Source: an uncultured Roseburia sp. (GTDB lineage: Bacteria; Bacillota; Clostridia; Lachnospirales; Lachnospiraceae). Taken from it: DNA of 64,000 nt. Below the pieces are notes generated by a model. That model saw only the letters and a program-made list of their open reading frames with translations. It had not been told where the DNA came from and made no database searches. Location of the stretch: NCBI GenBank assembly GCA_947062675.1, contig CAMSQM010000011.1:1-64000 (forward strand). Direction: 5' to 3'. The position numbers and the translations under genes are program-made. This document shows positions 1 through 64,000 of the stretch, piece after piece. Positions within the stretch are counted from its first letter, which is position 1, and each line of letters opens with the position of its first letter.

Positions 1-232
1 GAGTTTCATCCAAATATATCGCATCAATTCCCATATCATGGTAACCATCTGTAACATGAACACCCGCCTGAGACACTTCGAGGCCAGATGTCATAATTAA
101 TGCAAATGCCGCTAAGGCTCTCGTTTCAAAATGTCCATTTGTATCATTAGGAACATCTGCCATGTCGATTTTACCTCAAAACATTTCCTGAATCCGTACC
201 TGCACTCGACGCATATTAATATTATTTGCCAT
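1..232 (-). pseudogene. AIPR-like protein, N-terminal part, interrupted by an in-frame stop; runs off the left edge
   Basis: Read on the minus strand, an ATG at 232 opens 18 codons (MANNINMRRVQVRIQEMF) and then meets TGA at 176-178. The same frame continues through GKID and a second ATG at 163, and stays open to the window edge with RALAAFAL and HVTDGYHDMGIDAIYLDE. The last stretch resembles the start of the nuclease-like N-terminal region of AIPR (abortive infection phage resistance) proteins, from memory. Coding-like sequence on both sides of the TGA suggests a nonsense mutation. Alternatively the real start is the ATG at 163, which has a TGAGG sequence 10 bases upstream. Only the N-terminus is visible, so the family call is tentative. 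Confidence 0.42.
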
Positions 233-262
233 CTTTCGTTTGCACCTTCCTTACTATATCAT

Positions 263-500
263 CTAAAAATGTTCCAACGCTTCCCTTATAGCAGCTTCTT
301 TCTCTGGCGGGCATTTCGGTTATCTGGAATTTTCCGATTTCGGCAGGTTATAATTTTCCCTCTCCATAATCCCACATTTCTCTTTTACCTGTGCGATATA
401 CAAACTGCTGACTTTCAATCCACTATGCTCCAACACATAATTCATGATTTCCTCATAGGTGGCTTTACTCCCCGCAGCCGTCAAAATCAGGCTCGTCTAC
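263..500 (-). pseudogene. decayed C-terminal extension of the RlmD-type methyltransferase
   Basis: Immediately after the rlmD stop (TAG, 501-503) the minus strand still reads like protein once frame changes are allowed. VDEPD follows the stop in frame. A frameshift then gives LTAAGSKATYEEIMNYVLEH and, onward, GLKVSSLYIAQVKEKCGI and MERENYNLPKSENSR. A TAA follows, then PKCPPEKEAAIREALEHF and a TAG at 263-265. From memory, an intact extension of this type follows HIEVEL in many clostridial RlmD-like proteins and also occurs near mobile elements. Here it carries at least two stops and one frameshift, so it is not translated as one piece. Confidence 0.6.
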
Positions 501-2141
501 CTAAAGCTCCACCTCGATATGCTGGTCTGCATGAAGTTTGGACAATAAACATACCGTCTCTATATTCCCCGTATAAGGAAACATATCCACACAACACACC
601 TTCTCCACCACATACCCTCCATCCTGCAGCATTACCAGATCCCGCGCCAGGCTGGTCGGTTTACACGAAATATAAACCATCCTGTCCACCCCGTACCGGA
701 TAATTTTCTCCAGCGCCCCGGGATGAACCCCGTCCCGCGGCGGGTCAAGCACGATATAGTCGGGGCGCTCCGCAATCTCATCAAGGATTTTCAGCACATC
801 TCCTGCAAGAAATTCACAGTTCTCCAGTCCGTTCTGACGCGCATTTTCCCGCGCTGCCTCCACAGCCTCCGGCACAAGCTCCACTCCGATTACCTTTCCC
901 GCGGCCGGCGCGAGAATCTGAGCGATGGTCCCTGTTCCGGAATAGAGGTCATACACGACTCCGTGCGTATCTCCGATCCACTCCCGCACCACTCCATAGA
1001 GAGCTTCCGCCCCCAGCGAATTCGTCTGGAAAAAAGAAAACGGCGTAATCTTAAAACGCAGCCCCAGAAGCTCCTCATAAAAATAATCCTGTCCGTACAG
1101 AATCTCCATTCCTTCATTTTTGATGGCATCGGCAACACTGTCATTCCTGATATGCAGGATTCCCGTCATTTTCCCCGACCATTCCTGCTGAAGCAGCGCC
1201 TCCCGCCATCCGGCCAGCAGCTCCCTCTCCTCCATGGATTGTTCTTTATCCATGGATTGTTCTTTATCCATGGACTGTATCTCTCCCATGGACTGTATTT
1301 CTTCCATGGACTGTATCTCTCCCATGGACTGTATTTCTTCCATGGACTGTATTTCTTCCATGGACTGTATCTCTCCCATGGACTGCTCCCTCTCCACGGA
1401 CTGTATCTCTTCCATGCGCTGTATCTCTTCCACGGACCGCTCCTCCGTCTCAGCCGGCTGTCCGACAGGGGACTGTGACGTCGTCACAAGCGCCACAAGC
1501 ATCTCGCCCGTCCTCGCCGCCCTGCGCACCAGAAGATGGCGCAGATACCCCGTATGGCGCATTTTATGGTAATAAGATATTCCTTTTTCCTGAAAGCAGG
1601 CGAGAGTCACGGTGAGCACTTTCCGGAAATCCTCATCCACAATCCGGCATTCCGGTACATTTACGATATCATAAAAACTGCCCCGCTTATGCATTCCCAG
1701 CGCCAGCGGGCCATCCCTGAAAGAATCCCCGAATGAAAACTCCATTTTATTCCGGTATCCCTGTCTGCGCGGACTCTCCACGCTGCCCTCAAACCGGTAC
1801 CCGGCGCTCTCCGGCGCAAGCACCCCGCCGATCAGTTTCTTCACCTGTTCCGTCTTCAGCGCAAGCTGCTCCTCATATGGAAGGCTCTGGTAGATGCAGC
1901 CGCCGCAGCTTCCCGCGTGGATGCAGCCCGGCTCCGCAAGCTCAGCGGGCGCCTTTTCCAGCACGGACAAAAGCCTTGCCTCGCATTTTCCCTTCCGCAC
2001 TTTCGTGATCGAAACCGAAACCTTCTGTCCCGGAATCCCATATTTTACTACCACCTGTTTCCCCTCTTCCGTCAGGAAGATTCCTTTATCCGGAAATTCC
2101 ACGCGTTCTATGACGCCCTCAATAATCTGACCTTTTTTCAT
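501..2141 (-). CDS. rlmD: 23S rRNA (uracil-C5)-methyltransferase, RlmD/RumA family
   Basis: 546 residues. It transfers a methyl group from SAM to a uridine of 23S rRNA. An N-terminal TRAM-like RNA-binding domain (about 1-60) is followed by the four iron-sulfur cysteines Cys73, Cys79, Cys82 and Cys165. The methyltransferase core has DLYSGTGT (398-405), LDPPRDGVHPG (465-475) and the catalytic-cysteine motif YISCKPTS (Cys493). The start at 2141 is chosen because GGAGG lies just before it and overlaps the longer ATG at 2153. Residues about 230-305 are a repetitive insertion (E-I-Q-S-M-E type units) encoded by an 18-bp tandem array and absent from ordinary family members. The protein ends at HIEVEL, and a decayed extension lies downstream. 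Confidence 0.9.
   Translation of the reverse strand: MKKGQIIEGVIERVEFPDKGIFLTEEGKQVVVKYGIPGQKVSVSITKVRKGKCEARLLSVLEKAPAELAEPGCIHAGSCGGCIYQSLPYEEQLALKTEQVKKLIGGVLAPESAGYRFEGSVESPRRQGYRNKMEFSFGDSFRDGPLALGMHKRGSFYDIVNVPECRIVDEDFRKVLTVTLACFQEKGISYYHKMRHTGYLRHLLVRRAARTGEMLVALVTTSQSPVGQPAETEERSVEEIQRMEEIQSVEREQSMGEIQSMEEIQSMEEIQSMGEIQSMEEIQSMGEIQSMDKEQSMDKEQSMEERELLAGWREALLQQEWSGKMTGILHIRNDSVADAIKNEGMEILYGQDYFYEELLGLRFKITPFSFFQTNSLGAEALYGVVREWIGDTHGVVYDLYSGTGTIAQILAPAAGKVIGVELVPEAVEAARENARQNGLENCEFLAGDVLKILDEIAERPDYIVLDPPRDGVHPGALEKIIRYGVDRMVYISCKPTSLARDLVMLQDGGYVVEKVCCVDMFPYTGNIETVCLLSKLHADQHIEVEL
1231..1446 (-). repeat. 18-bp minisatellite inside rlmD, 12 units
   Basis: Twelve consecutive 18-base units can be laid out from 1231, most beginning tccatggactgtat. 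Outer units are more diverged (tccatggattgttc at one end, tccacggaccgctc at the other). Because 18 is a multiple of three, gain or loss of units keeps the rlmD frame and changes the length of an acidic six-residue repeat in the protein. Confidence 0.9.
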
Positions 2142-2203
2142 CCTGTCCTCCATATATTTCTTTTTCCCGGGCGCAATCCCTTATCAGGGGATTTCACACG
2201 GGA

Positions 2204-2232
2204 CAGAAAAGGGACTGCAGTCCGCAGTCCCC
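2204..2232 (-). terminator. intrinsic terminator of the acidic membrane protein gene
   Basis: GGGACTGC (2211-2218) pairs perfectly with GCAGTCCC (2224-2231) around a five-base loop. In the minus direction the stem is followed by TTTTC. It lies 12 bases past the stop of the gene at 2244. Confidence 0.7.
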
Positions 2233-2243
2233 TCTGATACCGG

Positions 2244-2543
2244 TTACTCTTCAGTTGTCTCCTCCGCTTTGTCCTCGTCCTTCTTCTCCGCAGACTTTGC
2301 CGGCTCTTCGTCTTCCTCGTCCTCAAAGAAATCGTCCTCGAAGTCATCCTCGAAATCGTCCTCAAAATCTTCCAGATAATCCGGTGTGAAGAAACGGTAT
2401 ATGCCATATGCGGCAGCCGCGACCGCGACAACGATACCGATGATGGCAAATATCCATACCACCTTGGTATTCTTCTCCTTCTCCGCTTCCTCTTTTCTCT
2501 GAAGCTCATTAATTCTGCCAAGCAGTTCTTCCACTCTGTTCAT
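2244..2543 (-). CDS. small single-pass membrane protein with acidic repeat tail
   Basis: 99 residues, family not recognised. Residues 1-25 are a charged, coiled-coil-like helix (ELLGRINELQRKEEAEKEK). One membrane segment follows at about 28-49 (VVWIFAIIGIVVAVAAAAYGI). The rest is strongly acidic, with three EDDF units in a row and a Lys/Glu-rich end. The N-terminus has few positive charges and there is no signal peptidase site, so the acidic tail could face either side. It is monocistronic, with its own candidate promoter upstream and a terminator downstream. The start has the ribosome site GGAGGGAAGATCCC. Confidence 0.7.
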   Translation of the reverse strand: MNRVEELLGRINELQRKEEAEKEKNTKVVWIFAIIGIVVAVAAAAYGIYRFFTPDYLEDFEDDFEDDFEDDFFEDEEDEEPAKSAEKKDEDKAEETTEE

Positions 2544-2596
2544 GGGATCTTCCCTCCTCTTACATCATATTTTGCTGCCCCGCCGCAGATCCGCAG

Positions 2597-2656
2597 AGTG
2601 TTGAACACTGTGCCGGATCCCATCCGGAAGGTTTGTCATCATGGTTCATTATAGCA
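2597..2656 (-). promoter_or_regulatory. extended -10 promoter and palindrome before the acidic membrane protein gene
   Basis: On the minus strand TGCTATAAT (2648-2656) is a good extended -10 with no clear -35. About 40 bases downstream, inside the leader, AGTGTTGAACACT (2597-2609) is a perfect palindrome, and next to it CCGGAT/ATCCGG can form a hairpin. The leader is about 95 bases before the ATG at 2543. Confidence 0.4.
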
Positions 2657-2702
2657 TATGTTTCCCATTTCGCCTATAAAAAATTTATAAAATTGGCAAT
2701 AT

Positions 2703-4943
2703 TTATAATTTTTTCAGTTTTGCAAAAGAAGCGAACATTTTTTTTGTTCCGGCAGTGTCAAAATCAACAGTCACCTCAAAATCCCTGCCGCCCTCGACGA
2801 TCCCCTTCACGGTTCCGGCGCCGAATCTGGTATGTGAGACGCGGTCCCCGACGCCGTATGAGAGACTTCCTTTTATCGTATTCGCCGTGGCGAAAGCGCG
2901 TGACTGCATGCTCTGTCCGGAAGGCTGTTCCCGCATCCCGGGGCGCTTCGGCCTCCCGATCTTCGGGGTGCGCGGCTGCTCCGGCTCCGGCTGGACCGCC
3001 TTCTTCACCCCTCCGGAGAGCAGTTCCTGCGGAATCTCCTTCACAAAGCGCGACACTTTGTTGTACTGCGTCTCCCCCCGGATCATCCTTGTTTTCGCAC
3101 AGGTCACCACAAGCTCTTTCATCGCACGCGTGATGCCCACATAGGCGAGCCGTCTCTCCTCCTCGAGCTCCTCGACGGCATTATCCGCCGTGATGGACAT
3201 ATACCCCGGAAACAGCCCGTCCTCCATACCGGCCAGATAAACTCTTGGAAATTCCAGTCCTTTCGCGCTGTGCAGCGTCATCAGCACCACATAATCGCTC
3301 CCATCCTCCAGACTGTCGATATCGGCAACAAGCGCCACCTCCTCTAAAAATCCCCCGAGCGTGGGCTGCTCCACGTTTTCCTCATATGCCACGACCTTGC
3401 TGAGAAGCTCGTCGATATTTTCGATGCGGGCGGCAGCCTCGTCGGTCCCTTCCGCCTCCAGTTCCTTCACGTAACCGGTCTCCTCTATCACCTCGCGAAG
3501 CAGATCCGCCACGCCAAGGTAAGGAAGTTTGCTGCGCAGCATCTGGATAAAACTGACAAACGGCCTGATCTTCGCCACGCTCTTGCCGATGGACGGGATC
3601 TCCTCCGCCCGCTTTAGCGCATCATAAAATCCGATCTCATAGGCGTCCGCATAATCGGAGACACGGTTTAACGTCGTCGCGCCGATTCCGCGCTTCGGAA
3701 CATTGATAATCCTCCTCACCGCCAGATCATCGCGCCCGTTGTCGATCGTTTTTAAATACGCAAGCAGATCCTTGATCTCTTTTCTGGCATAGAAATTGAC
3801 GCCGCCGACGATTTTATAGGGAATATTGGAAACAATAAACCTCTCTTCCAGCAGACGGGACTGCGCATTCGTCCGGTATAAAACGGCGTGGCCGCCATAC
3901 CCGCACGTCCCATTTCTCACCGCTGAGAGAATATTCCTGGCGATAAAGTCCGCCTCTTCGTATGCCGTCTCAGCCTGTTCAAATACAATTTTCTCACCCG
4001 CTTCGCTGGCGGTCCAGAGCGTTTTGCTCTTTCTGCCCACATTGTTTGCGATCACGTGATTCGCCGCGTCCAGAATATTCTGCGTAGAACGATAGTTCTG
4101 CTCCAGGCGGACCGTCACCGCATCCGGAAAGAATTTTTCAAAATTGAGAATATTATAAATATTGGCGCCCCGGAACTTGTAGATTGACTGATCATCGTCA
4201 CCGACCACACAGAGATTCCGGTACTTTGCCGCCAGCAGACGGATCAGTTCAAACTGCGCCGTATTCGTATCCTGGTATTCGTCCACCATAAGATAGCGGA
4301 ACCGCTCCTGATAAGAATCGAGTACTTCCGGATCTGCGCGGAATAGCTCGACCGTTTTTACAATCAGATCATCAAAATCGAGCGCATTATTTTTGCGCAG
4401 CACATCCTGATACTCCATATAGACCCCCGCCTGCCTGCGCTTTGCATAATCCCCGCTGGCAACCGCTCTGCGCATCATCTCATCCGGCGTGATCAGTTCA
4501 TCTTTTGCCGAGGAAACCGCCGCGAGAAAGCTCCGCTCGCGGTACAGCTTCGTATCGATCTCAAGACGCTTGCAGACCTCCTTCATCACGGATTTGGAAT
4601 CATCCGAATCATAGATTGTAAAATTCGTATCATAACCGATCCGGTCAATATAGCGCCGTAATATGCGCACACAGGTGGAATGAAAAGTGGACACCCAGAT
4701 ACTCTCAGAGCCATACCCCACCAGCGAGTCAATCCTCTCCCGCATTTCACCCGCCGCCTTATTGGTAAAAGTGATCGCCATAATATGATAAGGGTTAACA
4801 CCTTTCTCCCCGATCAGGTACGCTGTGCGGTGCGTCAGCACCCTGGTCTTCCCCGAACCGGCGCCAGCCAGCACCAGTACCGGTCCTTCCGTCTGAAAAA
4901 CCGCTTTGCGCTGCTGATCATTTAACATTTCATACATACTCAT
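2703..4943 (-). CDS. pcrA: ATP-dependent DNA helicase PcrA/UvrD
   Basis: 746 residues, the usual length of this superfamily 1A 3'-5' helicase, which unwinds DNA in repair and rolling-circle replication. Walker A is GAGSGKT (27-33). Other helicase motifs seen are VDEYQDTN, GDDDQSIYKFRGA, LEQNYRST, VVLMTLHSAKGLEF and YVGITRA. The C-terminus has the GDRVSHTRFGAGTV motif typical of Gram-positive PcrA. The ATG at 4943 (MSMYEMLNDQQ) is chosen because CAGGG precedes it and because 60 unrelated residues would be added by the longer start. It stands alone, divergent from the DUF1836 gene. Confidence 0.93.
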   Translation of the reverse strand: MSMYEMLNDQQRKAVFQTEGPVLVLAGAGSGKTRVLTHRTAYLIGEKGVNPYHIMAITFTNKAAGEMRERIDSLVGYGSESIWVSTFHSTCVRILRRYIDRIGYDTNFTIYDSDDSKSVMKEVCKRLEIDTKLYRERSFLAAVSSAKDELITPDEMMRRAVASGDYAKRRQAGVYMEYQDVLRKNNALDFDDLIVKTVELFRADPEVLDSYQERFRYLMVDEYQDTNTAQFELIRLLAAKYRNLCVVGDDDQSIYKFRGANIYNILNFEKFFPDAVTVRLEQNYRSTQNILDAANHVIANNVGRKSKTLWTASEAGEKIVFEQAETAYEEADFIARNILSAVRNGTCGYGGHAVLYRTNAQSRLLEERFIVSNIPYKIVGGVNFYARKEIKDLLAYLKTIDNGRDDLAVRRIINVPKRGIGATTLNRVSDYADAYEIGFYDALKRAEEIPSIGKSVAKIRPFVSFIQMLRSKLPYLGVADLLREVIEETGYVKELEAEGTDEAAARIENIDELLSKVVAYEENVEQPTLGGFLEEVALVADIDSLEDGSDYVVLMTLHSAKGLEFPRVYLAGMEDGLFPGYMSITADNAVEELEEERRLAYVGITRAMKELVVTCAKTRMIRGETQYNKVSRFVKEIPQELLSGGVKKAVQPEPEQPRTPKIGRPKRPGMREQPSGQSMQSRAFATANTIKGSLSYGVGDRVSHTRFGAGTVKGIVEGGRDFEVTVDFDTAGTKKMFASFAKLKKL

Positions 4944-4983
4944 ATAATAACCCTGTCCTTTTCCCCTTCTTTTGCATACGTCC

Positions 4984-4992
4984 AGTATAGCA
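4984..4992 (-). promoter_or_regulatory. pcrA promoter, extended -10
   Basis: The minus strand reads TGCTATACT here, an extended -10 about 40 bases before the pcrA start. No convincing -35 is present, as is common for extended -10 promoters. Confidence 0.4.
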
Positions 4993-5064
4993 TATTTTTC
5001 CTGTCTTTTTAAGTCTGTCAGAACATATTTTCCTATTTTTTGGAAAACACAGATCAATTCTCTC

Positions 5065-5093
5065 TTGCCATCCTGTTTTGGAAACTTTATAAT
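5065..5093 (+). promoter_or_regulatory. sigma-A promoter of the DUF1836 gene
   Basis: TTGCCA (5065-5070), 17 bases, TATAAT (5088-5093). Transcription would begin near 5100, giving a very short leader before the ATG at 5113. Confidence 0.65.
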
Positions 5094-5112
5094 GTGATCA
5101 GAGGTGATAGAA

Positions 5113-5736
5113 ATGGATGTCAATACAAAACAGCTTTTGCGCGAAATCCTGAATGAGCTAAAACAGATAGATTACATCAGGCCCGAAGACATTCCGGGCA
5201 TCGATCTGTACATGGATCAGATCACAACATTTATGGATTCACAGCTCGCCGCTTCCAAGCGCCATGAAAACGACAAGATCCTGACCAAAACCATGATCAA
5301 CAATTACGCCAAAAATGACCTGCTCCCGCCGCCGAACCGGAAAAAATATTCCAAGGAGCACGTCCTCACACTGATCTTTATCTACTACTTCAAAACCATT
5401 TTAAGCATCAGTGATATCCAGGGAATCCTGAATCCGATTACTGACAAATACTTTGGCGGCAGGGACGCCGGTTACAGCCTGGAAGACATCTATAAAGAAG
5501 TCTTTGGTCTTGAGCATCAGGAGACCCGCAGCATCATGAAGGACCTGGCCCGGAAATTCGGCACAGCCATGGAGACCTTTCCCGATGCCTCAGAGGAAGA
5601 TGCCGATCTGCTTCGCACATTCAGCTTTATCTGCATGCTGAGCTACGATGTCTATGTAAAAAAGACCATTATAGAGAAACTGATTGATCACACACAGGAG
5701 AAAAAAAACAGCACAGCCGGCAAATCCCAGTCTTAG
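5113..5736 (+). CDS. DUF1836 domain protein, putative DNA-binding regulator
   Basis: 207 residues of the DUF1836 family, widespread in Firmicutes and thought to contain a MerR-like winged helix. The typical block is visible at the centre: LTKTMINNYAKNDLLPPPNRKKYSKEH, read in two parts, followed by hydrophobic helices around LIFIYYFKTILSISDIQGIL. No effector domain or membrane segment is seen. The ATG at 5113 is preferred over the GTG at 5104 because AGAGGTG sits at the right distance before it. It is transcribed alone, divergent from pcrA. Its targets cannot be inferred from context. Confidence 0.8.
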   Translation: MDVNTKQLLREILNELKQIDYIRPEDIPGIDLYMDQITTFMDSQLAASKRHENDKILTKTMINNYAKNDLLPPPNRKKYSKEHVLTLIFIYYFKTILSISDIQGILNPITDKYFGGRDAGYSLEDIYKEVFGLEHQETRSIMKDLARKFGTAMETFPDASEEDADLLRTFSFICMLSYDVYVKKTIIEKLIDHTQEKKNSTAGKSQS

Positions 5737-5753
5737 GCCCCTCCCGGGCCTGT
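5735..5753 (+). terminator. weak terminator-like hairpin after the DUF1836 gene
   Basis: AGGCCC and GGGCCT form a six-base stem at the stop codon, followed only by GTTTCC. The uridine tract is poor. Confidence 0.3.
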
Positions 5754-5913
5754 TTCCGCGAAGCTGTCACCGCGTGCCGGTCTGCATCATTTCCTGCACC
5801 TCTGACAGCCCGCGAACTCATTTCCTGCATTTTATAAATTATGCAGATGCATCTCTCCGTTTCCGGCATCCGCCCCGGTCTGCACCGGCACATCACAGGA
5901 TTCCTCCCCCGCA

Positions 5914-6222
5914 TTACCCGCAGGGCTCCTCTCCTCCGTATTTTATCCTTGAAAACACCATGTCATAGCCGTCATTGCCGTAATTCAGCGAGCGGTTCAC
6001 ACGGCTGATCGTAGCTGTCGATGCCCCCGTTTTCTCCGCAATATCAATATACGTCTTCTGGTCGCGGAGCATTCTGGCAACTTCAAACCGCTGCGAGAGC
6101 GAGAGCAGTTCATTTACCGTACAGACATCCTCAAAAAACGTATAACATTCCTCCCGGTTCTGCAGACTTAAGATTGCATCGAAAAGGAAATCCACCGCTT
6201 CTGTCCTAAGTTTCCTGTTCAT
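5914..6222 (-). CDS. YerC/YecD-type TrpR-like regulator
   Basis: 102 residues of the TrpR/YerC-YecD family. The helix-turn-helix is visible in the second half: LSLSQRFEVARML, then YIDIAEKTGASTATISRVNR, the recognition-helix pattern of this family. Residues 1-45 form the helical dimerisation part. The gene follows hisC by 22 bases on the same strand. TrpR-like proteins of this group have been proposed as histidine-responsive repressors (HisR) in Firmicutes, and the position next to a histidine biosynthesis gene agrees with that. The ligand is not shown by the sequence. Confidence 0.82.
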   Translation of the reverse strand: MNRKLRTEAVDFLFDAILSLQNREECYTFFEDVCTVNELLSLSQRFEVARMLRDQKTYIDIAEKTGASTATISRVNRSLNYGNDGYDMVFSRIKYGGEEPCG

Positions 6223-6244
6223 TCTTCCTTCTCCTTCTGATTGA

Positions 6245-7306
6245 TCACAACTGCCCGAGATACCGGCCCAGAAATCCGGTCAGGGTCTCCATCTCCTCCT
6301 GCGTCCCGATACTGATGCGCAGATAATTCCGGATCCGTTCCCCGGAAAAATGCCGTACATAAATATGTTCTTTCCTAAGCGCCCGGAAAATTTCCTCCGC
6401 CGCAACACTTTTGTGTCTGGCAAAAATGAAATTACTCTTTGATTCCCCGAACAAAAATCCCAGTTTTGCAAGCTCCACCCCTGTCCACTCCCGCGTGGCT
6501 GTAATTTTCGCGATCGTTTCCCGAAAATAGGCTTCATCCCTGAGCGACTCCACGCCAAGCGCCAGCGCCGTCTGATTGAGCGTATAAGAATTAAATGAAT
6601 ACTTCACATCATTCAGATAGCGGATCAGCTTCGGCGCACCACACGCATAGCCGATACGCATCCCGGCAAGAGAGCGGGATTTGGAAAATGTCCGGACTAC
6701 CAGGAGATTCTCATACTCTCCGAGCAGCGGCAGCGCGGATTCTCCCCCGAAGTCAATATAAGCTTCGTCCACCACGACAATCACATCCCTGTTGTGCTCC
6801 GCGATCTCACGTATCTGTCCGACCGGCATCAGCAGACCCGTCGGCGCATTGGGATTCGGAAAAATAACGCCTCCGTTCTCCCCGTAATAATCCTCCGCAC
6901 GGATCTGAAACGCTGCGTCAAGCACCCGCGTCTGATACGGAATGCGGAGCATGTCCGCCCACACTTCATAGAATGAATATGTAATATCCGGAAACAGAAT
7001 CGGTTTTTCCGCGTTAAAGAACGTCAGAAAAATCATTGCAAGCACATCGTCCGAGCCCACCCCGGCAAACACCTGATCATCCCTCAGACCGTGATATGCC
7101 GCAATTGCCCGCACCAGCGTTCCGCAGTCCGGCTCCGGATAGAGCCGCAGCTTCCCGCCGTCAGACTCCCGCAGCGCGCGCAGGACTCCCGGCGCCGGCG
7201 GATACGGATTTTCATTTGTATTTAATTTGATAACCTGCTCCCCGCAGGGCTGCTCGCCCGGCACATAGGGAACTACTTTTCTCACATAAGTTTCCCAGTT
7301 CTCCAT
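6245..7306 (-). CDS. hisC: histidinol-phosphate aminotransferase
   Basis: 353 residues, normal for this fold-type I PLP enzyme, which converts imidazole-acetol phosphate and glutamate to histidinol phosphate in histidine synthesis. NPNAPTG (151-157), VDEAYIDF (179-186) and the PLP lysine Lys209 in TFSKSRSLAGMRIGY are all present. The start has GGGAG eight bases upstream. It is followed by a yerC-type regulator, but no other his gene is in the window. The close relative that makes aromatic amino acids cannot be excluded, but the N-terminal block VVPYVPGEQP fits HisC. Confidence 0.85.
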   Translation of the reverse strand: MENWETYVRKVVPYVPGEQPCGEQVIKLNTNENPYPPAPGVLRALRESDGGKLRLYPEPDCGTLVRAIAAYHGLRDDQVFAGVGSDDVLAMIFLTFFNAEKPILFPDITYSFYEVWADMLRIPYQTRVLDAAFQIRAEDYYGENGGVIFPNPNAPTGLLMPVGQIREIAEHNRDVIVVVDEAYIDFGGESALPLLGEYENLLVVRTFSKSRSLAGMRIGYACGAPKLIRYLNDVKYSFNSYTLNQTALALGVESLRDEAYFRETIAKITATREWTGVELAKLGFLFGESKSNFIFARHKSVAAEEIFRALRKEHIYVRHFSGERIRNYLRISIGTQEEMETLTGFLGRYLGQL

Positions 7307-7370
7307 TCAAATCTCCCATTCCATTACTGTCTTCTGCACCCCTGGCAAACCGGAAGCCGCCAAAGCGGAG

Positions 7371-7445
7371 GCCGGCATACCGAAGACCGGCATACCGGAA
7401 GCCGGCATACCGGAGACCGGCATACCGGAAGCCGGCATACCGGAA
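7371..7445. repeat. 15-bp tandem repeat, five units
   Basis: Five contiguous 15-base units of the form rccggcataccggar lie between the aminotransferase stop (7528) and hisC. Alternate units differ at the same positions (gaagcc against gagacc), so the array may also be viewed as 30-base units. Less regular copies (cggaagccgcc, ggaggccggc) border it. The CCGG boxes could pair with one another in RNA. One minus frame is open across it, encoding FRYAGLRYAG-like units, but no real gene is supported. Confidence 0.85.
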
Positions 7446-7527
7446 AAACAACACAGGCCCTCTCTCCCGGACAGGCAATGCCGTCTGCCCCCCGAGCCGC
7501 CTCCACCGCTCTGCTTTGCATACAGGC

Positions 7528-8733
7528 TTATCCCAGCCCGTAATGCCCGGCCAGTTTCTCAAATGCGGGCAGCGAGCGCGCAATCATCTCATGAGAGACG
7601 CAGTATGCCAGCCGGACGTAGCCCGGGCAGCCGAACGCACTCCCCTTTACCATCAGAATATGAAGTTTCTTCCCTTCCCGCACAAACGCCTCTTCATCCT
7701 CTTCCGGAGACTTCACCCAGAGATAGAACGCCCCCTGTGGACGGATACACGAAAATCCCAGCCGCGTCAGCCCCTCATAGAGCATCCTGCGGTTCTGGTC
7801 GTAAAAGGCGAGATCTGTCTTTTCCTCCAGAACCCGCGCGACCGCCCTCTGCATCAGCGACGGTGCATTGACAAAGCCGAGCGTCCTGTTCGCTATGGCA
7901 AGCCCCTGTATCAGCTCCCCGGCCTGCGCGGCCTCGTCCGGAACCACGACATAACCGATCCTCTCTCCGGGCAGCGAGAGAGATTTGCTGAAAGAATATC
8001 CCACCAGCGTATTCCGGTAATATTTTGTGAGAAAATCTTCCCTGCCGCCGTCGTACACAAGCTCCCGGTACGGTTCATCCGATATCAGATACATATCGTG
8101 CATAAATTCCCGTTGTTTTTCTTCCAGAACCGCCGCAATTTTGCGCATCGTCTCAGGACTGTAGACGACTCCTGTCGGATTGTTCGGCGTGTTTACAATC
8201 AGCGCCTTTGTCTTCTCTGTTATCCTGGCGGCAAAATCTTCAAGATCCGGCTGAAACGTCTCCCGGTCCGGCTGCACCGCAACGATCCCGGCGCCGAAAT
8301 TAGCCGCATACTCCCGGTACTCCCCGAAAAACGGCGCAAATACAATGACTTCGTCACCCGGGTTAAGAATCGTCTGAAATATAATGTTCAGACCGCCCGC
8401 AGCGCCAACCGTCATTATAATATTGTGAAAATCAAACGAAGTGCCAAAACGTCTGTTCAGATTTTCCGCCACCGCGGCGCGCACCTGCGGGTATCCCGCA
8501 TTATCCATATATCCGTGCAGCTGCGCAGACCTCTCAGCAGTCGCAGTGCTCTGCGCCGTCAGCTCCTGAACCGCTTCCGCCAGCGACGCAGGAGCGGGCG
8601 TCGCCGGATTGCCCAGGGAAAAATCATAGACATTCTCCGCGCCGACGCGCTCCGCCAGCTCCTTCCCCTCCACGAACATCGCGCGGATCGCGGAGCTTCC
8701 CTCAAGCGCTCTTTTTATTCTCTCTGATATCAT
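7528..8733 (-). CDS. PLP-dependent aminotransferase, aspartate aminotransferase-like
   Basis: 401 residues of the class I/II aminotransferases. NTPNNPTG (181-188), SDEPYREL (218-225) and the PLP lysine Lys250 in YSFSKSLSLPGERIGY are present. The family includes aspartate, alanine and aromatic aminotransferases. The N-terminal stretch MISERIKRALEGSSAIRAMF is typical of a clostridial subgroup annotated only as PLP-dependent aminotransferase. It lies 101 bases downstream of the transglutaminase-like gene and 221 bases upstream of hisC, both on the same strand. Substrate specificity cannot be read from the sequence. Confidence 0.85.
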   Translation of the reverse strand: MISERIKRALEGSSAIRAMFVEGKELAERVGAENVYDFSLGNPATPAPASLAEAVQELTAQSTATAERSAQLHGYMDNAGYPQVRAAVAENLNRRFGTSFDFHNIIMTVGAAGGLNIIFQTILNPGDEVIVFAPFFGEYREYAANFGAGIVAVQPDRETFQPDLEDFAARITEKTKALIVNTPNNPTGVVYSPETMRKIAAVLEEKQREFMHDMYLISDEPYRELVYDGGREDFLTKYYRNTLVGYSFSKSLSLPGERIGYVVVPDEAAQAGELIQGLAIANRTLGFVNAPSLMQRAVARVLEEKTDLAFYDQNRRMLYEGLTRLGFSCIRPQGAFYLWVKSPEEDEEAFVREGKKLHILMVKGSAFGCPGYVRLAYCVSHEMIARSLPAFEKLAGHYGLG

Positions 8734-8834
8734 GGGAAACCTCTTTTCCTGTTCTGTTGACTCTGTGCCCTGTACTTCCGTCTCCCCGGCACTTAATCCT
8801 GTTACCCTTTCAGAATAAACGGTAATAATCTTAT

Positions 8835-10079
8835 TTATGACGTCATGCCGCTGTTGAAATGAAACGTCAGAACTTTCTGCTGTTCATCCTCCATATAGTA
8901 CAGACTGTGCAGGCCCTCACAATAATCTGCGATATGCCCCTCTTTTGTAAAATACTGTTTTGCCTGCCGGTAAAGCTCCTGCGTCGCAAATTTCAGGGAC
9001 ACCGCCACCTCCCCCGCGTCGTAGGCCGTTTTAAGGACACTGCCGGCCGCATCAGGCGCCCACTCTGAAAAATACCTGCCCTCCCGTATAAAATAATTAT
9101 TGCGGGTGGCTGTGGCCTCCGGCAGCCGGATGTAATCATTTGCCCTGTGACTCTCCGCGATCTCCCGCGAAGTCACGCAGAAATAACTGTAATTGATAAA
9201 GCGCTGCATTCCGATATCGCTCCCGGCATAGGCGGAATTTCCCCACGTCGTATCTATGTAATAGTATTCCCCGTCAAGCTGCGCCAGATTCCAGGCGTGC
9301 GGTTCTCCGTTTGCCTCTCCCGTCACAACCGCCGACCGGATCCCCTGTTCCCAGAGCAGATACTGCGTCGCGTTCGCATAGCCCTGACAGACTGTTTTTC
9401 CATAGAGAAAAACACTGATAATATTCTGATTCTCCGCGGCTCCCGCGTCATAATCCACATTGGAGGCCAGATATTCAAAGACATACCTTGCCTTCTCATA
9501 GTCCGTGGCCCCCGCGGCAATGCCCGCGAGAACCGCCTCCGTCCTTTGATCTATCTGTGCCTGCGTCTGATCGCGCTCACTCCTTGTCATCGTATATTGC
9601 GGCGCAAAATCCAGCGCCACGAGCTCATCTCCTCTTGTATACTGTGTGTACACATAACCGGACACCCAGAAAAGGCCGCCATAATCCGCACTCACTGCCT
9701 TATAGGCCGCATCGAGCACCAGAATATCCAGGGTGTCAACCCGTATCTTCTCCTCATGCGCGAGTATGGCGTTTAAAATCTCATCATAGACCCGCTTTGT
9801 CACGTCATCGAGTGTTGCGTAGGCATAGCGGTCCGTGGAAATACTTGCAACCGGCTCCAGCCCCCCGGGCACCTGTTCGCCGGCCTGTCCTCCTGTGCGA
9901 TTCAGCCGGCCGAAGACTTCCTCTATACGGCTTTTCCCCCAGGACGGCAGCCCCGCCATATTTTCGGCCATACTGCCGGACCCCTGGGTGATATCCACTC
10001 CCGTGAATCCGCATTTGAGCAGAAATACTGCAAAAAGCAGACTTCCTGCCAGAATCACTGCTCCCGCTCTCTTTTTCAC
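8835..10079 (-). CDS. membrane-anchored or secreted transglutaminase-like protein
   Basis: 414 residues. An N-terminal hydrophobic segment (7-22) follows MKKRAG, so the protein is exported or membrane-tethered. The cysteine after it (LLKCGF) is a poor lipobox. The transglutaminase-like fold contains a complete Cys-His-Asp triad: Cys231 in GKTVCQGYA, His261 in GEPHAWNL and Asp276 in YYYIDTTWG. Such proteins are usually proteases or peptide-crosslinking enzymes at the cell surface. The stretch before the core (82-190) is not recognised. The gene starts 22 bases after the aminopeptidase stop, suggesting co-transcription. Confidence 0.8.
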   Translation of the reverse strand: MKKRAGAVILAGSLLFAVFLLKCGFTGVDITQGSGSMAENMAGLPSWGKSRIEEVFGRLNRTGGQAGEQVPGGLEPVASISTDRYAYATLDDVTKRVYDEILNAILAHEEKIRVDTLDILVLDAAYKAVSADYGGLFWVSGYVYTQYTRGDELVALDFAPQYTMTRSERDQTQAQIDQRTEAVLAGIAAGATDYEKARYVFEYLASNVDYDAGAAENQNIISVFLYGKTVCQGYANATQYLLWEQGIRSAVVTGEANGEPHAWNLAQLDGEYYYIDTTWGNSAYAGSDIGMQRFINYSYFCVTSREIAESHRANDYIRLPEATATRNNYFIREGRYFSEWAPDAAGSVLKTAYDAGEVAVSLKFATQELYRQAKQYFTKEGHIADYCEGLHSLYYMEDEQQKVLTFHFNSGMTS

Positions 10080-10100
10080 GATTCCTCCCGTCCCCGTTTC

Positions 10101-11429
10101 CTACAGTGAAAAAAATGCCTCCACCAGACTTTTCAGCGCCTCCTGATCCGCGCTTCCCATCAGTTCCCGCGCAGAATGCATCGCAAGAAGCGGCACACCG
10201 ATATCCGCGGACCGGACCGGAAGAAGCGATGCGGCCACCGCCCCCAGTGTGCTGCCCCCCGGTATATCCGAGCGGTTGACAAATTTCTGACACGGAATCT
10301 GCCGCTTAGCGCAGATTTCCTGAACAACCGCAGACATCTCACAGTCCGTCGTATAGGACTGTGAACATGCCTCCTTGATGCAGACGCCGCTGCCCGTCAG
10401 CGGTCTGCTGGTCGGATCCATCTTTCCCGCCTGATTCGGATGCAGACCGTGCGCCACATCCACGGACAACAGCATGCTCTGATAAAGCATACGGTCCGCC
10501 TGCGCCGCTCCCATCCCCAGACAGTTCAGAATACGCAGCATCATATCGTGCAGAAGAATGGAACCTGCCCCCTGTCTGCTGCGGCTCCCGACCTCTTCGT
10601 GATCAAACAACGCGATCAGATTGATTCCGTCCGCGCGCTCCGCATCGAGAATCGCCGACACCAGGGCTGCGCAGGATGTCAGATTGTCCAGCCTTGGCGC
10701 AGAGATAAACTCGTCATGAAGTCCCACATACTCCGGCTCCTCCCTGCAGTATACCGTCAGCTCATAATCCAGAATCCGCTCCCGCTCCACACCAAGTTCA
10801 TCCGCCAGAAAAGCTAAAAATACCCCCTGCTCCTCTCCGGAAAGGAGTCCTGCAACCGGCATCAGATCCGTCTGCCGGTTGAGTTCAATGCCCTTATTCA
10901 CCTCACGGTTCATGTGAATGGCGAGATTGGGAATCGTGAGCAGATTTTTATCTGATACAAAGTCCATCAGCTCCGGCACAAACGGATTGACGCCTCTGAC
11001 TGCCACGCGCCCCGCAACGCCGAGCGGCCGGTCCAGCCAGGTATTCAGAATCGGGCCGCCATATACCTCCACATTGACCTGCGCATAGCCATTCGCCGCA
11101 ATATCTGCCGCAGGCTTTATCCGAAGACACGGGAAATCCGTGTGTGCCGCTGCCAGACGGATCTGCGGTCCCATGCCACCGCACGCCCTGCCATTTCCGC
11201 CCGCGGCATGGTCATCCGTCCCTGTTAATTTTCCTACTGTAAATGCAAATAAAGTCGTATCGTGATGGTTTACATAATACTTTCCGCCCTCAGTCAGCTT
11301 CCAGTCGTCCGCATATTCCGTTCTCTGAAATCCCCCGGCTGCAAGCCTCTCCTCACAGGCGCGCACCGAATGCACCGGCGATACCCCTTTGCGCACCAGA
11401 TCAAACAGAACCTCCTTCTCGTCCCTCAT
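10101..11429 (-). CDS. apeB: M18 family aminopeptidase
   Basis: 442 residues, a dinuclear-metal aminopeptidase of the M18 family that removes N-terminal residues, often acidic ones, in the cytoplasm. The metal site shows RLAAAHTDFP (His96, Asp98), LFDHEEVGSRS and the C-terminal HSARELMG motif. The start at 11429 (MRDEKEVLFDLVRKG) is chosen because AAGGAG precedes it and the extra 33 residues of the longest frame are not family-like. The spacing to the ATG is short. Transcribed divergently from the DUF5721 gene. Confidence 0.87.
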   Translation of the reverse strand: MRDEKEVLFDLVRKGVSPVHSVRACEERLAAGGFQRTEYADDWKLTEGGKYYVNHHDTTLFAFTVGKLTGTDDHAAGGNGRACGGMGPQIRLAAAHTDFPCLRIKPAADIAANGYAQVNVEVYGGPILNTWLDRPLGVAGRVAVRGVNPFVPELMDFVSDKNLLTIPNLAIHMNREVNKGIELNRQTDLMPVAGLLSGEEQGVFLAFLADELGVERERILDYELTVYCREEPEYVGLHDEFISAPRLDNLTSCAALVSAILDAERADGINLIALFDHEEVGSRSRQGAGSILLHDMMLRILNCLGMGAAQADRMLYQSMLLSVDVAHGLHPNQAGKMDPTSRPLTGSGVCIKEACSQSYTTDCEMSAVVQEICAKRQIPCQKFVNRSDIPGGSTLGAVAASLLPVRSADIGVPLLAMHSARELMGSADQEALKSLVEAFFSL

Positions 11430-11532
11430 CGCTCCTTTTCCTTTCCGCTTATTTTTGTAATTGCCGGATACACCTGCACACGATGTGCACCCAGGCGGCT
11501 CATTCACACTCCGGCGCGTAATATCCAATGAT

Positions 11533-11573
11533 ATTATACCATATTGTCTTCCCGATATAAATAGTGTTATAAT
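11533..11573. promoter_or_regulatory. overlapping divergent promoters, aminopeptidase and DUF5721 gene
   Basis: On the plus strand TTGTCT (11544-11549), 18 bases, TATAAT (11568-11573) would serve the DUF5721 gene. On the minus strand TGGTATAAT (11533-11541) is an extended -10 for the aminopeptidase. The two overlap, so transcription from each may interfere with the other. Confidence 0.45.
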
Positions 11574-11607
11574 AAGAAAAAATCAGCTTTATGAAACGGG
11601 GAAATGT

Positions 11608-12114
11608 ATGATAGCACTCAGTATCGTTGAAATCAGGGATTTTATGAACAAACTGCTCTGCAAAGAAACATTCGACAATTTTTTACTGAAAGAAGCCGTT
11701 ATCCAGAGCAGCGTCACCTGGTCGCTGGACGGAACGCTCGTCACCGGATTTTTTTCAAAAGAAGAGCTCGAAGCAGAAGGCCTCACCGGATTTTCATTTC
11801 TTCCGTTCAGGCACATACGCAATCAGTGCTATCATCTGATTAAAGGAAAACGGACCCCTTCCTGCTTCAAATTTGTATTTCTTCTCTCGCCTGCGAACCT
11901 TGCCCGTACACTGGCGCAGACACACAGCACTTATCAGCCGCAGGACATCACCGGCATGTTTCTCAACCTTCTGTTTCAGGATAATCGCCTGATCCTGACC
12001 ACAGGAATCTCCTACCGCATCTTCTCCACTGACAGGAGGCTGGAGCAGGAGTGGGATATACTGGTCAGGCGCTTTCTGAAAAATCACGAAATTACATTCG
12101 AAGAGCTCTCCTGA
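11608..12114 (+). CDS. DUF5721 family protein
   Basis: 168 residues, recognised by overall pattern as a small conserved protein of Lachnospiraceae (DUF5721). It starts MIALSIVEIRDFMNKLL and contains FLPFRHIRNQCYHLIKGKR in the centre and TTGISYRIFSTDRRLEQEWD near the end. No membrane segment, signal or known catalytic motif is visible, so it is likely cytoplasmic. The start at 11608 has GGGG seven bases upstream and excludes 49 non-conserved residues. The function is unknown. Confidence 0.7.
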   Translation: MIALSIVEIRDFMNKLLCKETFDNFLLKEAVIQSSVTWSLDGTLVTGFFSKEELEAEGLTGFSFLPFRHIRNQCYHLIKGKRTPSCFKFVFLLSPANLARTLAQTHSTYQPQDITGMFLNLLFQDNRLILTTGISYRIFSTDRRLEQEWDILVRRFLKNHEITFEELS

Positions 12115-12250
12115 TCATCCTGACGGTCGCCACCGTTATAATTTTAACAAACTTTTTATTTTTTTACTTTACTTTTGGCTCCTGGTATGTTATGGTTATG
12201 GTGTCTGTAGCTGAAAGCACAGCAAAAATATTTACAGGAGGTACTTTGGG

Positions 12251-12451
12251 ATGAAGGGTACGGTAAAATGGTTTAACAACCAAAAGGGTTACGGATTCAT
12301 ATCCGATGAAGAAGGAAATGACGTATTCGTACATTACTCAGGACTGAATATGGAAGGATTTAAGTCCCTCGAAGAAAGTGCTGCGGTAGAATTCGAAGTC
12401 GTAGAAGGTTCCAAGGGACCTCAGGCAACCAACGTGACGGTGCTCAAATAA
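12251..12451 (+). CDS. cold-shock protein, CspA family
   Basis: 66 residues, a single OB-fold nucleic-acid-binding domain that acts as an RNA chaperone. RNP1 is KGYGFI (residues 14-19) and RNP2 is VFVHYS. An AGGAGG site lies eight bases before the ATG. The leader of about 135 bases is AT-rich and contains TTATAATTTT near 12134, a plausible -10 without a clear -35. Long leaders are usual for cold-shock genes. A strong terminator follows. Confidence 0.93.
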
Positions 12452-12554
12452 TACGCTGCCACAGGCGGGCAAGGCTGCCATGATTCATCACAATTACATG
12501 TCCTTTTCTAACACAGACTTGTTGCCGGATAAAGATATTGTAATCAATGGATTC

Positions 12555-12590
12555 GAAAAAAGAGTGTCGGTTCGCCGACACTCTTTTTAT
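12555..12590. terminator. bidirectional terminator between csp and esterase genes
   Basis: AGAGTGTCGG (12561-12570), TTCG loop, CCGACACTCT (12575-12584), flanked by A5 and T5. It can end transcription from both sides. Confidence 0.9.
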
Positions 12591-12613
12591 CGCAGAAAAT
12601 CCAAAAAAATTTC

Positions 12614-13447
12614 TCAGATTCCAACATTTCCGCTGCTGATACCGGCTCCGTTCTTCTCCAGCGGCAGCCAGTCCATCGCCTTTCTGATATAAGTGTCCCA
12701 GAAATCCCACTCATGGCCTCCGGGGCCCACCTCAAATGTGACCTCCAGTCCCTGCGCTCTCACAAAATCCACAAATTCCTGATTCTTTGCCAGCAGAAAA
12801 TCCTGATCGCCACAAGCCATGTAAATGTCAGGAACCTGCGCTCCCTGCTCCACAAGCTTCCGGATCAGATATTCCGGATTTTTATCGCTGGTGAGAACCT
12901 CGTCAAAGTCCCCAAACAGCGCCTGTGCATAGTCTCTGCGCTCAATAAACAACGGCGAATCATTGGTCCAGTCCCGGAATGTCGTCACGTGCAGCGCAGA
13001 GGACAGCGCCACAATCGCGCCAAATCTGTCATGGTACTTAAGGCCGTTGCGGATTGCGCCATATCCCCCCATTGACAGACCGCCGATATAGGTATCCTCT
13101 CTCCTGTGAGACAGATGAAAAATTTTGCGCGTCAGTTCCACCAGTTCTTCTCCGACAAATTCGCCGTAATTATTATTCGTCACCGGATCGTCCACATAAA
13201 ATGCGTTGTCTCCGGAGGGCATCACGACCGCAAGGTCATTCTCCTCGGCAAAACGCTGGATTCTGGTCCCGTTCACCCAGTCAACCGAGCTGCCAAACAC
13301 CCCGTGCAGCAGATAAAGAGTCTTATAGGGCCGGTCCCCGCGCTCCGGCATGCCCGGAAATGCAAGTTTGTCCGCCGGCAGAATCACATTGACCGGCACT
13401 GTGCGCATCAGCGCCTTCGACATCAGACTCATTTGAATAAAAGCCAT
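12614..13447 (-). CDS. alpha/beta-hydrolase esterase, EstA/FrmB-like
   Basis: 277 residues of the esterase D / tributyrin esterase group. The catalytic serine is Ser125 in GLSMGGYGA, the acid is probably the Asp in ACGDQDFL and the base the His in GPGGHEWDFW. An oxyanion block, YLLHGVFGSSVDW, precedes. No signal peptide is visible, so it is cytoplasmic. Relatives act on short acyl esters or on acetylated sugars; the substrate is not decided by sequence. It is preceded at 114 bases by the MATE gene on the same strand and may be expressed from its own promoter near a palindrome at 13516. Confidence 0.82.
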   Translation of the reverse strand: MAFIQMSLMSKALMRTVPVNVILPADKLAFPGMPERGDRPYKTLYLLHGVFGSSVDWVNGTRIQRFAEENDLAVVMPSGDNAFYVDDPVTNNNYGEFVGEELVELTRKIFHLSHRREDTYIGGLSMGGYGAIRNGLKYHDRFGAIVALSSALHVTTFRDWTNDSPLFIERRDYAQALFGDFDEVLTSDKNPEYLIRKLVEQGAQVPDIYMACGDQDFLLAKNQEFVDFVRAQGLEVTFEVGPGGHEWDFWDTYIRKAMDWLPLEKNGAGISSGNVGI

Positions 13448-13515
13448 CTTTCCATCCTCCCGTTTTCTGAAATACTTCTTTTTTCTATTTACATTGTTCT
13501 GAAAAACCTCTCCCG

Positions 13516-13529
13516 ACAGGTATACCTGT
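13516..13529 (-). promoter_or_regulatory. perfect 14-bp palindrome upstream of the esterase gene
   Basis: ACAGGTATACCTGT is its own reverse complement. It sits 69 bases before the esterase ATG. A second related half, GGATACCT, lies four bases away. The form suits a dimeric repressor such as a GntR-type protein. Confidence 0.4.
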
Positions 13530-13561
13530 TCTGGATACCTTTATCTCTTTTGTGGCAGAGC

Positions 13562-14956
13562 TTACTCCGGCTCCCTCTTAAGCGCCTCCACTTTCCGCCA
13601 CTGATCCAGCCTCTTAAACAGCCTTATAAGAATCAGGACCGCCGCGGTCGCCAGCACCACCTCCGCAACGAACTGCGCGTAGGCGAGACCATAAAGCGGA
13701 TAAATCCAGTTGAGAATACAGAGCGCGGGGATCTCCAGGATAATCTTCCTCAGAATCGCAAACAGCAGCGCCGTTTTTCCCATACCGCAGGCCTGGAATA
13801 CGCCGACGGCAAGAAAATCCATGCAGAGGAACGGCAGCCCGAAACAGAGCGCCCGCAGAAACTGAGTGCCGTATCCGACAATGCTTTCATTTTTCATAAA
13901 CAGCGTCATCAGGCTCCCCGCGAACAGGTAATAACAGACGCTCATAATGACCAGAAACCCGATCGAAACCCGCCCGGAAAACAGTACCGTTTTCTTCATC
14001 CGGTCCGAATTACCGCTCGCATAGTTATAACTGATCAGAGGCATAATCCCTTGGGAGATTCCCATCGCGATATACATCGGTATCATGTTGATCTTATGCG
14101 CGATTCCCATCGCCGCCACCGCATCGGAACCGTAGGACGAGGTAAAATTGTTCAGCACCGTCATGCCGGTCACGTTCAGCAGATTCTGAATGGAAGCCGG
14201 AATGCCAACCCCGCAGATACCGTACACCACAGCTTTTTCAAACCCGAACATCGCCGGACGAATACAGACATATGTACTTTTCCGCTTTACAAACAGCAGC
14301 ACAAAAAAGTACAGACATGCAAAACAGTTGGAGATGCAGGTGGCCAGTCCTGCTCCCGCCGCCCCCATCCCCAGCCCGCCGGGAAGAATAAAGACGGGGT
14401 CGAGCACAATATTGAGCAGACACCCGCTCATTGTGCCGATGCTGGCGTGGAGTGCAGCCCCCTCTGAGCGCACCAGATACGCGAGAACCACATTGATAAT
14501 CGCGGGCGCCGCGCCGAATGTGGTCGTCCACCGCAGATACTCCCCTGTCGCCGCCACCGTCGTCTCGTCAGCGCCGAGCATTGTAAGAAGCGGTGCGCGG
14601 AATGCCGTGTAGGCCACGGAAAACAGGATCCCGCAGAACAGCGCGCAGTAGAATCCGAACGCAGAACTGCGGTAGACGGTGTCGTAGTCCTTCCTGCCGA
14701 GCGCGCGGCTCATCATACTCGAAGTCCCCACGCCGAAAAGGTTATTGACCGCGTTAAATGCCAGCAGCACGGGCGCTGCCAGCGTGACGGCCGCATTCTG
14801 CACGGGATCGTTGAGCATACCGACGAAATAAGTGTCGGCGAGATTATAGATCACCATGACCAGCGAACTGATGATCGTCGGAACCGCCAGCGTCATCACC
14901 GCTTTCGGGACCGGCGTCTGTTCAAACAATACTGATTTATTCTGATTGTCAGCCAT
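13562..14956 (-). CDS. MATE family multidrug/metabolite exporter
   Basis: 464 residues with about twelve hydrophobic helices, the MATE length and pattern. The two-fold repeat is seen in the opening motifs (PKAVMTLAVPTIISSLVMVIYN near the start, VVYGICGVGIPASIQNLLN in the second half). Members export cationic drugs or metabolites using Na+ or H+. The ATG at 14956 (MADNQNKSVLF) is chosen because the longer frame adds a non-conserved 41 residues; GGGGGAG lies 14 bases upstream, a long spacing. A GTG 15 bases earlier is an alternative. Confidence 0.87.
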   Translation of the reverse strand: MADNQNKSVLFEQTPVPKAVMTLAVPTIISSLVMVIYNLADTYFVGMLNDPVQNAAVTLAAPVLLAFNAVNNLFGVGTSSMMSRALGRKDYDTVYRSSAFGFYCALFCGILFSVAYTAFRAPLLTMLGADETTVAATGEYLRWTTTFGAAPAIINVVLAYLVRSEGAALHASIGTMSGCLLNIVLDPVFILPGGLGMGAAGAGLATCISNCFACLYFFVLLFVKRKSTYVCIRPAMFGFEKAVVYGICGVGIPASIQNLLNVTGMTVLNNFTSSYGSDAVAAMGIAHKINMIPMYIAMGISQGIMPLISYNYASGNSDRMKKTVLFSGRVSIGFLVIMSVCYYLFAGSLMTLFMKNESIVGYGTQFLRALCFGLPFLCMDFLAVGVFQACGMGKTALLFAILRKIILEIPALCILNWIYPLYGLAYAQFVAEVVLATAAVLILIRLFKRLDQWRKVEALKREPE

Positions 14957-15101
14957 TCTGTTATTCACTTCTCCCCCATTTACGATTTTTTTCAAAAAAT
15001 ACATACTATACTGATTATAGACAGTTTCTGACAGAAAAAACAGGATTATTTTTCTGAATTCAGGGACAATTTTAAGCATGACAGGGAAAACCCGTCATAC
15101 G

Positions 15102-15129
15102 CAAAAACCGGATTGCCTTCGCAACCCGG
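15102..15129 (-). terminator. terminator of the chemoreceptor gene
   Basis: In the minus direction CCGGGTTGC, GAAG loop, GCAATCCGG (one G-U pair), then TTTTT. It lies 60 bases after the chemoreceptor stop. Confidence 0.75.
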
Positions 15130-15189
15130 CTGTTCCGGTATCCATTATTTTCCCTGCCTGTTCCGGAAAACGCAGAATTCCCCTGCGCC

Positions 15190-16485
15190 TTACAGATGCT
15201 TTTTGATATTATCCATATCAAATTTGCGGATGTAACCCAGAAGTTCATCGGACACGCCCACGACTTTTCCGGTCGTCTGATTGCATTCATCCACAATATT
15301 GCGAAGCTCTTCCATGCTCTCCGACGTCTGACGCGCATTCTCGGCATTCTCCTCCGCAAATGTGGTAAGCGATATAATTCCGCCTTCGATTACCATCTTA
15401 TGGCTGCCAAGCTCAGACACCTCATTCCCGATCCCTTCAATCGAATCACCGACCTGCCCGATCTCCTCGTTAAGCGAATGGAAAATCTCCTCGGTATCGT
15501 GGATCTTTTTGTTCTGTCTGGTAAACGCCTCGGACACCTGCTCCGTGATCTGCACGCTGATGTTGGAATTTTCAATCAGATCATTGACAATCCGGTTGAT
15601 CTGCTCCGTCGATTCCTTGGACTGATCCGCGAGAATCCGGATCTCCTCCGCCACGACGGAAAATCCTCTTCCGTGCTCCCCCGCGCGCGCCGCCTCAATG
15701 CTCGCATTGAGCGCCAGAAGATTGGTCTGACCTGAAATCCCCGCAATAATCTCCGTCGCCGTCTGAATCTGCTGCGCGGACTGATTCGTCCGGTCAGTCT
15801 GCTTCCTGACGTTCTCGATGGCCTCACCGCTCTCCCTGCTGATCGCGATCAGTTCTTTCATAATCTTTTCTGCAGAATGGTTGCAGGACTGCATGGTCTC
15901 CGCGCTCTTCGTGAGCGCCGCGATATTAGCTGTAATGTTGTCGATCGACGCGCTGACCGCCTCAATCTTCTCCTTCATATCGACGACATGGTCCGCCTGG
16001 GAAACGGTGTTCTCCGTGATCTCCTCCATCGCCTCTCCCGCCGTTCCCACGGAAGTCGCCATATTTTCAAAAATCGCCTGAAATTCTTCAGACGCCTCGT
16101 TTAACTCTTTCGACGCCGTCCGGATTCCGGCAAGCACCTGTGCAAACGACGCGGCGGCGGACTGAATGGTGCGCAGCATCTCCCCGACATCGTCATTGCG
16201 CTCGGCAAGCCTGCTTGTCCCCGTCGAGATCTTTCCGCCGTCCTCCACAGGTCTGCTGTAAACCACGGACAGAATCTGATCCATCACAATCTTTACCACC
16301 GCAAAGATAAGCCCGAACACCAGCACCAGCCCGGCGCCGATTAAAATCATCGCCATGATTGTCCGTATGATTCCCGCTTCCAGCATCATCAGAACGGCAA
16401 CCTGCCATGCCAGCACAATCGCCAGCAAAAAACCGATGGGCGCAAGTATCTTCCCCCACATGGACTTTCTCTTTGAACCTTCCAT
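15190..16485 (-). CDS. methyl-accepting chemotaxis protein without external sensor domain
   Basis: 431 residues. Two adjacent membrane helices (about 12-35 and 38-62) are joined by a short loop, so there is no extracytoplasmic ligand domain. A long coiled coil follows, with the conserved signalling tip [20 protein letters not shown]. It probably senses membrane state or an internal signal and passes it to CheA/CheW. The start at 16485 has AGGAGG seven bases upstream. No chemotaxis or flagellar gene is nearby, so it is an orphan receptor. The C-terminus ([14 protein letters not shown]) lacks a CheR-tethering pentapeptide. Confidence 0.85.
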
Positions 16486-16541
16486 CGTCTTCCTCCTTAA
16501 ATCACATACCACGTTCCGCCTGTAATGTCTGTCCGGCAGAT

Positions 16542-16995
16542 TCACTGTCCCGGGTCAGACTGCTCTTCATATGTAATCTCAAGCCACGGAAACATCACAG
16601 GCCTCAGTTCTTCCCTGTCTGCCTCTGTCACGGTGTTGCAGGGATACGGACAGACAGAACCGTCCTCCCGGCCGTCAGACAGCCAGATCTCCACCTGCTT
16701 TTTCCGCCAGTCCGTTATCCGGTATTCCGGGACGCCGACCCTCCTTAAGATATCCATTTTCTCATTCCGGTCATACTCTCCGTCGCATCTGACAAAACCT
16801 CCATCACAAAACGGGGAATTCCGGTAAAAGACTCATTCTTTCTGTCCCTGATATTGCAGATAATCGAAACGTCAGGAACCACGATCCGGTTGTCATTCTC
16901 TCTCCACTGATACTGCACGCTGTCGCCAAAAACCCGGTGACCATGGAATGTTCCGGAAATGTATTGCTCATATCGCTGACAGGCAGAACATTCAT
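16542..16995 (-). pseudogene. Uma2-family endonuclease remnant, frameshifted and 5'-truncated
   Basis: One minus frame reads GHRVFGDSVQYQW, then NRIVVPDVSIICNIRDRK and FTGIPRFVMEVLSDATES. The coding sense then jumps frame to EYDRNEKMDILRRVGVPEYR and ITDWRKKQVEIWL, to a stop at 16542. Together these match the order of the Uma2 (DUF820) nuclease core: PD-S-I-C, then E-V-L-S, then Y-D-R-N-E-K...G-V-E-Y. A single base loss between ATES and EYDR explains the break. The usual N-terminal third is absent. Translation as one protein is not possible. Confidence 0.65.
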
Positions 16996-17091
16996 TGCAG
17001 ATACCTCACCGGATAATTAATAATTATACCAGATTCCGGGGGATTTTCAAGGTATTTCATACATCGCCGCTTTCTCTTCCGGAACGCATGA

Positions 17092-18252
17092 TTAATAAAA
17101 AATATCAATCGCGCTGCCCGCACATTTCTGCGGAACCCCGAAATAAGCCAGAATCGTCGCCGCAATATCCGCAAAACTTTCCCGCGTCCCGTGATTTACC
17201 CCCGCCCTGACCGGACGACCGTATATCACAAGAGGCGTATACTCCCGCGAATGGTCCGTGGACGGTGTGCTCGGATCACAGCCGTGGTCCGCCGTGATCA
17301 TCAGGATATCCTCGTCGCCAAGCCCTGACATAAGCTCCGGCAGGCGTTTATCAAAATAAGTCAGCGCCTTCGCATATCCCTCCACGTCATTCCGGTGGCC
17401 GTAGAGCATATCATAATCCACCAGATTTGTAAAACACAGGCCGGTGAAATCCTTTTTCATATATTCCAGCGTGCGGTCAATCCCTTCTGCGTTTCCGGCC
17501 GTGCGCACATAATCCGTAAATCCTTTCTCCGCAAAAATATCAATAATTTTGCCGACAGAGAGCACCGAATATCCCGCCTCCTTCAGCTGGTCGGGCATCG
17601 TCACCTCAGGCGGCACCAGGGAAAAATCGTGACGGCGCGATGTCCTCGCAAAAGATCCGGGCTCCCCGGCAAACGGCCGCGCAATCACACGCCCCACGCC
17701 ATGCTCCCCCGTCAGCATCTCCCGCGCCGCGCGGCAGTACTCATAGAGCGTCTCAACCGGCACGATCTCCTCGTGCGCCGCCACCTGAAAGACAGAATCT
17801 GCGGAGGTATACACGATCAGCTTTCCCGTTTTCATGTGCTCTTCCCCGTAATCCCTGATCACATCCGTGCCGGAATACGGCCTGTTGCAGAGTACTCCCC
17901 GCCCTGTTTTCTCCGAAAACGCATCAAGGAGCTCCTGCGGAAAGCCTTCCGGATAAGTCGGAAGCGGCGCTTCCGAGATGACTCCGGCGATTTCCCAGTG
18001 GCCGATGGTCGTATCTTTGCCCTTTGACACCTCGGTCATCCGCGCAAAGGCCCCCGCCGGCTCTTTCTCTTTTTCCCCCGCCTGCATACCGTCGATATTA
18101 AAAAAACCCAGCTTTCCCATATTGGGCATCGAAAAATGCGGATCTGACGCCACAGCCCTGACCGTATTGCTCCCCGCATCCCCGTATTCCGCCGCGTCCG
18201 GCATTTCGCCGATTCCCACACTGTCAAGTACAATCAGAAATACACGTTTCAT
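17092..18252 (-). CDS. deoB: phosphopentomutase
   Basis: 386 residues, the normal length of DeoB, a Mn-dependent alkaline-phosphatase-fold enzyme that interconverts (deoxy)ribose 1-phosphate and 5-phosphate in nucleoside salvage. The first metal motif is LDSVGIGEMPDA (residues 8-19). The second is MITADHGCDPSTPSTDHSRE with the following TPLVIYG. The start (MKRVFLIVLDSVG) is chosen at 18252, where GGGAGG precedes, rather than ten codons upstream. It appears monocistronic; no nucleoside phosphorylase is adjacent. Confidence 0.93.
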   Translation of the reverse strand: MKRVFLIVLDSVGIGEMPDAAEYGDAGSNTVRAVASDPHFSMPNMGKLGFFNIDGMQAGEKEKEPAGAFARMTEVSKGKDTTIGHWEIAGVISEAPLPTYPEGFPQELLDAFSEKTGRGVLCNRPYSGTDVIRDYGEEHMKTGKLIVYTSADSVFQVAAHEEIVPVETLYEYCRAAREMLTGEHGVGRVIARPFAGEPGSFARTSRRHDFSLVPPEVTMPDQLKEAGYSVLSVGKIIDIFAEKGFTDYVRTAGNAEGIDRTLEYMKKDFTGLCFTNLVDYDMLYGHRNDVEGYAKALTYFDKRLPELMSGLGDEDILMITADHGCDPSTPSTDHSREYTPLVIYGRPVRAGVNHGTRESFADIAATILAYFGVPQKCAGSAIDIFY

Positions 18253-18295
18253 ATTCTGTAATCCTCCCTTTTTATTTTTCACGCTTCAGGACCCC

Positions 18296-18347
18296 GGCTT
18301 TCGCGCACGTCCCTCTGCCCGGCGCCTCCGTCATCCGCGCGAAAGCC
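18296..18347. promoter_or_regulatory. long inverted repeat between the ABC importer and deoB
   Basis: GGCTTTCGCGC (18296-18306) and GCGCGAAAGCC (18337-18347) form an 11-base perfect stem with a 30-base loop. No uridine tract follows on either strand, so it may be a leader or processing structure rather than a terminator. Confidence 0.4.
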
Positions 18348-18411
18348 CCGTCTGATTCCTTCTTTCCGGGCAGATGCAGTTCCCGCCCCCGGCTGTGCCG
18401 GTACAGACCGC

Positions 18412-19176
18412 TCAGAGTCCCGACGCAATATAATACGCCTTTCCATCCCCATCCACAAGCCGCCGCACCTTTACCCCGAATACCTCCTGCAGCACGCCGC
18501 TCTCATAGATTTCCTCCGGCGCGCCCTCCGCCACAATCCGCCCCCTGCACATCACGACAATCCGGTCCGAAATCTGCAGGGCGCTGTTTATGTCATGCAG
18601 GACAGCCGTCACTGTTTTTCCCTGCCGCCCAAGTTCCTGCATCAGCGCGGCGAGCTCCACCTGGTGGCGCACATCCAGGTATGTCGCAGGCTCGTCAAAC
18701 AGAAAATACTCCGTATCTCCGGCGAGCGCCATCGCGAGATATACCTTTTGCCGCTCCCCTCCGGACAGCGCGTCCATCTGCACATCCCGCAGCTTCGAAA
18801 TGCCGAGGCGCTCCATCGCGCTGTCACAGCGCTCATAGTCCTCTTTCCGGTAATGTCTCGGGCAGGAGAGCCACGGAAACCTGCCGTGCAGCACCATGCG
18901 CCCCGCCGTCAGCGCCCCTGCGGAGCGTATCTGCGGAAGATAGGACACTTTCTGCGCAAACAGGCGCTCTCCGGTCTCCGCAGCCGTTTTTCCGTCCAGG
19001 CGGACGACGCCTGCCGATACCCTGCACAGCCCCATCACAGCTTTAAAAAGCGTGCTTTTCCCGCTTCCGTTCGGCCCGATCACGGAAACCACCTGTCCGC
19101 CGCCGAAACACGCGCTGATCTGTGTGATCACCGGACGGCCCCCGTAACCAGCGCTCAGATTATCAATTTCAAGCAT
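18412..19176 (-). CDS. ABC transporter ATP-binding protein, iron-siderophore/cobalamin type
   Basis: 254 residues of the FecE/BtuD family. Walker A GPNGSGKST, signature LSGGERQKVYLAMAL and Walker B YFLFDEPATYLD are complete, with the H-loop in AVLHDINSAL. It energises the permease encoded upstream. The start at 19176 (MLEIDNLSAGYG) is chosen because GAGG lies six bases before it. This ATG is 42 bases after the permease stop. It is the last gene of the three-gene importer operon. Confidence 0.9.
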   Translation of the reverse strand: MLEIDNLSAGYGGRPVITQISACFGGGQVVSVIGPNGSGKSTLFKAVMGLCRVSAGVVRLDGKTAAETGERLFAQKVSYLPQIRSAGALTAGRMVLHGRFPWLSCPRHYRKEDYERCDSAMERLGISKLRDVQMDALSGGERQKVYLAMALAGDTEYFLFDEPATYLDVRHQVELAALMQELGRQGKTVTAVLHDINSALQISDRIVVMCRGRIVAEGAPEEIYESGVLQEVFGVKVRRLVDGDGKAYYIASGL

Positions 19177-19217
19177 AGTCATCCTCATTCCTGCTCTGTT
19201 ATCTGCAGACCTTTCCG

Positions 19218-20210
19218 CTATGAATTCCGCTTTCTCCTGATCAGCAGCCACAGGAAAAACGGCGCGCCCAGGAAAGATAAGATGATTCCGGCCGGAATCT
19301 CATACGGGGCAAAAAGTGTCCTTCCGGCCAGATCACAGAATGTCAGAAACGCCGCCCCCGCCATCGCTGAAGCCGGAAGCAGATACCGGCACTCCCCGCC
19401 CACAAACAGACGCGCCATATGCGGCACGATAAGTCCCACAAAGCCGATCAGCCCTGCGAAGCTGACAGCGGCGCCGGAGAGCACCGCCGCGAGCGCCAGA
19501 AACAGGAAGCGGTAAAATGCCACCGGCAGCCCCAGCGCTTTTGCCATCTCTTCCCCCTGTGCAAAAATCTCAAGCTCATTTCTGAACAGAAAGGTCACAA
19601 GCGCGGCGGCAAAGACCGCGATGGCCGCCGCCTTAAGAACAGGCATGCTGATCCCGGCAAGCCCCCCGATTTTAAAAGCACTGCCGGCCACCAGGGATTC
19701 CTCACTGATTGTGTGAACCACATCAGACGCACTGTTTAATATGCTGTTAATCGCGACCCCCGACAGCACCAGCGTAATTTTCGAGGACCCTGTCCGCCTT
19801 CCGAACAGATAGACAAACAGGACGGTTAAAAAGGCCCCGCCAAATGCCGCCGCCGGGTACCAGGCATACGCGCGCGGGAACAGCGCCGAGGCGGATACCA
19901 CGGCAAATCCGGCTCCCGCGTTGACGCCGATGATATTGGGCCCCGCCAGGGGATTGTCCAGTATCATCTGGATAATGGTACCCGAGAGGGCAAGGCCCGC
20001 TCCCGCCACAAGCGCTCCCGCCACGCGCGGCAGACGCACATACAAAAGGATCCTCCCCTGTGCGCCGCATTCTTCCCCCGCAAGCAGCGCAAGCACATCC
20101 CTGACCTCTGTCTTTACTGCGCCGAAAAGCACGCCCGCCGCGGCCGTCGCGAGCAGCACGGCAGACAAAATCAGGAGGCGGATCCTGATTTTCCGTTTAT
20201 TCTGTTCCAT
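19218..20210 (-). CDS. ABC transporter permease, FecCD family
   Basis: 330 residues with about ten membrane helices, typical of FecCD/BtuC permeases that take up siderophores, haem or cobalamin. Family marks are SLAGPNIIGVNAGAGFAV-like (LDNPLAGPNIIGVNAGAGF) and FAGLIGFVGLIVPHMARLF near the coupling helix. The start at 20210 overlaps the end of the binding-protein gene by 14 bases. Only one permease gene is present, so the channel is presumably a homodimer. Confidence 0.9.
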   Translation of the reverse strand: MEQNKRKIRIRLLILSAVLLATAAAGVLFGAVKTEVRDVLALLAGEECGAQGRILLYVRLPRVAGALVAGAGLALSGTIIQMILDNPLAGPNIIGVNAGAGFAVVSASALFPRAYAWYPAAAFGGAFLTVLFVYLFGRRTGSSKITLVLSGVAINSILNSASDVVHTISEESLVAGSAFKIGGLAGISMPVLKAAAIAVFAAALVTFLFRNELEIFAQGEEMAKALGLPVAFYRFLFLALAAVLSGAAVSFAGLIGFVGLIVPHMARLFVGGECRYLLPASAMAGAAFLTFCDLAGRTLFAPYEIPAGIILSFLGAPFFLWLLIRRKRNS

Positions 20211-21276
20211 AAATATCATCTGCCAGGATCCTGTAACTCTCGTCCCATCTGCTGTTTGGCTTGTTGTGGAACAGCTCCTTCGGCAGCACATAATAGCGGC
20301 CCGCTTTTACAGCTGAAAGCTCCTTAAAGGCCGGATCGGAGAGGAACAGCTCTTCCGCCATGGCCAGCGCCGCCTCGTCCGACTCCCCCATCGTGGTCAT
20401 AAAAATGAAGTCCGGATCAGCCGCGATAATGGCTTCCATGCTAAGATCCTCAAGAAGCGAATCATCGCTGTCCGCGATATTTATGCAGCCAAGATCAGCC
20501 AGCATCCGCCCTGTCATGCTGTCGCTGCCTTTTGCCCGCACGCCCGTGGAAAAGGCGCGCAGAAACAGCACCGACGGGCCTTCTGCCCCCTCCGCGGACT
20601 TAAGCTCCCGCGCACTCCCGGCACGGGCAATCTGTTCCTGAATCCCCGCTTCCACCCTGGCCACATTTTCCCGGTACAGATCTTCCCTCCCTGTAATGGC
20701 CGTAAAAATCTGCATCATATCCCTGTAATCCTCAAAATGCTCCACCTCGAAATATGCCGTGGTGACCCCCGCGGCATTAAGGGTTTCCCGCACGCTCACA
20801 TGGCCCTCAATCGCCGCCGAAAGAATGACAAAGTCAATCTCCTCCGCAAGAATTGTCTCCACGCCGGGCGCCTTGACTGAGCCGAGATTCACCACATGTT
20901 CCGCCACACCGGCAAGCTCCATCGCGTCCTCCGTGACCGCGTCAGGCGTCCCGCCCGCCAGAATCCACGCGTCCGCATAACTCTGCGAGAGTACCGCGGT
21001 CCTGGCCGGATGATCAATTGTGACGGTATACCCCAGCGCGTCCGTAAACGTCACCGGTCCGGTCTCCTGTCCCCCGGCAGCGCCGGTCTCTGTATTCATC
21101 CCCCCTGTCCCTGCCGGCATGTCCTCCACAGTGTTTTCCGTTTCGTCCGTCCGGCTGCTCTTCGTCTGCTCCGGCTGACGATTCTGCGCCCCCGCGGATC
21201 CCGGATTCTGTCCGCATCCCGCCGCAAGAAAAATACACAGGGCAAAAACAACGGCTTTTGGTGTTCTTTTTTTCAT
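20197..21276 (-). CDS. ABC transporter substrate-binding lipoprotein, iron-siderophore/cobalamin type
   Basis: 359 residues. A lipoprotein signal with LAAGC places the lipid-modified cysteine at residue 21. A low-complexity linker rich in Gln, Thr and Gly follows (25-70). The rest is a Fe-siderophore/cobalamin-type periplasmic-binding fold, starting VTFTDALGYTVTIDHPAR and containing LAEEIDFVILS and a second lobe with ADLGCINIADSDDSLLEDLS. It is the first gene of the importer operon, with its own candidate promoter. The ligand could be a siderophore, haem or corrinoid. Confidence 0.87.
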   Translation of the reverse strand: MKKRTPKAVVFALCIFLAAGCGQNPGSAGAQNRQPEQTKSSRTDETENTVEDMPAGTGGMNTETGAAGGQETGPVTFTDALGYTVTIDHPARTAVLSQSYADAWILAGGTPDAVTEDAMELAGVAEHVVNLGSVKAPGVETILAEEIDFVILSAAIEGHVSVRETLNAAGVTTAYFEVEHFEDYRDMMQIFTAITGREDLYRENVARVEAGIQEQIARAGSARELKSAEGAEGPSVLFLRAFSTGVRAKGSDSMTGRMLADLGCINIADSDDSLLEDLSMEAIIAADPDFIFMTTMGESDEAALAMAEELFLSDPAFKELSAVKAGRYYVLPKELFHNKPNSRWDESYRILADDIYGTE

Positions 21277-21307
21277 AGAATGACTTCCGTTTTTCCTTTC
21301 TTAAATC

Positions 21308-21360
21308 TGATAATTTCAGCTGTCTATCATTACTATACCGAATCGCGGAAGGCATTACAA
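21308..21360 (-). promoter_or_regulatory. promoter and possible operator of the ABC importer operon
   Basis: Minus strand TTGTAA (21355-21360), 17 bases, TATAGT (21332-21337). Just downstream the inverted repeat TGATA (21308-21312)/TATCA (21325-21329) separated by 12 bases could bind a metal regulator. It is only loosely like a Fur box. Confidence 0.45.
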
Positions 21361-21415
21361 GTTCTTTTTCCATCCTGTGTGATAAAACAGGCTGCATTTC
21401 CGCATCCCGCTCCCG

Positions 21416-21451
21416 GGGGACTGTGATGCGAAAAAATCGCCCACAGTCCCC
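21416..21451 (-). terminator. hairpin downstream of spoIIIAH
   Basis: GGGGACTGTG (21416-21425) pairs with CACAGTCCCC (21442-21451), and an inner GCGA/TCGC stem extends it. No uridine tract follows, so it may stop transcription only weakly or protect the 3' end. Confidence 0.5.
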
Positions 21452-21475
21452 TGCAGGCGATCCCTTTTCCTCCCT

Positions 21476-22297
21476 CTATTTTCCTTCCTCATCATTGACC
21501 ACGATCGGTGTGAGCACAATCTTTTCCGCAGAAACATTTGTCTTGCGCTTTACAATGTCCTCCACCTGCGCGCGCTTTGCATCCGTGACTTCTCCCATAT
21601 TTAAGACCACATCACAATTATCGTCTGTGATACTTACCACCACATCCGTAAATCCCTTTGCCTCGAGAAGCATTTCCGCCGCAGCCTCCCGCTCAGCGAT
21701 ATCGGTCATCGCGATCATCTTGTTGACCGCGTCCTGTTTTAAATCTTCTGCAACGGATGTATTATTGACAATCTCGAGAAGCGCTTCCTTATTTCTGGAA
21801 CGGATCTGCTCGCGGTTGAGTTTCATTTCCGCTGCATAATCGAGATTTGCGATCGTCGTGCTTGTGAGAACAGCCTCTCCCGGATTCTCCACCTCTGCGG
21901 CGCCGTCCGCGGCTGCGACATCCGCGCTTCCGTCCGTGGCCGCGACATCCGCGCTTCCATCCGCGGCTGCGACACTCTCCCCGTCTGTACCGGCATCTGC
22001 CTGTGCGCTCTCATCCGCCCCTGCCACTTCCGGCGCCTCCCCGCCGGCAGCGTCTGCCGATTCCGTCCCGCCCGTCACCGCGAGGTCTTCCCCGCTTTCA
22101 TCTGTAAAAATCTCCCCGTTCAGCAGCGTATCCTCGTCTGATATCTCATAGTCGAGCACATCCGCGTCTGCGCTCGCCTGCGCTGCCGCCGTGTCATCCT
22201 CAATGTTATGATTCATATAGCTGAAATATCCAGCTACCGCAATCATAAGTGCAAGAGCCGTAATCACCAACTGATTCTTCCGAAATATTTTTTTCAC
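21476..22297 (-). CDS. spoIIIAH: stage III sporulation protein AH
   Basis: 273 residues. A single membrane helix (about 7-25) follows a short basic N-terminus. The C-terminal domain, starting near AEMKLNREQIRSRNKEALL and including AAEMLLEAKGFTDVVVSI, is the YscJ/FliF-like ring-building fold that pairs with SpoIIQ across the intermembrane space of the forespore. The start is GTG at 22297, with GGGAGG seven bases upstream; it overlaps the spoIIIAG stop as GTGA. The linker (about 28-130) is long and acidic and carries a nine-residue repeat (DGSADVAAT). Confidence 0.93.
   Translation of the reverse strand: MKKIFRKNQLVITALALMIAVAGYFSYMNHNIEDDTAAAQASADADVLDYEISDEDTLLNGEIFTDESGEDLAVTGGTESADAAGGEAPEVAGADESAQADAGTDGESVAAADGSADVAATDGSADVAAADGAAEVENPGEAVLTSTTIANLDYAAEMKLNREQIRSRNKEALLEIVNNTSVAEDLKQDAVNKMIAMTDIAEREAAAEMLLEAKGFTDVVVSITDDNCDVVLNMGEVTDAKRAQVEDIVKRKTNVSAEKIVLTPIVVNDEEGK
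21895..21978 (-). repeat. 27-bp repeat in the spoIIIAH linker
   Basis: About three units of gcgacatccgcgcttccrtc type encode DGSADVAA[TA] in the disordered linker. The outer unit is diverged. Confidence 0.7.
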
Positions 22298-22992
22298 GTC
22301 GATTCCTCCCTGGAACACATCTTTACTACTTTGATTCTATGAGCTTCTATTGGAAATAATGCCTTGATCGCCTCCGAAATGTCGGAAACCACGGCAGAAT
22401 TTCCCGCCCCCTCCGCCACAACGACCACGCCCACGATCGTCGGCGCCGTTTCTTTCCTGACATAGGGATATTTCTCCTCACCCGTCTCCACATAGACCGT
22501 CCCGCTTCCCGTCTCCGCCTCTGTCACGGTCCGGTTTCCGCCGCTGCTGTCCGTCTCCTGGGTCGTCGTTGTATTTCTCGTCGAATCCTTTTCCACGACA
22601 GATTCTCCCGCATCTGCTACCGTGATCATAACGTCCACCTTCCCGGCGCCTTCCACCTGTGAGAGAACCGATTCCAGCTTTTCCTCCAGCTCATTCACAT
22701 ATTCCTCCCTCCGGCCCGCCGTGCTCATCTCCCCGGGCGCTTCATTCTTCTCCCGGTCCCCGGACGGCGCACCGGAGGACGGCGCATCCTTCCCCTGATC
22801 CGTCCCGGATCCGCTTCTGCTCCCGGAAGACCCCGCGGACGGCGCGCCGCCCCCGCTTTCCACTTTCTTCCCATCCCCCGCCGGCATCGCAATGACGAGC
22901 AGCAGGACCCCCACAAGCGCCAGCACAATCCAGTCGCTTTTTTTCATCTGTTTCCACTTACCGTTTTCCAGAAATTCCCTGAGTTTCTGCAC
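22294..22992 (-). CDS. spoIIIAG: stage III sporulation protein AG
   Basis: 232 residues. One membrane helix at about 20-37 (DWIVLALVGVLLLVIAMPAG) is followed by a disordered Gly/Ser-rich linker to about 90 and a ring-forming domain with VDVMITVADAGESVVEKD and PTIVGVVVVAEGAGNSAVV. SpoIIIAG forms a large ring of the feeding-tube channel between mother cell and forespore. The GTG start has GGAGGG eight bases upstream. The stop overlaps the GTG of spoIIIAH, so the two are probably translationally coupled. Confidence 0.93.
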   Translation of the reverse strand: MQKLREFLENGKWKQMKKSDWIVLALVGVLLLVIAMPAGDGKKVESGGGAPSAGSSGSRSGSGTDQGKDAPSSGAPSGDREKNEAPGEMSTAGRREEYVNELEEKLESVLSQVEGAGKVDVMITVADAGESVVEKDSTRNTTTTQETDSSGGNRTVTEAETGSGTVYVETGEEKYPYVRKETAPTIVGVVVVAEGAGNSAVVSDISEAIKALFPIEAHRIKVVKMCSREEST

Positions 22993-23021
22993 TCCGGACG
23001 CCCTCCCCTCACCGCGGCTCT

Positions 23022-23564
23022 TTATTTTATTTCAATCTGCTCCTCATCAATCCGGTAATACTGTGACAGTTCTGAGCGCAGTTCAGAATAGCGCTCCCCC
23101 TCTTTTATGGAATCCGTCCCCGCCCCTTTCGCCTCTATTTTTTCTATTATAATCTCCCCCGCCCCGCTCTCTTCGACCGTGAGTGAGACTGCATCCAGCA
23201 CATATGTATCCGTCAGGTGAACCTCCACGTCCTTCACCATAAAATCATGCTGCTCCGCAATCGCTGTGACATCCATCTCTATCGCCCGCTCGTATTCTTC
23301 TATATAATAGCTGTTTTGCAGAAACTCTATTTTCTGCGTATCCTTCGCGAGCTCTGAGAGCCCCTCCGCAAACGCCTCATACTCGATCTTCTTCAGAAAT
23401 TCCTCGCTGTCAAACAGGAGAGACAGAACCGGCGATAAAAAACCCAGTGTCAGGAGAATTTCCGCAAAAAACCGGATATATCTGCGGAATCCGTCCCCCG
23501 GAACCAGATAAAGCAGCAGTGTCAGAAGCATAAACAGCACGAGAAAGCCCCGGATATACGTCAA
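23022..23564 (-). CDS. spoIIIAF: stage III sporulation protein AF
   Basis: 180 residues. Two N-terminal membrane helices (about 5-21 and 30-48) are followed by a globular domain. It is a component of the SpoIIIA-SpoIIQ channel complex. The start codon is TTG at 23564, with GGGG-rich sequence just upstream, which should reduce its translation relative to neighbours. It begins 31 bases after the spoIIIAE stop and is followed after 29 bases by spoIIIAG. Confidence 0.88.
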   Translation of the reverse strand: MTYIRGFLVLFMLLTLLLYLVPGDGFRRYIRFFAEILLTLGFLSPVLSLLFDSEEFLKKIEYEAFAEGLSELAKDTQKIEFLQNSYYIEEYERAIEMDVTAIAEQHDFMVKDVEVHLTDTYVLDAVSLTVEESGAGEIIIEKIEAKGAGTDSIKEGERYSELRSELSQYYRIDEEQIEIK

Positions 23565-23595
23565 ATCCCCGCCCCCTTTCTGTTTCCGGATGAAC

Positions 23596-24843
23596 CTACA
23601 TCAGAAATCCCGATACTGCCGTCGTCAGTGCGATGGTGAGGAAAAACAACGCCAGGCAGTATCCCATCAGTTTCAGATACAGCATTCCCCCCTCTGACAT
23701 TCCCTTCAGACAGCCGACAATCCGCTGGTCTGCCACAGGTTCCGTCACGGCCGCGGCGAGTTTATAAAACAGCGCCAGACAGGCAATTTTGATCATTGGA
23801 ACCAGTCCGATCGCGATCAGCGCGATCAGCGCGGCCGCCCCCACACAGTTTTTTATCAGAATGCCGGAGCTGACCAGTACCTGTCCGATACCGCTGACCA
23901 CATTTCCAATCCCTGGAATCATGGCGGCCGCGCGCGTGATGCCTCCTCCGGTCAGCCGGTCTTTTGCCGCCGCGATCATGCTCTGCACCACGGAGAGTCC
24001 GAGAACCGAAATTCCCGCAATTTTCATTCCCCAGCAGATTATCCCGTTTAAAAGTTCTGTGAGATTCGCAAATTTTTCATCCTCAAAAAAGTGATTAAAC
24101 AGCTGTAAAATCGCATATATCCGGGCAAGCGGCATCAGAAGTTCCAGAAATCCCCACTGAATCAGATAGATTACCAGAAATGCCGTCTGATAAAATCCCG
24201 CCCCGGTCCCGGGACCGGCTGAAAATACCATGGTCACCGAGATCGCCGGAACCAGCGCCCGCATAAAATCCACGCTGTGCGTCATTGTCTCCCTGACGAT
24301 ACCCCCGAATACCGCAAACGACTGGAGCAGCATCACCCCCAGCACACAGTACACCATCAGAAAGCACAGATCAGAGATATAGGAGGAGCGAAAGGCACCC
24401 ACAAAGTTCTTCAGAATCGAAAACCCCACCGCCAGCAGCACAATCTCGATCAGGAGCGTGCGGTTTGTCCCGATTTCATAAAATATGGCATCCCTCAGCC
24501 AGCCCGCCAGCAGAGAGAGATCAAACCCGCGGACACCGTCTGTGATCAGTCCCTCCACCACATCGGAAAACCCCGTCTTCCTCTCCGGCGTGCCCGGCAG
24601 CGCTTCGCGGTAGAGCGCATCCACATCCGAAAAATCAATCTGCCCCAGCAGGCCCTCCGTATAGTCTTCCTGCACGTCAGCGTTCCCGTCCGCGCCATCC
24701 TCATCCTTTTCCTCCGGCCGGACAGCGGCGGTAAACAAAACGCAATCCGCCGTCCCCGCCGTCTGTCCCCGCACATGCACAGGAAACAGCAGACAAAACA
24801 GTAATGGCGGCAGCAGGCATATGCCCGCAGATAGCGCCCTCAT
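23596..24843 (-). CDS. spoIIIAE: stage III sporulation protein AE
   Basis: 415 residues. A signal-like hydrophobic N-terminus (LSAGICLLPPLLFCLLFPVHV) is followed by a soluble part (to about 120) and then about seven membrane helices. The run AMIPGIGNVVSGIGQVLVSS is characteristic. SpoIIIAE is the polytopic core of the channel complex. Its ATG overlaps the spoIIIAD stop by four bases (ATGA). Confidence 0.93.
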   Translation of the reverse strand: MRALSAGICLLPPLLFCLLFPVHVRGQTAGTADCVLFTAAVRPEEKDEDGADGNADVQEDYTEGLLGQIDFSDVDALYREALPGTPERKTGFSDVVEGLITDGVRGFDLSLLAGWLRDAIFYEIGTNRTLLIEIVLLAVGFSILKNFVGAFRSSYISDLCFLMVYCVLGVMLLQSFAVFGGIVRETMTHSVDFMRALVPAISVTMVFSAGPGTGAGFYQTAFLVIYLIQWGFLELLMPLARIYAILQLFNHFFEDEKFANLTELLNGIICWGMKIAGISVLGLSVVQSMIAAAKDRLTGGGITRAAAMIPGIGNVVSGIGQVLVSSGILIKNCVGAAALIALIAIGLVPMIKIACLALFYKLAAAVTEPVADQRIVGCLKGMSEGGMLYLKLMGYCLALFFLTIALTTAVSGFLM

Positions 24844-25223
24844 AAAAGACTCCCGATCGTCTCAAGAAATGCCGTCAGCACCGGGAGACTCACCACAAGA
24901 ATCGACATTTTGGCAAATATTTCAATCTGGTTTCCGATTGCGGAATATCCGGCGTCACGGCAGATATTAATCGCAAATTCCGCCACATAAGTGATCCCGA
25001 CCATTTTGATCACCAGCGCAATATAGCGGCTGTCCACCGCAATCAGATTCTCCATACGTTCCGTAAAGTTCAGAATTGTCTCCACTTTTGTAAGCAGATA
25101 CACAAAGATGCAGATACACACCGTAATACTGATAAAAAGGCTGTACTCCTCTTTTTCCCGCTTCAGTACCAGCGCGGTCAGCACCCCGGCAATCCCGAGA
25201 ACCGCAATCTTAAGGATATCCAT
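24840..25223 (-). CDS. spoIIIAD: stage III sporulation protein AD
   Basis: 127 residues and four hydrophobic segments, matching SpoIIIAD. The start (MDILKIAVLGIAGVL) is taken at 25223 because GGAG lies six bases upstream. The ATG four codons earlier has no good ribosome site. The end has KMSILVVSLPVLTAFLETI, close to the family pattern. Coupled to spoIIIAE by an ATGA overlap. Confidence 0.92.
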   Translation of the reverse strand: MDILKIAVLGIAGVLTALVLKREKEEYSLFISITVCICIFVYLLTKVETILNFTERMENLIAVDSRYIALVIKMVGITYVAEFAINICRDAGYSAIGNQIEIFAKMSILVVSLPVLTAFLETIGSLL

Positions 25224-25286
25224 ATTTTGCTCCATTTCCGCGCCGCTCTTTGCGCATGATTGAAAATTATCAGTTAATATCCTTTC

Positions 25287-25481
25287 TCACAGGGCAAACA
25301 GCGATTTCATGGTCTCAAATAACTCATAAATATAGGGCACAATCCAGAAAAGCACGATAATCAGCCCGGCAAGACTGGTAAGAAAGGCGTGTTCTTCTCT
25401 TCCGCTGTGTTTGAGCACCTGGCTGATGACTGTCACCAGAATTCCCACCGCTGCGATTTTAAATATTAAATTTACACTCAT
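25287..25481 (-). CDS. spoIIIAC: stage III sporulation protein AC
   Basis: 64 residues with two membrane helices, the exact size of SpoIIIAC. Pattern VNLIFKIAAVGILVTVISQ and HSGREEHAFLTSLAGLIIVL. AAGGAAG precedes the ATG. Located in the standard operon order between AB and AD. Confidence 0.92.
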   Translation of the reverse strand: MSVNLIFKIAAVGILVTVISQVLKHSGREEHAFLTSLAGLIIVLFWIVPYIYELFETMKSLFAL

Positions 25482-25519
25482 AGCTTCCTTACACCCTTCC
25501 TGTTTCTGTCTGCATTCTC

Positions 25520-26038
25520 TCAGATCAGCAGAATAATGAGCATCAGTCCGCAGACAACGCTTAAAGCCTGATAGACGCGCTGTTTTTCCTTCTGCTCCCC
25601 TCTCGTCGCTTCTATCACAAAATCCAGCCGTTCCAGGGTCAGCGTGAGCTGCTTTTTATTTTCTTCCACGCTTTTCCCGAAAAAAGCGATTCCCGCATGT
25701 TTTACGATCTCCGCCTCCTCCCCGGTAAGTCCCAGTTCCTTTTCCCGCTCCGAGAAAACTTCCTGCCAGACCGCCTCCCCCTCACTTCTCTGCTTTTCTA
25801 TCAGACGGTCCGCGATCTCCCTGCACGCGCCGGCCAGTCCCTCATGGTCCGGGCGCACAAAGCACCCGAGAAGAATCTCCACCGGCTGAAGCGAACAGGC
25901 GGCCTCGCAGGAGAGGGTCACAAAAAGTCTGCGTATCCCGTATAAGAGCCGCAGGTGCTCCGTCATATCTTTCCGGATGCAGTAGGCAAATCCTGCGCTG
26001 GCCGTTATGACGATCAGGCCTCCCGCCAGCTTTAACAT
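25520..26038 (-). CDS. spoIIIAB: stage III sporulation protein AB
   Basis: 172 residues. N-terminal and C-terminal membrane helices (about 3-20 and 152-171) flank a cytoplasmic helical region. The family motif LGLTGEEAEIVKHAGIAFFGKSVEENKKQL, read in two parts, is visible. The structure resembles GspF-like secretion components. The ATG overlaps the last codons of spoIIIAA. Confidence 0.92.
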   Translation of the reverse strand: MLKLAGGLIVITASAGFAYCIRKDMTEHLRLLYGIRRLFVTLSCEAACSLQPVEILLGCFVRPDHEGLAGACREIADRLIEKQRSEGEAVWQEVFSEREKELGLTGEEAEIVKHAGIAFFGKSVEENKKQLTLTLERLDFVIEATRGEQKEKQRVYQALSVVCGLMLIILLI

Positions 26039-27036
26039 AGCTGCTCCAGCGCTTCGTCAAAGATTTCAAAACGCCGCTCCCCGTTTTCCTGACGCCGGAT
26101 CAGTACATATCGCTCAAATATTCTGTTCCCCAGCCAGCGCCTCATATGCGGTTTTCCGGTGAGTTCCCCGATCTCCCCGGCGTGCACCGTACCCAGAATC
26201 CTGCTGCCGGAACAGGCGGCCTGTTCCACCGCCATAAAGTCTTTTTCCGTGCCCAGCTCATCCACCGCGATCACCTGCGGCGACATCGCCCGCAGCATCA
26301 GAAGCATCCCCTCCGCCTTCGGGCATCCGTCGAGCACATCGGTCCTGGGCCCCAGATCATTCTGCGGAACTCCCCTGTGGCAGGCCGCAATCTCAGAGCG
26401 CTCGTCCACCACACAGACCCGCATGCCCGGCATGTCCCGCGTTCCCTCGGACAGCGCCCTTATACTGTCCCGCAGATAAGTCGTCTTTCCGGCTCCGGGA
26501 GCCGAGATGAGCAGCGTACTGCACAGGTTCCTTCCACGGAACAGAAACGGGAGCAGTTTGTCCGCACAGCCCGTCCTCTCGTGTGCGATCCGTATGTTCA
26601 GAAATGTGATATGACTCATCCCTGCAATCTTTCCTCCCTCCACAGCCGCCGTCCCTGCGATTCCGATCCGGTGCCCTCCCTGTATCGTGATAAATCCCTG
26701 TTTTACCTCCTCGCGGTAGGCATACAGCGAATAATTGCTGATATAATTGAGCATCTCCGCTATGTCCGCCGCCCTCACCCTGTAAAGATATTCTTCCGCA
26801 CTTTCCGCCTCCCGCACATCACAGAAGCTGCATGTCCCGTTCTTCATTACCAGATACCGGCTGCCTGTTCCGTACAGAAATTCGACCGGCTGCCCGATGC
26901 GGATGCGGATTTCCTCAGATCCCTCCTGCCAGGATGCGGCGTGAAGCGCTTCCCTGATATTCAGTGGGAATATCTTTTCCACTGGGAATATCTCCCCCTC
27001 CGGATACCTCTTTCCATCCGGGTATATTTTTTCCAT
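26032..27036 (-). CDS. spoIIIAA: stage III sporulation protein AA, ATPase
   Basis: 334 residues, a secretion-type ATPase at the mother-cell side of the channel. Walker A is LISAPGAGKTTYLRDSI, Walker B is VIAVDELGTEKD. The N-terminal PEGEIFPVEK-like stretch (4-24) is unusual and carries a small repeat (YPDGKRYPEGEIFPVEKIFP) before the family start near LNIREALHA. It is the first gene of the operon, with AGGGGAGAGG before the ATG. Confidence 0.95.
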   Translation of the reverse strand: MEKIYPDGKRYPEGEIFPVEKIFPLNIREALHAASWQEGSEEIRIRIGQPVEFLYGTGSRYLVMKNGTCSFCDVREAESAEEYLYRVRAADIAEMLNYISNYSLYAYREEVKQGFITIQGGHRIGIAGTAAVEGGKIAGMSHITFLNIRIAHERTGCADKLLPFLFRGRNLCSTLLISAPGAGKTTYLRDSIRALSEGTRDMPGMRVCVVDERSEIAACHRGVPQNDLGPRTDVLDGCPKAEGMLLMLRAMSPQVIAVDELGTEKDFMAVEQAACSGSRILGTVHAGEIGELTGKPHMRRWLGNRIFERYVLIRRQENGERRFEIFDEALEQLC

Positions 27037-27065
27037 CCTCTCCCCTCCCGTTTTTCTTTTGTCTA

Positions 27066-27094
27066 ATTCTATGACCCGTCCTGCTTTTTATTCC
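27066..27094 (-). promoter_or_regulatory. candidate sigma-E promoter of the spoIIIA operon
   Basis: Minus strand GGAATAA (27088-27094), 14 bases, CATAGAAT (27066-27073). This approximates the sigma-E consensus (-35 ATA-rich, -10 CATACAAT with 14-base spacing) and lies about 30 bases before the spoIIIAA ATG. In Bacillus subtilis this operon is read by sigma-E. Confidence 0.45.
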
Positions 27095-27182
27095 TGTTTT
27101 TTATTCCCCTGTTCCGTGGAACTTATGTTTTGCATAAATTATCTGTCCCACCACAGCGCGACGGAAGGTAAAAAACAGAATA

Positions 27183-27211
27183 CGCCTGTCTGCAGACAAC
27201 GCAGACAGGCG
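27183..27211 (-). terminator. terminator of larE
   Basis: CGCCTGTCTGC (27183-27193) and GCAGACAGGCG (27201-27211) form an 11-base perfect stem. In the minus direction TATTCTGTTTTTT follows. Confidence 0.85.
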
Positions 27212-27229
27212 TATAATTTTATCATACGG

Positions 27230-28045
27230 TTACAGACCGGCGTCCATGCTCCCGGAGCGAAACCCCTCAAGATCCAGCGTTACATAGCGGTATCCCAGTT
27301 CTTTCATACGGCGGATAATTCCGTCGCGGCCGGCCACAACGGCGTCAAAATCCGTCTGATCAACCTCTATGCGCGCCGTTTCCCCGTGAACGCGCAGACG
27401 CACATTGTAAAATCCGAGGCCCCGCAGATATGCCTCGCCCTCCTCCGCCCGCTCCAGCGCCGCGCTGGTAAGCTTTACGCCGTAGGGAAAGCGCGTCGCC
27501 ATACAGGGCATGGAGGGGCGCTCCGCCACGGACAGGCCGTACCGCCCGGCGAGACTTCTCACCTCAGCCTTGGTCAGCCCGGCGCCGGCAAGCGGGCTTA
27601 AAATCCCGAGCTCCCGGATAGCCCGTATCCCCGGCCGGTAAACATGCAGGTCGTCCGCGTTAGTCCCTTCCAGAATATACGCCGCACCTGTCTCCTCCGC
27701 CAGCTCTCTGATCTTTTCGAACAGATATTTTTTACAGCGGTAGCAGCGGTCCTTTGGATTGTCCGTAATCCCCGCTTCCGCAAGTTCGTCCACCGTGATT
27801 GTCAGCTGACGGACGTGAAGCTCCGCCGCCACGGACTCCGCATGGCGGATCTCTGCCGCCGGGTGCAGGCGGGTCTGCATTGTCACCGCGGTAATTCCCG
27901 TCCTGTCAGCGGCGCCCTCTGCCGCCAGCGCCAGAAGCAGACTGCTGTCCACGCCGCCGGAAAACGCAATCAGGATTTTCTGCCGCGCATAAACAGCCAT
28001 CTGTTCTTTTAACCGCATAAATTTTTCTTCCGCAAACTCATTCAT
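27230..28045 (-). CDS. larE: ATP-dependent sacrificial sulfur transferase LarE
   Basis: 271 residues of the PP-loop superfamily. LarE adenylates pyridinium dicarboxylate derivatives and donates sulfur during synthesis of the nickel-pincer nucleotide cofactor. The PP-loop is SGGVDSS (29-35). Cys101 and Cys104 lie in DRCYRCKKYLF, and Cys181 in RPSMPCMATRF occupies the position of the sulfur-donating cysteine of the well-studied enzyme. With one such cysteine in that position it may be of the sacrificial type. The start at 28045 has GGGGAG eight bases upstream. No larB, larC or lactate racemase gene is in the window, so its partner must lie elsewhere. Confidence 0.88.
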   Translation of the reverse strand: MNEFAEEKFMRLKEQMAVYARQKILIAFSGGVDSSLLLALAAEGAADRTGITAVTMQTRLHPAAEIRHAESVAAELHVRQLTITVDELAEAGITDNPKDRCYRCKKYLFEKIRELAEETGAAYILEGTNADDLHVYRPGIRAIRELGILSPLAGAGLTKAEVRSLAGRYGLSVAERPSMPCMATRFPYGVKLTSAALERAEEGEAYLRGLGFYNVRLRVHGETARIEVDQTDFDAVVAGRDGIIRRMKELGYRYVTLDLEGFRSGSMDAGL

Positions 28046-28121
28046 CTGATCAGCTCCCCGCCCCTGTTCTTTCTTAAAATCTTTTTCAGGTATCCTGCAA
28101 CAGCCGTTGCACTCTGCCCTG

Positions 28122-28150
28122 ATAGTATCACAGCCTCTCTCTCTTTTCAA
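28122..28150 (-). promoter_or_regulatory. promoter of larE
   Basis: Minus strand TTGAAA (28145-28150), 17 bases, TACTAT (28122-28127), with an extended TG before the -10. Confidence 0.6.
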
Positions 28151-28171
28151 TTCCGCGCCATTTTATTTTCC

Positions 28172-28199
28172 TTGAAAAAGCAATTGTTTTATGTATAAT
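28172..28199 (+). promoter_or_regulatory. promoter of the ABC-F gene
   Basis: TTGAAA (28172-28177), 16 bases, TATAAT (28194-28199). It is divergent from and close to the larE promoter. Confidence 0.6.
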
Positions 28200-28296
28200 A
28201 GAATGAGCAGCTTTTAACATTCTGAAATAACACGAAAAATCAGCATACGCACAGACCTGACAGGAACAAATTAAGCGTGTGCGCATGGAGGAAAAT

Positions 28297-29937
28297 ATGA
28301 TCAGTACAGGCAATGTCACACTGCGGCTTGGAAAAAAAGCTCTTTTTGAGGATGTCAGCATCAAATTTACCGAGGGAAACTGCTACGGCTTAATCGGGGC
28401 CAACGGGGCAGGAAAATCCACATTCCTGCGGATCTTATCCGGACAGCTGGAGCCGACGAGCGGGGACGTCATCGTCACGGCGGGACAGCGCCTGTCCTTT
28501 CTGCAGCAGGACCATTTTAAATATGACGCCTTCACCGTGCTCGACACCGTCATCATGGGCAATCAGCGTCTCTATGAGATTATGAAGGAAAAAGACGCTA
28601 TCTATATGAAGGAAGATTTCACGGACGAAGACGGCATCCGGGCCAGCGAGCTCGAAGCGGAATTTGCAGATATGGACGGCTGGAACGCAGAGGCGGACGC
28701 TGCCTCCCTCTTAAACGGACTCGGCGTCGCGACAGAGGATCATTCCTCAAAAATGGCGGACCTCCCCGGCTCACTGAAAGTCAAGGTACTTCTGGCGCAG
28801 GCGCTGTTCGGCAACCCCGATATCCTGCTGCTCGACGAGCCGACCAACCATCTCGACCTCGACGCCATCAGCTGGCTTGAGGAGTTTCTGATCAATTTTG
28901 AAAATACTGTGATCGTCGTCTCCCACGACCGCTATTTTCTGAACAAGGTCTGCACGAATATTGCGGATATCGACTACGGCAAAATCCAGCTCTACGCCGG
29001 TAACTATGATTTCTGGTATGAGTCCAGCCAGCTCCTCGTCAGGCAGATGAAGGAAGCCAACCGGAAAAAGGAAGAAAAAATCAAAGAACTGCAGGAATTT
29101 ATCTCCCGTTTCTCCGCCAACGCTTCCAAATCAAAGCAGGCGACCTCGCGCAAGCGCGCCCTCGAAAAAATACAGCTCGACGAGATCCGGCCCTCCAGCC
29201 GCAAGTACCCGTACATTGATTTCCGGCCGAACCGGGACATCGGCAACGAGGTGCTGACGGTAGAAGGTCTCACAAAAAGCATAGACGGCGTAAAAGTTCT
29301 CGACAATGTCTCCTTTATCGTCGGTCACGATGACAAGATCGCGTTTGTCGGCGGCAATGAGCTGGCAAAAACAACCCTGTTCAAAATTCTTGCAGGGGAG
29401 CTCGAGCCGGATTCCGGTTCCTATAAATGGGGTGTGACGACAAGCCAGTCTTATTTCCCGAAGGACAACACGGAAATCTTTGACACCGACCTCGTCATCG
29501 TGGACTGGCTGACCCAGTTTTCCGAGATTAAGGATGCAACCTATGTGCGCGGCTTTCTCGGGCGCATGCTTTTTGCCGGGGAAGACGGCACCAAGAAGAT
29601 GCGCGTCCTCTCCGGCGGTGAGAAGGTCCGCGTGCTGCTCTCCCGCATGATGATTATGGGGAGCAACATCCTGATTCTGGATGAGCCGACCGACCATCTC
29701 GACATGGAGTCGATCACTGCGCTCAATAACGGCCTGATCCGTTTTCCCGGCGTTGTGCTCTTCGCCTCCCGCGACCATCAGGTTGTGCAGACCACGGCAA
29801 ACCGGATCATAGAATTCCTCCCGGACGGCACTTTCGTGGACAAAGTCTCGACTTACGACGAATACCTCGAGAGCGACGAGATGGCGAGAAAACGGCAGGT
29901 CTACTCTATGTCGGCAAGCGACGAAAGCGACAATTAG
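28297..29937 (+). CDS. ABC-F family ATPase, YkpA-like
   Basis: 546 residues, two ABC domains joined by a charged linker, with no membrane part. ABC-F proteins act on the ribosome in translation or antibiotic protection. Domain 1 has GANGAGKST, a degenerate signature LPGSLKVKVLLAQAL and LLLDEPTNHLD. Domain 2 has a modified P-loop, GGNELAKTT in place of G-x4-GK-T, and a clean LSGGEKVRVLLSRMM with LILDEPTDHLD. The altered second P-loop is common in the YkpA group, from memory. The ATG at 28297 follows GGAGG. It is not linked to a resistance gene. Confidence 0.88.
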   Translation: MISTGNVTLRLGKKALFEDVSIKFTEGNCYGLIGANGAGKSTFLRILSGQLEPTSGDVIVTAGQRLSFLQQDHFKYDAFTVLDTVIMGNQRLYEIMKEKDAIYMKEDFTDEDGIRASELEAEFADMDGWNAEADAASLLNGLGVATEDHSSKMADLPGSLKVKVLLAQALFGNPDILLLDEPTNHLDLDAISWLEEFLINFENTVIVVSHDRYFLNKVCTNIADIDYGKIQLYAGNYDFWYESSQLLVRQMKEANRKKEEKIKELQEFISRFSANASKSKQATSRKRALEKIQLDEIRPSSRKYPYIDFRPNRDIGNEVLTVEGLTKSIDGVKVLDNVSFIVGHDDKIAFVGGNELAKTTLFKILAGELEPDSGSYKWGVTTSQSYFPKDNTEIFDTDLVIVDWLTQFSEIKDATYVRGFLGRMLFAGEDGTKKMRVLSGGEKVRVLLSRMMIMGSNILILDEPTDHLDMESITALNNGLIRFPGVVLFASRDHQVVQTTANRIIEFLPDGTFVDKVSTYDEYLESDEMARKRQVYSMSASDESDN

Positions 29938-29944
29938 TCGCCCG

Positions 29945-32290
29945 TCACTCTCCCGTGAGCATGACTTTCGGCGTGATTTTTCTGATTTTTAAGGACAGCA
30001 GACACGCCATCAGAAACGCCGCCAGGATCAGACCTGCGCCGGCCATCACCGTAAAGCCGGCCGGCACCGTAAAAGTACATTTTACAATGCCGATGCCCCT
30101 TAAAAAGAGGGCGGTCAGCGGGTTGATCACAACTGCCCCCACGCAAAGCCCCACAACCGTGGAAAGCACAATGGCAGGCATAAAGCTGGCCGCCGTCTTT
30201 AATATCAGCTGGCCGGTTGTAAAACCGAGCGCTTTCAGAATTCCGTACTCGCGTTTTCTGCTGCCCAGCATCGTTTTTACGAGCAGGTAGAGCACAAATG
30301 TGATAATGAATATGCTCAGCACCAGAACCGCAATGACAATCATCGTCATAAGCGAGATGTAAACGGAAGACGAACCGGCCACCACGGAGCGGATATTAAT
30401 CACAGCGTTGATATCCGCCCCGTAAGTGTCGCTCACGTCCTGCTGAAACACATCGACATCCGTTCCCTCCGTGAGGTTCAGATAGTATCCCGCGTTCTCC
30501 AGCACACCCATGCGCTCATAGCCGCTGCGGGTGAGAAGCCCGTCTCTGCCAAGATTATTCGACATCTGCGTAAATCCGGAAATCAGATAGGATTCCTGAC
30601 GTCCGTCAGCCGTGAGCGTGATCTCATCCCCGATATTCAGGCCTTCCTCCCGCGCATATTTTGCGCCGACCGCCACTTCGTTATCATATTGCGGATATCT
30701 TCCGCTGACGCAGATCTCCTGGTCATTGAGATCAGAAAAATCATCCGAAATATTGACCATCAGGGCATATCCGCCGACGTGGCGCACCTCTGTCGTGTGA
30801 AACAGATATATTTTTTCGACGCGCTCCTCCTTTTTCATCTCCGCAAGAAATGTTTCTTCAATCCCTGCGCTGATATTAATGCAGGAATCCGCCGTTTCAC
30901 CCACGATCAGATGGATAAACGGTTCCATATCCACAATCATATTTTCCACCATCAGTCCTGAAAACACCACGACGAGCGAGAGCACCAGCATTGTGATACA
31001 GACAATGATATTCTGCCGGACGACGCAAAAAGTGGTCTTTAATCCCAGAGCCGGCACAAGCGGCAGACGCGTGGTCTTCAGCGGAACATGATTCTTCCTG
31101 AAGCTGTGAGTCTTTATTCCTCCCCGGAGCGCCGTCACCGGCTCGATTTTCCGGATCTTTCGCGCCGGAAACCAGACGGCGGACGCGACCGCCCCTCCCA
31201 TGCACAAAAGCGTCACCACAAACGGCAGCGGCAGAAACCGGATCTCATACGGTATCCCGGTCTGGGAGATCATCATATCGTTCACCGCCGGAAACAGGGC
31301 GTAGGAACAGAGTACCCCTGCTGCGGCCGTCGCCAGCGTAATACTCAGAAACTGCAGCAGCAGCACGGACATAATCTGCCGGTTCTGATATCCCGCCGCC
31401 TTTAAGACGCCGATCGCCGGCATATTTTCCTGTATATAATTGACCACACTGGAGACAATCACGGCCAGCGCAATCAGCGCCACAAAAAATGCCATCGCAC
31501 TCACAATGCCGGAACATATCATCTGTGAGATGTAGCGTGAAGACCGGACCATGGAATACGAATTGCTCTGCATTCTGGCGCCGGGATAGCGCTGGGAAAC
31601 AGCATTTTTGAGATCCGCCTCAAACTCACGGCTCTCCTCTCTGTCGCGGATTCGCACCGAAACCAGCGTTCCCTCCGGCGCAATACCTGTTTTCCGGAAT
31701 TCCCCGTACACATCCTCCGTCATCAGAATCGCGCTCATCCCGCAATTATGCGATCCCGTCATCACACTGTTTAGGAATCCGCACACGGGAAAACGTACCG
31801 TACGGCTTCCGAATATCAGCTCCATCTTCTCTCCCGGACGGATGTTTTTATCCGTGCCGTACAGCATCGGAAAATACATTCCGCTCTCCGCCCCGCCGTC
31901 CTCAGCAATTTCAATTCTGCCTACCGCACGGTCTGAAGCCGTCTCCTTTCTGAGGATGACAAATTCCGTATTGACCTCCCCGCCGTTCCAGTCAAAGGAA
32001 CCGACCATTTCCAGACAGTCGTCCATACAGTACTGCACGGTCCTCTCATCCCTTTCGAGCGTCTCAGCGAGAAATTTACGCAGCGCGCTGTCATTTCCGG
32101 TCACGGCCAGCGTGACATGTTCCGCGTTCAGCCGGTCGTGTGCGCGCTCAAAATTGCGCCGGTAATCCGTCGAGAGCATCAGCCAGAGATTCATCATAAG
32201 CGACGCCACAAAAAGCAGCGCCACCACCGCCACTGTCTGCCCTTTCGCCTTTCTGAAATTAGAGCGGGCAATCAGAATACTTTTTTTCAT
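29945..32290 (-). CDS. ABC transporter permease with two FtsX domains
   Basis: 781 residues. A helix near the N-terminus, a large external domain (about 50-235), three helices, an FtsX core, a second external domain and a final set of helices (VLSTVVGLCVGAVVINP and AGAGLILAAFLMACLLSL) give the layout of a duplicated FtsX/MacB-type permease. Such systems export peptides or protect against cell-envelope antibiotics. The start at 32290 (MKKSILIARSNF) is four bases after the ATPase stop; GGGGTGG lies five bases upstream. It probably forms a pair with the ATPase gene. Confidence 0.85.
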   Translation of the reverse strand: MKKSILIARSNFRKAKGQTVAVVALLFVASLMMNLWLMLSTDYRRNFERAHDRLNAEHVTLAVTGNDSALRKFLAETLERDERTVQYCMDDCLEMVGSFDWNGGEVNTEFVILRKETASDRAVGRIEIAEDGGAESGMYFPMLYGTDKNIRPGEKMELIFGSRTVRFPVCGFLNSVMTGSHNCGMSAILMTEDVYGEFRKTGIAPEGTLVSVRIRDREESREFEADLKNAVSQRYPGARMQSNSYSMVRSSRYISQMICSGIVSAMAFFVALIALAVIVSSVVNYIQENMPAIGVLKAAGYQNRQIMSVLLLQFLSITLATAAAGVLCSYALFPAVNDMMISQTGIPYEIRFLPLPFVVTLLCMGGAVASAVWFPARKIRKIEPVTALRGGIKTHSFRKNHVPLKTTRLPLVPALGLKTTFCVVRQNIIVCITMLVLSLVVVFSGLMVENMIVDMEPFIHLIVGETADSCINISAGIEETFLAEMKKEERVEKIYLFHTTEVRHVGGYALMVNISDDFSDLNDQEICVSGRYPQYDNEVAVGAKYAREEGLNIGDEITLTADGRQESYLISGFTQMSNNLGRDGLLTRSGYERMGVLENAGYYLNLTEGTDVDVFQQDVSDTYGADINAVINIRSVVAGSSSVYISLMTMIVIAVLVLSIFIITFVLYLLVKTMLGSRKREYGILKALGFTTGQLILKTAASFMPAIVLSTVVGLCVGAVVINPLTALFLRGIGIVKCTFTVPAGFTVMAGAGLILAAFLMACLLSLKIRKITPKVMLTGE

Positions 32291-32292
32291 GG

Positions 32293-33078
32293 CTACCACC
32301 CCATTTCCCTGAGAAATGCGGACAGTTTTTCATGACGCTCCTGATCGCCGTGCACATACCTGCCGAGAATACATTCGCCCGTGACCGTCCCGTCCTTTAA
32401 ATACAGAATCCTGTCCGCACGCCTGGCGGAACGCATGTCGTGCGTGACCATCACCACACTCTGTCCCTGTCTGTGAAACGCCGTGAGAGTGTCGAGCACA
32501 TCCAGACCTGTTTTTGAATTGAGCGCCCCCGTCGGCTCATCGGCGAAAAGAATTTCCGGGGAATTGATCAGCGCCCGGACAATCCCGACGCGCTGCGCCT
32601 CTCCGCCGGAAATCTGCGCCGGAAACTTTCTGCGCGTCTCCTCCGGGATATCCACCGCCTCAAACAGCTCCTCCGCCCTCCGGATCAGCGCTTTTCTATC
32701 CTGATTTACCAGCAGTCCCGCGACAAGGACATTATCCATCACACTCATCTCATCGAGCAGATAGATCTGCTGAAACACAAATCCGCAGTGCCTGCGCCGG
32801 AATACCGCCAGACGGTCCGGACGAAGGCCGGAGATCGTTTCCCCCGCAAATGTGATCGTGCCAAGCGTCGGCGTATCCATCCCCGAGAGCGCATACAAAA
32901 GCGTGGATTTTCCGGCGCCGCTCGCCCCCATAATGACGGTAAACTCCCCCCTGTACAGCTTTAGATCAATGTTTTTTAAAACGTGCTGCATCGTGCCGCC
33001 GGTGGAAAATGACCTGCTCAGATTTTCCGTTTTCAGCAGTACTTCTCCTGCTTCCATCTGTTCTTTCCATGTATTCAT
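32293..33078 (-). CDS. ABC transporter ATP-binding protein, LolD/MacB type
   Basis: 261 residues. Walker A GASGAGKST, signature ISGGEAQRVGIVRAL and Walker B ILFADEPTGALNSKTG, with the H-loop in VMVTHDMRSA. This is the nucleotide-binding partner of the FtsX-type permease. The start at 33078 (MNTWKEQ) has GGAGAG six bases upstream. A phased repeat upstream suggests control by a response regulator, but no two-component genes adjoin. Confidence 0.9.
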   Translation of the reverse strand: MNTWKEQMEAGEVLLKTENLSRSFSTGGTMQHVLKNIDLKLYRGEFTVIMGASGAGKSTLLYALSGMDTPTLGTITFAGETISGLRPDRLAVFRRRHCGFVFQQIYLLDEMSVMDNVLVAGLLVNQDRKALIRRAEELFEAVDIPEETRRKFPAQISGGEAQRVGIVRALINSPEILFADEPTGALNSKTGLDVLDTLTAFHRQGQSVVMVTHDMRSARRADRILYLKDGTVTGECILGRYVHGDQERHEKLSAFLREMGW

Positions 33079-33122
33079 AGACAGCTCTCCTTTCTGCACG
33101 TTTTATTTTACAGGGGGCAGTT

Positions 33123-33160
33123 CTTAAATGTCTTTAGCAGAACCTTAAAGAATCCTTAAA
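33123..33160 (-). promoter_or_regulatory. phased TTTAAG direct repeats before the ABC exporter operon
   Basis: TTTAAG occurs three times on the minus strand at 33155-33160, 33144-33149 and 33123-33128. The spacings are 11 and 21 bases, one and two helical turns. The first two are extended as TTTAAGGnTT. A TG-TAAAAT -10 candidate lies at 33106-33114. The layout is that of an OmpR-family response regulator site. Confidence 0.5.
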
Positions 33161-33170
33161 TACCGGTTCT

Positions 33171-34184
33171 TCATCCCAGAACATCCCGTATCACTCTCTC
33201 CACATTGCCTCTGGCAATCTTTTCCACCGCGCTCTCCGGCAGTCCCCGTCTGCGCAGCTCCTCAAACAGCAGCGGCATTCCCGTACAGTCCGCAATCTCA
33301 AATTCCCCGTAGATTCCGTCAAAATCCGTCCCGATTCCCACACACTCCGATCCGCCTTTGTCTATCAGATGAAAAATATGATCGCAGATCCTGGAAATAC
33401 GGCTCACATGATCGCGCGGATCCTCGTTCAGAAAGGTGGGTTCAAAATTAATGCCGGCCACACCTCCTTTCTCCGCGAGAATGCGGATCATCTCATCCGT
33501 AAGGTTGCGCGTCGCCCCGGGACAGAGCGCCCGGCAGTCTGAGTGCGATGCGACAAACGGCTTTTTCGAGATATCCGCCACATCGTAAAATCCCCCGTCG
33601 GACAGATGGGACACATCGACCAGCATCCCAAGATCATTCATCACGGCAACCGCGTCCTTCCCGAAAGGCGTCAGCCCCCGCCCCATCTCCTCCCGGTCCG
33701 CGGAGTGCGGATAGCCGAAGCAGTTCGGGTCATTCCAGGTCAGCGTTATCAGACGGACTCCCATATCATAAAATGTTCCCAGCTTTTCCAGATCCCCGCG
33801 CACCAGAAACCCATTCTCAATTGTCAGAAATGCCGAAATTTTTCCATCCCGCTCATTTTTCCCGAGGTCACGGTATGTTCCCGCCGCAGCCAGGGAATCG
33901 CCGCAGTCCGCCAGTGTATTCTGATAAATCTGATACATTTTATCCATCAGATACTCCGAAACCCGCTGCGGGTCCGATGACGGAAAATCCGGAACTTCCG
34001 CCGCCTGCGGCAGCCAGCCGGGATCCGGCTTCTGCGGCAGAAACATCGCAAAAAACTGTGCCTTCGCCCCGCTCTTTTTTAACCGCCGCAGATCGGCCAT
34101 TGTTCCTTCCAGGACTTCCACGGTCCGTTTTCCCTGCATCAGGGCCTTTGCCAGTGTGTCACAGTGCATATCAATATAGCGCAT
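33171..34184 (-). CDS. membrane dipeptidase, M19 family
   Basis: 337 residues, a zinc dipeptidase of the renal dipeptidase family. The metal-binding HxD pair is in YIDMHCDTL, later ligands are in VDVSHLSDG, VASHSDCRALCPGATRNL and GIGTDFDG. The glutamate bridging position is in TIENGFLVRG. No signal peptide is visible, so it is cytoplasmic in this organism. It follows the cys operon terminator and is transcribed separately. Confidence 0.9.
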   Translation of the reverse strand: MRYIDMHCDTLAKALMQGKRTVEVLEGTMADLRRLKKSGAKAQFFAMFLPQKPDPGWLPQAAEVPDFPSSDPQRVSEYLMDKMYQIYQNTLADCGDSLAAAGTYRDLGKNERDGKISAFLTIENGFLVRGDLEKLGTFYDMGVRLITLTWNDPNCFGYPHSADREEMGRGLTPFGKDAVAVMNDLGMLVDVSHLSDGGFYDVADISKKPFVASHSDCRALCPGATRNLTDEMIRILAEKGGVAGINFEPTFLNEDPRDHVSRISRICDHIFHLIDKGGSECVGIGTDFDGIYGEFEIADCTGMPLLFEELRRRGLPESAVEKIARGNVERVIRDVLG

Positions 34185-34282
34185 ACAGATTCTCCTTTTT
34201 TATAATACTGTATCCAGCATACATGTTCCGCCGGATTCCGGCAAGCTGAAATTCCACCGTCCCGATAAAAGAATATCAGCTG

Positions 34283-34312
34283 AAAAAGCCGGGGATTCCC
34301 CCGGCCTTTTTT
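34283..34312 (-). terminator. terminator after the sulfation operon
   Basis: In the minus direction GGCCGGGGG, AAT, CCCCGGC, then TTTTT. A preceding A-run makes it symmetric. It closes the cys-sulfotransferase operon. Confidence 0.85.
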
Positions 34313-34361
34313 ACATCCAGTATTCAGAAACAGTCCTCCCGCAAAGTGTATGCGGGCATGC

Positions 34362-34397
34362 GGGTGAAACAGTCCGGTATTCCGGACTGTTTCACCC
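34362..34397 (-). promoter_or_regulatory. 16-bp perfect hairpin covering the sulfotransferase stop codon
   Basis: GGGTGAAACAGTCCGG (34362-34377), TATT, CCGGACTGTTTCACCC (34382-34397). The TGA stop codon lies within the stem. No uridine tract follows directly, so it is probably a 3' protection element or part of a tandem terminator. Confidence 0.6.
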
Positions 34398-35534
34398 ATT
34401 CTCTGCAAAACGGCTCCACAGTTTGTGCCAGACCGTGCGCAGCGGATGGCGCAGTTTCTCCTTCAGATCTGCCAGTTCCTGCCTCAGCCGCTCATTTTCC
34501 GCGTGCATCTCCGCAAATCCCTGTCCGGCAAAGCGGATGATGTCATCCTCCATCAGCGTGCTCTCTCTCCTCCACCTGGGCAGATCGGGAATATCCATGT
34601 CAAACAGGTCTGCGTCTGGTTCCCCCAGATATTCTTTTGCGACGCGCCGGTTTCCCGCCCGGTATTTTTCCAGGAATTCCGCCGTCTCCTCCACAGAAAA
34701 CATACTGTATTTCCTTTGTATATCCGGCTCCTGCGCGCATTTTACCAGCGTGATCCGGAGAAACCGCCTCTCTTCCTCCCCAAGTCCCTTCATGCCATTT
34801 AAAATACGCTTTATTTCGTGCAGATTTCCCGCCAGGCGCACATTGCGCACTTCCTTATTTATCACATACGCATCCGTCAGCGTCAGACCGGCCGCATCCA
34901 GAAAATCTGCATAAATCGAACCTCCGCAAAAATGTCCCGGCTCATAGCGGCGGACAATCAGATTATCTTTTCCGAGCGCCGCTGCAATGGTCCCCAGCTT
35001 CTTATCATAATTCAGCTGACGGATTTTCGGGATATGGGCCATATACTCATCCCAGCTTCTGACTGCATTCTGTTCCACGCCCATTTTCACCACCTGATTC
35101 CAGGAAGAACTCAGATAGCCATCCTGCCTGCGCAGATAGACCATGATTTTCACCTGAAAACCGGCCTCCTCCCGCACCGCTGCAAGCTCCCGCCACAGAC
35201 TTTTCCTCCGTTTAAACGTGGCCATCCAGATACCCTCGTCCGACAGGATCACGGCCTCATACGTCCGGAAAAGCTCCGCAATCCGCTCCATGCCGCGGCA
35301 AAAAATCTGCCGCTCTGCTTCCGCGCAGACGCGCCCGTCCGCATCTTTCACAGATTCCACAAGAAAATGCCCGTTGCGCACGGACCGGAAATCCGGACAC
35401 AGCCACGTGAAATCCGGAAAACAGTATCCATGCCGCGCAAGTTCCTCCGCATTGTCCTGACAGAATCCCTGGATCGCCGTCGTTCCCGTCTTCGGTGTAC
35501 CGATATGAATATAAAGTGTTTTTCTTCCGTTCAT
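34392..35534 (-). CDS. PAPS-dependent sulfotransferase
   Basis: 380 residues. The 5'-phosphosulfate loop of sulfotransferases is at residues 12-19 (GTPKTGTT, in YIHIGTPKTGTTAIQ). A candidate 3'-phosphate site is MVYLRRQDGYLSSSW, with Arg135/136 and Ser143/144 eight residues apart. The end (about 345-372) is a charged coiled coil, HAENERLRQELADLKEKL. No signal or membrane segment is seen, so sulfation would occur in the cytoplasm. The start at 35534 follows GGAGG; an ATG overlapping the cysNC stop (35567) is a weaker alternative. The gene sits directly after the PAPS-forming genes. The acceptor could be a glycan, lipid, steroid or phenol. Confidence 0.82.
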   Translation of the reverse strand: MNGRKTLYIHIGTPKTGTTAIQGFCQDNAEELARHGYCFPDFTWLCPDFRSVRNGHFLVESVKDADGRVCAEAERQIFCRGMERIAELFRTYEAVILSDEGIWMATFKRRKSLWRELAAVREEAGFQVKIMVYLRRQDGYLSSSWNQVVKMGVEQNAVRSWDEYMAHIPKIRQLNYDKKLGTIAAALGKDNLIVRRYEPGHFCGGSIYADFLDAAGLTLTDAYVINKEVRNVRLAGNLHEIKRILNGMKGLGEEERRFLRITLVKCAQEPDIQRKYSMFSVEETAEFLEKYRAGNRRVAKEYLGEPDADLFDMDIPDLPRWRRESTLMEDDIIRFAGQGFAEMHAENERLRQELADLKEKLRHPLRTVWHKLWSRFAENG

Positions 35535-35563
35535 TCTATCCTCCGCGCGCCGCGCCCTGTTCT

Positions 35564-37390
35564 TCATAAATATTTCTCAATTCCGGCCAGAAGCAGACCG
35601 GCACACTCCTCCACACTCCGCCCCGTCGTATCTATCACGATATCGGGAGATTCCGGCACCTCATAGACACCGGAAATGCCGGTAAATTCCGCAATCTCTC
35701 CGGCCCGCGCCGCCTTATAAAGCCCCTTTGTATCCCGCCGCTCACACTCCGCGAGAGGCGTGCTCACATAGACTTCCGTAAAATTTTCCCCGATAATCTC
35801 CCGCGCCATCCTCCTGTCGGGGCGGTAGGGGGATATCGACGCGGCCAGCACAATCAGGCCGGCATCGTTCATCAGTTTCGCGACCTGCGCGATTCTGCGG
35901 ATATTTTCGATCCTGTCCTCCTCCCCGAAACCGAGGTTTTTGTTCAGGCCCATGCGCACGTTATCTCCGTCCAGAATCATTGTATGCTTTCCCATTGCAA
36001 ACAGGCGTTTTTCCACCTCGTTCGCGATCGTGGACTTTCCCGCGCCGGACAGGCCTGTCATCCAGACCGTAAACGCCTTCTGCCCCATCTGCGACTCGCG
36101 CAGTTCCCTTGTGATATCCATTTCATGCCAGGTCAGATTATTTTCGCGCACAATTTCCTGTTCCACAACGCCGCACGCACACGTCATATTGCTAAGCCGG
36201 TCCATCAGAATCAGGCTGCCGTGTTCCCTGCTTTCCGCAAATGTGTCAAATACCACCCTGCTCCCCATGGAAATCTCACAGAACGCAATCTCATTTTTAT
36301 AAATGGTCTCCGCAGACACCTCCGCTCCGGTATTGACGTCCACCCTGTGGCGGATTTTCATGACCGTGGCCGGAACCGTCTGTGTACCCAGTTTCATCCG
36401 GAAATTTCTCCCCGCCACCAGATTTTTGTCATCCATCCACAGCAGATACGCCGCCAGCATGGAACCTGTCTTTAACGTCGTATCCTTCCCGAGAACACAG
36501 CCCCGCGACACATCCGTCTCTGTGGCCAGCCGGATTGTGACAGCCTGCCCCTTTTCGCAGCGCTCAACACTCTTATCCCCGTTGAGAATCTCCGCCACAG
36601 CGGCTTTCTGTCCGCCCGGAAGCACGGTCAGGATATCCCCGACCGCAAGGCTCCCGGACGCGGGCTGCCCCTGAAATCCCCGGAACAGGCGGTTCGGACG
36701 GCAGACGCGCTGCACAGCCATCGAAAATCCTCTGCCCCCGCAAGGCTCCCCCGTCTCCACTGTCTCCAGATAAGGCAGCAGTGCCGGCCCTCCGTACCAG
36801 GGCATCCTGACCGATTTTTCCGTGATATTATCTCCCTCCGTCGCCGAGACCGGTATCAGCTGCACCTGCACGCCGTCCGCCTCCGCCATCAGCACCCGGA
36901 CATCTTTCCTGATTTTTTCAAACTTTTTCTGATTGTAGTTCACCAGATCCATTTTGTTTACCGCAAACACAAAATGCCGGATTCCCATCAGCGCGCAGAT
37001 ACGCGCATGACGTTTTGTCTGCATCAGCACCCCCTGGCTGGCATCCACCAGAATCACGCACAGGGAGGCAAAAGAAGCCCCGACCGCCATATTTCTCGTA
37101 TATTCCTCATGCCCTGGCGTATCCGCCACAATAAAATTCCGCCGTCTGGTCGTAAAATAGCGGTACGCCACATCTATGGTGATACCCTGCTCCCGCTCCG
37201 CCATCAGTCCGTCCAGCAGCAGCGAATAATCCAGTCTGCCATCAGCAGAACCCTTTCCGGAATCCAGCTCCATCGCCCTTCTCTGATCGGCAAAAATCAG
37301 CTTTGCATCGTAGAGCATATGTCCGATCAGCGTTGATTTTCCGTCATCCACGCTCCCGCAGGTAATAAATTTCAGCAAATCCTTTTCCAT
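35564..37390 (-). CDS. cysNC: sulfate adenylyltransferase subunit 1 / APS kinase fusion
   Basis: 608 residues. Residues 1-430 are the CysN GTPase: CGSVDDGKST (11-20), DTPGHEEYTRNM and FAVNKMDLV. Residues 443-608 are the CysC APS kinase: GLSGAGKST (446-454), LDGDNVRMGL and SPYRPDR, with the FTGISGVYE lid. With CysD it makes APS from sulfate and ATP; the kinase then makes PAPS. The ATG follows directly after the cysD stop. The fusion is like NodQ, where PAPS is made for sulfating a signal molecule. Confidence 0.93.
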   Translation of the reverse strand: MEKDLLKFITCGSVDDGKSTLIGHMLYDAKLIFADQRRAMELDSGKGSADGRLDYSLLLDGLMAEREQGITIDVAYRYFTTRRRNFIVADTPGHEEYTRNMAVGASFASLCVILVDASQGVLMQTKRHARICALMGIRHFVFAVNKMDLVNYNQKKFEKIRKDVRVLMAEADGVQVQLIPVSATEGDNITEKSVRMPWYGGPALLPYLETVETGEPCGGRGFSMAVQRVCRPNRLFRGFQGQPASGSLAVGDILTVLPGGQKAAVAEILNGDKSVERCEKGQAVTIRLATETDVSRGCVLGKDTTLKTGSMLAAYLLWMDDKNLVAGRNFRMKLGTQTVPATVMKIRHRVDVNTGAEVSAETIYKNEIAFCEISMGSRVVFDTFAESREHGSLILMDRLSNMTCACGVVEQEIVRENNLTWHEMDITRELRESQMGQKAFTVWMTGLSGAGKSTIANEVEKRLFAMGKHTMILDGDNVRMGLNKNLGFGEEDRIENIRRIAQVAKLMNDAGLIVLAASISPYRPDRRMAREIIGENFTEVYVSTPLAECERRDTKGLYKAARAGEIAEFTGISGVYEVPESPDIVIDTTGRSVEECAGLLLAGIEKYL

Positions 37391-38284
37391 TCAGAAATAT
37401 CCCTCACGCTTTCTTTTTTCCATACTTGCACTTCCACCGTCTGAGTCTATGATACGGCTCGTCCGCTCCGATTCCACGGCCGCCAGCGTTTCCTGCACGA
37501 TCGCGTCGAGCGTATCCGCCTCCGATTCCACGCCGCCCGTCAGCGGATAGCAGCCCAGCGTCCGGAAGCGCACCTTTTTCATCTGAATCTCCTCGCCCGG
37601 GCCCAGACGCATTCTCTCATCATCCGCCAGAATGATATTTCCGTCACGAATCACCACCGGTCTCTCCTTCGCGAAATAGAGGGAGACAATCGGGATCGAC
37701 TCCCTCCTGATATACTGCCAGATATCCGCCTCCGTCCAGTTCGACAGCGGGAATACCCGGATACTCTCCCCCCTGTGTATCTGCGTATTGTACAGCTTCC
37801 AGAGTTCCGGACGCTGATTTTTCGGATCCCACGCGTGATTGTGATCGCGGAACGAAAAAATCCGCTCCTTTGCGCGCGACTTTTCCTCATCCCGTCTGCC
37901 GCCGCCGAAAGCCGCCGTAAATCCATATAGATCAAGCGCCTGCCTGAGCGCCTGCGTTTTCATGATATCTGTGTATGCCGCCCCGTGGTCAAACGGATTG
38001 ATCCCTTCCCTGACGCCGTCCTCATTGATATATTCCAGCATCTCAATCCCCATCTTTTCCGCCGTCTCATCCCGGAATGTGATCATCTCCCGGAATTTCC
38101 ATGTCGTATTGATATGTAAAAACGGAAACGGCGGTTTTTCCGGATAAAATGCTTTCAACGCCAGATGCAGCATAACGGAAGAATCCTTGCCGACCGAATA
38201 CAGCATCACCGGTTTTTCACATTCCGCCGCCACCTCCCGCATAATATAGATCGCTTCCGCCTCGAGCTCTTCCAGATGGTCCAT
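37391..38284 (-). CDS. cysD: sulfate adenylyltransferase subunit 2
   Basis: 297 residues. PP-loop ATP pyrophosphatase with [15 protein letters not shown] near residue 30, the block [37 protein letters not shown] and [18 protein letters not shown], all typical of CysD. The ATG at 38284 follows GGAGG and fits the family start. A GTG 54 bases upstream (38338) has a perfect GGAGGTGAT site and is in frame, so an 18-residue longer form is possible. First gene of the sulfation operon; its stop is adjacent to the cysNC start. Confidence 0.92.
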
Positions 38285-38377
38285 ACTGCTTCCTCCGTAA
38301 TCTGTGTCATTTTTCTGAATCCGGAAGCCGTTCTTCACTGAAGATCACCTCCGTGCTTCAGTTATATAAAATCAATA

Positions 38378-38650
38378 TTAAAAACGCATTAAAAAATGGG
38401 AAAACACAGCGTTCTCCCATCTGACACCATTTTTGCTCCATTTTTTCATCTCTTCCACCAATACATCATCCGAACATGACAATATAAATCCATGCTCATC
38501 TGCAATGTGGAATCAAATACATGTTATCCATTTTTTGCATTCTGTTATCAAATCAATATCCTCCCTTGACAGGCCACACAGTCCGCCTATCCTCATACCG
38601 TTTTCCAGCACAGGCACAAAAAGATTGTAATATCCTGTTCACTCATGCCT
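38378..38650 (-). pseudogene. tyrosine recombinase (integrase) remnant
   Basis: With frame changes the minus strand reads EQDITIF, then VPVLENGMRIGGLCGLSRED and IDL, a phage-integrase-like core start. Further on it reads MSMDLYCHV and then DDVLVEEMKKWSKNGVRW. These resemble the C-terminal end of a Lachnospiraceae integrase (…MDLYCHVTDDTLVEEMKK, from memory). Several stops and shifts interrupt it and the catalytic centre is missing. It lies between the AT-rich island and the sulfation operon. Confidence 0.55.
38390..38420 (-). terminator. terminator upstream of cysD
   Basis: ATGGGA (38396-38401) and TCCCAT (38415-38420) form a short stem with additional pairing in the loop. In the minus direction TTTTTT follows. 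It would insulate the sulfation operon from readthrough. Confidence 0.5.
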
Positions 38651-38783
38651 ATACCTATATTTTACAAATCATGGTATAAAGATTTTTCCTCTTCAATATT
38701 TTCTTTAATGAAACAACAGGCACAAAAGTAGCTGCAATAATTCCTACTATATATATCCAGAAAAAGCTAACTACTATTGCAAT

Positions 38784-39350
38784 TCAATATAATTTACTCA
38801 TCTTTTTTAAAAGTACCGTTATATTTTCATCTATTACTTTATTCGATTTACACACAACATTATTTATTTCATCCGTTGCCATTTCAGTATCTGATTGACG
38901 GATATATTTCTGTCCAATCCTTATAATATCATCTGAATTTTCAATAATTTTCTTTTTGAACTGATCAAATTCAATATCACAACCAAAAGCTCCAAATACC
39001 ATATTATATGTATCACTCCATACTGTAATAATTTTGTTCATGTCACTGAAATATTTCAAAAAATTATTATATCTCTCTACGCGTTCTTCAGGATTTCTTC
39101 TACTCAATGCATTCTCAAGTTCCAGTGTTATTTCCATCATATCTTTTTTTATTTCATGAAGCCACTGAAGCATTTTCTCACAATAATCAAGCTGTAAACT
39201 CTTTTTTCTGTACAGCAAATCTCTTTTTTGAGAAAAAAAGTTATTCAGAAAAATCGCCAGTAATGCCACAAATGTCGGCACAATTCCTTTGAATAATTCC
39301 ATAATCAGATCAACCCAAGGATACAGCTTTATTAAATCATCATAACTCAT
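38784..39350 (-). CDS. hypothetical single-pass membrane protein of the AT-rich island
   Basis: 188 residues, not recognised. One membrane helix near the N-terminus (residues about 18-36, LFKGIVPTFVALLAIFLNNFF) is followed by a long helical, mostly charged cytoplasmic part. Base composition is much more AT-rich than the flanking genes. The start at 39350 (MSYDDLI) is chosen because AAGGATGG lies eight bases upstream; two earlier in-frame ATGs (39362, 39356) overlap that site. No neighbour explains its role. Its island location and low GC suggest an acquired gene, possibly defence-like, but nothing specific is seen. Confidence 0.6.
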   Translation of the reverse strand: MSYDDLIKLYPWVDLIMELFKGIVPTFVALLAIFLNNFFSQKRDLLYRKKSLQLDYCEKMLQWLHEIKKDMMEITLELENALSRRNPEERVERYNNFLKYFSDMNKIITVWSDTYNMVFGAFGCDIEFDQFKKKIIENSDDIIRIGQKYIRQSDTEMATDEINNVVCKSNKVIDENITVLLKKMSKLY

Positions 39351-39473
39351 ATACATTACCATCCTTAACTTAATTATTCAGAGTAATTATACCATTACAA
39401 ACATAAATATACAATCACCAAATCCATTTTCTGTTATCAGGATACAATTCACCAGAAATTTTCACTAAAATTC

Positions 39474-39704
39474 CTATCTCTCCCTTTCATTATTGTCCAC
39501 AATGAACAACCTTATCCACATAAAATTCAATATAACAGCAGTTGAATATATATCCGCTTTTGCGCTTAACTCTTCATTTTGGTCCTGTGTAAGTTCTTTA
39601 TAGCCAGTATTGATACTTTTTTCTCCAGATAAAACTTCTTGCTTTAATGTTTCATTATTAGAATCAGGAATTTTTTTACCTTTAGCATATGTATCAGTGG
39701 ACAC
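39474..39704 (-). CDS. hypothetical small ORF, possibly a fragment
   Basis: 76 residues from a GTG. Middle part is polar (SGEKSINTGYKELTQDQNEELS), then a hydrophobic run (STAVILNFMWIRLFIV) close to the end. The ribosome site is weak. It could be the tail of a decayed gene. Confidence 0.25.
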   Translation of the reverse strand: MSTDTYAKGKKIPDSNNETLKQEVLSGEKSINTGYKELTQDQNEELSAKADIYSTAVILNFMWIRLFIVDNNERER

Positions 39705-40502
39705 ACCTGTTGTTTCTAAATTTTACACGTACATCAGTTTTATTTTCATTTACAGTTGCTGAATAATTTTCCGAAAACTATTCTGACTTATTTTTCTCAT
39801 TTGCTTTTCATAAACAGGTCTATACTTCTCAGCAACAGCAATTCTCTGAACATGAGAAGTATTACGCCTGCCTGGTTTTGCATTAATCATCCATTCCTAT
39901 CCCCGTAATTCGCTCATATAAGCCTCCAAATACATTAAGCAATAATTATCATTCCAGGCATAAAATCCCTTATATGGTCAAAATACAGCCATACAATAGA
40001 TATGTAGCAACGGGCTGGTATTATTTTCTCATGCTTTCATATATTCCTCACCGTGCAATTTAGCAAACCATATATTGTATGTTATATCACAATTTAATCT
40101 ATATATTGTATTCGAAATCAAGTAAAAGAGGAATTTTATTGGCGCAATATTCTACACCAACGGCAAAACCCAGATTATCAGAAAATATTTTTTCAGACCC
40201 TGTTCATCTTCGATATAAACATGCAATTCGTGAAACATATCTGTTAATTCTTTTCATCCAAACATCCTATCCCCATCTACTGCGCCGTGGATATGGCATC
40301 CGATATCGTCCAAAATCATATTACATAGCATACACTTGTGATCCTCGTCTTGGATGTATGTAAAATATTTAATATATTTTTCTCTACTCATTTTTTTAAT
40401 CATTATCGAACCCACTGAAAAACGCAAAAAGAAGCGCCTTCAAGAAAAAAAATACGCTCTCAATGGCACTCCTGTTCTATAATATCCCCATTACTTTCCG
40501 GC
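39705..40502. other. AT-rich spacer of the island without a convincing gene
   Basis: About 800 bases of low GC. A 46-codon minus frame at 39750-39890 starts MINAKPGRRNTSHVQRIA and includes EKYRPVYEKQMRKIS; it is basic and may be a fragment. The remainder, including a plus frame at 40079-40363, shows no ribosome site or recognisable protein. Several TATATT-rich stretches lie near 40060-40130. Confidence 0.5.
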
Positions 40503-40937
40503 TTATTCCAGCTCATCAACCGTAATGCATCTGATTTCCCTGAACTGCCTTAACTGTTTATCATTTGTAAGGAACAGATCGCATCCTGTGATACAGGCTG
40601 TCGCAATTTGCAAGGCATCCATGGACTTAAATCCTTTATACTCTGCCCTTATCCATGCCGCCTTTTTCGCGATATTCCTGTCAATATCCATTACACACAT
40701 TCCGAGTGTACGGATCAGCCTTTCAAACTGGTCAACATATCCCTGCTCATGATTCCTGTATGGAAAAACACTGTATTCCACAACGGTGATCACGGATGTA
40801 TAAAGGTCTGTGCCTGCGCCATAACAGTCCATAAAAAATCTTTTAACCCTGTCAGAATACTGCAGGTTATCCCTGCTCCCTTCAATAAAATAAATAAACG
40901 GTGCAGTATCCACAAATACTTTTTCAAAACCTGTCAT
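40503..40937 (-). CDS. PIN-domain toxin, VapC-like
   Basis: 144 residues of the PIN ribonuclease fold. The acidic residues of the active site are seen in VFVDTAPFIYFIEG (first Asp), VITVVEYSVF (Glu), FKSMDALQIATA (third, Asp) and LFLTNDKQLRQF (fourth, Asp). Such toxins cut RNA and block translation. The start overlaps the antitoxin gene by 14 bases, the classical arrangement with the antitoxin first. Confidence 0.82.
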   Translation of the reverse strand: MTGFEKVFVDTAPFIYFIEGSRDNLQYSDRVKRFFMDCYGAGTDLYTSVITVVEYSVFPYRNHEQGYVDQFERLIRTLGMCVMDIDRNIAKKAAWIRAEYKGFKSMDALQIATACITGCDLFLTNDKQLRQFREIRCITVDELE

Positions 40938-41145
40938 TCCCGCGCAACTCCCTTATATATTCATCAACATTCTGTCCCCGTTCACTTGGCATTACAAAAC
41001 TGTCCCAGTCCACGAGGGGGCGCTCCTTTCTTTCCGGATAATCCAGAAGTGTGACAATGACCTCAGCCCCGTCATATTCCCGCATATCCTCATCCTTGAT
41101 GATAACCGTATTTCCCTTTATGACCCCTTTCACTGCCGCAAGCAT
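40924..41145 (-). CDS. antitoxin paired with the PIN toxin
   Basis: 73 residues. The N-terminal half (MLAAVKGVIKGNTVIIKDED, with a following YDGAEVIVTLL) is a beta-rich, AbrB/Phd-like DNA-binding part. The C-terminal half (WDSFVMPSERGQNVDEYIRELRG) is helical and likely binds the toxin. The gene is first in the pair, with GGGGGAA before the ATG. It probably represses its own promoter. Confidence 0.72.
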   Translation of the reverse strand: MLAAVKGVIKGNTVIIKDEDMREYDGAEVIVTLLDYPERKERPLVDWDSFVMPSERGQNVDEYIRELRGNDRF

Positions 41146-41208
41146 CCATATTCCCCCTTTTCATCATTCTGATTCATACACTCATTATAACACCCGCCCT
41201 CTCCGGAT

Positions 41209-41418
41209 TCAACAGGCGCCTGTGATTTCCACTTTCCGCACCCCGTCACGCACACTGAATTCCTCCGTATCCGGAAGTCCCGGAAAACGCCGCACGATCC
41301 TCCATTTCAGGCTGTTCCCGTTCATCCACTGCATCTGGTACAGGAATATCAGTGTGATCCTGTCCATAAATTCCGCCGGATATATGACATGTCTGATGGT
41401 ATTGCAGCAGTAGCACAT
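41209..41418 (-). CDS. hypothetical ORF, uncertain
   Basis: 69 residues, no recognised family. It contains SLKWRIVRRFPGLPDTEEF. No ribosome site is evident. May be a fragment at the right border of the island; the following 160 bases up to the histidine kinase show no gene. Confidence 0.2.
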   Translation of the reverse strand: MCYCCNTIRHVIYPAEFMDRITLIFLYQMQWMNGNSLKWRIVRRFPGLPDTEEFSVRDGVRKVEITGAC

Positions 41419-41578
41419 GCAGAATAGATTATCAATATCATTTGTCCATCCCTTTGATAATGGTATGGATCGGGGCTATGAAATCGTTATTTTAAGTTAC
41501 ATGAAATATGAGGCATGGAATGACCCTGTGACGCTCTGTGAGGATCACATGAGAAGTATGAACATTCGTCACGGAAAA

Positions 41579-42895
41579 CTACATCCCTGGCAGAAACAGA
41601 GTAAACGTACTTCCCTCTCCCGCCCCGCTCACAGCTGTGATACGTCCGCCGTGTCTGAGCGCAATTTTTTGGGCGAGCGGAAGCCCCAGACCAATCCCCT
41701 GTGAATTTCTGGATTTATCTTCTTTATAAAAACGCTGAAAGATCCGCTCAAGCTCTTCCTCCTTTATCCCGCACCCGTGATCGCGGACAGAGACATAGAC
41801 CTCACCGTCTTTTGTGCCGGTTTCCACCTCAATCCCGCCGCATCCGGCGCCAAATTTAATGGCGTTTGTCAGCAGATTCCGGAAGGCAATCATAATCAGA
41901 CTGATATCGCCGGAAGTCTCCGCCTTATTCAGCCGCATTTCGATCGCCACGCTCTCCCCCGCTTTTTCCTGCTCGTCCTCGCAGACAGACTGCACAATTT
42001 CCACCAGATCAATCTCCTCTCTGCGGATCTTTGTCTGCTCCTGATCCAGGCGGGAGAGATGAAGCAGCTGCGCAATCATCGCATTGATTCTGCCAGCCTG
42101 CCTCTCTATCACCTCAAGCGCTTCCAGAAGCTCTTCCCTGCTCTGCTCTCTCCCGGCGACAGACTGGCACTGGGCTGAAATGACGGCGACCGGCGTCCGA
42201 AGCTCGTGCGCCGCGTCCGATGTAAACTGCTCCTGCTCCTTTACCGCATGCTCGATCCGGTCCAGCATACGGTTCTCCGCGTCTGTTAAAACGGCAAGCT
42301 CATAAAAACGGCTGTTATGTTCCATGCGCTCTGAAATGCTGAAATCCCTGCCGATCGTCTCCGCGGTCCGGCACATGCCCTTCAGTGATCCTGAGATCCG
42401 GCGTCCCAGCACAAGCCCGCAGACCGTCACAATGCCAAATACAGCCACAATACTCAGGTAAGAAAAATATTCCAGGGTCTGATACCTGCTGAAAATATCC
42501 GCCCTGCGCACCACCCCCCGCATAATATAGCCTGTCCCAAGCGTTTTAATCTTCTGCATATCATGCACATAAAAAGTTTCCCCCCGGCATTTCACAATCC
42601 GGGTGTGATTGAGCGTGGCGCCTTCGTCCGGCACAAATTTATCCGGATAGCTTCCCGCCACAACTTCCATTTTATCGTTTAGAAGAAGAAAGTAAATTCC
42701 ATCCTGTTTCTGCTCATATCCTTCCGCAAAATACAGCTCCCCATCCCGGATCTCAATATATTTGAGGTTCCTGCGGACTTCCCGTGCCAGATTCTGCCGG
42801 ACATCATACTCCACGGCCACATTCGACCAGATATTGACAAACAGAATCTGCACCACCGCCATCACAAATGCGGCCATCGCAAGCGGAACCACCAC
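41579..42895 (-). CDS. sensor histidine kinase
   Basis: 438 residues from a GTG. Two membrane helices (about 2-22 and 145-167) enclose an external sensor of about 120 residues. A HAMP-like linker follows, then the H-box AAHELRTPVAVISAQ, the N-box NLLTNAIKFG and the G-boxes DHGCGI and GIGLGLPLAQK. The start is uncertain: the frame remains open upstream, but no better codon is found, and the GTG has no strong ribosome site, so coupling to the response regulator 23 bases upstream is likely. The ligand is not known. Confidence 0.88.
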   Translation of the reverse strand: MVVPLAMAAFVMAVVQILFVNIWSNVAVEYDVRQNLAREVRRNLKYIEIRDGELYFAEGYEQKQDGIYFLLLNDKMEVVAGSYPDKFVPDEGATLNHTRIVKCRGETFYVHDMQKIKTLGTGYIMRGVVRRADIFSRYQTLEYFSYLSIVAVFGIVTVCGLVLGRRISGSLKGMCRTAETIGRDFSISERMEHNSRFYELAVLTDAENRMLDRIEHAVKEQEQFTSDAAHELRTPVAVISAQCQSVAGREQSREELLEALEVIERQAGRINAMIAQLLHLSRLDQEQTKIRREEIDLVEIVQSVCEDEQEKAGESVAIEMRLNKAETSGDISLIMIAFRNLLTNAIKFGAGCGGIEVETGTKDGEVYVSVRDHGCGIKEEELERIFQRFYKEDKSRNSQGIGLGLPLAQKIALRHGGRITAVSGAGEGSTFTLFLPGM

Positions 42896-42918
42896 ATACC
42901 AGACAATGGATACCGTTT

Positions 42919-43593
42919 TTACGTCTCCCCTTTTAATATATATCCCACCCCTCTGATCGTCTGAATCATTTTAAACGGAAAATCATCGTCCATTTTTTTC
43001 CGCAGGTAGCGGATATAGACATCCACAACATTGGAGTAACCATCGCTCTCCCCGTCCCAGATATTGGCCGCAATCTGATCCCTGGTGACGACAATATTCT
43101 GATTGCGGATCAGGAAGAGAAGCACTGAAAACTCTTTTGGCGAGAGATCAATCTGCTTCCCTTCCCGCTCCACGGTATGGCAGTTTAGGTCCATGGTAAG
43201 CGCGCCGCAGCGGTAGATATTTTCCCGCACATTCGCTTTTTTTCTCGTCATCACCCGGACCCTTGCGAGAAGTTCCTGAAAGGCAAAGGGCTTTGCCATA
43301 TAATCATCCGCCCCGATATCCAGCCCCTCGACAATATCCGCCGTGCCGTCGCGCGCCGTCAGAAACAGCACCGGCGTCTGCACCCCTCTGCCGCGGGCCC
43401 TCCTTAAGACCTCAAACCCGTCCATCCCCGGCAGCATGACATCCAGGATCACACCGTCATACTCTCCCAGACACAGATAATCACATGCGCTCTCCCCGTC
43501 ATGGCAGGCGTCCACAATATAGCCTTCGGATTCCAGCTTCTGCGCGATAATCCGGTTTAAATCCTTTTCGTCCTCCACCACAAGTATTCTCAT
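42919..43593 (-). CDS. response regulator, OmpR/PhoB family
   Basis: 224 residues. Receiver domain with the acidic pair in VVEDEKD, the phosphorylated aspartate in GVILDVMLPG and Lys in DDYMAKPF. The winged-helix output domain ends with NVVDVYIRYLRKKMDDD and TIRGVGYILK. It is the partner of the kinase encoded just downstream. The ATG is 15 bases after the polyphosphate phosphotransferase stop. Confidence 0.92.
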   Translation of the reverse strand: MRILVVEDEKDLNRIIAQKLESEGYIVDACHDGESACDYLCLGEYDGVILDVMLPGMDGFEVLRRARGRGVQTPVLFLTARDGTADIVEGLDIGADDYMAKPFAFQELLARVRVMTRKKANVRENIYRCGALTMDLNCHTVEREGKQIDLSPKEFSVLLFLIRNQNIVVTRDQIAANIWDGESDGYSNVVDVYIRYLRKKMDDDFPFKMIQTIRGVGYILKGET

Positions 43594-43608
43594 TTCAGCT
43601 CCCTGCCG

Positions 43609-45078
43609 CTAATCCAGTATTTTTTCCAGCTCACCGATTACAATCTTCAGCGCCTTAATCCGCGCATACCGCTTATCCACGGACTCCAGAATATGCCACG
43701 GGGCATAGACGGTGCTTGTCTTTGCAATCATTTCATTCACCGCGGTCTCGTACTGATCCCATTTCTCCCGGTTGCGCCAGTCCTCATCCGTGATCTTCCA
43801 CTGCTTCTCCGGTGTGTTCTGCCGGTCGTTAAAGCGCGCGAGCTGGGTGTCTTTGTCGATCTGCACCCAGAATTTGATGATCACCGCGCCCCAGTCATGA
43901 AGCTCTTTTTCAAATTCATTGATTTCATTGTAGGCGCGCATCCAGTCGTTTTCGCTGCAGAAGCCTTCCAGACGCTCCACCATAACCCGGCCATACCAGG
44001 TGCGGTCAAAAATGGCAATATGCCCTGTCTTGGGCAGTCTTGTCCAGAAACGCCACAGATAGTGTCTCGACTTTTCGTGCGGCTCCGGACTGGCGATCGG
44101 ATGCACCTCATAGCCGCGCGGGTCCAGCGCTCCGGTGATCCGCCTGATATTGCCTCCCTTTCCCGCCGCATCCCATCCCTCATAGGCGATCACAACGGGG
44201 ACTTTTTTGCGATAGAGGCGGTTGTGCAGCTCTCCCAGACGCTGCTGCAGGTGCTTTAACTCCGCCTTATATTCCTCCGCCTCAATCGTCCCGTCCAGGG
44301 CGATCTGCGAAAGCTGCGGCATCTGCGTGAGCGGAAATACATTCTGCAGAAGCGGCACCGCCATCGCACGGTTGCCAAGGGCGATCTCTATGCCCTGCGT
44401 CAGCATCTCAAGTACCTGCGTCTCGGCCCATTTTCTGGATCTGGCATCAATGATATACCAAGGCGCCGAGGGCATGTTCGTCTCTTTCAGATAGCTGTCA
44501 AACGCATCCTCACATTTTCCGTAGTGCGTATTCTGCCACTGGTCATGCTTTCCGACACGCCATCTCGTGTCTTTTGACTCCAGCAGGCTTTCAATGCGTT
44601 TCTTCTGCTCTTTGCGCGAAATATGAAGGAAAAACTTCATCACAAGATACCCGTTGTCCGTGAGCTGCCGCTCGAAGCGTTTAATGCTCTCAACCCGCAT
44701 CGCATACTCTGCATCCGTCATTCCGTCATAAAGCTTTCCTTTGATCACCTCATCCATCCAGCCGGAATCCAGAAACTGAAACTTTCCGGCCTCCGGAATT
44801 CTGGTAAAATGGCGGCAGAGAAACGGCTTTCTCTGCTCCTCCACGGTCGGCTCCTCCATCGAGGCCACCTTAAAGAAGCGGGGATCAATGTTTCTGATGA
44901 TCTGCCCGATGACAAATCCCTTGCCCGCGGTTCCCCAGCCCTCCACCAGCACCAGGACGGGCAGCTTCTGCTCCTTCACCTGCATCTGCTGCTGCATGAG
45001 CCTGTTTCTGGCCGCCGTAAGGCGGGCGGATATTTCCTCTTCCTGCGGTTTTTCTGTCCCGTTCCATTCCTTCAGCAT
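43609..45078 (-). CDS. pap: polyphosphate:AMP phosphotransferase, two-domain PPK2 type
   Basis: 489 residues with two tandem PPK2 domains. These enzymes phosphorylate AMP to ADP with polyphosphate. The second domain has the full Walker A EGWDAAGKG (300-308), FDRTWYGRVMVERL and the lid basic residues. The first has VEGWGTAGKG (45-54), in which the usual Asp-Ala is Gly-Thr, so it is probably not catalytic. The start at 45078 (MLKEWNG) has AAGGTG six bases upstream. It precedes a two-component system on the same strand. Confidence 0.87.
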   Translation of the reverse strand: MLKEWNGTEKPQEEEISARLTAARNRLMQQQMQVKEQKLPVLVLVEGWGTAGKGFVIGQIIRNIDPRFFKVASMEEPTVEEQRKPFLCRHFTRIPEAGKFQFLDSGWMDEVIKGKLYDGMTDAEYAMRVESIKRFERQLTDNGYLVMKFFLHISRKEQKKRIESLLESKDTRWRVGKHDQWQNTHYGKCEDAFDSYLKETNMPSAPWYIIDARSRKWAETQVLEMLTQGIEIALGNRAMAVPLLQNVFPLTQMPQLSQIALDGTIEAEEYKAELKHLQQRLGELHNRLYRKKVPVVIAYEGWDAAGKGGNIRRITGALDPRGYEVHPIASPEPHEKSRHYLWRFWTRLPKTGHIAIFDRTWYGRVMVERLEGFCSENDWMRAYNEINEFEKELHDWGAVIIKFWVQIDKDTQLARFNDRQNTPEKQWKITDEDWRNREKWDQYETAVNEMIAKTSTVYAPWHILESVDKRYARIKALKIVIGELEKILD

Positions 45079-45205
45079 GTATGGCACCTTCTTTCTTTCC
45101 CGAAGAAAACTGTTTTTTAAATGATAACATAATTTACATATTTTGTCATGACCAAAATCCCCTCCGGAAACACCGTCCGCACTTTTTTGTGACTCTTATT
45201 CCTCC

Positions 45206-45234
45206 TTGTAACAGCTCCGCTTTTCCGTTATAAT
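45206..45234 (+). promoter_or_regulatory. sigma-A promoter of the aldose epimerase-like gene
   Basis: TTGTAA (45206-45211), 17 bases, TATAAT (45229-45234), 37 bases before the ATG. Confidence 0.65.
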
Positions 45235-45270
45235 TGAAGAAAATATTTCAGAAAAGACAGGAGGCACAAC

Positions 45271-46191
45271 ATGCGTTACAGACTGGAGAACGATATTTTT
45301 ACAGTGGAGGTGGAATCCCGGGGGGCAGAGATCCGCTCCGTAAAAAGAAAGGCTGACGGGCGGGAATATATGTGGTATGCGGACGAAAAATACTGGGGCC
45401 GCACCTCCCCCGTACTCTTCCCGTTTGTGGGAAGCCCGAAAAATAAACAGTACCGCCACGAGGGAAAGACTTACGCGATGGGGCAGCACGGATTTGCGAG
45501 GGATATGGAATTTATCTGTGAATCCCCTTCCCCGGAAGGCGCCGCGCCGGACGCACAGGGGAGTATCCCCGCAGGGCAGGGCATCTGGTTTGTACTTTCC
45601 TCCACAGAAGAAACACATGCGGCTTATCCGTTTGCGTTCCGCCTGCACATCGGATATGAGCTGAGCGGCAATGAGGTGAAAGTCCTCTGGAAAGTCGAAA
45701 ATACAGACACAAAAACCATGTATTTTTCCATCGGGGCACATCCCGCATTTCTCTGTCCCATTCACGGAGAGACGGACAAGACCGGTTACGGGCTTAAATT
45801 CGGCGGTCTTACGTCGCAGCTGCACCATCACGGCAACACGCCGGACGGCATGGCTGTCATGGACGACGAGGTGCTGACGCTGTGCGACGGCGCCGTGCGC
45901 TTTGCGCCCGGTTTTTTTGACAAATGCACCTACATGGCGGAGGGAAAGCAGACGGGGGAGGTATCCCTGCTGGATGCGGACGGGAAAGCCTATGTCACGG
46001 TTCTGTTTGACGCGCCGCTGTTCGCCATCTGGTCGCCGGAGGGAAAAAACGCGCCGTTTGTCTGCATAGAGCCCTGGTACGGCAGATGCGATGAGGCCGG
46101 TTTTGAGGGAGAGCTCAAAGAGCGCGCATACACGAATGTGCTGGGCGCGGGAGAGACGTTCGCAGCTGAATACCGGATGAATTTTTCCTGA
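45271..46191 (+). CDS. aldose 1-epimerase family protein, LacX-like
   Basis: 306 residues of the galactose mutarotase-like fold. The start RLENDIFTVEVESRGAEIRS and the block HGFARDMEF resemble LacX-type proteins. GAHPAFLCP holds the conserved His-Pro, and FVCIEPWYGR the C-terminal catalytic Glu. It likely interconverts sugar anomers, but the substrate is unknown. AGGAGG lies seven bases before the ATG. No sugar operon is adjacent. Confidence 0.85.
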   Translation: MRYRLENDIFTVEVESRGAEIRSVKRKADGREYMWYADEKYWGRTSPVLFPFVGSPKNKQYRHEGKTYAMGQHGFARDMEFICESPSPEGAAPDAQGSIPAGQGIWFVLSSTEETHAAYPFAFRLHIGYELSGNEVKVLWKVENTDTKTMYFSIGAHPAFLCPIHGETDKTGYGLKFGGLTSQLHHHGNTPDGMAVMDDEVLTLCDGAVRFAPGFFDKCTYMAEGKQTGEVSLLDADGKAYVTVLFDAPLFAIWSPEGKNAPFVCIEPWYGRCDEAGFEGELKERAYTNVLGAGETFAAEYRMNFS

Positions 46192-46277
46192 CAGCCGTCA
46201 TTTTCCCCGCACAGAGTCATACGGGACTGTCCGCCTGCATATATATGGGATATATCACAAAGACAGGTTGGTTGACT

Positions 46278-46670
46278 ATGAATCTGAAGCATAAAATGAA
46301 ATCGAGAGATGCGAAAAGTAATCCCGTCACGGCGGTTCTGGCAGCCGTTTTCGTGATGTTCATTGTCAGCGGGCTTCTGCTGCTGCTTCTGGCAATGCTC
46401 CTCTATAAAATGGAGCTGGAGGAATCCGCGGTCAGAATCGGCATTATCGCAATTTACGTCGTGGCGGGTATTGCGGGAGGTTTTCTGATGGGTAAAATTA
46501 TGCGTGAGCAGAAATACCTGTGGGGGCTTGCCGCAGGCGCGATTTATTTTGTGCTTCTGTTTGCCGTGTCCGTCGCGGTAAAAGGCGGATTCGATCTGGA
46601 TATGACGCGGGTTCTCACAACCATGATTCTGTGCGGGGCATCCGGCATGGCGGGCGGAATGATCAGCTGA
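46278..46670 (+). CDS. TIGR04086 family membrane protein
   Basis: 130 residues with four membrane helices, matching a small uncharacterised family found in spore-forming Clostridia and Bacilli. Features are AVLAAVFVMFIVSGLLLLL, GIAGGFLMGKIM and the ending CGASGMAGGMIS. The start at 46278 (MNLKHKMKS) is preferred by family length, though the ribosome site is weak. It is convergent with gerAB-AC, six bases apart. Confidence 0.75.
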   Translation: MNLKHKMKSRDAKSNPVTAVLAAVFVMFIVSGLLLLLLAMLLYKMELEESAVRIGIIAIYVVAGIAGGFLMGKIMREQKYLWGLAAGAIYFVLLFAVSVAVKGGFDLDMTRVLTTMILCGASGMAGGMIS

Positions 46671-46676
46671 CAGCGC

Positions 46677-48782
46677 TCAGCTGACCGTGCTCCATTTTAC
46701 CTGCACATGATATACAATCTTCATATCGCTCTCATAGGATTCCGGATTCTGTGTATACTTCCGGTACAGATCCCGTCTGTGTCTGCCCAGTTTCCGGTAA
46801 CTGCCTGAGAGATCAATCTGCTGCCAGATCAGCGCCCGCGCGGCTGTCTCATTCATGTATGCCTCAATCTGCCGCTCCAGATCCGGAAACCCCGTCTCCT
46901 CACGCTCATAAATCACCTCGCCCGTACAGCGCACATCCACAATTATCTCACGGTTTTCTCCCTCCCGGAAGGACACCCGGTTGTGCGGTGAGACAAGCCG
47001 GATATCCGCGTTCGGAAACGTCAGGGTAAAAGATTCGGTCTGATTTGCCGTAAAAAAGGAAAGAAGCGACGGCGCATTATCCACATCCCCGGCCGCATGT
47101 CCACGTTTCCACGCAAAATAATGATCCACAACCGGTTTTTTATCATCCATCCCCAGATAGGGAATCAGCAGCGTCTCCACACGGTTCTCCTGCTCCTGAT
47201 AGAGCATTCCAAGGGTGGGGAACGCCCGTTTATTCACCTCGGAGACATTTTCCAGAAGCTCCTCGATATACTCGCCGGCCGACTCGCCGTTCGGGCCCGA
47301 AAAATTCATCAGATCCGCCGCGCGGTCAGCCGCGACGATATACGTATTGCGCGGCACATCGCTTTTGCGCTCCAGCAGATCCAGAAATTCCTGCATCTGC
47401 GCGTCGTCCGTCAGAAATTCCCGTCCGATCAGTATGACTTTTAAATGGCTGTAATCGATTACCCTGTTTCCGGACTCCGCGGCATTCAGCCACTCCGCGT
47501 CGAAGCGGTCCGTATCGTCTATCGCAATCTCGATCGGAAAATTCCGGTCTTCAAGTTCTGCGGGCGTACAGCCTGCCGTAAGGCAGATCATCAGAAGCGG
47601 CAGGACTGCGGCAGACAGTTTTTTTCCGCTTTCCGCCTCCGCTTTCTTCTCCCGTACCTTTCCCCCGCCTCCTCCCGACGGCTTCCACGCGGCACAGACC
47701 GCCAGCACAAGCGGTACCAGCACCAGAAACGGTGTGCCGGCATACCACAGAAAGCGCTGAAAGCAGCCGGCCGCGTCCTGATTCCAGTAAAATGCCACGG
47801 CGAGCACCGCAGCCGCCACAAGAACCGCCGCCGCCGCGATACGCTCCCCCGGCTGTTTTCCCGTGTGTTCCCGGTCCCTGCCTCCTGCCAGGTAAAAAAG
47901 TACGCTGCTCCCGTAAAACGTAGTGCTTCCCAGCAGAGCGTACAACGTAAAAAACCAGATGCCGAACATAAACGCATCCGCCCGCTTTATAAATCCGCCG
48001 GAAATCTTAACCGTACTCATCAGGGTAATCGCTGCAAAATCCATCTCCCCGAGCGCCGCTGCCCCGAACACCCCGAGCAGAACCAGATACAGCGCCACGT
48101 GAACCCCTCCGGTAAACAGAAGCGCCTTTCTTCCCGCTGCCACAAGCGTTCCCCGCTTTCCGACGAAGCTTTTTAAAAACAGCACCAGAAAGACAAGAGA
48201 AAGGGACTGAAATACATAGTATCCTCCGGAAAATACATTGCCCGAAGCAGCCGTAAAAACAGGAAACCAGTAATCGGTCCTCACATCGCCGGCCGCAGAA
48301 AGCAGCATCAGTATCAGCGGAATCATCAGAAACCAGAACAGAATCTCATAAACACGCGCCCTGCTCTCGATCCCGCCCCGGATCCCGTATGCGGTCAGCA
48401 GCAGAATCAGCGCGAGCACCAGAAAAAAAGATTCCTCCCGCAGGAGATTCTTCAGCACAATGCCGGAAAACAGGTAGGCGGTGTAACCCGCCAGCAGCGT
48501 AAAGTACAAAAGATAACCTCCCAGCACAAACCGGCCGCAGAGCTTCCCCAGCTTCCGCTCCAGATAGAGCGGGTATTCCACATCCATATCCTTCATCACG
48601 CGTCCCAGAAGCCAGAGATAAAGCAGCGCCGCGGCCAGCCCGGCAAAAATGCTGAATATTCCGTCCCTCCCCGCAAGCCCCGAGAGCACGGTCGGCACCA
48701 GCAGCGTGCCGGGTCCCATAAAATCATATGTCAGCAGCCGGAATGCCTGCCTTCCGGAAATCTTTTTGTTATTTGAAAACAT
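46677..48782 (-). CDS. gerABC: GerAB-GerAC fusion germinant receptor protein
   Basis: 701 residues. Residues 1-365 are a GerAB-type APC-family permease with ten helices, beginning KISGRQAFRLLTYDFMGPGT. A Gly-rich linker (369-388) follows. Residues from about 390 are GerAC-like: a hydrophobic stretch LPLLMICLTAGC with a lipobox (Cys405), then AELEDRNFPIEIAID and the C-terminal Ger(x)C domain (about 560-700). Normally AB and AC are separate genes, and AC is a lipoprotein. No start codon was found in the linker, so the fusion appears translated as one. The gene follows gerAA by 49 bases. Confidence 0.85.
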   Translation of the reverse strand: MFSNNKKISGRQAFRLLTYDFMGPGTLLVPTVLSGLAGRDGIFSIFAGLAAALLYLWLLGRVMKDMDVEYPLYLERKLGKLCGRFVLGGYLLYFTLLAGYTAYLFSGIVLKNLLREESFFLVLALILLLTAYGIRGGIESRARVYEILFWFLMIPLILMLLSAAGDVRTDYWFPVFTAASGNVFSGGYYVFQSLSLVFLVLFLKSFVGKRGTLVAAGRKALLFTGGVHVALYLVLLGVFGAAALGEMDFAAITLMSTVKISGGFIKRADAFMFGIWFFTLYALLGSTTFYGSSVLFYLAGGRDREHTGKQPGERIAAAAVLVAAAVLAVAFYWNQDAAGCFQRFLWYAGTPFLVLVPLVLAVCAAWKPSGGGGGKVREKKAEAESGKKLSAAVLPLLMICLTAGCTPAELEDRNFPIEIAIDDTDRFDAEWLNAAESGNRVIDYSHLKVILIGREFLTDDAQMQEFLDLLERKSDVPRNTYIVAADRAADLMNFSGPNGESAGEYIEELLENVSEVNKRAFPTLGMLYQEQENRVETLLIPYLGMDDKKPVVDHYFAWKRGHAAGDVDNAPSLLSFFTANQTESFTLTFPNADIRLVSPHNRVSFREGENREIIVDVRCTGEVIYEREETGFPDLERQIEAYMNETAARALIWQQIDLSGSYRKLGRHRRDLYRKYTQNPESYESDMKIVYHVQVKWSTVS

Positions 48783-48831
48783 AGTTCCATCCCCTTATAC
48801 TCAATTGCCGCATTTTCCGGACGGCCCCGCT

Positions 48832-50328
48832 TTATCCCGTTTTTCCTTTTCCCGGAAAAGACAGCTTAATCCGCCGTCCGCGTCTGGTATATACCGGACG
48901 TTTCCGGAGACGCCTCAGCGGCAGACGCCACAGAAAATCGCGCTCATCTTCGTACTGATTCAGATCTGCGCCGACAAACGGCATCAGATACGGAATCCCG
49001 AAGCTCTTAAGTCCCGCAAGGTGAACAAGCACGCCCAGAAGTCCGAGCAGCATCCCGAAAAATCCCAGCCAGGCGCAGATTCCGATAAAGAAAAACTTGA
49101 GCAGCCTGAACGCCGTGGCAAATTCCTCGTTCGGAACCGCAAAGGAACAGAGCGCCGTGAACGCGATGACGATCACTACAATCGGGCTGACCAGACTGGC
49201 TTCCACCGCAGCCTGACCGATGATCAGACCGCCCACTATCCCGATGGTATTGCCCATCGCCCCGGGCAGACGCACCCCCGCCTCCCGCAAAAGCTCAAAT
49301 GATACTTCCATAATAAGGACCTCAATTACCGCCGGAAACGGCACCCCCTTTCGCGCCTCCGCAAAGGACAAAAGCAGCGTCGTCGGCAGAATCTGTGTGT
49401 GAAAATTTGTCACGGCAAGGTAGAGCCCCGGCAGTATCATGGAAAAGAAGGAAGCCATATATCGCAAAAGCCTCCCGAAGCTGGCGATCTCCCAGCGGTT
49501 GTAATAATCATCGCTTGTCCGGATAAAGGCATTGTAATCAGTCGGCAGCAGCAGGGCGACGGGTGAATTATCGGAGAGCAGCACCACGCGGCCCTCCAGC
49601 ACCGACATCGCCGCCCGGTCCGGCCTCTGTGTCGTCTGAAACTGCGGAAACGGTGAATACCAGCTTTCCTCCGTCAGCTGTTCCAGCACGCCGCTGTCAA
49701 GCACACCGTCAATCTCAAACCCGGCCATACGCCTCTCTATCTCTTCCAGCAGCCCCGGATACACCAGATCATCCATATAGACCAGATAGACATTGGTATT
49801 GGAGCGCACTCCCTCCTTCAGCTGCTTCACCTTTACATCTGTGGATCGTATTCTTTTCCGGATCAGGGCCGCATTCTGTTTGACGGAATCCGTAAAACCT
49901 TCGTTGGAACCACGGATCACTTTCTCTGATTCCGCCTGATTTACCCCCATATTCGGGTAACCGTCGTCCGGTATCTTGACAGCCATGTCAAATCCGTCCA
50001 CAAACAGGATGGCCTCTCCCGTCAGCACACCGTCGCCCGCCTCCTCAATCGTCTCAAAAAACGTCGCGTCCGACACGCCGAGGGCATTCTGTTCCAGCGC
50101 TTCTAAAATCTCCCTCCTCCCCAGTCCGCGGAAATATTTTAACAGTTCCAGCAGCGCTGAATTTCCCATATCCACCGCCACCTCGATAAATGTCAGGTAA
50201 CACGCCACATCCCTGTCCCGCCCGATATTCATCTGCTTTTTCTTGATATCATCGCACACGCAAAAAAGCTCTTCCATGTGCGCGATATTGTCACTCAGCT
50301 GCCTGCTGACCGGCGTTTTATCTGCCAT
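48832..50328 (-). CDS. gerAA: spore germination protein GerAA
   Basis: 498 residues. A soluble N-terminal part with the typical KVKQLKEGVRSNTNVYLVYMD-like block is read in parts (TDVKVKQLKEGVRSNTNVYL), followed by the membrane part with FLRYMASFFSMILPGLYLAV-like helices and KGVPFPAVIEVLIMEVSFEL. It is the A subunit of a germinant receptor in the spore inner membrane. The C-terminus is basic (RRGRRIKLSFPGKGK). First gene of the operon, with GGGAGAGG before the ATG. Confidence 0.93.
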   Translation of the reverse strand: MADKTPVSRQLSDNIAHMEELFCVCDDIKKKQMNIGRDRDVACYLTFIEVAVDMGNSALLELLKYFRGLGRREILEALEQNALGVSDATFFETIEEAGDGVLTGEAILFVDGFDMAVKIPDDGYPNMGVNQAESEKVIRGSNEGFTDSVKQNAALIRKRIRSTDVKVKQLKEGVRSNTNVYLVYMDDLVYPGLLEEIERRMAGFEIDGVLDSGVLEQLTEESWYSPFPQFQTTQRPDRAAMSVLEGRVVLLSDNSPVALLLPTDYNAFIRTSDDYYNRWEIASFGRLLRYMASFFSMILPGLYLAVTNFHTQILPTTLLLSFAEARKGVPFPAVIEVLIMEVSFELLREAGVRLPGAMGNTIGIVGGLIIGQAAVEASLVSPIVVIVIAFTALCSFAVPNEEFATAFRLLKFFFIGICAWLGFFGMLLGLLGVLVHLAGLKSFGIPYLMPFVGADLNQYEDERDFLWRLPLRRLRKRPVYTRRGRRIKLSFPGKGKTG

Positions 50329-50364
50329 AATCCCGTCCTCTCCCGTAAAAAAATCTGTTTTTCC

Positions 50365-50395
50365 TAGTCTGGCCTTTTTTCCCGGACCTTATTCA
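50365..50395 (-). promoter_or_regulatory. candidate sigma-G promoter of gerAA
   Basis: Minus strand TGAATA (50390-50395), 18 bases, CAGACTA (50365-50371). This resembles the forespore sigma-G consensus TGAATA - CATACTA and lies about 40 bases before gerAA, as expected for germination receptors. Confidence 0.5.
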
Positions 50396-50517
50396 GAAAA
50401 TATTTTTCTCATATTTCACAGGGAAAATGCACATACTGGATCCTGACCAGTCCATCACGGAATATTATGTTCAAATCTGACAGGAATCAAAACCTGCGCA
50501 CAGGGAGGAAAAGAAAA

Positions 50518-50709
50518 ATGAATCCGGATAAGATAGTATGTAACTGTATGAACGTCACAAACGGAGCCATCCGCGACGCCGTATATTCCGGCGCCGGCAC
50601 GCTGGAAGAAGTGCAGGAAATCACAGGCGCCGGCACGGTCTGCGGGGCCTGTCTGGACGATGTGAAACGGCTCGTGGAGCAGTTTACAGCCGAAAAATCA
50701 CAGTCCTGA
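50518..50709 (+). CDS. BFD-like [2Fe-2S]-binding protein
   Basis: 63 residues, a small ferredoxin-like domain with the cysteine set CNC (residues 8-10) and CGACLDD near the end, spacing typical of BFD/NifU-type clusters (C-x-C…C-x2-C). Related proteins carry electrons or store iron-sulfur clusters. The ATG at 50518 has GGGAGG eight bases upstream. The gene stands alone, with a strong terminator. Confidence 0.85.
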   Translation: MNPDKIVCNCMNVTNGAIRDAVYSGAGTLEEVQEITGAGTVCGACLDDVKRLVEQFTAEKSQS

Positions 50710-50720
50710 AGCACAAAAAA

Positions 50721-50760
50721 CGCACGCGGCAGCACTCTCCATTGAATGCTGTCGCGTGCG
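50721..50760. terminator. bidirectional terminator between bfd-like and gntR genes
   Basis: CGCACGCGGCAGCA (50721-50734) and TGCTGTCGCGTGCG (50747-50760), one G-U pair. An A-run lies on one side (T-run in the minus direction, GTTTTTTG). It serves the gntR operon best. Confidence 0.85.
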
Positions 50761-50798
50761 GTATTCTTCTGTCGGCTCTCCGCCGGCCGCTATCCCGG

Positions 50799-51470
50799 TT
50801 ACCCCTGCTCCCGGATTATCTCTTTGACTGCAGCCGCCTGGTTTTTCACATGTGTGTGCATGGTATCCGTCACCTTTTTCTTATCTTTCACGGTCAGCCC
50901 CTCGACAATCAGCGCGTGTTCCCGGATCAGCACCGGATAATTCTTCTCTTCCTTTAAGTATTCCACCCGGTAGCGGTACATCTGTTCCCCCAGATTGCTC
51001 AGCATGCTGACAAGCCGCGGATTGCCGGTGGCCTGATATATGATGTCATGAAACCGCACATCTGCCTCCGCAATCCGTTTCAGATCCCTGGTCTTCGTAG
51101 ATTCCTCGAATTCATGCATTGTGCGCCGGAGTTCTGCAAGCTGTTCCTCCGATATCTGCTCACAGGCGACGGACGCCGCGAGCTCATCCAGCGCCTCCCT
51201 CACCTGCAGCACATCCTCCATATCCTTTTCCGTCATCTTCGCAACTTCCGCCCCTTTTCGCGGGATCGTGACCGCAAGCCCCTCCTGCTCCAGCATTCTT
51301 ATGGCCTCCCGGATCGGAGTCCTGCTAACGCCCAGCTTTGCGGCGAGCTGCAGCTCCATCAGCCGCTCCCCGGGCTTTAGATCGCCTCTTAAAATTGCCT
51401 CCCTCAGCGTGTTAAATACGACGTCCCTCAGCGGAAGATAAGCATTCATATTCAGAGTCAGATTCTCCAT
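50799..51470 (-). CDS. GntR family regulator, FadR/FCD subfamily
   Basis: 223 residues. Winged helix at about 15-75 (DVVFNTLREAILRGDLKPGE, SRTPIREAIRMLEQEGL). The FCD ligand-binding helical domain is at 90-220, with the metal-binding residues in ADVRFHDIIYQATGN and MHTHVKNQA. Such proteins usually sense small organic acids and repress nearby genes. It is encoded 17 bases after ispE. A palindrome at the start of this operon is a good candidate operator. Confidence 0.9.
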   Translation of the reverse strand: MENLTLNMNAYLPLRDVVFNTLREAILRGDLKPGERLMELQLAAKLGVSRTPIREAIRMLEQEGLAVTIPRKGAEVAKMTEKDMEDVLQVREALDELAASVACEQISEEQLAELRRTMHEFEESTKTRDLKRIAEADVRFHDIIYQATGNPRLVSMLSNLGEQMYRYRVEYLKEEKNYPVLIREHALIVEGLTVKDKKKVTDTMHTHVKNQAAAVKEIIREQG

Positions 51471-51487
51471 TATCCATCTCCTCCCGC

Positions 51488-52360
51488 TTATCTCACATTA
51501 TTGTAGATACCCGTCAGACATACCTGCTTCGCCAGCCCCGATCTGCGCATCGCCCCGCAGGCCTCACGCGCCGTCTGCTCCCCGTCAAAAAGCCCGAAAA
51601 CGGTGGGACCGCTCCCGCTCATCATGGCATTCACCGCCCCGTGCTCCAGCATATGATCCCTTATCTGCGCTATCACCGGATAATTGGGAATCGTGACTGT
51701 CTCCAGCACGTTTCCCATGCTGCCCGCAATCGCAGCCAGGTTCTTATCGCGGATCGCCGCGAGCAGACCGTCAATATCGGGGTGCGGCGTCTTCTCATCC
51801 AGGCGCAGATGCTCATAGACAAACTTTGTCGATACGCTGATCTGAGGCTTTGCAATCAGCACCGGACATTTGACCATCGGCGGCAGAGCCGTCAGCTTCT
51901 CCCCGATTCCCCCGGCCAGCGCCGTCCCGCGCATCAGACAGTACGGGACATCCGCCCCGATTTTTACGCCGCGCTCCATCAGTTCCTGCAGCGACAGACC
52001 CAGATCAAAAAGCCGGTTGAGCGCATATAACACCGCAGCCGCGTCCGTGCTTCCCCCCGCCATCCCGGCAGCCACCGGTATTCGCTTGTGCAGCCGCACA
52101 AAAAGGCCATCCTTAATCCGGAACTCCTCCATCAGCAGCTTTGCCGCCTTACAGACCAGATTATTCTCATTCGTCGGAAGAAACGGCAGATTTGTGGTCA
52201 GCGCGATTCTTCCGGTACCCGTTTTTCGAATCTCAAGCCGGTCAGACAGGTGAATCGTCTGCATTACCATGCGCACCTCGTGATAGCCGTCCTCACGCCG
52301 TCTCACCACGTCCAGTCCGAGATTGATCTTTGCAAGCGCTTTTACAGAAATATCTCTCAT
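51488..52360 (-). CDS. ispE: 4-diphosphocytidyl-2-C-methyl-D-erythritol kinase
   Basis: 290 residues, the normal length for the GHMP kinase IspE of the MEP isoprenoid pathway. It starts ISVKALAKINLGLDVVRRRED with GYHEV following. The ATP loop is PVAAGMAGGSTDAAAVL and the end has VNAMMSGSGPTVFGLF. The start at 52360 (MRDISVKALAKINL) follows GGAGGAG. The much longer frame upstream is not conserved. Co-transcribed with the GntR regulator. Confidence 0.92.
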   Translation of the reverse strand: MRDISVKALAKINLGLDVVRRREDGYHEVRMVMQTIHLSDRLEIRKTGTGRIALTTNLPFLPTNENNLVCKAAKLLMEEFRIKDGLFVRLHKRIPVAAGMAGGSTDAAAVLYALNRLFDLGLSLQELMERGVKIGADVPYCLMRGTALAGGIGEKLTALPPMVKCPVLIAKPQISVSTKFVYEHLRLDEKTPHPDIDGLLAAIRDKNLAAIAGSMGNVLETVTIPNYPVIAQIRDHMLEHGAVNAMMSGSGPTVFGLFDGEQTAREACGAMRRSGLAKQVCLTGIYNNVR

Positions 52361-52418
52361 TTTCTCCTCCATGTACTTTCCATTGTTCTCTTTATGCTGA
52401 ACTGTAAATTGTGAATTC

Positions 52419-52437
52419 ATTGTATTATGTATACAAT
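52419..52437 (-). promoter_or_regulatory. palindrome and promoter of ispE-gntR
   Basis: ATTGTAT (52419-52425), five bases, ATACAAT (52431-52437), perfect seven-base arms. On the minus strand TTATCA (52443-52448), 18 bases, TACAAT (52419-52424) is a usable promoter whose -10 lies in one arm. Binding would block transcription. FCD-type GntR proteins favour TTGTATAC-like sites. Confidence 0.55.
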
Positions 52438-52522
52438 ATGCATGATAACATATTTGTGAGAACACGTCAATTATAAGTTCTTTCCAGTCACGCTGCCGGC
52501 AGACGCCGCCGTGATCTTCTGT

Positions 52523-52551
52523 TTTACACCGGCTGGCATCTGTGCTATAAT
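52523..52551 (+). promoter_or_regulatory. sigma-A promoter of asnA
   Basis: TTTACA (52523-52528), 17 bases, TATAAT (52546-52551). Confidence 0.75.
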
Positions 52552-52561
52552 AAGCGGCATC

Positions 52562-52574
52562 GGTGCCTGGCACC
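52562..52574 (+). promoter_or_regulatory. palindrome at the asnA transcription start
   Basis: GGTGCC-T-GGCACC, a perfect inverted repeat starting near +4 of the predicted transcript and ending five bases before the ribosome site. It may be an operator or a 5' stem. Confidence 0.4.
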
Positions 52575-52590
52575 AGAGAGGAGAATTTAC

Positions 52591-53601
52591 ATGGAACATC
52601 TGATTATTCCGGACAGTTATCAGTCCGAATTAAATCTGCACGACACACAGCTCGCGATCAAGACCGTCAAGGACTTTTTCCAGAATCTGCTCGCGCTGCG
52701 CCTGCATCTGACACGTGTATCCGCCCCGCTTTTCGTGGACCCCGCCTCCGGTCTCAACGACAACCTGAACGGAGTGGAACGCCCGGTTGCGTTTGATATC
52801 CGTGAGCAGAACAGCCGCTGCGCGGAAGTTGTGCACTCGCTCGCGAAATGGAAACGCTTCGCGCTGAAAAAATACGGTTTCGGCTACGGCGAAGGACTTT
52901 ACACCGACATGAATGCGATCCGCCGGGATGAAGTGACCGATAATATTCATTCCGTCTTTGTGGACCAGTGGGACTGGGAGAAAATCATCCGCCGGGATGA
53001 ACGCACGCGGGAAACCCTGATGGAAACGGTAAAGACAGTATACAAGTGCCTGCAGAAAACAGAGAAGTATATGGCTATCCAGTATGATTACATTGAAGAA
53101 ATTCTGCCGCAGAATATTTTCTTTATCACAACCAGAGAGCTGGCGGAACTCTATCCGGACATCTCCCCGAAGGAGCGCGAATACCGGATCTCAAAGGCAA
53201 AAGGTGCTGTCTGCATTATGCAGATCGGAGATGTTTTAGGCGACGGGAAACCACACGACGGCCGCGCGCCGGATTATGATGACTGGTCGCTGAATGCAGA
53301 TATCATCGTCTACTATCCGGTGCTTGACATTGCGCTGGAGCTCTCCTCAATGGGCATCCGGGTCGATAAGGCGGCCCTTCTCTCACAGCTGAAGAAGGCC
53401 GGCTGCATGGAGCGGGCAGATCTGCCTTTCCAGAAGGCTATTATCGACGAGGAGCTGCCCTGCACCATCGGGGGCGGAATCGGACAGTCGCGCATCTGTA
53501 TGTTTTTCCTGCGGAAAGCACATATCGGGGAAGTACAGTCATCGCTGTGGCCGGAAGATATGGCCGAAGCCTGCGACAGGGCGGGGATTTGTCTGCTCTG
53601 A
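52591..53601 (+). CDS. asnA: aspartate--ammonia ligase
   Basis: 336 residues, the normal size of AsnA, which makes asparagine from aspartate, ammonia and ATP with a class II aminoacyl-tRNA-synthetase-like fold. Family marks are HLTRVSAPLFVDPASGLND, VHSLAKWKRFALKKYGF, YTDMNAIRRDE, VDQWDWEK and CTIGGGIGQSRICMF near the end. AGAGAGGAG is before the ATG. Divergent from ispE. Confidence 0.95.
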   Translation: MEHLIIPDSYQSELNLHDTQLAIKTVKDFFQNLLALRLHLTRVSAPLFVDPASGLNDNLNGVERPVAFDIREQNSRCAEVVHSLAKWKRFALKKYGFGYGEGLYTDMNAIRRDEVTDNIHSVFVDQWDWEKIIRRDERTRETLMETVKTVYKCLQKTEKYMAIQYDYIEEILPQNIFFITTRELAELYPDISPKEREYRISKAKGAVCIMQIGDVLGDGKPHDGRAPDYDDWSLNADIIVYYPVLDIALELSSMGIRVDKAALLSQLKKAGCMERADLPFQKAIIDEELPCTIGGGIGQSRICMFFLRKAHIGEVQSSLWPEDMAEACDRAGICLL

Positions 53602-53673
53602 CTCCGGAAGGCGGCAGCTTATCCCGGCCGCCCGCGGCGGCTCAGCCCGCTTTACATCCACGAAATAATCACA

Positions 53674-53716
53674 AAAAGGCTGCCGCAACCGGTTCATCCC
53701 GGTCCGGCAGCCTTTT
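53674..53716. terminator. bidirectional terminator between asnA and the S1-domain gene
   Basis: AAAAGGCTGCCG (53674-53685) and CGGCAGCCTTTT (53705-53716) with an inner ACCGG/CCGGT stem. A- and T-runs allow use on both strands. Confidence 0.9.
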
Positions 53717-53728
53717 GCGGCCTCCGTC

Positions 53729-54631
53729 TTAATTGATCTTAATTCCTGCCAGCAGGGATCCAAGGCTTGTTCCCATCGTCTCGCGGCTCGTATAAGCTGC
53801 CAGATCTCCGGCCCCCTCCGTGTCCACCGTCTCCTCCGAGAGCGCCTTCATGCTCAGGCTGATCTTATTGTCATTCGTGTTAAGTACTTTTGCCTTCACC
53901 TTCTGGCCCACTTTGAGCACATCGGAAGGCCTGCCGATCCTGCGCTCACTGATCTGTGAGACGTGCACCAGACCGCTGAGCCCGTCTCCAAGACTGACAA
54001 ACGCACCATACGGCATCAGCGACTCCACGGTCCCCTCCATCACGGTTCCGGGCACAATCATGGAGATCCTGTGCCTGCGCTCTCCCGCCTCGGCTTCCCG
54101 CGCAACAACCTTGCCGGATAAGACAAGCTTTTCCTTCTGCCGGTCCACAGTGATTACCCGGACATCAATCTCTTTCCCGATCCAGGGCGCCGTGTCCTCC
54201 ACATAATCGAGTGCAATCTGCGAGGCGGGGATAAATCCGCGGATTCCCTCCAGCCAGGCGATTACGCCGCTCTTTACGCTTTCCTTTATGCGGACTTTTA
54301 CAGTTGTTTTTTCATCCAGCATCTGCTGAAGCTTCTCCCAGGCGAGAACCTCGTTCGCTTCCTTTCTGGAAAGGAGAATATTGCCCTGTCCGTCGTCCGT
54401 CTTAACCACGGTCGCCTCCAGCACATCGCCCGGATGTATCTGCTGCGCCGCGACAAAATCCGGATCGCTGCTGAGCTCCGACACCTTAATGACACCCTGC
54501 GCATAATATTTCAAATCCAGCGTGACTTCTTCCTCGCTCACGTCGATGACTGTTCCTGAAATAATATCGCCCTCATTGATGCGCCGGAACGACGCATCCA
54601 GTTCCTCTTTGTAATCTTCCATCGTTTCCAT
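53729..54631 (-). CDS. S1 RNA-binding domain protein, ribosomal protein S1-like
   Basis: 300 residues with three S1 domains: about 17-86 (GDIISGTVIDVSEEEVTLDL), 105-172 (TTVKVRIKESVKSGVIAWLE) and 195-268 (GTVMEGTVESLMPYGAFVSL). Low-GC Gram-positives carry shortened S1-like proteins of this type. It binds mRNA or the ribosome. The last 30 residues are not conserved. GGAGG lies nine bases before the ATG. Monocistronic. Confidence 0.87.
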   Translation of the reverse strand: METMEDYKEELDASFRRINEGDIISGTVIDVSEEEVTLDLKYYAQGVIKVSELSSDPDFVAAQQIHPGDVLEATVVKTDDGQGNILLSRKEANEVLAWEKLQQMLDEKTTVKVRIKESVKSGVIAWLEGIRGFIPASQIALDYVEDTAPWIGKEIDVRVITVDRQKEKLVLSGKVVAREAEAGERRHRISMIVPGTVMEGTVESLMPYGAFVSLGDGLSGLVHVSQISERRIGRPSDVLKVGQKVKAKVLNTNDNKISLSMKALSEETVDTEGAGDLAAYTSRETMGTSLGSLLAGIKIN

Positions 54632-54654
54632 ATGATGCTACCTCCAGTTTTTTT

Positions 54655-57210
54655 TCACCCTTTGATTGTACCACATTTCCACTGGATTACAACCTTGAAT
54701 AAATCTCCGTCCACCTCTATGCGGAATTTTCCTCCCTGGGCTTCGGTAAAACTCTTCGCAATCGCGAGACCCAGCCCCGATCCTTCCGTATTTCTGGAGA
54801 GATCTCCCCGCACAAAACGCTCCGTGATCTCATCCGCGTCAAAATTCAGTTCGGTGGCGGACATATTTTTTATCGTGATCTCGACGATGCCCTGCGGATG
54901 CGCCGCCTCAGGCACACAGACCTCCGGCATGCCCGCGCTTTCCCCGGAATCCGGCTTCAGGCCATATCCGTCCTGCCTGCATCCGGCCGGATCCGCGTCC
55001 GGGCCCGCGATCAGAGTACCGCCCGGACGGAACCGGTTTCCGGACGGGTAATCGCTTTCCCCACGGCTCTTCTGCAGCGGTATGCCGGCTGCATACCCGC
55101 CAAAACCGCTCCCCGGGCTGACAGTGCCGCCATATCCCGCGAGCGGGACCTCATCCGTGAGACATCTGATCTTTATATACACGCGGCTGCCGGGCATCGC
55201 GTACTTGCCAAGATTGACAAACAGGTTCTCAAAAATACGGTAGGTCTTCTGATTATCAAGCATCACGGTCACTTTTTCTGCCGGTATATCCCAGCGGAGA
55301 TCCAGCTCGGCCGCCGCAAACTGATCCTCGTGCTCAATGCTGACCTGTTTTAAAAGATTCACAATATCCATCTCTGTGCGCTGGAAAATAATATTGTTGC
55401 TCGTCACTTTGCTGACCTCAAACAGATCCTCGATCAGCACCCGCAGACGCAGTGACTTTTTTTCAAGAGTTTCAATGTAAGAGCGGCGCTCTTCGTCCGT
55501 ATTATCATCTTTTTTGAGCAGCTCCACGTAGGTAGTAATCGCCGTCAGCGGCGTTTTTAAATCGTGCGAAACATTTGTGATCAGCTCCGTTTTCATACGC
55601 TGGCTTTTTACTTCCTCATCCACCGCTTTTTTTAAGCCATAGCGGATTTTTCCCAGCTCCGCCTTGAACGGCTCAAACATGCCCAGATCCTCCGTGATTT
55701 CCGTCTCCAGATCACCCTGTGCAATCCGGCCTACCCCGTTTAAAAGCTTCCGGTAATCTCTTCCAGCCGCGTCGTAATAATGCCTGATCACAAAAAACAG
55801 AATCACGGAATAAACTGCAAGCGCAAATGTCCCGAAAAACCACATAAATGAACAGACTGCAAGAATCGTAAAATTGACCACAACAATTTTTACAATTGTC
55901 TTCGTCGATTTTTCACTGAAATCGATATGTTCCACCTCCTCCCGGAAACCGTCGCATTTGCGTTTCATCCACGGAAAAATCTGATACAGATAGCTGTACT
56001 GCCGGATATAACCGCGCACCCCGAGTGAAAAGACGGGACGGAGGAAACGCAGTGACAGGTACCACGCCGCATAGGTCAGGAAAATAGCGCAGCCGTCCGC
56101 GAGCAGCCGGCTGATCACCCCAAACGCCTGTGTCGTCACAAGACTTCTGAAAAATGTGCCATAACTTACCAGAAAACGGTTTGACCAGATCCGGTTAATC
56201 AGGCTCTCGTACATCCCCGGTATACAGCAGGCCCCGAAGACTGCGGCCTCCATCACATACCAGCGGCCGGGCCGCTCCATGGAAATCTTCTTCTTCCGGA
56301 ACTTTTCGCTGGTCATCACAAACACCAGCAGGGAAATCACGACAAACATTCCCTGATATAAGAGCCCCGCTCCGGAATCTTCATAGACCTCATACAGTGT
56401 ACTCCACGGAATATCTGTCATACTGACATCATAAGTTCCGTCTGCCGTCTCCCTCACGCCCTCCAGCATGGAATCCTTAAGAATCATCTGCGGCGCATCC
56501 GCCGGTATGCCGTAGACAACTGTAAATCCAGTAGGTTTATTCAGCCGGCTCTCAACGCCCCTGACTGCGTACTCGTCCACCACGTCTCCCCAGACCCCGT
56601 CTCCCCGGCTGATCTGCCCAAGCGCTTTGATAATGGTATCTCCGGGCACACTTCTGCTGTACATGCAGGGAATCGACAGTATCCCGTTCGCATCAAATGT
56701 AATCACGAAGAACTGATTATAGATTTCCGCCAGCTCCGACCTCACCTGTTCATTTTTCATATCCTCAAGGATCCGTTCAAGGGCATGACCGGTATTTTTC
56801 TCATACTCCCCGTCCCCCAGGTCAATACAATAATCGACCCTGGAACGGTATTCCTCAAACTCTTCGCCCAGCTGTTTAATCCGGCTGTCCGTCCATTCCC
56901 GCAGCTCTTCTGCAGAATCCGCCCCTTCTTCGCCCGTGCTGCGGATTTCCAGATAGAGATCCGCGGCTGTTCTTTCCCCCTGCCGCTGCGCCGCCTCCAA
57001 AAAAAGGACATAACAGCCGCTATAAAGCTGTTTTAAGAACTGTGTATCCAGCTCTCTTTCTTCCTGCGCGCCCATGGATTTTAAGACCGCCTGCGCCTTC
57101 TGGCTGACGGCAGGAAACAGGCACAGCGTCACCACCGTACACGCCAGAAGGGCGGACACCACCGTCCTGATGCCTGAATTAAGGCTGCTTTTCAATTTTG
57201 TATCCAACAC
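54655..57210 (-). CDS. large multi-pass sensor histidine kinase
   Basis: 851 residues. One helix (about 15-34) precedes an external domain of about 240 residues, then several helices (to about 470). The kinase core has NVSHDLKTPLTAITTYVELL (H-box), IFENLFVNLGKYA (N-box) and SGLGLAIAK (G-box). Residues about 686-773 are a Gly/Pro-rich insertion within the ATP-binding domain (GGTVSPGSGFGGYAAG, GGTLIAGPDADPAG), not normal for this fold. The start (GTG) overlaps the response regulator by 32 bases and is preceded by AAGGTGG. Ligand unknown. Confidence 0.85.
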   Translation of the reverse strand: MLDTKLKSSLNSGIRTVVSALLACTVVTLCLFPAVSQKAQAVLKSMGAQEERELDTQFLKQLYSGCYVLFLEAAQRQGERTAADLYLEIRSTGEEGADSAEELREWTDSRIKQLGEEFEEYRSRVDYCIDLGDGEYEKNTGHALERILEDMKNEQVRSELAEIYNQFFVITFDANGILSIPCMYSRSVPGDTIIKALGQISRGDGVWGDVVDEYAVRGVESRLNKPTGFTVVYGIPADAPQMILKDSMLEGVRETADGTYDVSMTDIPWSTLYEVYEDSGAGLLYQGMFVVISLLVFVMTSEKFRKKKISMERPGRWYVMEAAVFGACCIPGMYESLINRIWSNRFLVSYGTFFRSLVTTQAFGVISRLLADGCAIFLTYAAWYLSLRFLRPVFSLGVRGYIRQYSYLYQIFPWMKRKCDGFREEVEHIDFSEKSTKTIVKIVVVNFTILAVCSFMWFFGTFALAVYSVILFFVIRHYYDAAGRDYRKLLNGVGRIAQGDLETEITEDLGMFEPFKAELGKIRYGLKKAVDEEVKSQRMKTELITNVSHDLKTPLTAITTYVELLKKDDNTDEERRSYIETLEKKSLRLRVLIEDLFEVSKVTSNNIIFQRTEMDIVNLLKQVSIEHEDQFAAAELDLRWDIPAEKVTVMLDNQKTYRIFENLFVNLGKYAMPGSRVYIKIRCLTDEVPLAGYGGTVSPGSGFGGYAAGIPLQKSRGESDYPSGNRFRPGGTLIAGPDADPAGCRQDGYGLKPDSGESAGMPEVCVPEAAHPQGIVEITIKNMSATELNFDADEITERFVRGDLSRNTEGSGLGLAIAKSFTEAQGGKFRIEVDGDLFKVVIQWKCGTIKG

Positions 57211-57889
57211 CCCACACCACCTTCAGATATTTTGGTTCCCTTGGATTGATCTCGATCTTTCCCCGGATGTTTCTGACGTGTACCATAATCGTATCCGTGT
57301 TGACCGCCTTTTCATTCCACACGCGCTCATAAATCTCATCTGCAGAGTAGACTCTTCCGGGATTTTTCATCAGAAGCGCCAGAATTTTAAACTCGATCGG
57401 CGTCATCTCCACCTGCTTTCCGTCCACAGAGACCTCGACCGTATCCTCATTGAGCTCCAGGCCGCCGATCATATAGACGCGGTCCCCTCCCTCCGCCGGC
57501 TGCGCGCTTTTATTTGAAAAGCGCAGATAGCGGCGGAGCTGGGAATTTACCCGCGCCATCAGTTCCAGCGGCGTAAACGGCTTCGTGACATAATCGTCCG
57601 CCCCGATATTCAGCCCGATTACTTTGTCCGTCTCCTCCGACTTTGCAGAGAGCATAATCACCGGAAATTCATATTTCTCACGCAGTTTCAGCGTCATCGT
57701 CACACCGTCCATGCGCGGCATCATAATATCGACAATGGCGAGGTGAATCTCATTTTTCTCAATGATGTCAAGGCCCTCCACGCCGTCCGCGGCCTTAAAT
57801 ACCCGGTAATTCTGGCTTTTTAAAAAAATTTCGATACCGTCGCGTATCTCCCTGTCATCCTCCACGATAAGTATGTTGTACTGTTCCAT
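57179..57889 (-). CDS. response regulator, OmpR/PhoB family
   Basis: 236 residues. Receiver with VEDDREI, the phosphorylated Asp in LAIVDIMMPRMDG and Lys in DDYVTKPFTPLEL. The output winged helix ends with VHVRNIRGKIEINP and VVWGVGYKIEK. It precedes its kinase with an overlap of 32 bases, so the two are coupled. Confidence 0.92.
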   Translation of the reverse strand: MEQYNILIVEDDREIRDGIEIFLKSQNYRVFKAADGVEGLDIIEKNEIHLAIVDIMMPRMDGVTMTLKLREKYEFPVIMLSAKSEETDKVIGLNIGADDYVTKPFTPLELMARVNSQLRRYLRFSNKSAQPAEGGDRVYMIGGLELNEDTVEVSVDGKQVEMTPIEFKILALLMKNPGRVYSADEIYERVWNEKAVNTDTIMVHVRNIRGKIEINPREPKYLKVVWGVGYKIEKQP

Positions 57890-57939
57890 CTGTCTGCTCC
57901 TTCATGGTTCATTTTCGTGCAGTACCAGTATAGCACAGG

Positions 57940-59154
57940 TCAGTGCCATAAGGGAACCTTGCGGAGCAGATTCGGGCGGTGCGGTATGGCGGCGCCCGAC
58001 GCGCGCACGCAGGTATTCAGATAATACAGTTCCGCGCGGGCAGCCACTTCCGCCTCCGAATACTCCTCTGCCGTCTCCCTGGCCGCACGGCGCATGTTCC
58101 GGAAGTTCTCCGTGTCAGTCAGCACCCGGACGGCGGCGGCAGCCCAGGCGTCCGCATCCTCCGGCGTCAGCGCGCCGTTTTCCCCGTCTCTTACCAGATC
58201 ACACACGCCGCTCGCCTCCACCGCGACCACCGGATTGGAAGCAGCCATCGCCTCCAGAAGAACAATGCCCTGCGTCTCTGATTTTGAGGTAAACAAAAAG
58301 AGATCGCACGCCGCCTGATAATTGCGGATTTCCTCATTTGCCACATTTCCCACCAGCACGATCTCCCCGGAAAGCCCGAGCGCCTCCGCCTCTTTCTGCA
58401 GTGCCTCCCGGTCAGGTCCGTCGCCGATCATCAGGTGCCGGAAGCTTCTGCCCCGTTTTGCAAGAGCTGCCTTCAGGCGGGCAAGGCCCTGCAGCTGAAA
58501 CATCAGATTCTTTTCTTTTGCCAGCCTGGACACTGTGAGCGTCAGATAATCCGCCGTTTTGGCATATTTCCGGCGCAGCGCGTCCGCGGCCTCCCTGTCG
58601 GGGTGAAAGTGTTCCTCCGGGATACCCGTCGGCAGAACCCCGACCGGAGCTTTCATCCCCTTTTCGTTCAGATATTCCCGGATCCCGGGCGTCGGCGCGG
58701 CAAGCATGTCGCAGCGGTCGCAGAAAAAGCGCAGATACCGCTCTATTACGCCGGTATGCTTTTCAATCTTCTCCAGGGCGCTGACATAGTGCAGATATTC
58801 CTCATAGCGGGTGTGATAGGTAAACACCACCGGTATCCTGAGCCTGCGCTTAAGAAAAAGCGCCACATTTCCCACAAGGGCAGGATGATGCACGTGAATA
58901 ATATCAATCTCAAGTTCCTGCACTTTCTTAAGAAACAGACCCGTCAGGACATTCGGGACGGGAGCGCCGACGATCTTCACCGGAAATGACGGATAGCGGA
59001 TCACAAACGGTTCCTCCTTTTGTCCCTCATAACTTGGCGCGAACACGTACACGGTGTGCCCCCTCTCCCGGAGAGCTTTTGCCAGATGCTCAACCGACAC
59101 CGGAACCCCGCCTATATACGGCTTATAATTGTTGGTAAACATTGCGATTCTCAT
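57940..59154 (-). CDS. glycosyltransferase family 4, diacylglycerol glucosyltransferase-like
   Basis: 404 residues, GT-B fold. The start RIAMFTNNYKPYIGGVPVSV and the HVHHPALVGN, VFTYHTRYEEYLHYV blocks resemble the glucosyltransferases that make glycolipid anchors in Firmicutes. The nucleotide-sugar site is SKSETQGIVLLEAMAASNPVV, read in part. The product is probably a membrane glycolipid, but polysaccharide work is not excluded. The ATG overlaps the DedA stop (ATGA) and is preceded by GGGGGAG. Confidence 0.85.
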   Translation of the reverse strand: MRIAMFTNNYKPYIGGVPVSVEHLAKALRERGHTVYVFAPSYEGQKEEPFVIRYPSFPVKIVGAPVPNVLTGLFLKKVQELEIDIIHVHHPALVGNVALFLKRRLRIPVVFTYHTRYEEYLHYVSALEKIEKHTGVIERYLRFFCDRCDMLAAPTPGIREYLNEKGMKAPVGVLPTGIPEEHFHPDREAADALRRKYAKTADYLTLTVSRLAKEKNLMFQLQGLARLKAALAKRGRSFRHLMIGDGPDREALQKEAEALGLSGEIVLVGNVANEEIRNYQAACDLFLFTSKSETQGIVLLEAMAASNPVVAVEASGVCDLVRDGENGALTPEDADAWAAAAVRVLTDTENFRNMRRAARETAEEYSEAEVAARAELYYLNTCVRASGAAIPHRPNLLRKVPLWH

Positions 59155-59675
59155 AACCACTCCCCCTGTCCAAACAGTGCAAACACAGCATCCCCAAACA
59201 CATAGCCGGCTCCCACAAACACCAGATTCCAGACTGCAATACCCAGCGTCGAACTCACGCAGTAACTGCGGAAATCCATTTTTATCACGCCCGCGGGTAT
59301 TGAGATCAGCGTCCGCACCATCGGCAGCAGCTTGCTCACAAAGATTCCTGCCCCGCCCTTCCGCCGCAGATACTCGATCTTACCCTCTATCATCTCCCGC
59401 TGTCCCGGAAACCGGCTGTAATATTTCTTTAAGAAAAACTCACCGCCCCACCGGCCAAGACCATAAAGAATAATGCTTCCGGTGAGCCCTGCCGCCACCG
59501 TAATCACGATCGTCGCAAAAAAGCTGAGCCCTCCTCTGGCCGCCCAGATCCCCGCCAGCGGCATAATCACCCCCGCCGGAAATCCCGGCAGATTCAGATA
59601 CTCCAGCAGGACAATCACAAAAATCGCGACCGGCCCGTATGTGACAAAGAACTGCATAAATCCATTGATATCCAT
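59151..59675 (-). CDS. DedA/SNARE-associated family membrane protein
   Basis: 174 residues with four to five hydrophobic helices. The family motifs are FPAGVIMPLAGIWAARG and, after it, GRWGGEFFLKKYYSRFPGQ, KLLPMVRTLISIPAGVIKM. DedA proteins are proposed lipid scramblases that return undecaprenyl phosphate or phospholipid to the inner leaflet. The start at 59675 (MDINGFMQFF) follows GGAGG. Coupled to the glycosyltransferase gene, which fits a lipid-carrier role. Confidence 0.87.
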   Translation of the reverse strand: MDINGFMQFFVTYGPVAIFVIVLLEYLNLPGFPAGVIMPLAGIWAARGGLSFFATIVITVAAGLTGSIILYGLGRWGGEFFLKKYYSRFPGQREMIEGKIEYLRRKGGAGIFVSKLLPMVRTLISIPAGVIKMDFRSYCVSSTLGIAVWNLVFVGAGYVFGDAVFALFGQGEWL

Positions 59676-59910
59676 AACCATTCCTCCGTTTCCTCTTTCC
59701 CGGACCGGACTTCCAAAGTTCATTTCCAGCCGGATTTTCTTTCTGAAATCCAGCATAAAAGACGATTCCAAAAATACTCTTCAGAAAAATCAAAAGATTT
59801 TCCAAAGAAATTCTTTTAATTTGGTGAATAGTACTAATTACCTATTTTCTTGGCAGCGGAAAGGTTTTATGATCAGTTTAAGAACAAGACGGACAAGGAG
59901 GGAAACATTT

Positions 59911-60201
59911 ATGAACAAAAAAACAACCGGCATTATTTCTTATCTCACCGTAGTCGGATGGCTGGCCGCATTCTGCCTGGGAGACCGCGAAAACGCAAGA
60001 TTTCACCTGAATCAGTCGCTCGTGCTTATTCTCTGCGGCATGGCAGTCTCCGTGATCGCACACTTCCCGTTTGTCGGCGGATTCGTGCCGTGGGCGATGC
60101 GTATGGTACTGTTTATTTTCTGGCTGATGGGCTTTGTCCACGCGTGTGAGGACAGGGAATGTGAAGTTCCGCTGATCGGCGGTATCAGAATTATCAGATA
60201 A
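59911..60201 (+). CDS. small DUF4870-like membrane protein
   Basis: 96 residues with three hydrophobic helices and a GDRENARFHLNQSLVLIL block, which resembles the DUF4870/TIC20-like small membrane family. AAGGAGGG lies seven bases before the ATG. It is followed by dinB after 26 bases on the same strand. The function is unknown. Confidence 0.7.
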   Translation: MNKKTTGIISYLTVVGWLAAFCLGDRENARFHLNQSLVLILCGMAVSVIAHFPFVGGFVPWAMRMVLFIFWLMGFVHACEDRECEVPLIGGIRIIR

Positions 60202-60227
60202 TACGGAATTGTTCAAAGGAGGCATCC

Positions 60228-61433
60228 ATGCCTGAACCTGTTATTTTTCATGTTGATGTCAATTCTGCCTATTTAAGCTGGGAGGCAGTCCGGCGCCTTG
60301 CGCAGGATCCCGACAGCGCCGATATCCGGACTTTTCCGTCCGTTATCGGCGGAAGCGAGGAACTGCGCCACGGCGTTGTACTGGCAAAGTCTTCTCCGGC
60401 AAAACAATTCGGCATCCGGACGGGCGAGCCATTAGCGCACGCCCGCAGGAAATGCCCGTCTCTGAAGGTGTATCCGCCCGATCACACTCTCTATGCCAGA
60501 CGCTCGGAAGAATTTCTGGAACTCTTAAAACATTACGTCCCCGAAGTGGAAGCCTGCAGCATCGACGAGGCCTTCTGTGACATGACGGGAACCGGCAGCC
60601 TCTACGGCGACCCGGTGGCCTTCGCGCACCGCTTAAAAGACACGATCCGCGAGAAACTGCGCTTCACCGTCAATATCGGCATCTCCCGCAACCGCCTGCT
60701 GGCGAAAATGGCCTCCGATTTTGAAAAACCGGACCGGGTTCACACCCTTTTCCCGGATGAAATCCAGAAAAAGCTCTGGCCGCTTCCCGTGGAAGACCTG
60801 TATTCTGTCGGCGGATCCACCGCAAAAAAACTGCATTCTCTCGGCATCCACACGATCGGGGAACTTGCCCGCGCCGACCGCGGAATGCTCGTCTCAGCCT
60901 TCCGTTCCCACGGCGATACGATCCTGAACTACGCAAACGGCATCGAATCCGCTCCGCTGACCCGCACCGCCCCCGCCAGCAAAAGCTACGGCAGCTCCCT
61001 GACACTCCCTTGTGATGTGACTGACCCGGACGCCGCAAAGCGGGTGCTTCTCTCCCTCTGTGAGACCGTGGGGGCCCGTGTCCGCGCCGCAAACGCTCAT
61101 ATCAGCGTTGTGCAGGTACAGATCGTGGACAGCAGATTCCGCCACAGCTCCCACCAGGCGACACTTCCATCCTCGACGAATGTGACGGAAAAAATCTACC
61201 ACAGCGCCTGCCGCCTCTTTGATGAATGCTGGGACCGCTCCCCCATCCGGCTGCTCGGCATCTCAGCGGGCAGGGCGACGGAGGAGAGCTATGAACAGTA
61301 TAATCTGTTTGAGACGGACCGCTACGAAAAGCTGTCAAGGCTGAATGCGGCCGTGGACGGGATCCGGACGCGGTATGGGGCAGACGCCGTAAAACGGGCA
61401 TGTTTTGTGGAAAAACCGGCGGAAAAAAGCTGA
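60228..61433 (+). CDS. dinB: Y-family DNA polymerase IV
   Basis: 401 residues. The catalytic sites are FHVDVNSAYLSWEA (metal Asp10; Tyr at the steric-gate position) and SIDEAF (111-116). The little-finger domain follows. Near the C-terminus EQYNLFE resembles a beta-clamp-binding motif. It bypasses DNA lesions with low fidelity. GGAGG is before the ATG. The start of palm motif NSAYLSWEA differs from the usual DAFFAS, seen in a clostridial branch. Confidence 0.9.
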   Translation: MPEPVIFHVDVNSAYLSWEAVRRLAQDPDSADIRTFPSVIGGSEELRHGVVLAKSSPAKQFGIRTGEPLAHARRKCPSLKVYPPDHTLYARRSEEFLELLKHYVPEVEACSIDEAFCDMTGTGSLYGDPVAFAHRLKDTIREKLRFTVNIGISRNRLLAKMASDFEKPDRVHTLFPDEIQKKLWPLPVEDLYSVGGSTAKKLHSLGIHTIGELARADRGMLVSAFRSHGDTILNYANGIESAPLTRTAPASKSYGSSLTLPCDVTDPDAAKRVLLSLCETVGARVRAANAHISVVQVQIVDSRFRHSSHQATLPSSTNVTEKIYHSACRLFDECWDRSPIRLLGISAGRATEESYEQYNLFETDRYEKLSRLNAAVDGIRTRYGADAVKRACFVEKPAEKS

Positions 61434-61455
61434 CTGTTCAGGAGAATGATTCAAT

Positions 61456-62796
61456 CTACAGCCTTCCATATAATTCCATCGGCACATATGCCCGGACGAA
61501 TATTCCATCCTCCCGGTATTCCTCCCCGAGCAGCTCGCCCTGCTTTCGTATCTGCTGCAGAATCGCGGCATCCGCATAGGAAACAGTGCGCTCCACGAGA
61601 ATCTTATTTTCCCGCAGCAGCTTCCCCAGAAGCTCTTTGAGCGCATCTGTCCCGCTTCCCTCTTTTGCCGATATGGAAAGTGAATAATCCGCTTTAAAAT
61701 CGCGCACCGGTTCCTCTTCTGTCACAAGGTCCTGTTTATTAAACAGTGTGACCACTGTTTTTTCACGGATTCCAAGATCATAGAGCGTCGCGTAGACAAT
61801 CTGCATCTGTTTTTCACGCTGCGGGCTGGACGCATCCACCACATGAAGAATATAATCCGCATACCGCGCCTCCTCGAGCGTGCTGCGGAATGCCTCGATC
61901 AGATGGTGCGGCAGCTTGCGTATAAATCCCACCGTGTCAGTCAGGAGGATTTCCTGTCTGCCCGGCAGTGTGAGTGTTCTCGTGGTCGGGTCAAGGGTCG
62001 CAAACAGCTGATCCGCCTCCATGACGCCCGCGCCGGTCAGATGGTTGAGCAGCGTGGATTTCCCAGCGTTGGTGTAACCGACGATCGCGGCCACCGGCGT
62101 CTGATGTTTTTCCCGCCGGGCCCGCGTGACCTGACGGTGTCTCTGAATATCTTTCAGTTCGCGGCCAAGCACTGCGATCCGCTCCCTGATCAGGCGGCGG
62201 TCCATCTCCAGCTTCTTCTCTCCGGGCCCGCGCGTGCCGATTCCGCCGCCCAGGCGGGACATGGAGCGCCCGAATCCGGCCAGACGGCCAAGGCGGTATT
62301 TTAACTGTGCAAGCTCCACCTGGATACGCCCCTCGCTGGTCGTCGCATGAGCCGCAAAGATATCCAGAATCACAAGTGTGCGGTCCATCACCTTTGTGTC
62401 CAGCTCCTGCTCCAGATTTTTCATCTGCGCAGGAGATAACTCATCGTCACAGACAATCCCCGTCGCCCGGTGTTCTTCGATCAGCTCCGCGATTTCCGCC
62501 ACTTTTCCGGTTCCCACATAGGTTCCCGAGTGAATCTTTTCCCTGTTCTGAATGAGCACCGCCACGACAGTGGCGCCGGCCGTCTTCACCAGCTCCGCGA
62601 GCTCCGCGACAGAGTCCTCCGTGTCGTCCCTGTCCTGCCCACTGACGCCGACCAGCACCACGCGCTCCTGCACTTCTTCTATTTCAATGATTGTCCCCTT
62701 TTCCGGAGCGCTCTCATTTATCCCGGAAACTTCTTCCTCAGTGCCCTCTGACTCTTCTTCTGCCCTGATCTCCTCTGTTCTGATCTCTTCAGTCAT
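61456..62796 (-). CDS. hflX: ribosome-associated GTPase HflX
   Basis: 446 residues. The HflX-specific domain has GTGKVAEI (95-102) and the glycine-rich LGGGIGTRGPGEKKLE (182-197). The G domain has GYTNAGKST (240-248), DTVGFIRKLPHHLIEAFRST and LFNKQD. HflX splits stalled ribosomes under stress. The first 35 residues are an acidic repeat extension (TEEIRTEEIRAEEESEGTEEE), not seen in most family members. It is convergent with dinB. Confidence 0.93.
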   Translation of the reverse strand: MTEEIRTEEIRAEEESEGTEEEVSGINESAPEKGTIIEIEEVQERVVLVGVSGQDRDDTEDSVAELAELVKTAGATVVAVLIQNREKIHSGTYVGTGKVAEIAELIEEHRATGIVCDDELSPAQMKNLEQELDTKVMDRTLVILDIFAAHATTSEGRIQVELAQLKYRLGRLAGFGRSMSRLGGGIGTRGPGEKKLEMDRRLIRERIAVLGRELKDIQRHRQVTRARREKHQTPVAAIVGYTNAGKSTLLNHLTGAGVMEADQLFATLDPTTRTLTLPGRQEILLTDTVGFIRKLPHHLIEAFRSTLEEARYADYILHVVDASSPQREKQMQIVYATLYDLGIREKTVVTLFNKQDLVTEEEPVRDFKADYSLSISAKEGSGTDALKELLGKLLRENKILVERTVSYADAAILQQIRKQGELLGEEYREDGIFVRAYVPMELYGRL

Positions 62797-62854
62797 TCTT
62801 CTCCTTTCACGCCGGCCTTCCGTCGCACGTTCTGCGGCCGGTCTCTTTCTGCCC

Positions 62855-63979
62855 CTATGGTCCCGTTGATGCCGGAGGCTGCGCCGTTCCCTGTTCTGTT
62901 CCGGCAGGTATAATGGCTCCCTGCTCCGTGCCGCTTTCCCCCGCAGGAGAAGACTCCCCCTCAGAAGACGCCCCTTCCGGAGACGCTTCCCCGGCAGCGG
63001 CGTCCAGCTGACGGTATTTCAGAAAAACAGCTTCGCGCTTCGCGGCCTCATCCTCCGGATACAGGGATGTATATTCCTGCACCGCCCGGAAGGCACGTGC
63101 AAAATCCCCCGTCTGCTCACTGCAGATAACCTCACTGTGCAGCAGCGCCTTTTTGTTCGGCACATGCTCCATCGCAAGCCCCTGTTCCACATAGGTGAGC
63201 GCCGTTTCATAGTTCCCCTTCTCCATCTCCGCCGCGGCAAGCGTGTACATCGTCCCGGAATCCGCCGCCCCGGACGCCAGATAGGCCTGGTAATACTTTG
63301 CAGAACCGGCGGTGTCCCCCATGGCGTCGTACACCTGTGCGAGCGTAAGATTCGCCTCCGCACTCTCTCTTTCTATCGCAGCCTCGAGCTCTTTCACCGC
63401 ATTCTCATACTCCCCCAGGAGGTAATATGCCTTTCCCCGCAATGCAGACTTCTCTGCAGAGTCCCCTTTGCTCTCAAATACTCTGTTCAGATAGTCTTCC
63501 CCCTCGGAAGTGAGATTATAAGCGGACAGATTTTCATAGATGCCGATACAGATCTCCGGACTCTCTTTCTCATATTTCACAGCGTCCTCAAAAGCGGCAA
63601 GCGCCTTCTGTATGTCGCCGGTCTGAAGCAGAATACAGCCCTTTAGATAAGCCGCTTTTCCGTCCCTGCCGTCATATCCCAGTATGGCCTCACACGTTTC
63701 AAGCGCTCCCTGCAGATCCCCTCCGGCAGACTGCGCCGCCACCTTGTAATAGCAGATATCGATCTCCGTCGCCGTGATCTTCCCCGCATACTGTTTCAGC
63801 GCGCTCTCAAAAGCCGCCAGCGCCCCCTCGTAGTCGCCGCTCTCCAGACTGCTGATACCGATTTTTCGAAATGCAAGCTCATCCTCAAGGCGCCTGTCAC
63901 CGCATCCGGCACACAGCGCGGCGCACAGGGTGGCCGACGCAAGAACACACCTGATTTTTCTGTATCTGAATCGAAACAT
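62855..63979 (-). CDS. TPR-repeat lipoprotein
   Basis: 374 residues. A lipoprotein signal with LCAGC puts the modified Cys at residue 26. Residues 38-325 are about eight TPR helices pairs (GISSLESGDYEGALAAFESA, GKAYYLLGEYENAVKELEAA). The last 45 residues are low complexity (SPEGASSEGESSPAGES). It likely binds other proteins at the outer face of the membrane. The start follows GAGGAGAGCGGAGAGGG. The gene lies upstream of hflX on the same strand with a 58-base gap. Confidence 0.85.
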   Translation of the reverse strand: MFRFRYRKIRCVLASATLCAALCAGCGDRRLEDELAFRKIGISSLESGDYEGALAAFESALKQYAGKITATEIDICYYKVAAQSAGGDLQGALETCEAILGYDGRDGKAAYLKGCILLQTGDIQKALAAFEDAVKYEKESPEICIGIYENLSAYNLTSEGEDYLNRVFESKGDSAEKSALRGKAYYLLGEYENAVKELEAAIERESAEANLTLAQVYDAMGDTAGSAKYYQAYLASGAADSGTMYTLAAAEMEKGNYETALTYVEQGLAMEHVPNKKALLHSEVICSEQTGDFARAFRAVQEYTSLYPEDEAAKREAVFLKYRQLDAAAGEASPEGASSEGESSPAGESGTEQGAIIPAGTEQGTAQPPASTGP

Positions 63980-64000
63980 CCCTCTCCGCTCTCCTCCTCT

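Follow-up and report, generated by a model that had tools for sequence, protein, structure and literature searches.

A compact operon of an uncultured Roseburia predicted to make and use PAPS, with a cell-envelope glycan as probable acceptor

The DNA analyzed here, a stretch of 64,000 nucleotides from an uncultured Roseburia sp. hereafter called the window, carries on its minus strand three consecutive genes for CysD, a CysN-CysC fusion (hereafter abbreviated as CysNC) and a protein with the PAPS loop GTPKTGTT. That these genes form a dedicated sulfation module, predicted both to make and to use PAPS, is supported by the fold modeled for the third protein, the invariant residues of its PAPS site, its strong tendency to occur together with CysNC and the lack of a recognizable CysH, and agrees with what had been proposed in a sequence-only reading of the same DNA. 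The best reading of the whole, in which we place moderate confidence, is a regulated module sulfating a membrane-linked surface glycopolymer.

Gene order and flanking signals

The coordinates in the ORF list, the profile matches and the gene spacing all agree with the earlier description of a single tight operon. CysD, the small subunit of ATP sulfurylase (297 aa; 37391..38284, minus strand), is encoded from an ATG with a Shine-Dalgarno site, inside an ORF that extends from a GTG at 38338, and scores 476.9 bits against TIGR02039, above the curated cut-off of 396.6. The ATG of cysNC (608 aa; 35564..37390, minus strand) comes directly after the cysD stop; its product, joining the GTPase subunit of ATP sulfurylase to APS kinase, reaches 805 bits against NF004035 (curated cut-off 715) and matches TIGR02034 over residues 6-409 and TIGR00455 over residues 421-601. 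A gap of 29 bases separates the cysNC stop from the ATG of the sulfotransferase gene (34392..35534, minus strand), which we delineated from its ORF, family alignments, a structure model and fold matches. The longest ORF would give 391 aa (to 35567); because the GGAGG site belongs to the second ATG, at 35534, the length of 380 residues stated previously is retained. As established for their families, CysD and the CysN part would convert sulfate and ATP to APS and the CysC part would phosphorylate APS to PAPS, from which the third protein would move the sulfate to an acceptor.

The terminators previously placed at both ends of the operon are fair as sequence, with hairpins and T runs that are predicted features, but the stem over the last stop codon has no T run. 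This stem is a perfect hairpin of 16 pairs (34362..34397, minus strand; -35.5 kcal/mol, z -9.0), and beyond it, between the operon and a peptidase M19 gene, lies a stem resembling a terminator, with T runs on each strand (34288..34305; z -4.2). On the 5' side of cysD, a 12-pair hairpin followed by a T run (38394..38422, minus strand; -18 kcal/mol, z -3.4) may terminate the upstream unit or act as a leader attenuator. Promoter-like sites were not above chance in the sequence (8 found vs 6.2 expected), and the window returned no tRNA with ARAGORN and nothing at gathering level from Rfam.

The predicted sulfotransferase and its family

From its fold, motif and gene association, the third protein is very probably a PAPS-dependent sulfotransferase. 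The K-T-G-T-T segment, which we take to be the 5'-phosphosulfate loop, retains K26 in 77 of the 79 family members and T27 in all of them, while R146 and S154, eight residues apart and presumably forming the 3'-phosphate site, are present in 79/79. A sulfotransferase fold was the feature that the sequence-only reading had proposed to look for in a predicted structure, and structure matches indicate that the model (pLDDT 93.9) has the P-loop fold of these enzymes. Foldseek TM-scores were low (0.25-0.57 for sulfotransferases at E <= 0.001), and four of the ten matches at this threshold were P-loop kinases or zeta toxin. The fold kin of the window protein include the heparan sulfate N- and 3-O-sulfotransferases (8ccy, 1nst, 1t8t), with 9-15% identity; these are eukaryotic enzymes of the Golgi whereas ours is bacterial, and the alignment does not extend to residues 339-390 of our model, a long C-terminal coiled coil with a basic tail.

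With this protein alone as query, Pfam, NCBIfam, PHROGs and the PDB yielded nothing useful; PDB matches to polyphosphate kinase 2 (E 0.6) were discarded as chance. Neither phmmer nor two profile searches produced a significant PDB match; by profile, the solved sulfotransferase 3rnl of Alicyclobacillus acidocaldarius stayed below significance (E 0.036 and 0.48), and the title of this entry names no acceptor. Pfam Sulfotransfer_1 does not match the window protein, yet it recognizes 7 of 28 family members weakly (best E 1.6e-4), with one duplicated relative exceeding the cut-off (25.2 bits vs 22). No second Pfam-recognized sulfotransferase was found in the window's genome with this model, which misses the window's own protein too. 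The family is unnamed in Pfam and NCBIfam, and its matches include the cultured Roseburia faecis M72 and Eubacterium oxidoreducens DSM 3217. Although its association with CysNC is strong, neither CysD nor CysNC was seen at 43 of the 79 family loci, many of these on short contigs.

The last 28 residues are basic across the family, with a mean net charge of +5.6 vs -0.2 elsewhere and 73 of the 79 members at +3 or more. Since the window protein's own tail carries only +2 and its amphipathicity is equalled by 26% of shuffles, membrane binding through this tail is offered as only a suggestion.

Acceptor, regulation and the question of assimilation

A glycan, a lipid, a steroid or a phenol had been listed as acceptor. 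Fold kinship and the gene neighbours in relatives would narrow this list to a glycan of the cell envelope, an assignment that we consider reasonably probable, even if fold kinship does not prove the class of acceptor. The sulfate would most likely be received by a hydroxyl of an envelope glycopolymer, which would be modified on the cytoplasmic side of the membrane and then exported. Several relatives have the sulfotransferase gene next to teichoic-acid genes, and a polyol-phosphate polymer cluster holds it in five loci (L144, L110, L118, L132 and L135), with a tandem array of five genes in L118 and two-domain duplications in L132. One genome of the same genus has it at the end of a polymer cluster, the orthologue of which is found on another contig in the window's genome. 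The sulfotransferase gene of the window is not beside polymer genes, those for a teichoic-acid-like polymer being on a separate contig (C59); this polymer would be the best single candidate, an identification that we put forward tentatively. Genes for glycerophosphotransferases are only mildly enriched over all operon runs (10/400 vs 6/617, p 0.07), and many relatives have unrelated neighbours such as pyrG and housekeeping genes. Neither the teichoic-acid-type clusters of close relatives nor the two-component system upstream of the operon had featured in the sequence-only reading.

Among the alternatives, a different envelope or secreted molecule (a glycolipid, the glycan of a flagellin or a capsular polysaccharide with no relation to teichoic acids) is a possible, if doubtful, acceptor. 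The window protein's clade has seven further members, and two of them (L145 and L146) adjoin genes that by eye resemble those of the flagellar rod. Glycosyltransferase or polysaccharide-type genes are present in loci L088, L157, L090 and L093, and the basic tail of the family would suit any membrane-linked acceptor; the direct operon links confirmed by Pfam, however, go to CDP-glycerol glycerophosphotransferases. SULTs sulfate small molecules, and the PAPS of the operon might similarly be spent on steroids, bile acids, phenols or other xenobiotics. We regard this as unlikely, given that glycan sulfotransferases score at least 3 Z units above every SULT among the matches listed, and that the array in L118, the duplications in L132 and the polymer-gene neighbours better fit position-specific decoration of a polymer.

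The control envisaged for surface glycopolymer sulfation would reside in a two-component system located 3.3 kb upstream of cysD, on the same strand as the operon. It comprises a histidine kinase (HisKA and HATPase_c; 41579..42895, minus strand), whose sensor domain is rare, and, across a gap of 23 bases, an OmpR-type response regulator (Response_reg and Trans_reg_C; 42919..43593, minus strand). Homologues of the kinase adjoin sulfation genes in eight loci and lie no more than 5 kb away in two more, and the same ten loci have response-regulator partners with 61-74% identity, so that the pair probably regulates the module. PPK2, which adjoins the response regulator, was rejected as a member since no homologue appeared in other loci at the threshold used. 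Sulfate importers recur near the sulfotransferase genes of relatives; a search of the window's genome found none of the Sbp type or CHR family.

No APS, PAPS or sulfite reductase adjoins the operon among the neighbours scanned, as had been noted before. Genome-wide, PF01507 detects only CysD, a DUF3440 protein and a protein on contig C8, which was rejected as an assimilatory reductase because it is SspD-like and lies beside matches to SspA, SspB and SspC (an SspABCD-type set). The CysH model TIGR00434 is not above cut-off in any of 14 sulfotransferase-bearing genomes, that of the window included, but its sensitivity is limited, with just 7 of 14 control genomes above cut-off, and a divergent CysH could thus be missed. 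CysH-like proteins exist in three other genomes. The search for assimilatory genes elsewhere in the genome had a divided outcome: no CysH rose above cut-off, but sulfite/nitrite reductase domains are present in two proteins, L057 (NirA type) and L059 (a flavoprotein with a NIR_SIR domain). Ordinary assimilatory sulfate reduction, with another role for the third gene, would accommodate these two proteins as well as CysD and CysNC, which serve assimilation too, but is highly improbable in view of the CysH results (within the sensitivity just given), the SspD-like nature of the CysH-like protein in the window's genome and the sulfotransferase fold of the third protein.

Implications and comparison with known systems

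A broader proposition, which we advance as speculative, is that gut Lachnospiraceae possess a large family of glycan sulfotransferases, so far uncatalogued, that builds sulfated teichoic-acid-like polymers and is served by PAPS synthesis, sulfate import and a two-component system of its own. If so, a common group of gut commensals would make its own sulfated surface polymers; the Gram-positive envelope would thereby carry a heparan-like modification, which an external signal could switch and which host lectins, sulfatase-bearing neighbours or phages could read. This would offer a new view of envelope charge, host lectin binding, resistance to antimicrobial peptides and sulfate competition within the gut, besides a first handle on a family without a name in Pfam or NCBIfam; the reading is directly testable in cultured relatives such as the two strains mentioned above.

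The sulfated capsule cluster of Cobetia marina KMM 1449 contains a bifunctional cysN/cysC gene, cysD, cysQ and a sulfate permease together with sulfotransferases (PMC11766843), and a sulfated capsule cluster of Vibrio sp. KMM 8419 similarly combines PAPS genes with sulfotransferases (PMC11641403), the sulfate of both surface polysaccharides being proven chemically. The likeness to our operon lies in PAPS genes accompanying sulfotransferases for a surface polysaccharide; as described, however, these are capsules of Gram-negative bacteria, with the PAPS genes inside the polymer cluster and no teichoic-acid-type genes. The polymer genes of the window's genome are instead on another contig, and the polymer itself is predicted from those genes. 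Steroid sulfotransferase clusters of gut Bacteroides, reportedly acting on a sterol, are comparable by description in uniting PAPS synthesis genes and a sulfotransferase in a gut commensal, and differ in that acceptor. In the NodPQ-NodH system of rhizobia, CysD and a CysN-CysC fusion feed PAPS to a dedicated sulfotransferase, the acceptor being a lipochitooligosaccharide signal. Again by description, PAPS supply and dedicated sulfotransferase are the same as here, whereas the acceptor is that of Nod signaling and the phylum and host of rhizobia are unlike those of this Lachnospiraceae, for which no nod genes were noticed. In the literature searched, which covered few subscription journals, we found neither this enzyme family with its envelope context nor the phrase 'sulfated teichoic acid'. 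Modules of this type are already known; what appears to be new is the family of the third enzyme together with its envelope setting.

The operon and its sulfotransferase family

The three genes lie head to tail on the minus strand at 34392-38284 and encode CysD (297 aa) and a CysN-CysC fusion (608 aa), both above the curated cut-offs, followed by the putative sulfotransferase (380 aa, or 391 aa in the longest ORF). A T-tailed stem is found upstream of cysD; at the other end a 16-pair stem without a T run covers the last stop codon, with a T-flanked stem past it, and the next gene downstream encodes a peptidase M19. ORFs, cut-offs and flanking hairpins agree with the sequence-only reading of the operon, including the 380-residue length of the third protein.

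Searched as a single sequence, this protein matches no Pfam sulfotransferase model, no NCBIfam model and no solved structure (PDB) significantly. Sulfotransfer_1 is matched weakly by 7 of the 28 homologues scanned (best E 1.6e-4), one duplicated relative passes the Pfam sulfotransferase cut-off, and family profiles retrieve 3rnl from the PDB only at E 0.036 in one search and 0.48 in another. Homologues are present in 18/299 family genomes at E <= 0.001, own genome counted (14 of these at E < 1e-30), and in 15/62 genomes of the genus. At least 447 stretches of GTDB genomes encode homologues, from which 79 loci were kept; among the matches listed, the titles include Lachnospiraceae, Eubacterium, Roseburia and other Clostridia. 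The window protein belongs to a clade of 8 members (support 0.96). One relative locus (L132:7737-12379) has two adjacent genes with two complete sulfotransferase domains each, that is, four domains. The family and its envelope context did not turn up in the literature searched, which covered few of the subscription journals.

Association with PAPS synthesis and sulfate handling

A complete or almost complete CysNC fusion occurs in 31/299 family genomes (the one in G029 being partial), including 13 of the 14 with strong sulfotransferase matches (E < 1e-30; Fisher p = 1e-13); the remaining one, G171, combines a CysN-like match with an APS-kinase gene next to the sulfotransferase. In the genus, CysNC is found in 13/15 genomes with the sulfotransferase vs 5/47 others, the two exceptions being G300, where a separate APS kinase adjoins the gene, and the incomplete (61%) genome G349. 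Family sample, genus sample and locus sets share genomes, and their counts are not additive. CysD and CysNC accompany the sulfotransferase in 9 of the 20 regions first fetched, and among the 79 loci both are present in 29, one in 7 and neither in 43 (many on short contigs), some 'CysNC' labels here being APS kinase alone.

The operon partners seen most often in relatives are CysNC (33 loci) and CysD (28), followed by a CHR-family transporter (13 loci; 2 outside operon runs); sulfate ABC transporters accompany 3 relative loci and SsuA-type ABC systems 5. These transporters probably import sulfate, and TIGR00971 is above cut-off in L075. In three loci (L151:9004-11136, L152:3537-5672 and L153:9387-11714) one continuous reading frame covers the sulfotransferase and a substrate-binding lipoprotein, which resembles SsuA in two cases and Sbp in one, with an apparent lipoprotein signal and lipobox at the junction, as in fused genes or overlapping starts; these lipoproteins are consistent with a role in sulfate handling.

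The search for a reductive branch turned up no recognisable CysH. CysH (TIGR00434) is above cut-off in 0/14 genomes with the sulfotransferase, a cut-off that only 7/14 controls exceed, and the PF01507 search of the own genome returns CysD, a 443-aa protein carrying DUF3440 and a 582-aa protein. The latter was rejected as a CysH-type reductase: BrxP and SspD models match it and its neighbours match SspB, SspC and SspA, which places it in a DNA phosphorothioation-type set. This defence set, a run of SspD-, SspB-, SspC- and SspA-like genes on contig C8 of the own genome (L058:8787-16193), likewise uses a PAPS-reductase-fold protein. Elsewhere the genome encodes a NirA-type protein and a NIR_SIR-domain flavoprotein, so that sulfite reduction is possible; a CysH route from sulfate is not evident.

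Kinase-regulator pair and envelope polymer contexts

The histidine kinase and OmpR-type regulator (41579-43593, minus strand as the operon) lie 3.3 kb upstream of cysD; in between are a PIN-type gene with its likely partner and two ORFs without assignment. Within 38784-41145, neither the 192-aa protein nor the 76-aa ORF has a Pfam match, and the PIN-domain gene and the small ORF that it overlaps resemble a toxin-antitoxin insertion. Among the 94 relative loci examined (79 + 15), 10 have a kinase homologous through its sensor domain and a regulator 61-74% identical. The pair immediately precedes the APS-kinase gene, cysD or the sulfotransferase gene in 8 of them and is 1.4-4.7 kb off in 2; further loci have a kinase of another type close by, similar in the kinase part alone. 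The sensor domain is found at E < 1e-20 in only 4/299 family genomes, 3 of which carry the sulfotransferase. A PPK2-type polyphosphate kinase gene (43609-45087, same strand) precedes the response regulator gene by 15 bases, and none was seen beside the pair in other loci.

Several relatives place the sulfotransferase among envelope polymer genes. In L118, five sulfotransferase genes in a row precede genes for a pyruvyl transferase, a CDP-glycerol glycerophosphotransferase and an IspD/TarI-type protein; in L132, CysNC and the two two-domain proteins follow two glycerophosphotransferases and an ABC-2 permease. Glycerophosphotransferase genes also immediately precede cysD in L110 and L135 and lie some 3 kb upstream of it in L099. 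The most similar protein in the genus search (48% identity, G348) is encoded at the end of a polymer cluster, by a gene that overlaps a GDPD-domain gene by 4 bases, and ten genes of this cluster match, at 50-87% identity, a teichoic-acid-like cluster on contig C59 of the window's genome (L162:1-16590). The latter contains a priming glycosyltransferase (TIGR03025), ribitol- and glycerol-phosphate cytidylyltransferases above cut-off (NF001183, TIGR01518), three glycerophosphotransferases, an ABC exporter, a LicD-like gene and, at its end, a GDPD-domain gene, 449 bases past which the contig breaks, limiting the reading of the cluster's end. The genome search finds a single sulfotransferase of this family in the own genome; polymer and PAPS genes lie apart there, as in G348, whose CysNC fusion is on a different contig from the cluster. 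Against the envelope link stand the only mild enrichment of glycerophosphotransferases over all operon runs (10/400 vs 6/617, p 0.07) and two loci of the window protein's clade (L145 and L146) that adjoin flagellar-looking genes.

Proposed pathway and known systems

Sulfate would be brought in by an importer and converted to PAPS by CysD, CysN and CysC, steps that rest on established families. The third enzyme, considered to transfer sulfate on the basis of fold, motif and association, would then modify a lipid-linked envelope glycopolymer before export; a basic tail may keep it near the membrane in most family members, this feature being weak in the window's own. The kinase pair would tune sulfation to an external signal. 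We infer both this acceptor and this control.

PAPS modules serving one sulfotransferase include NodPQ-NodH and that of the Bacteroides steroid enzyme. Others are already known for marine capsules (PMC11766843, PMC11641403). What is new here is the unnamed, expanded clostridial sulfotransferase family, with its kinase pair and teichoic-type contexts.
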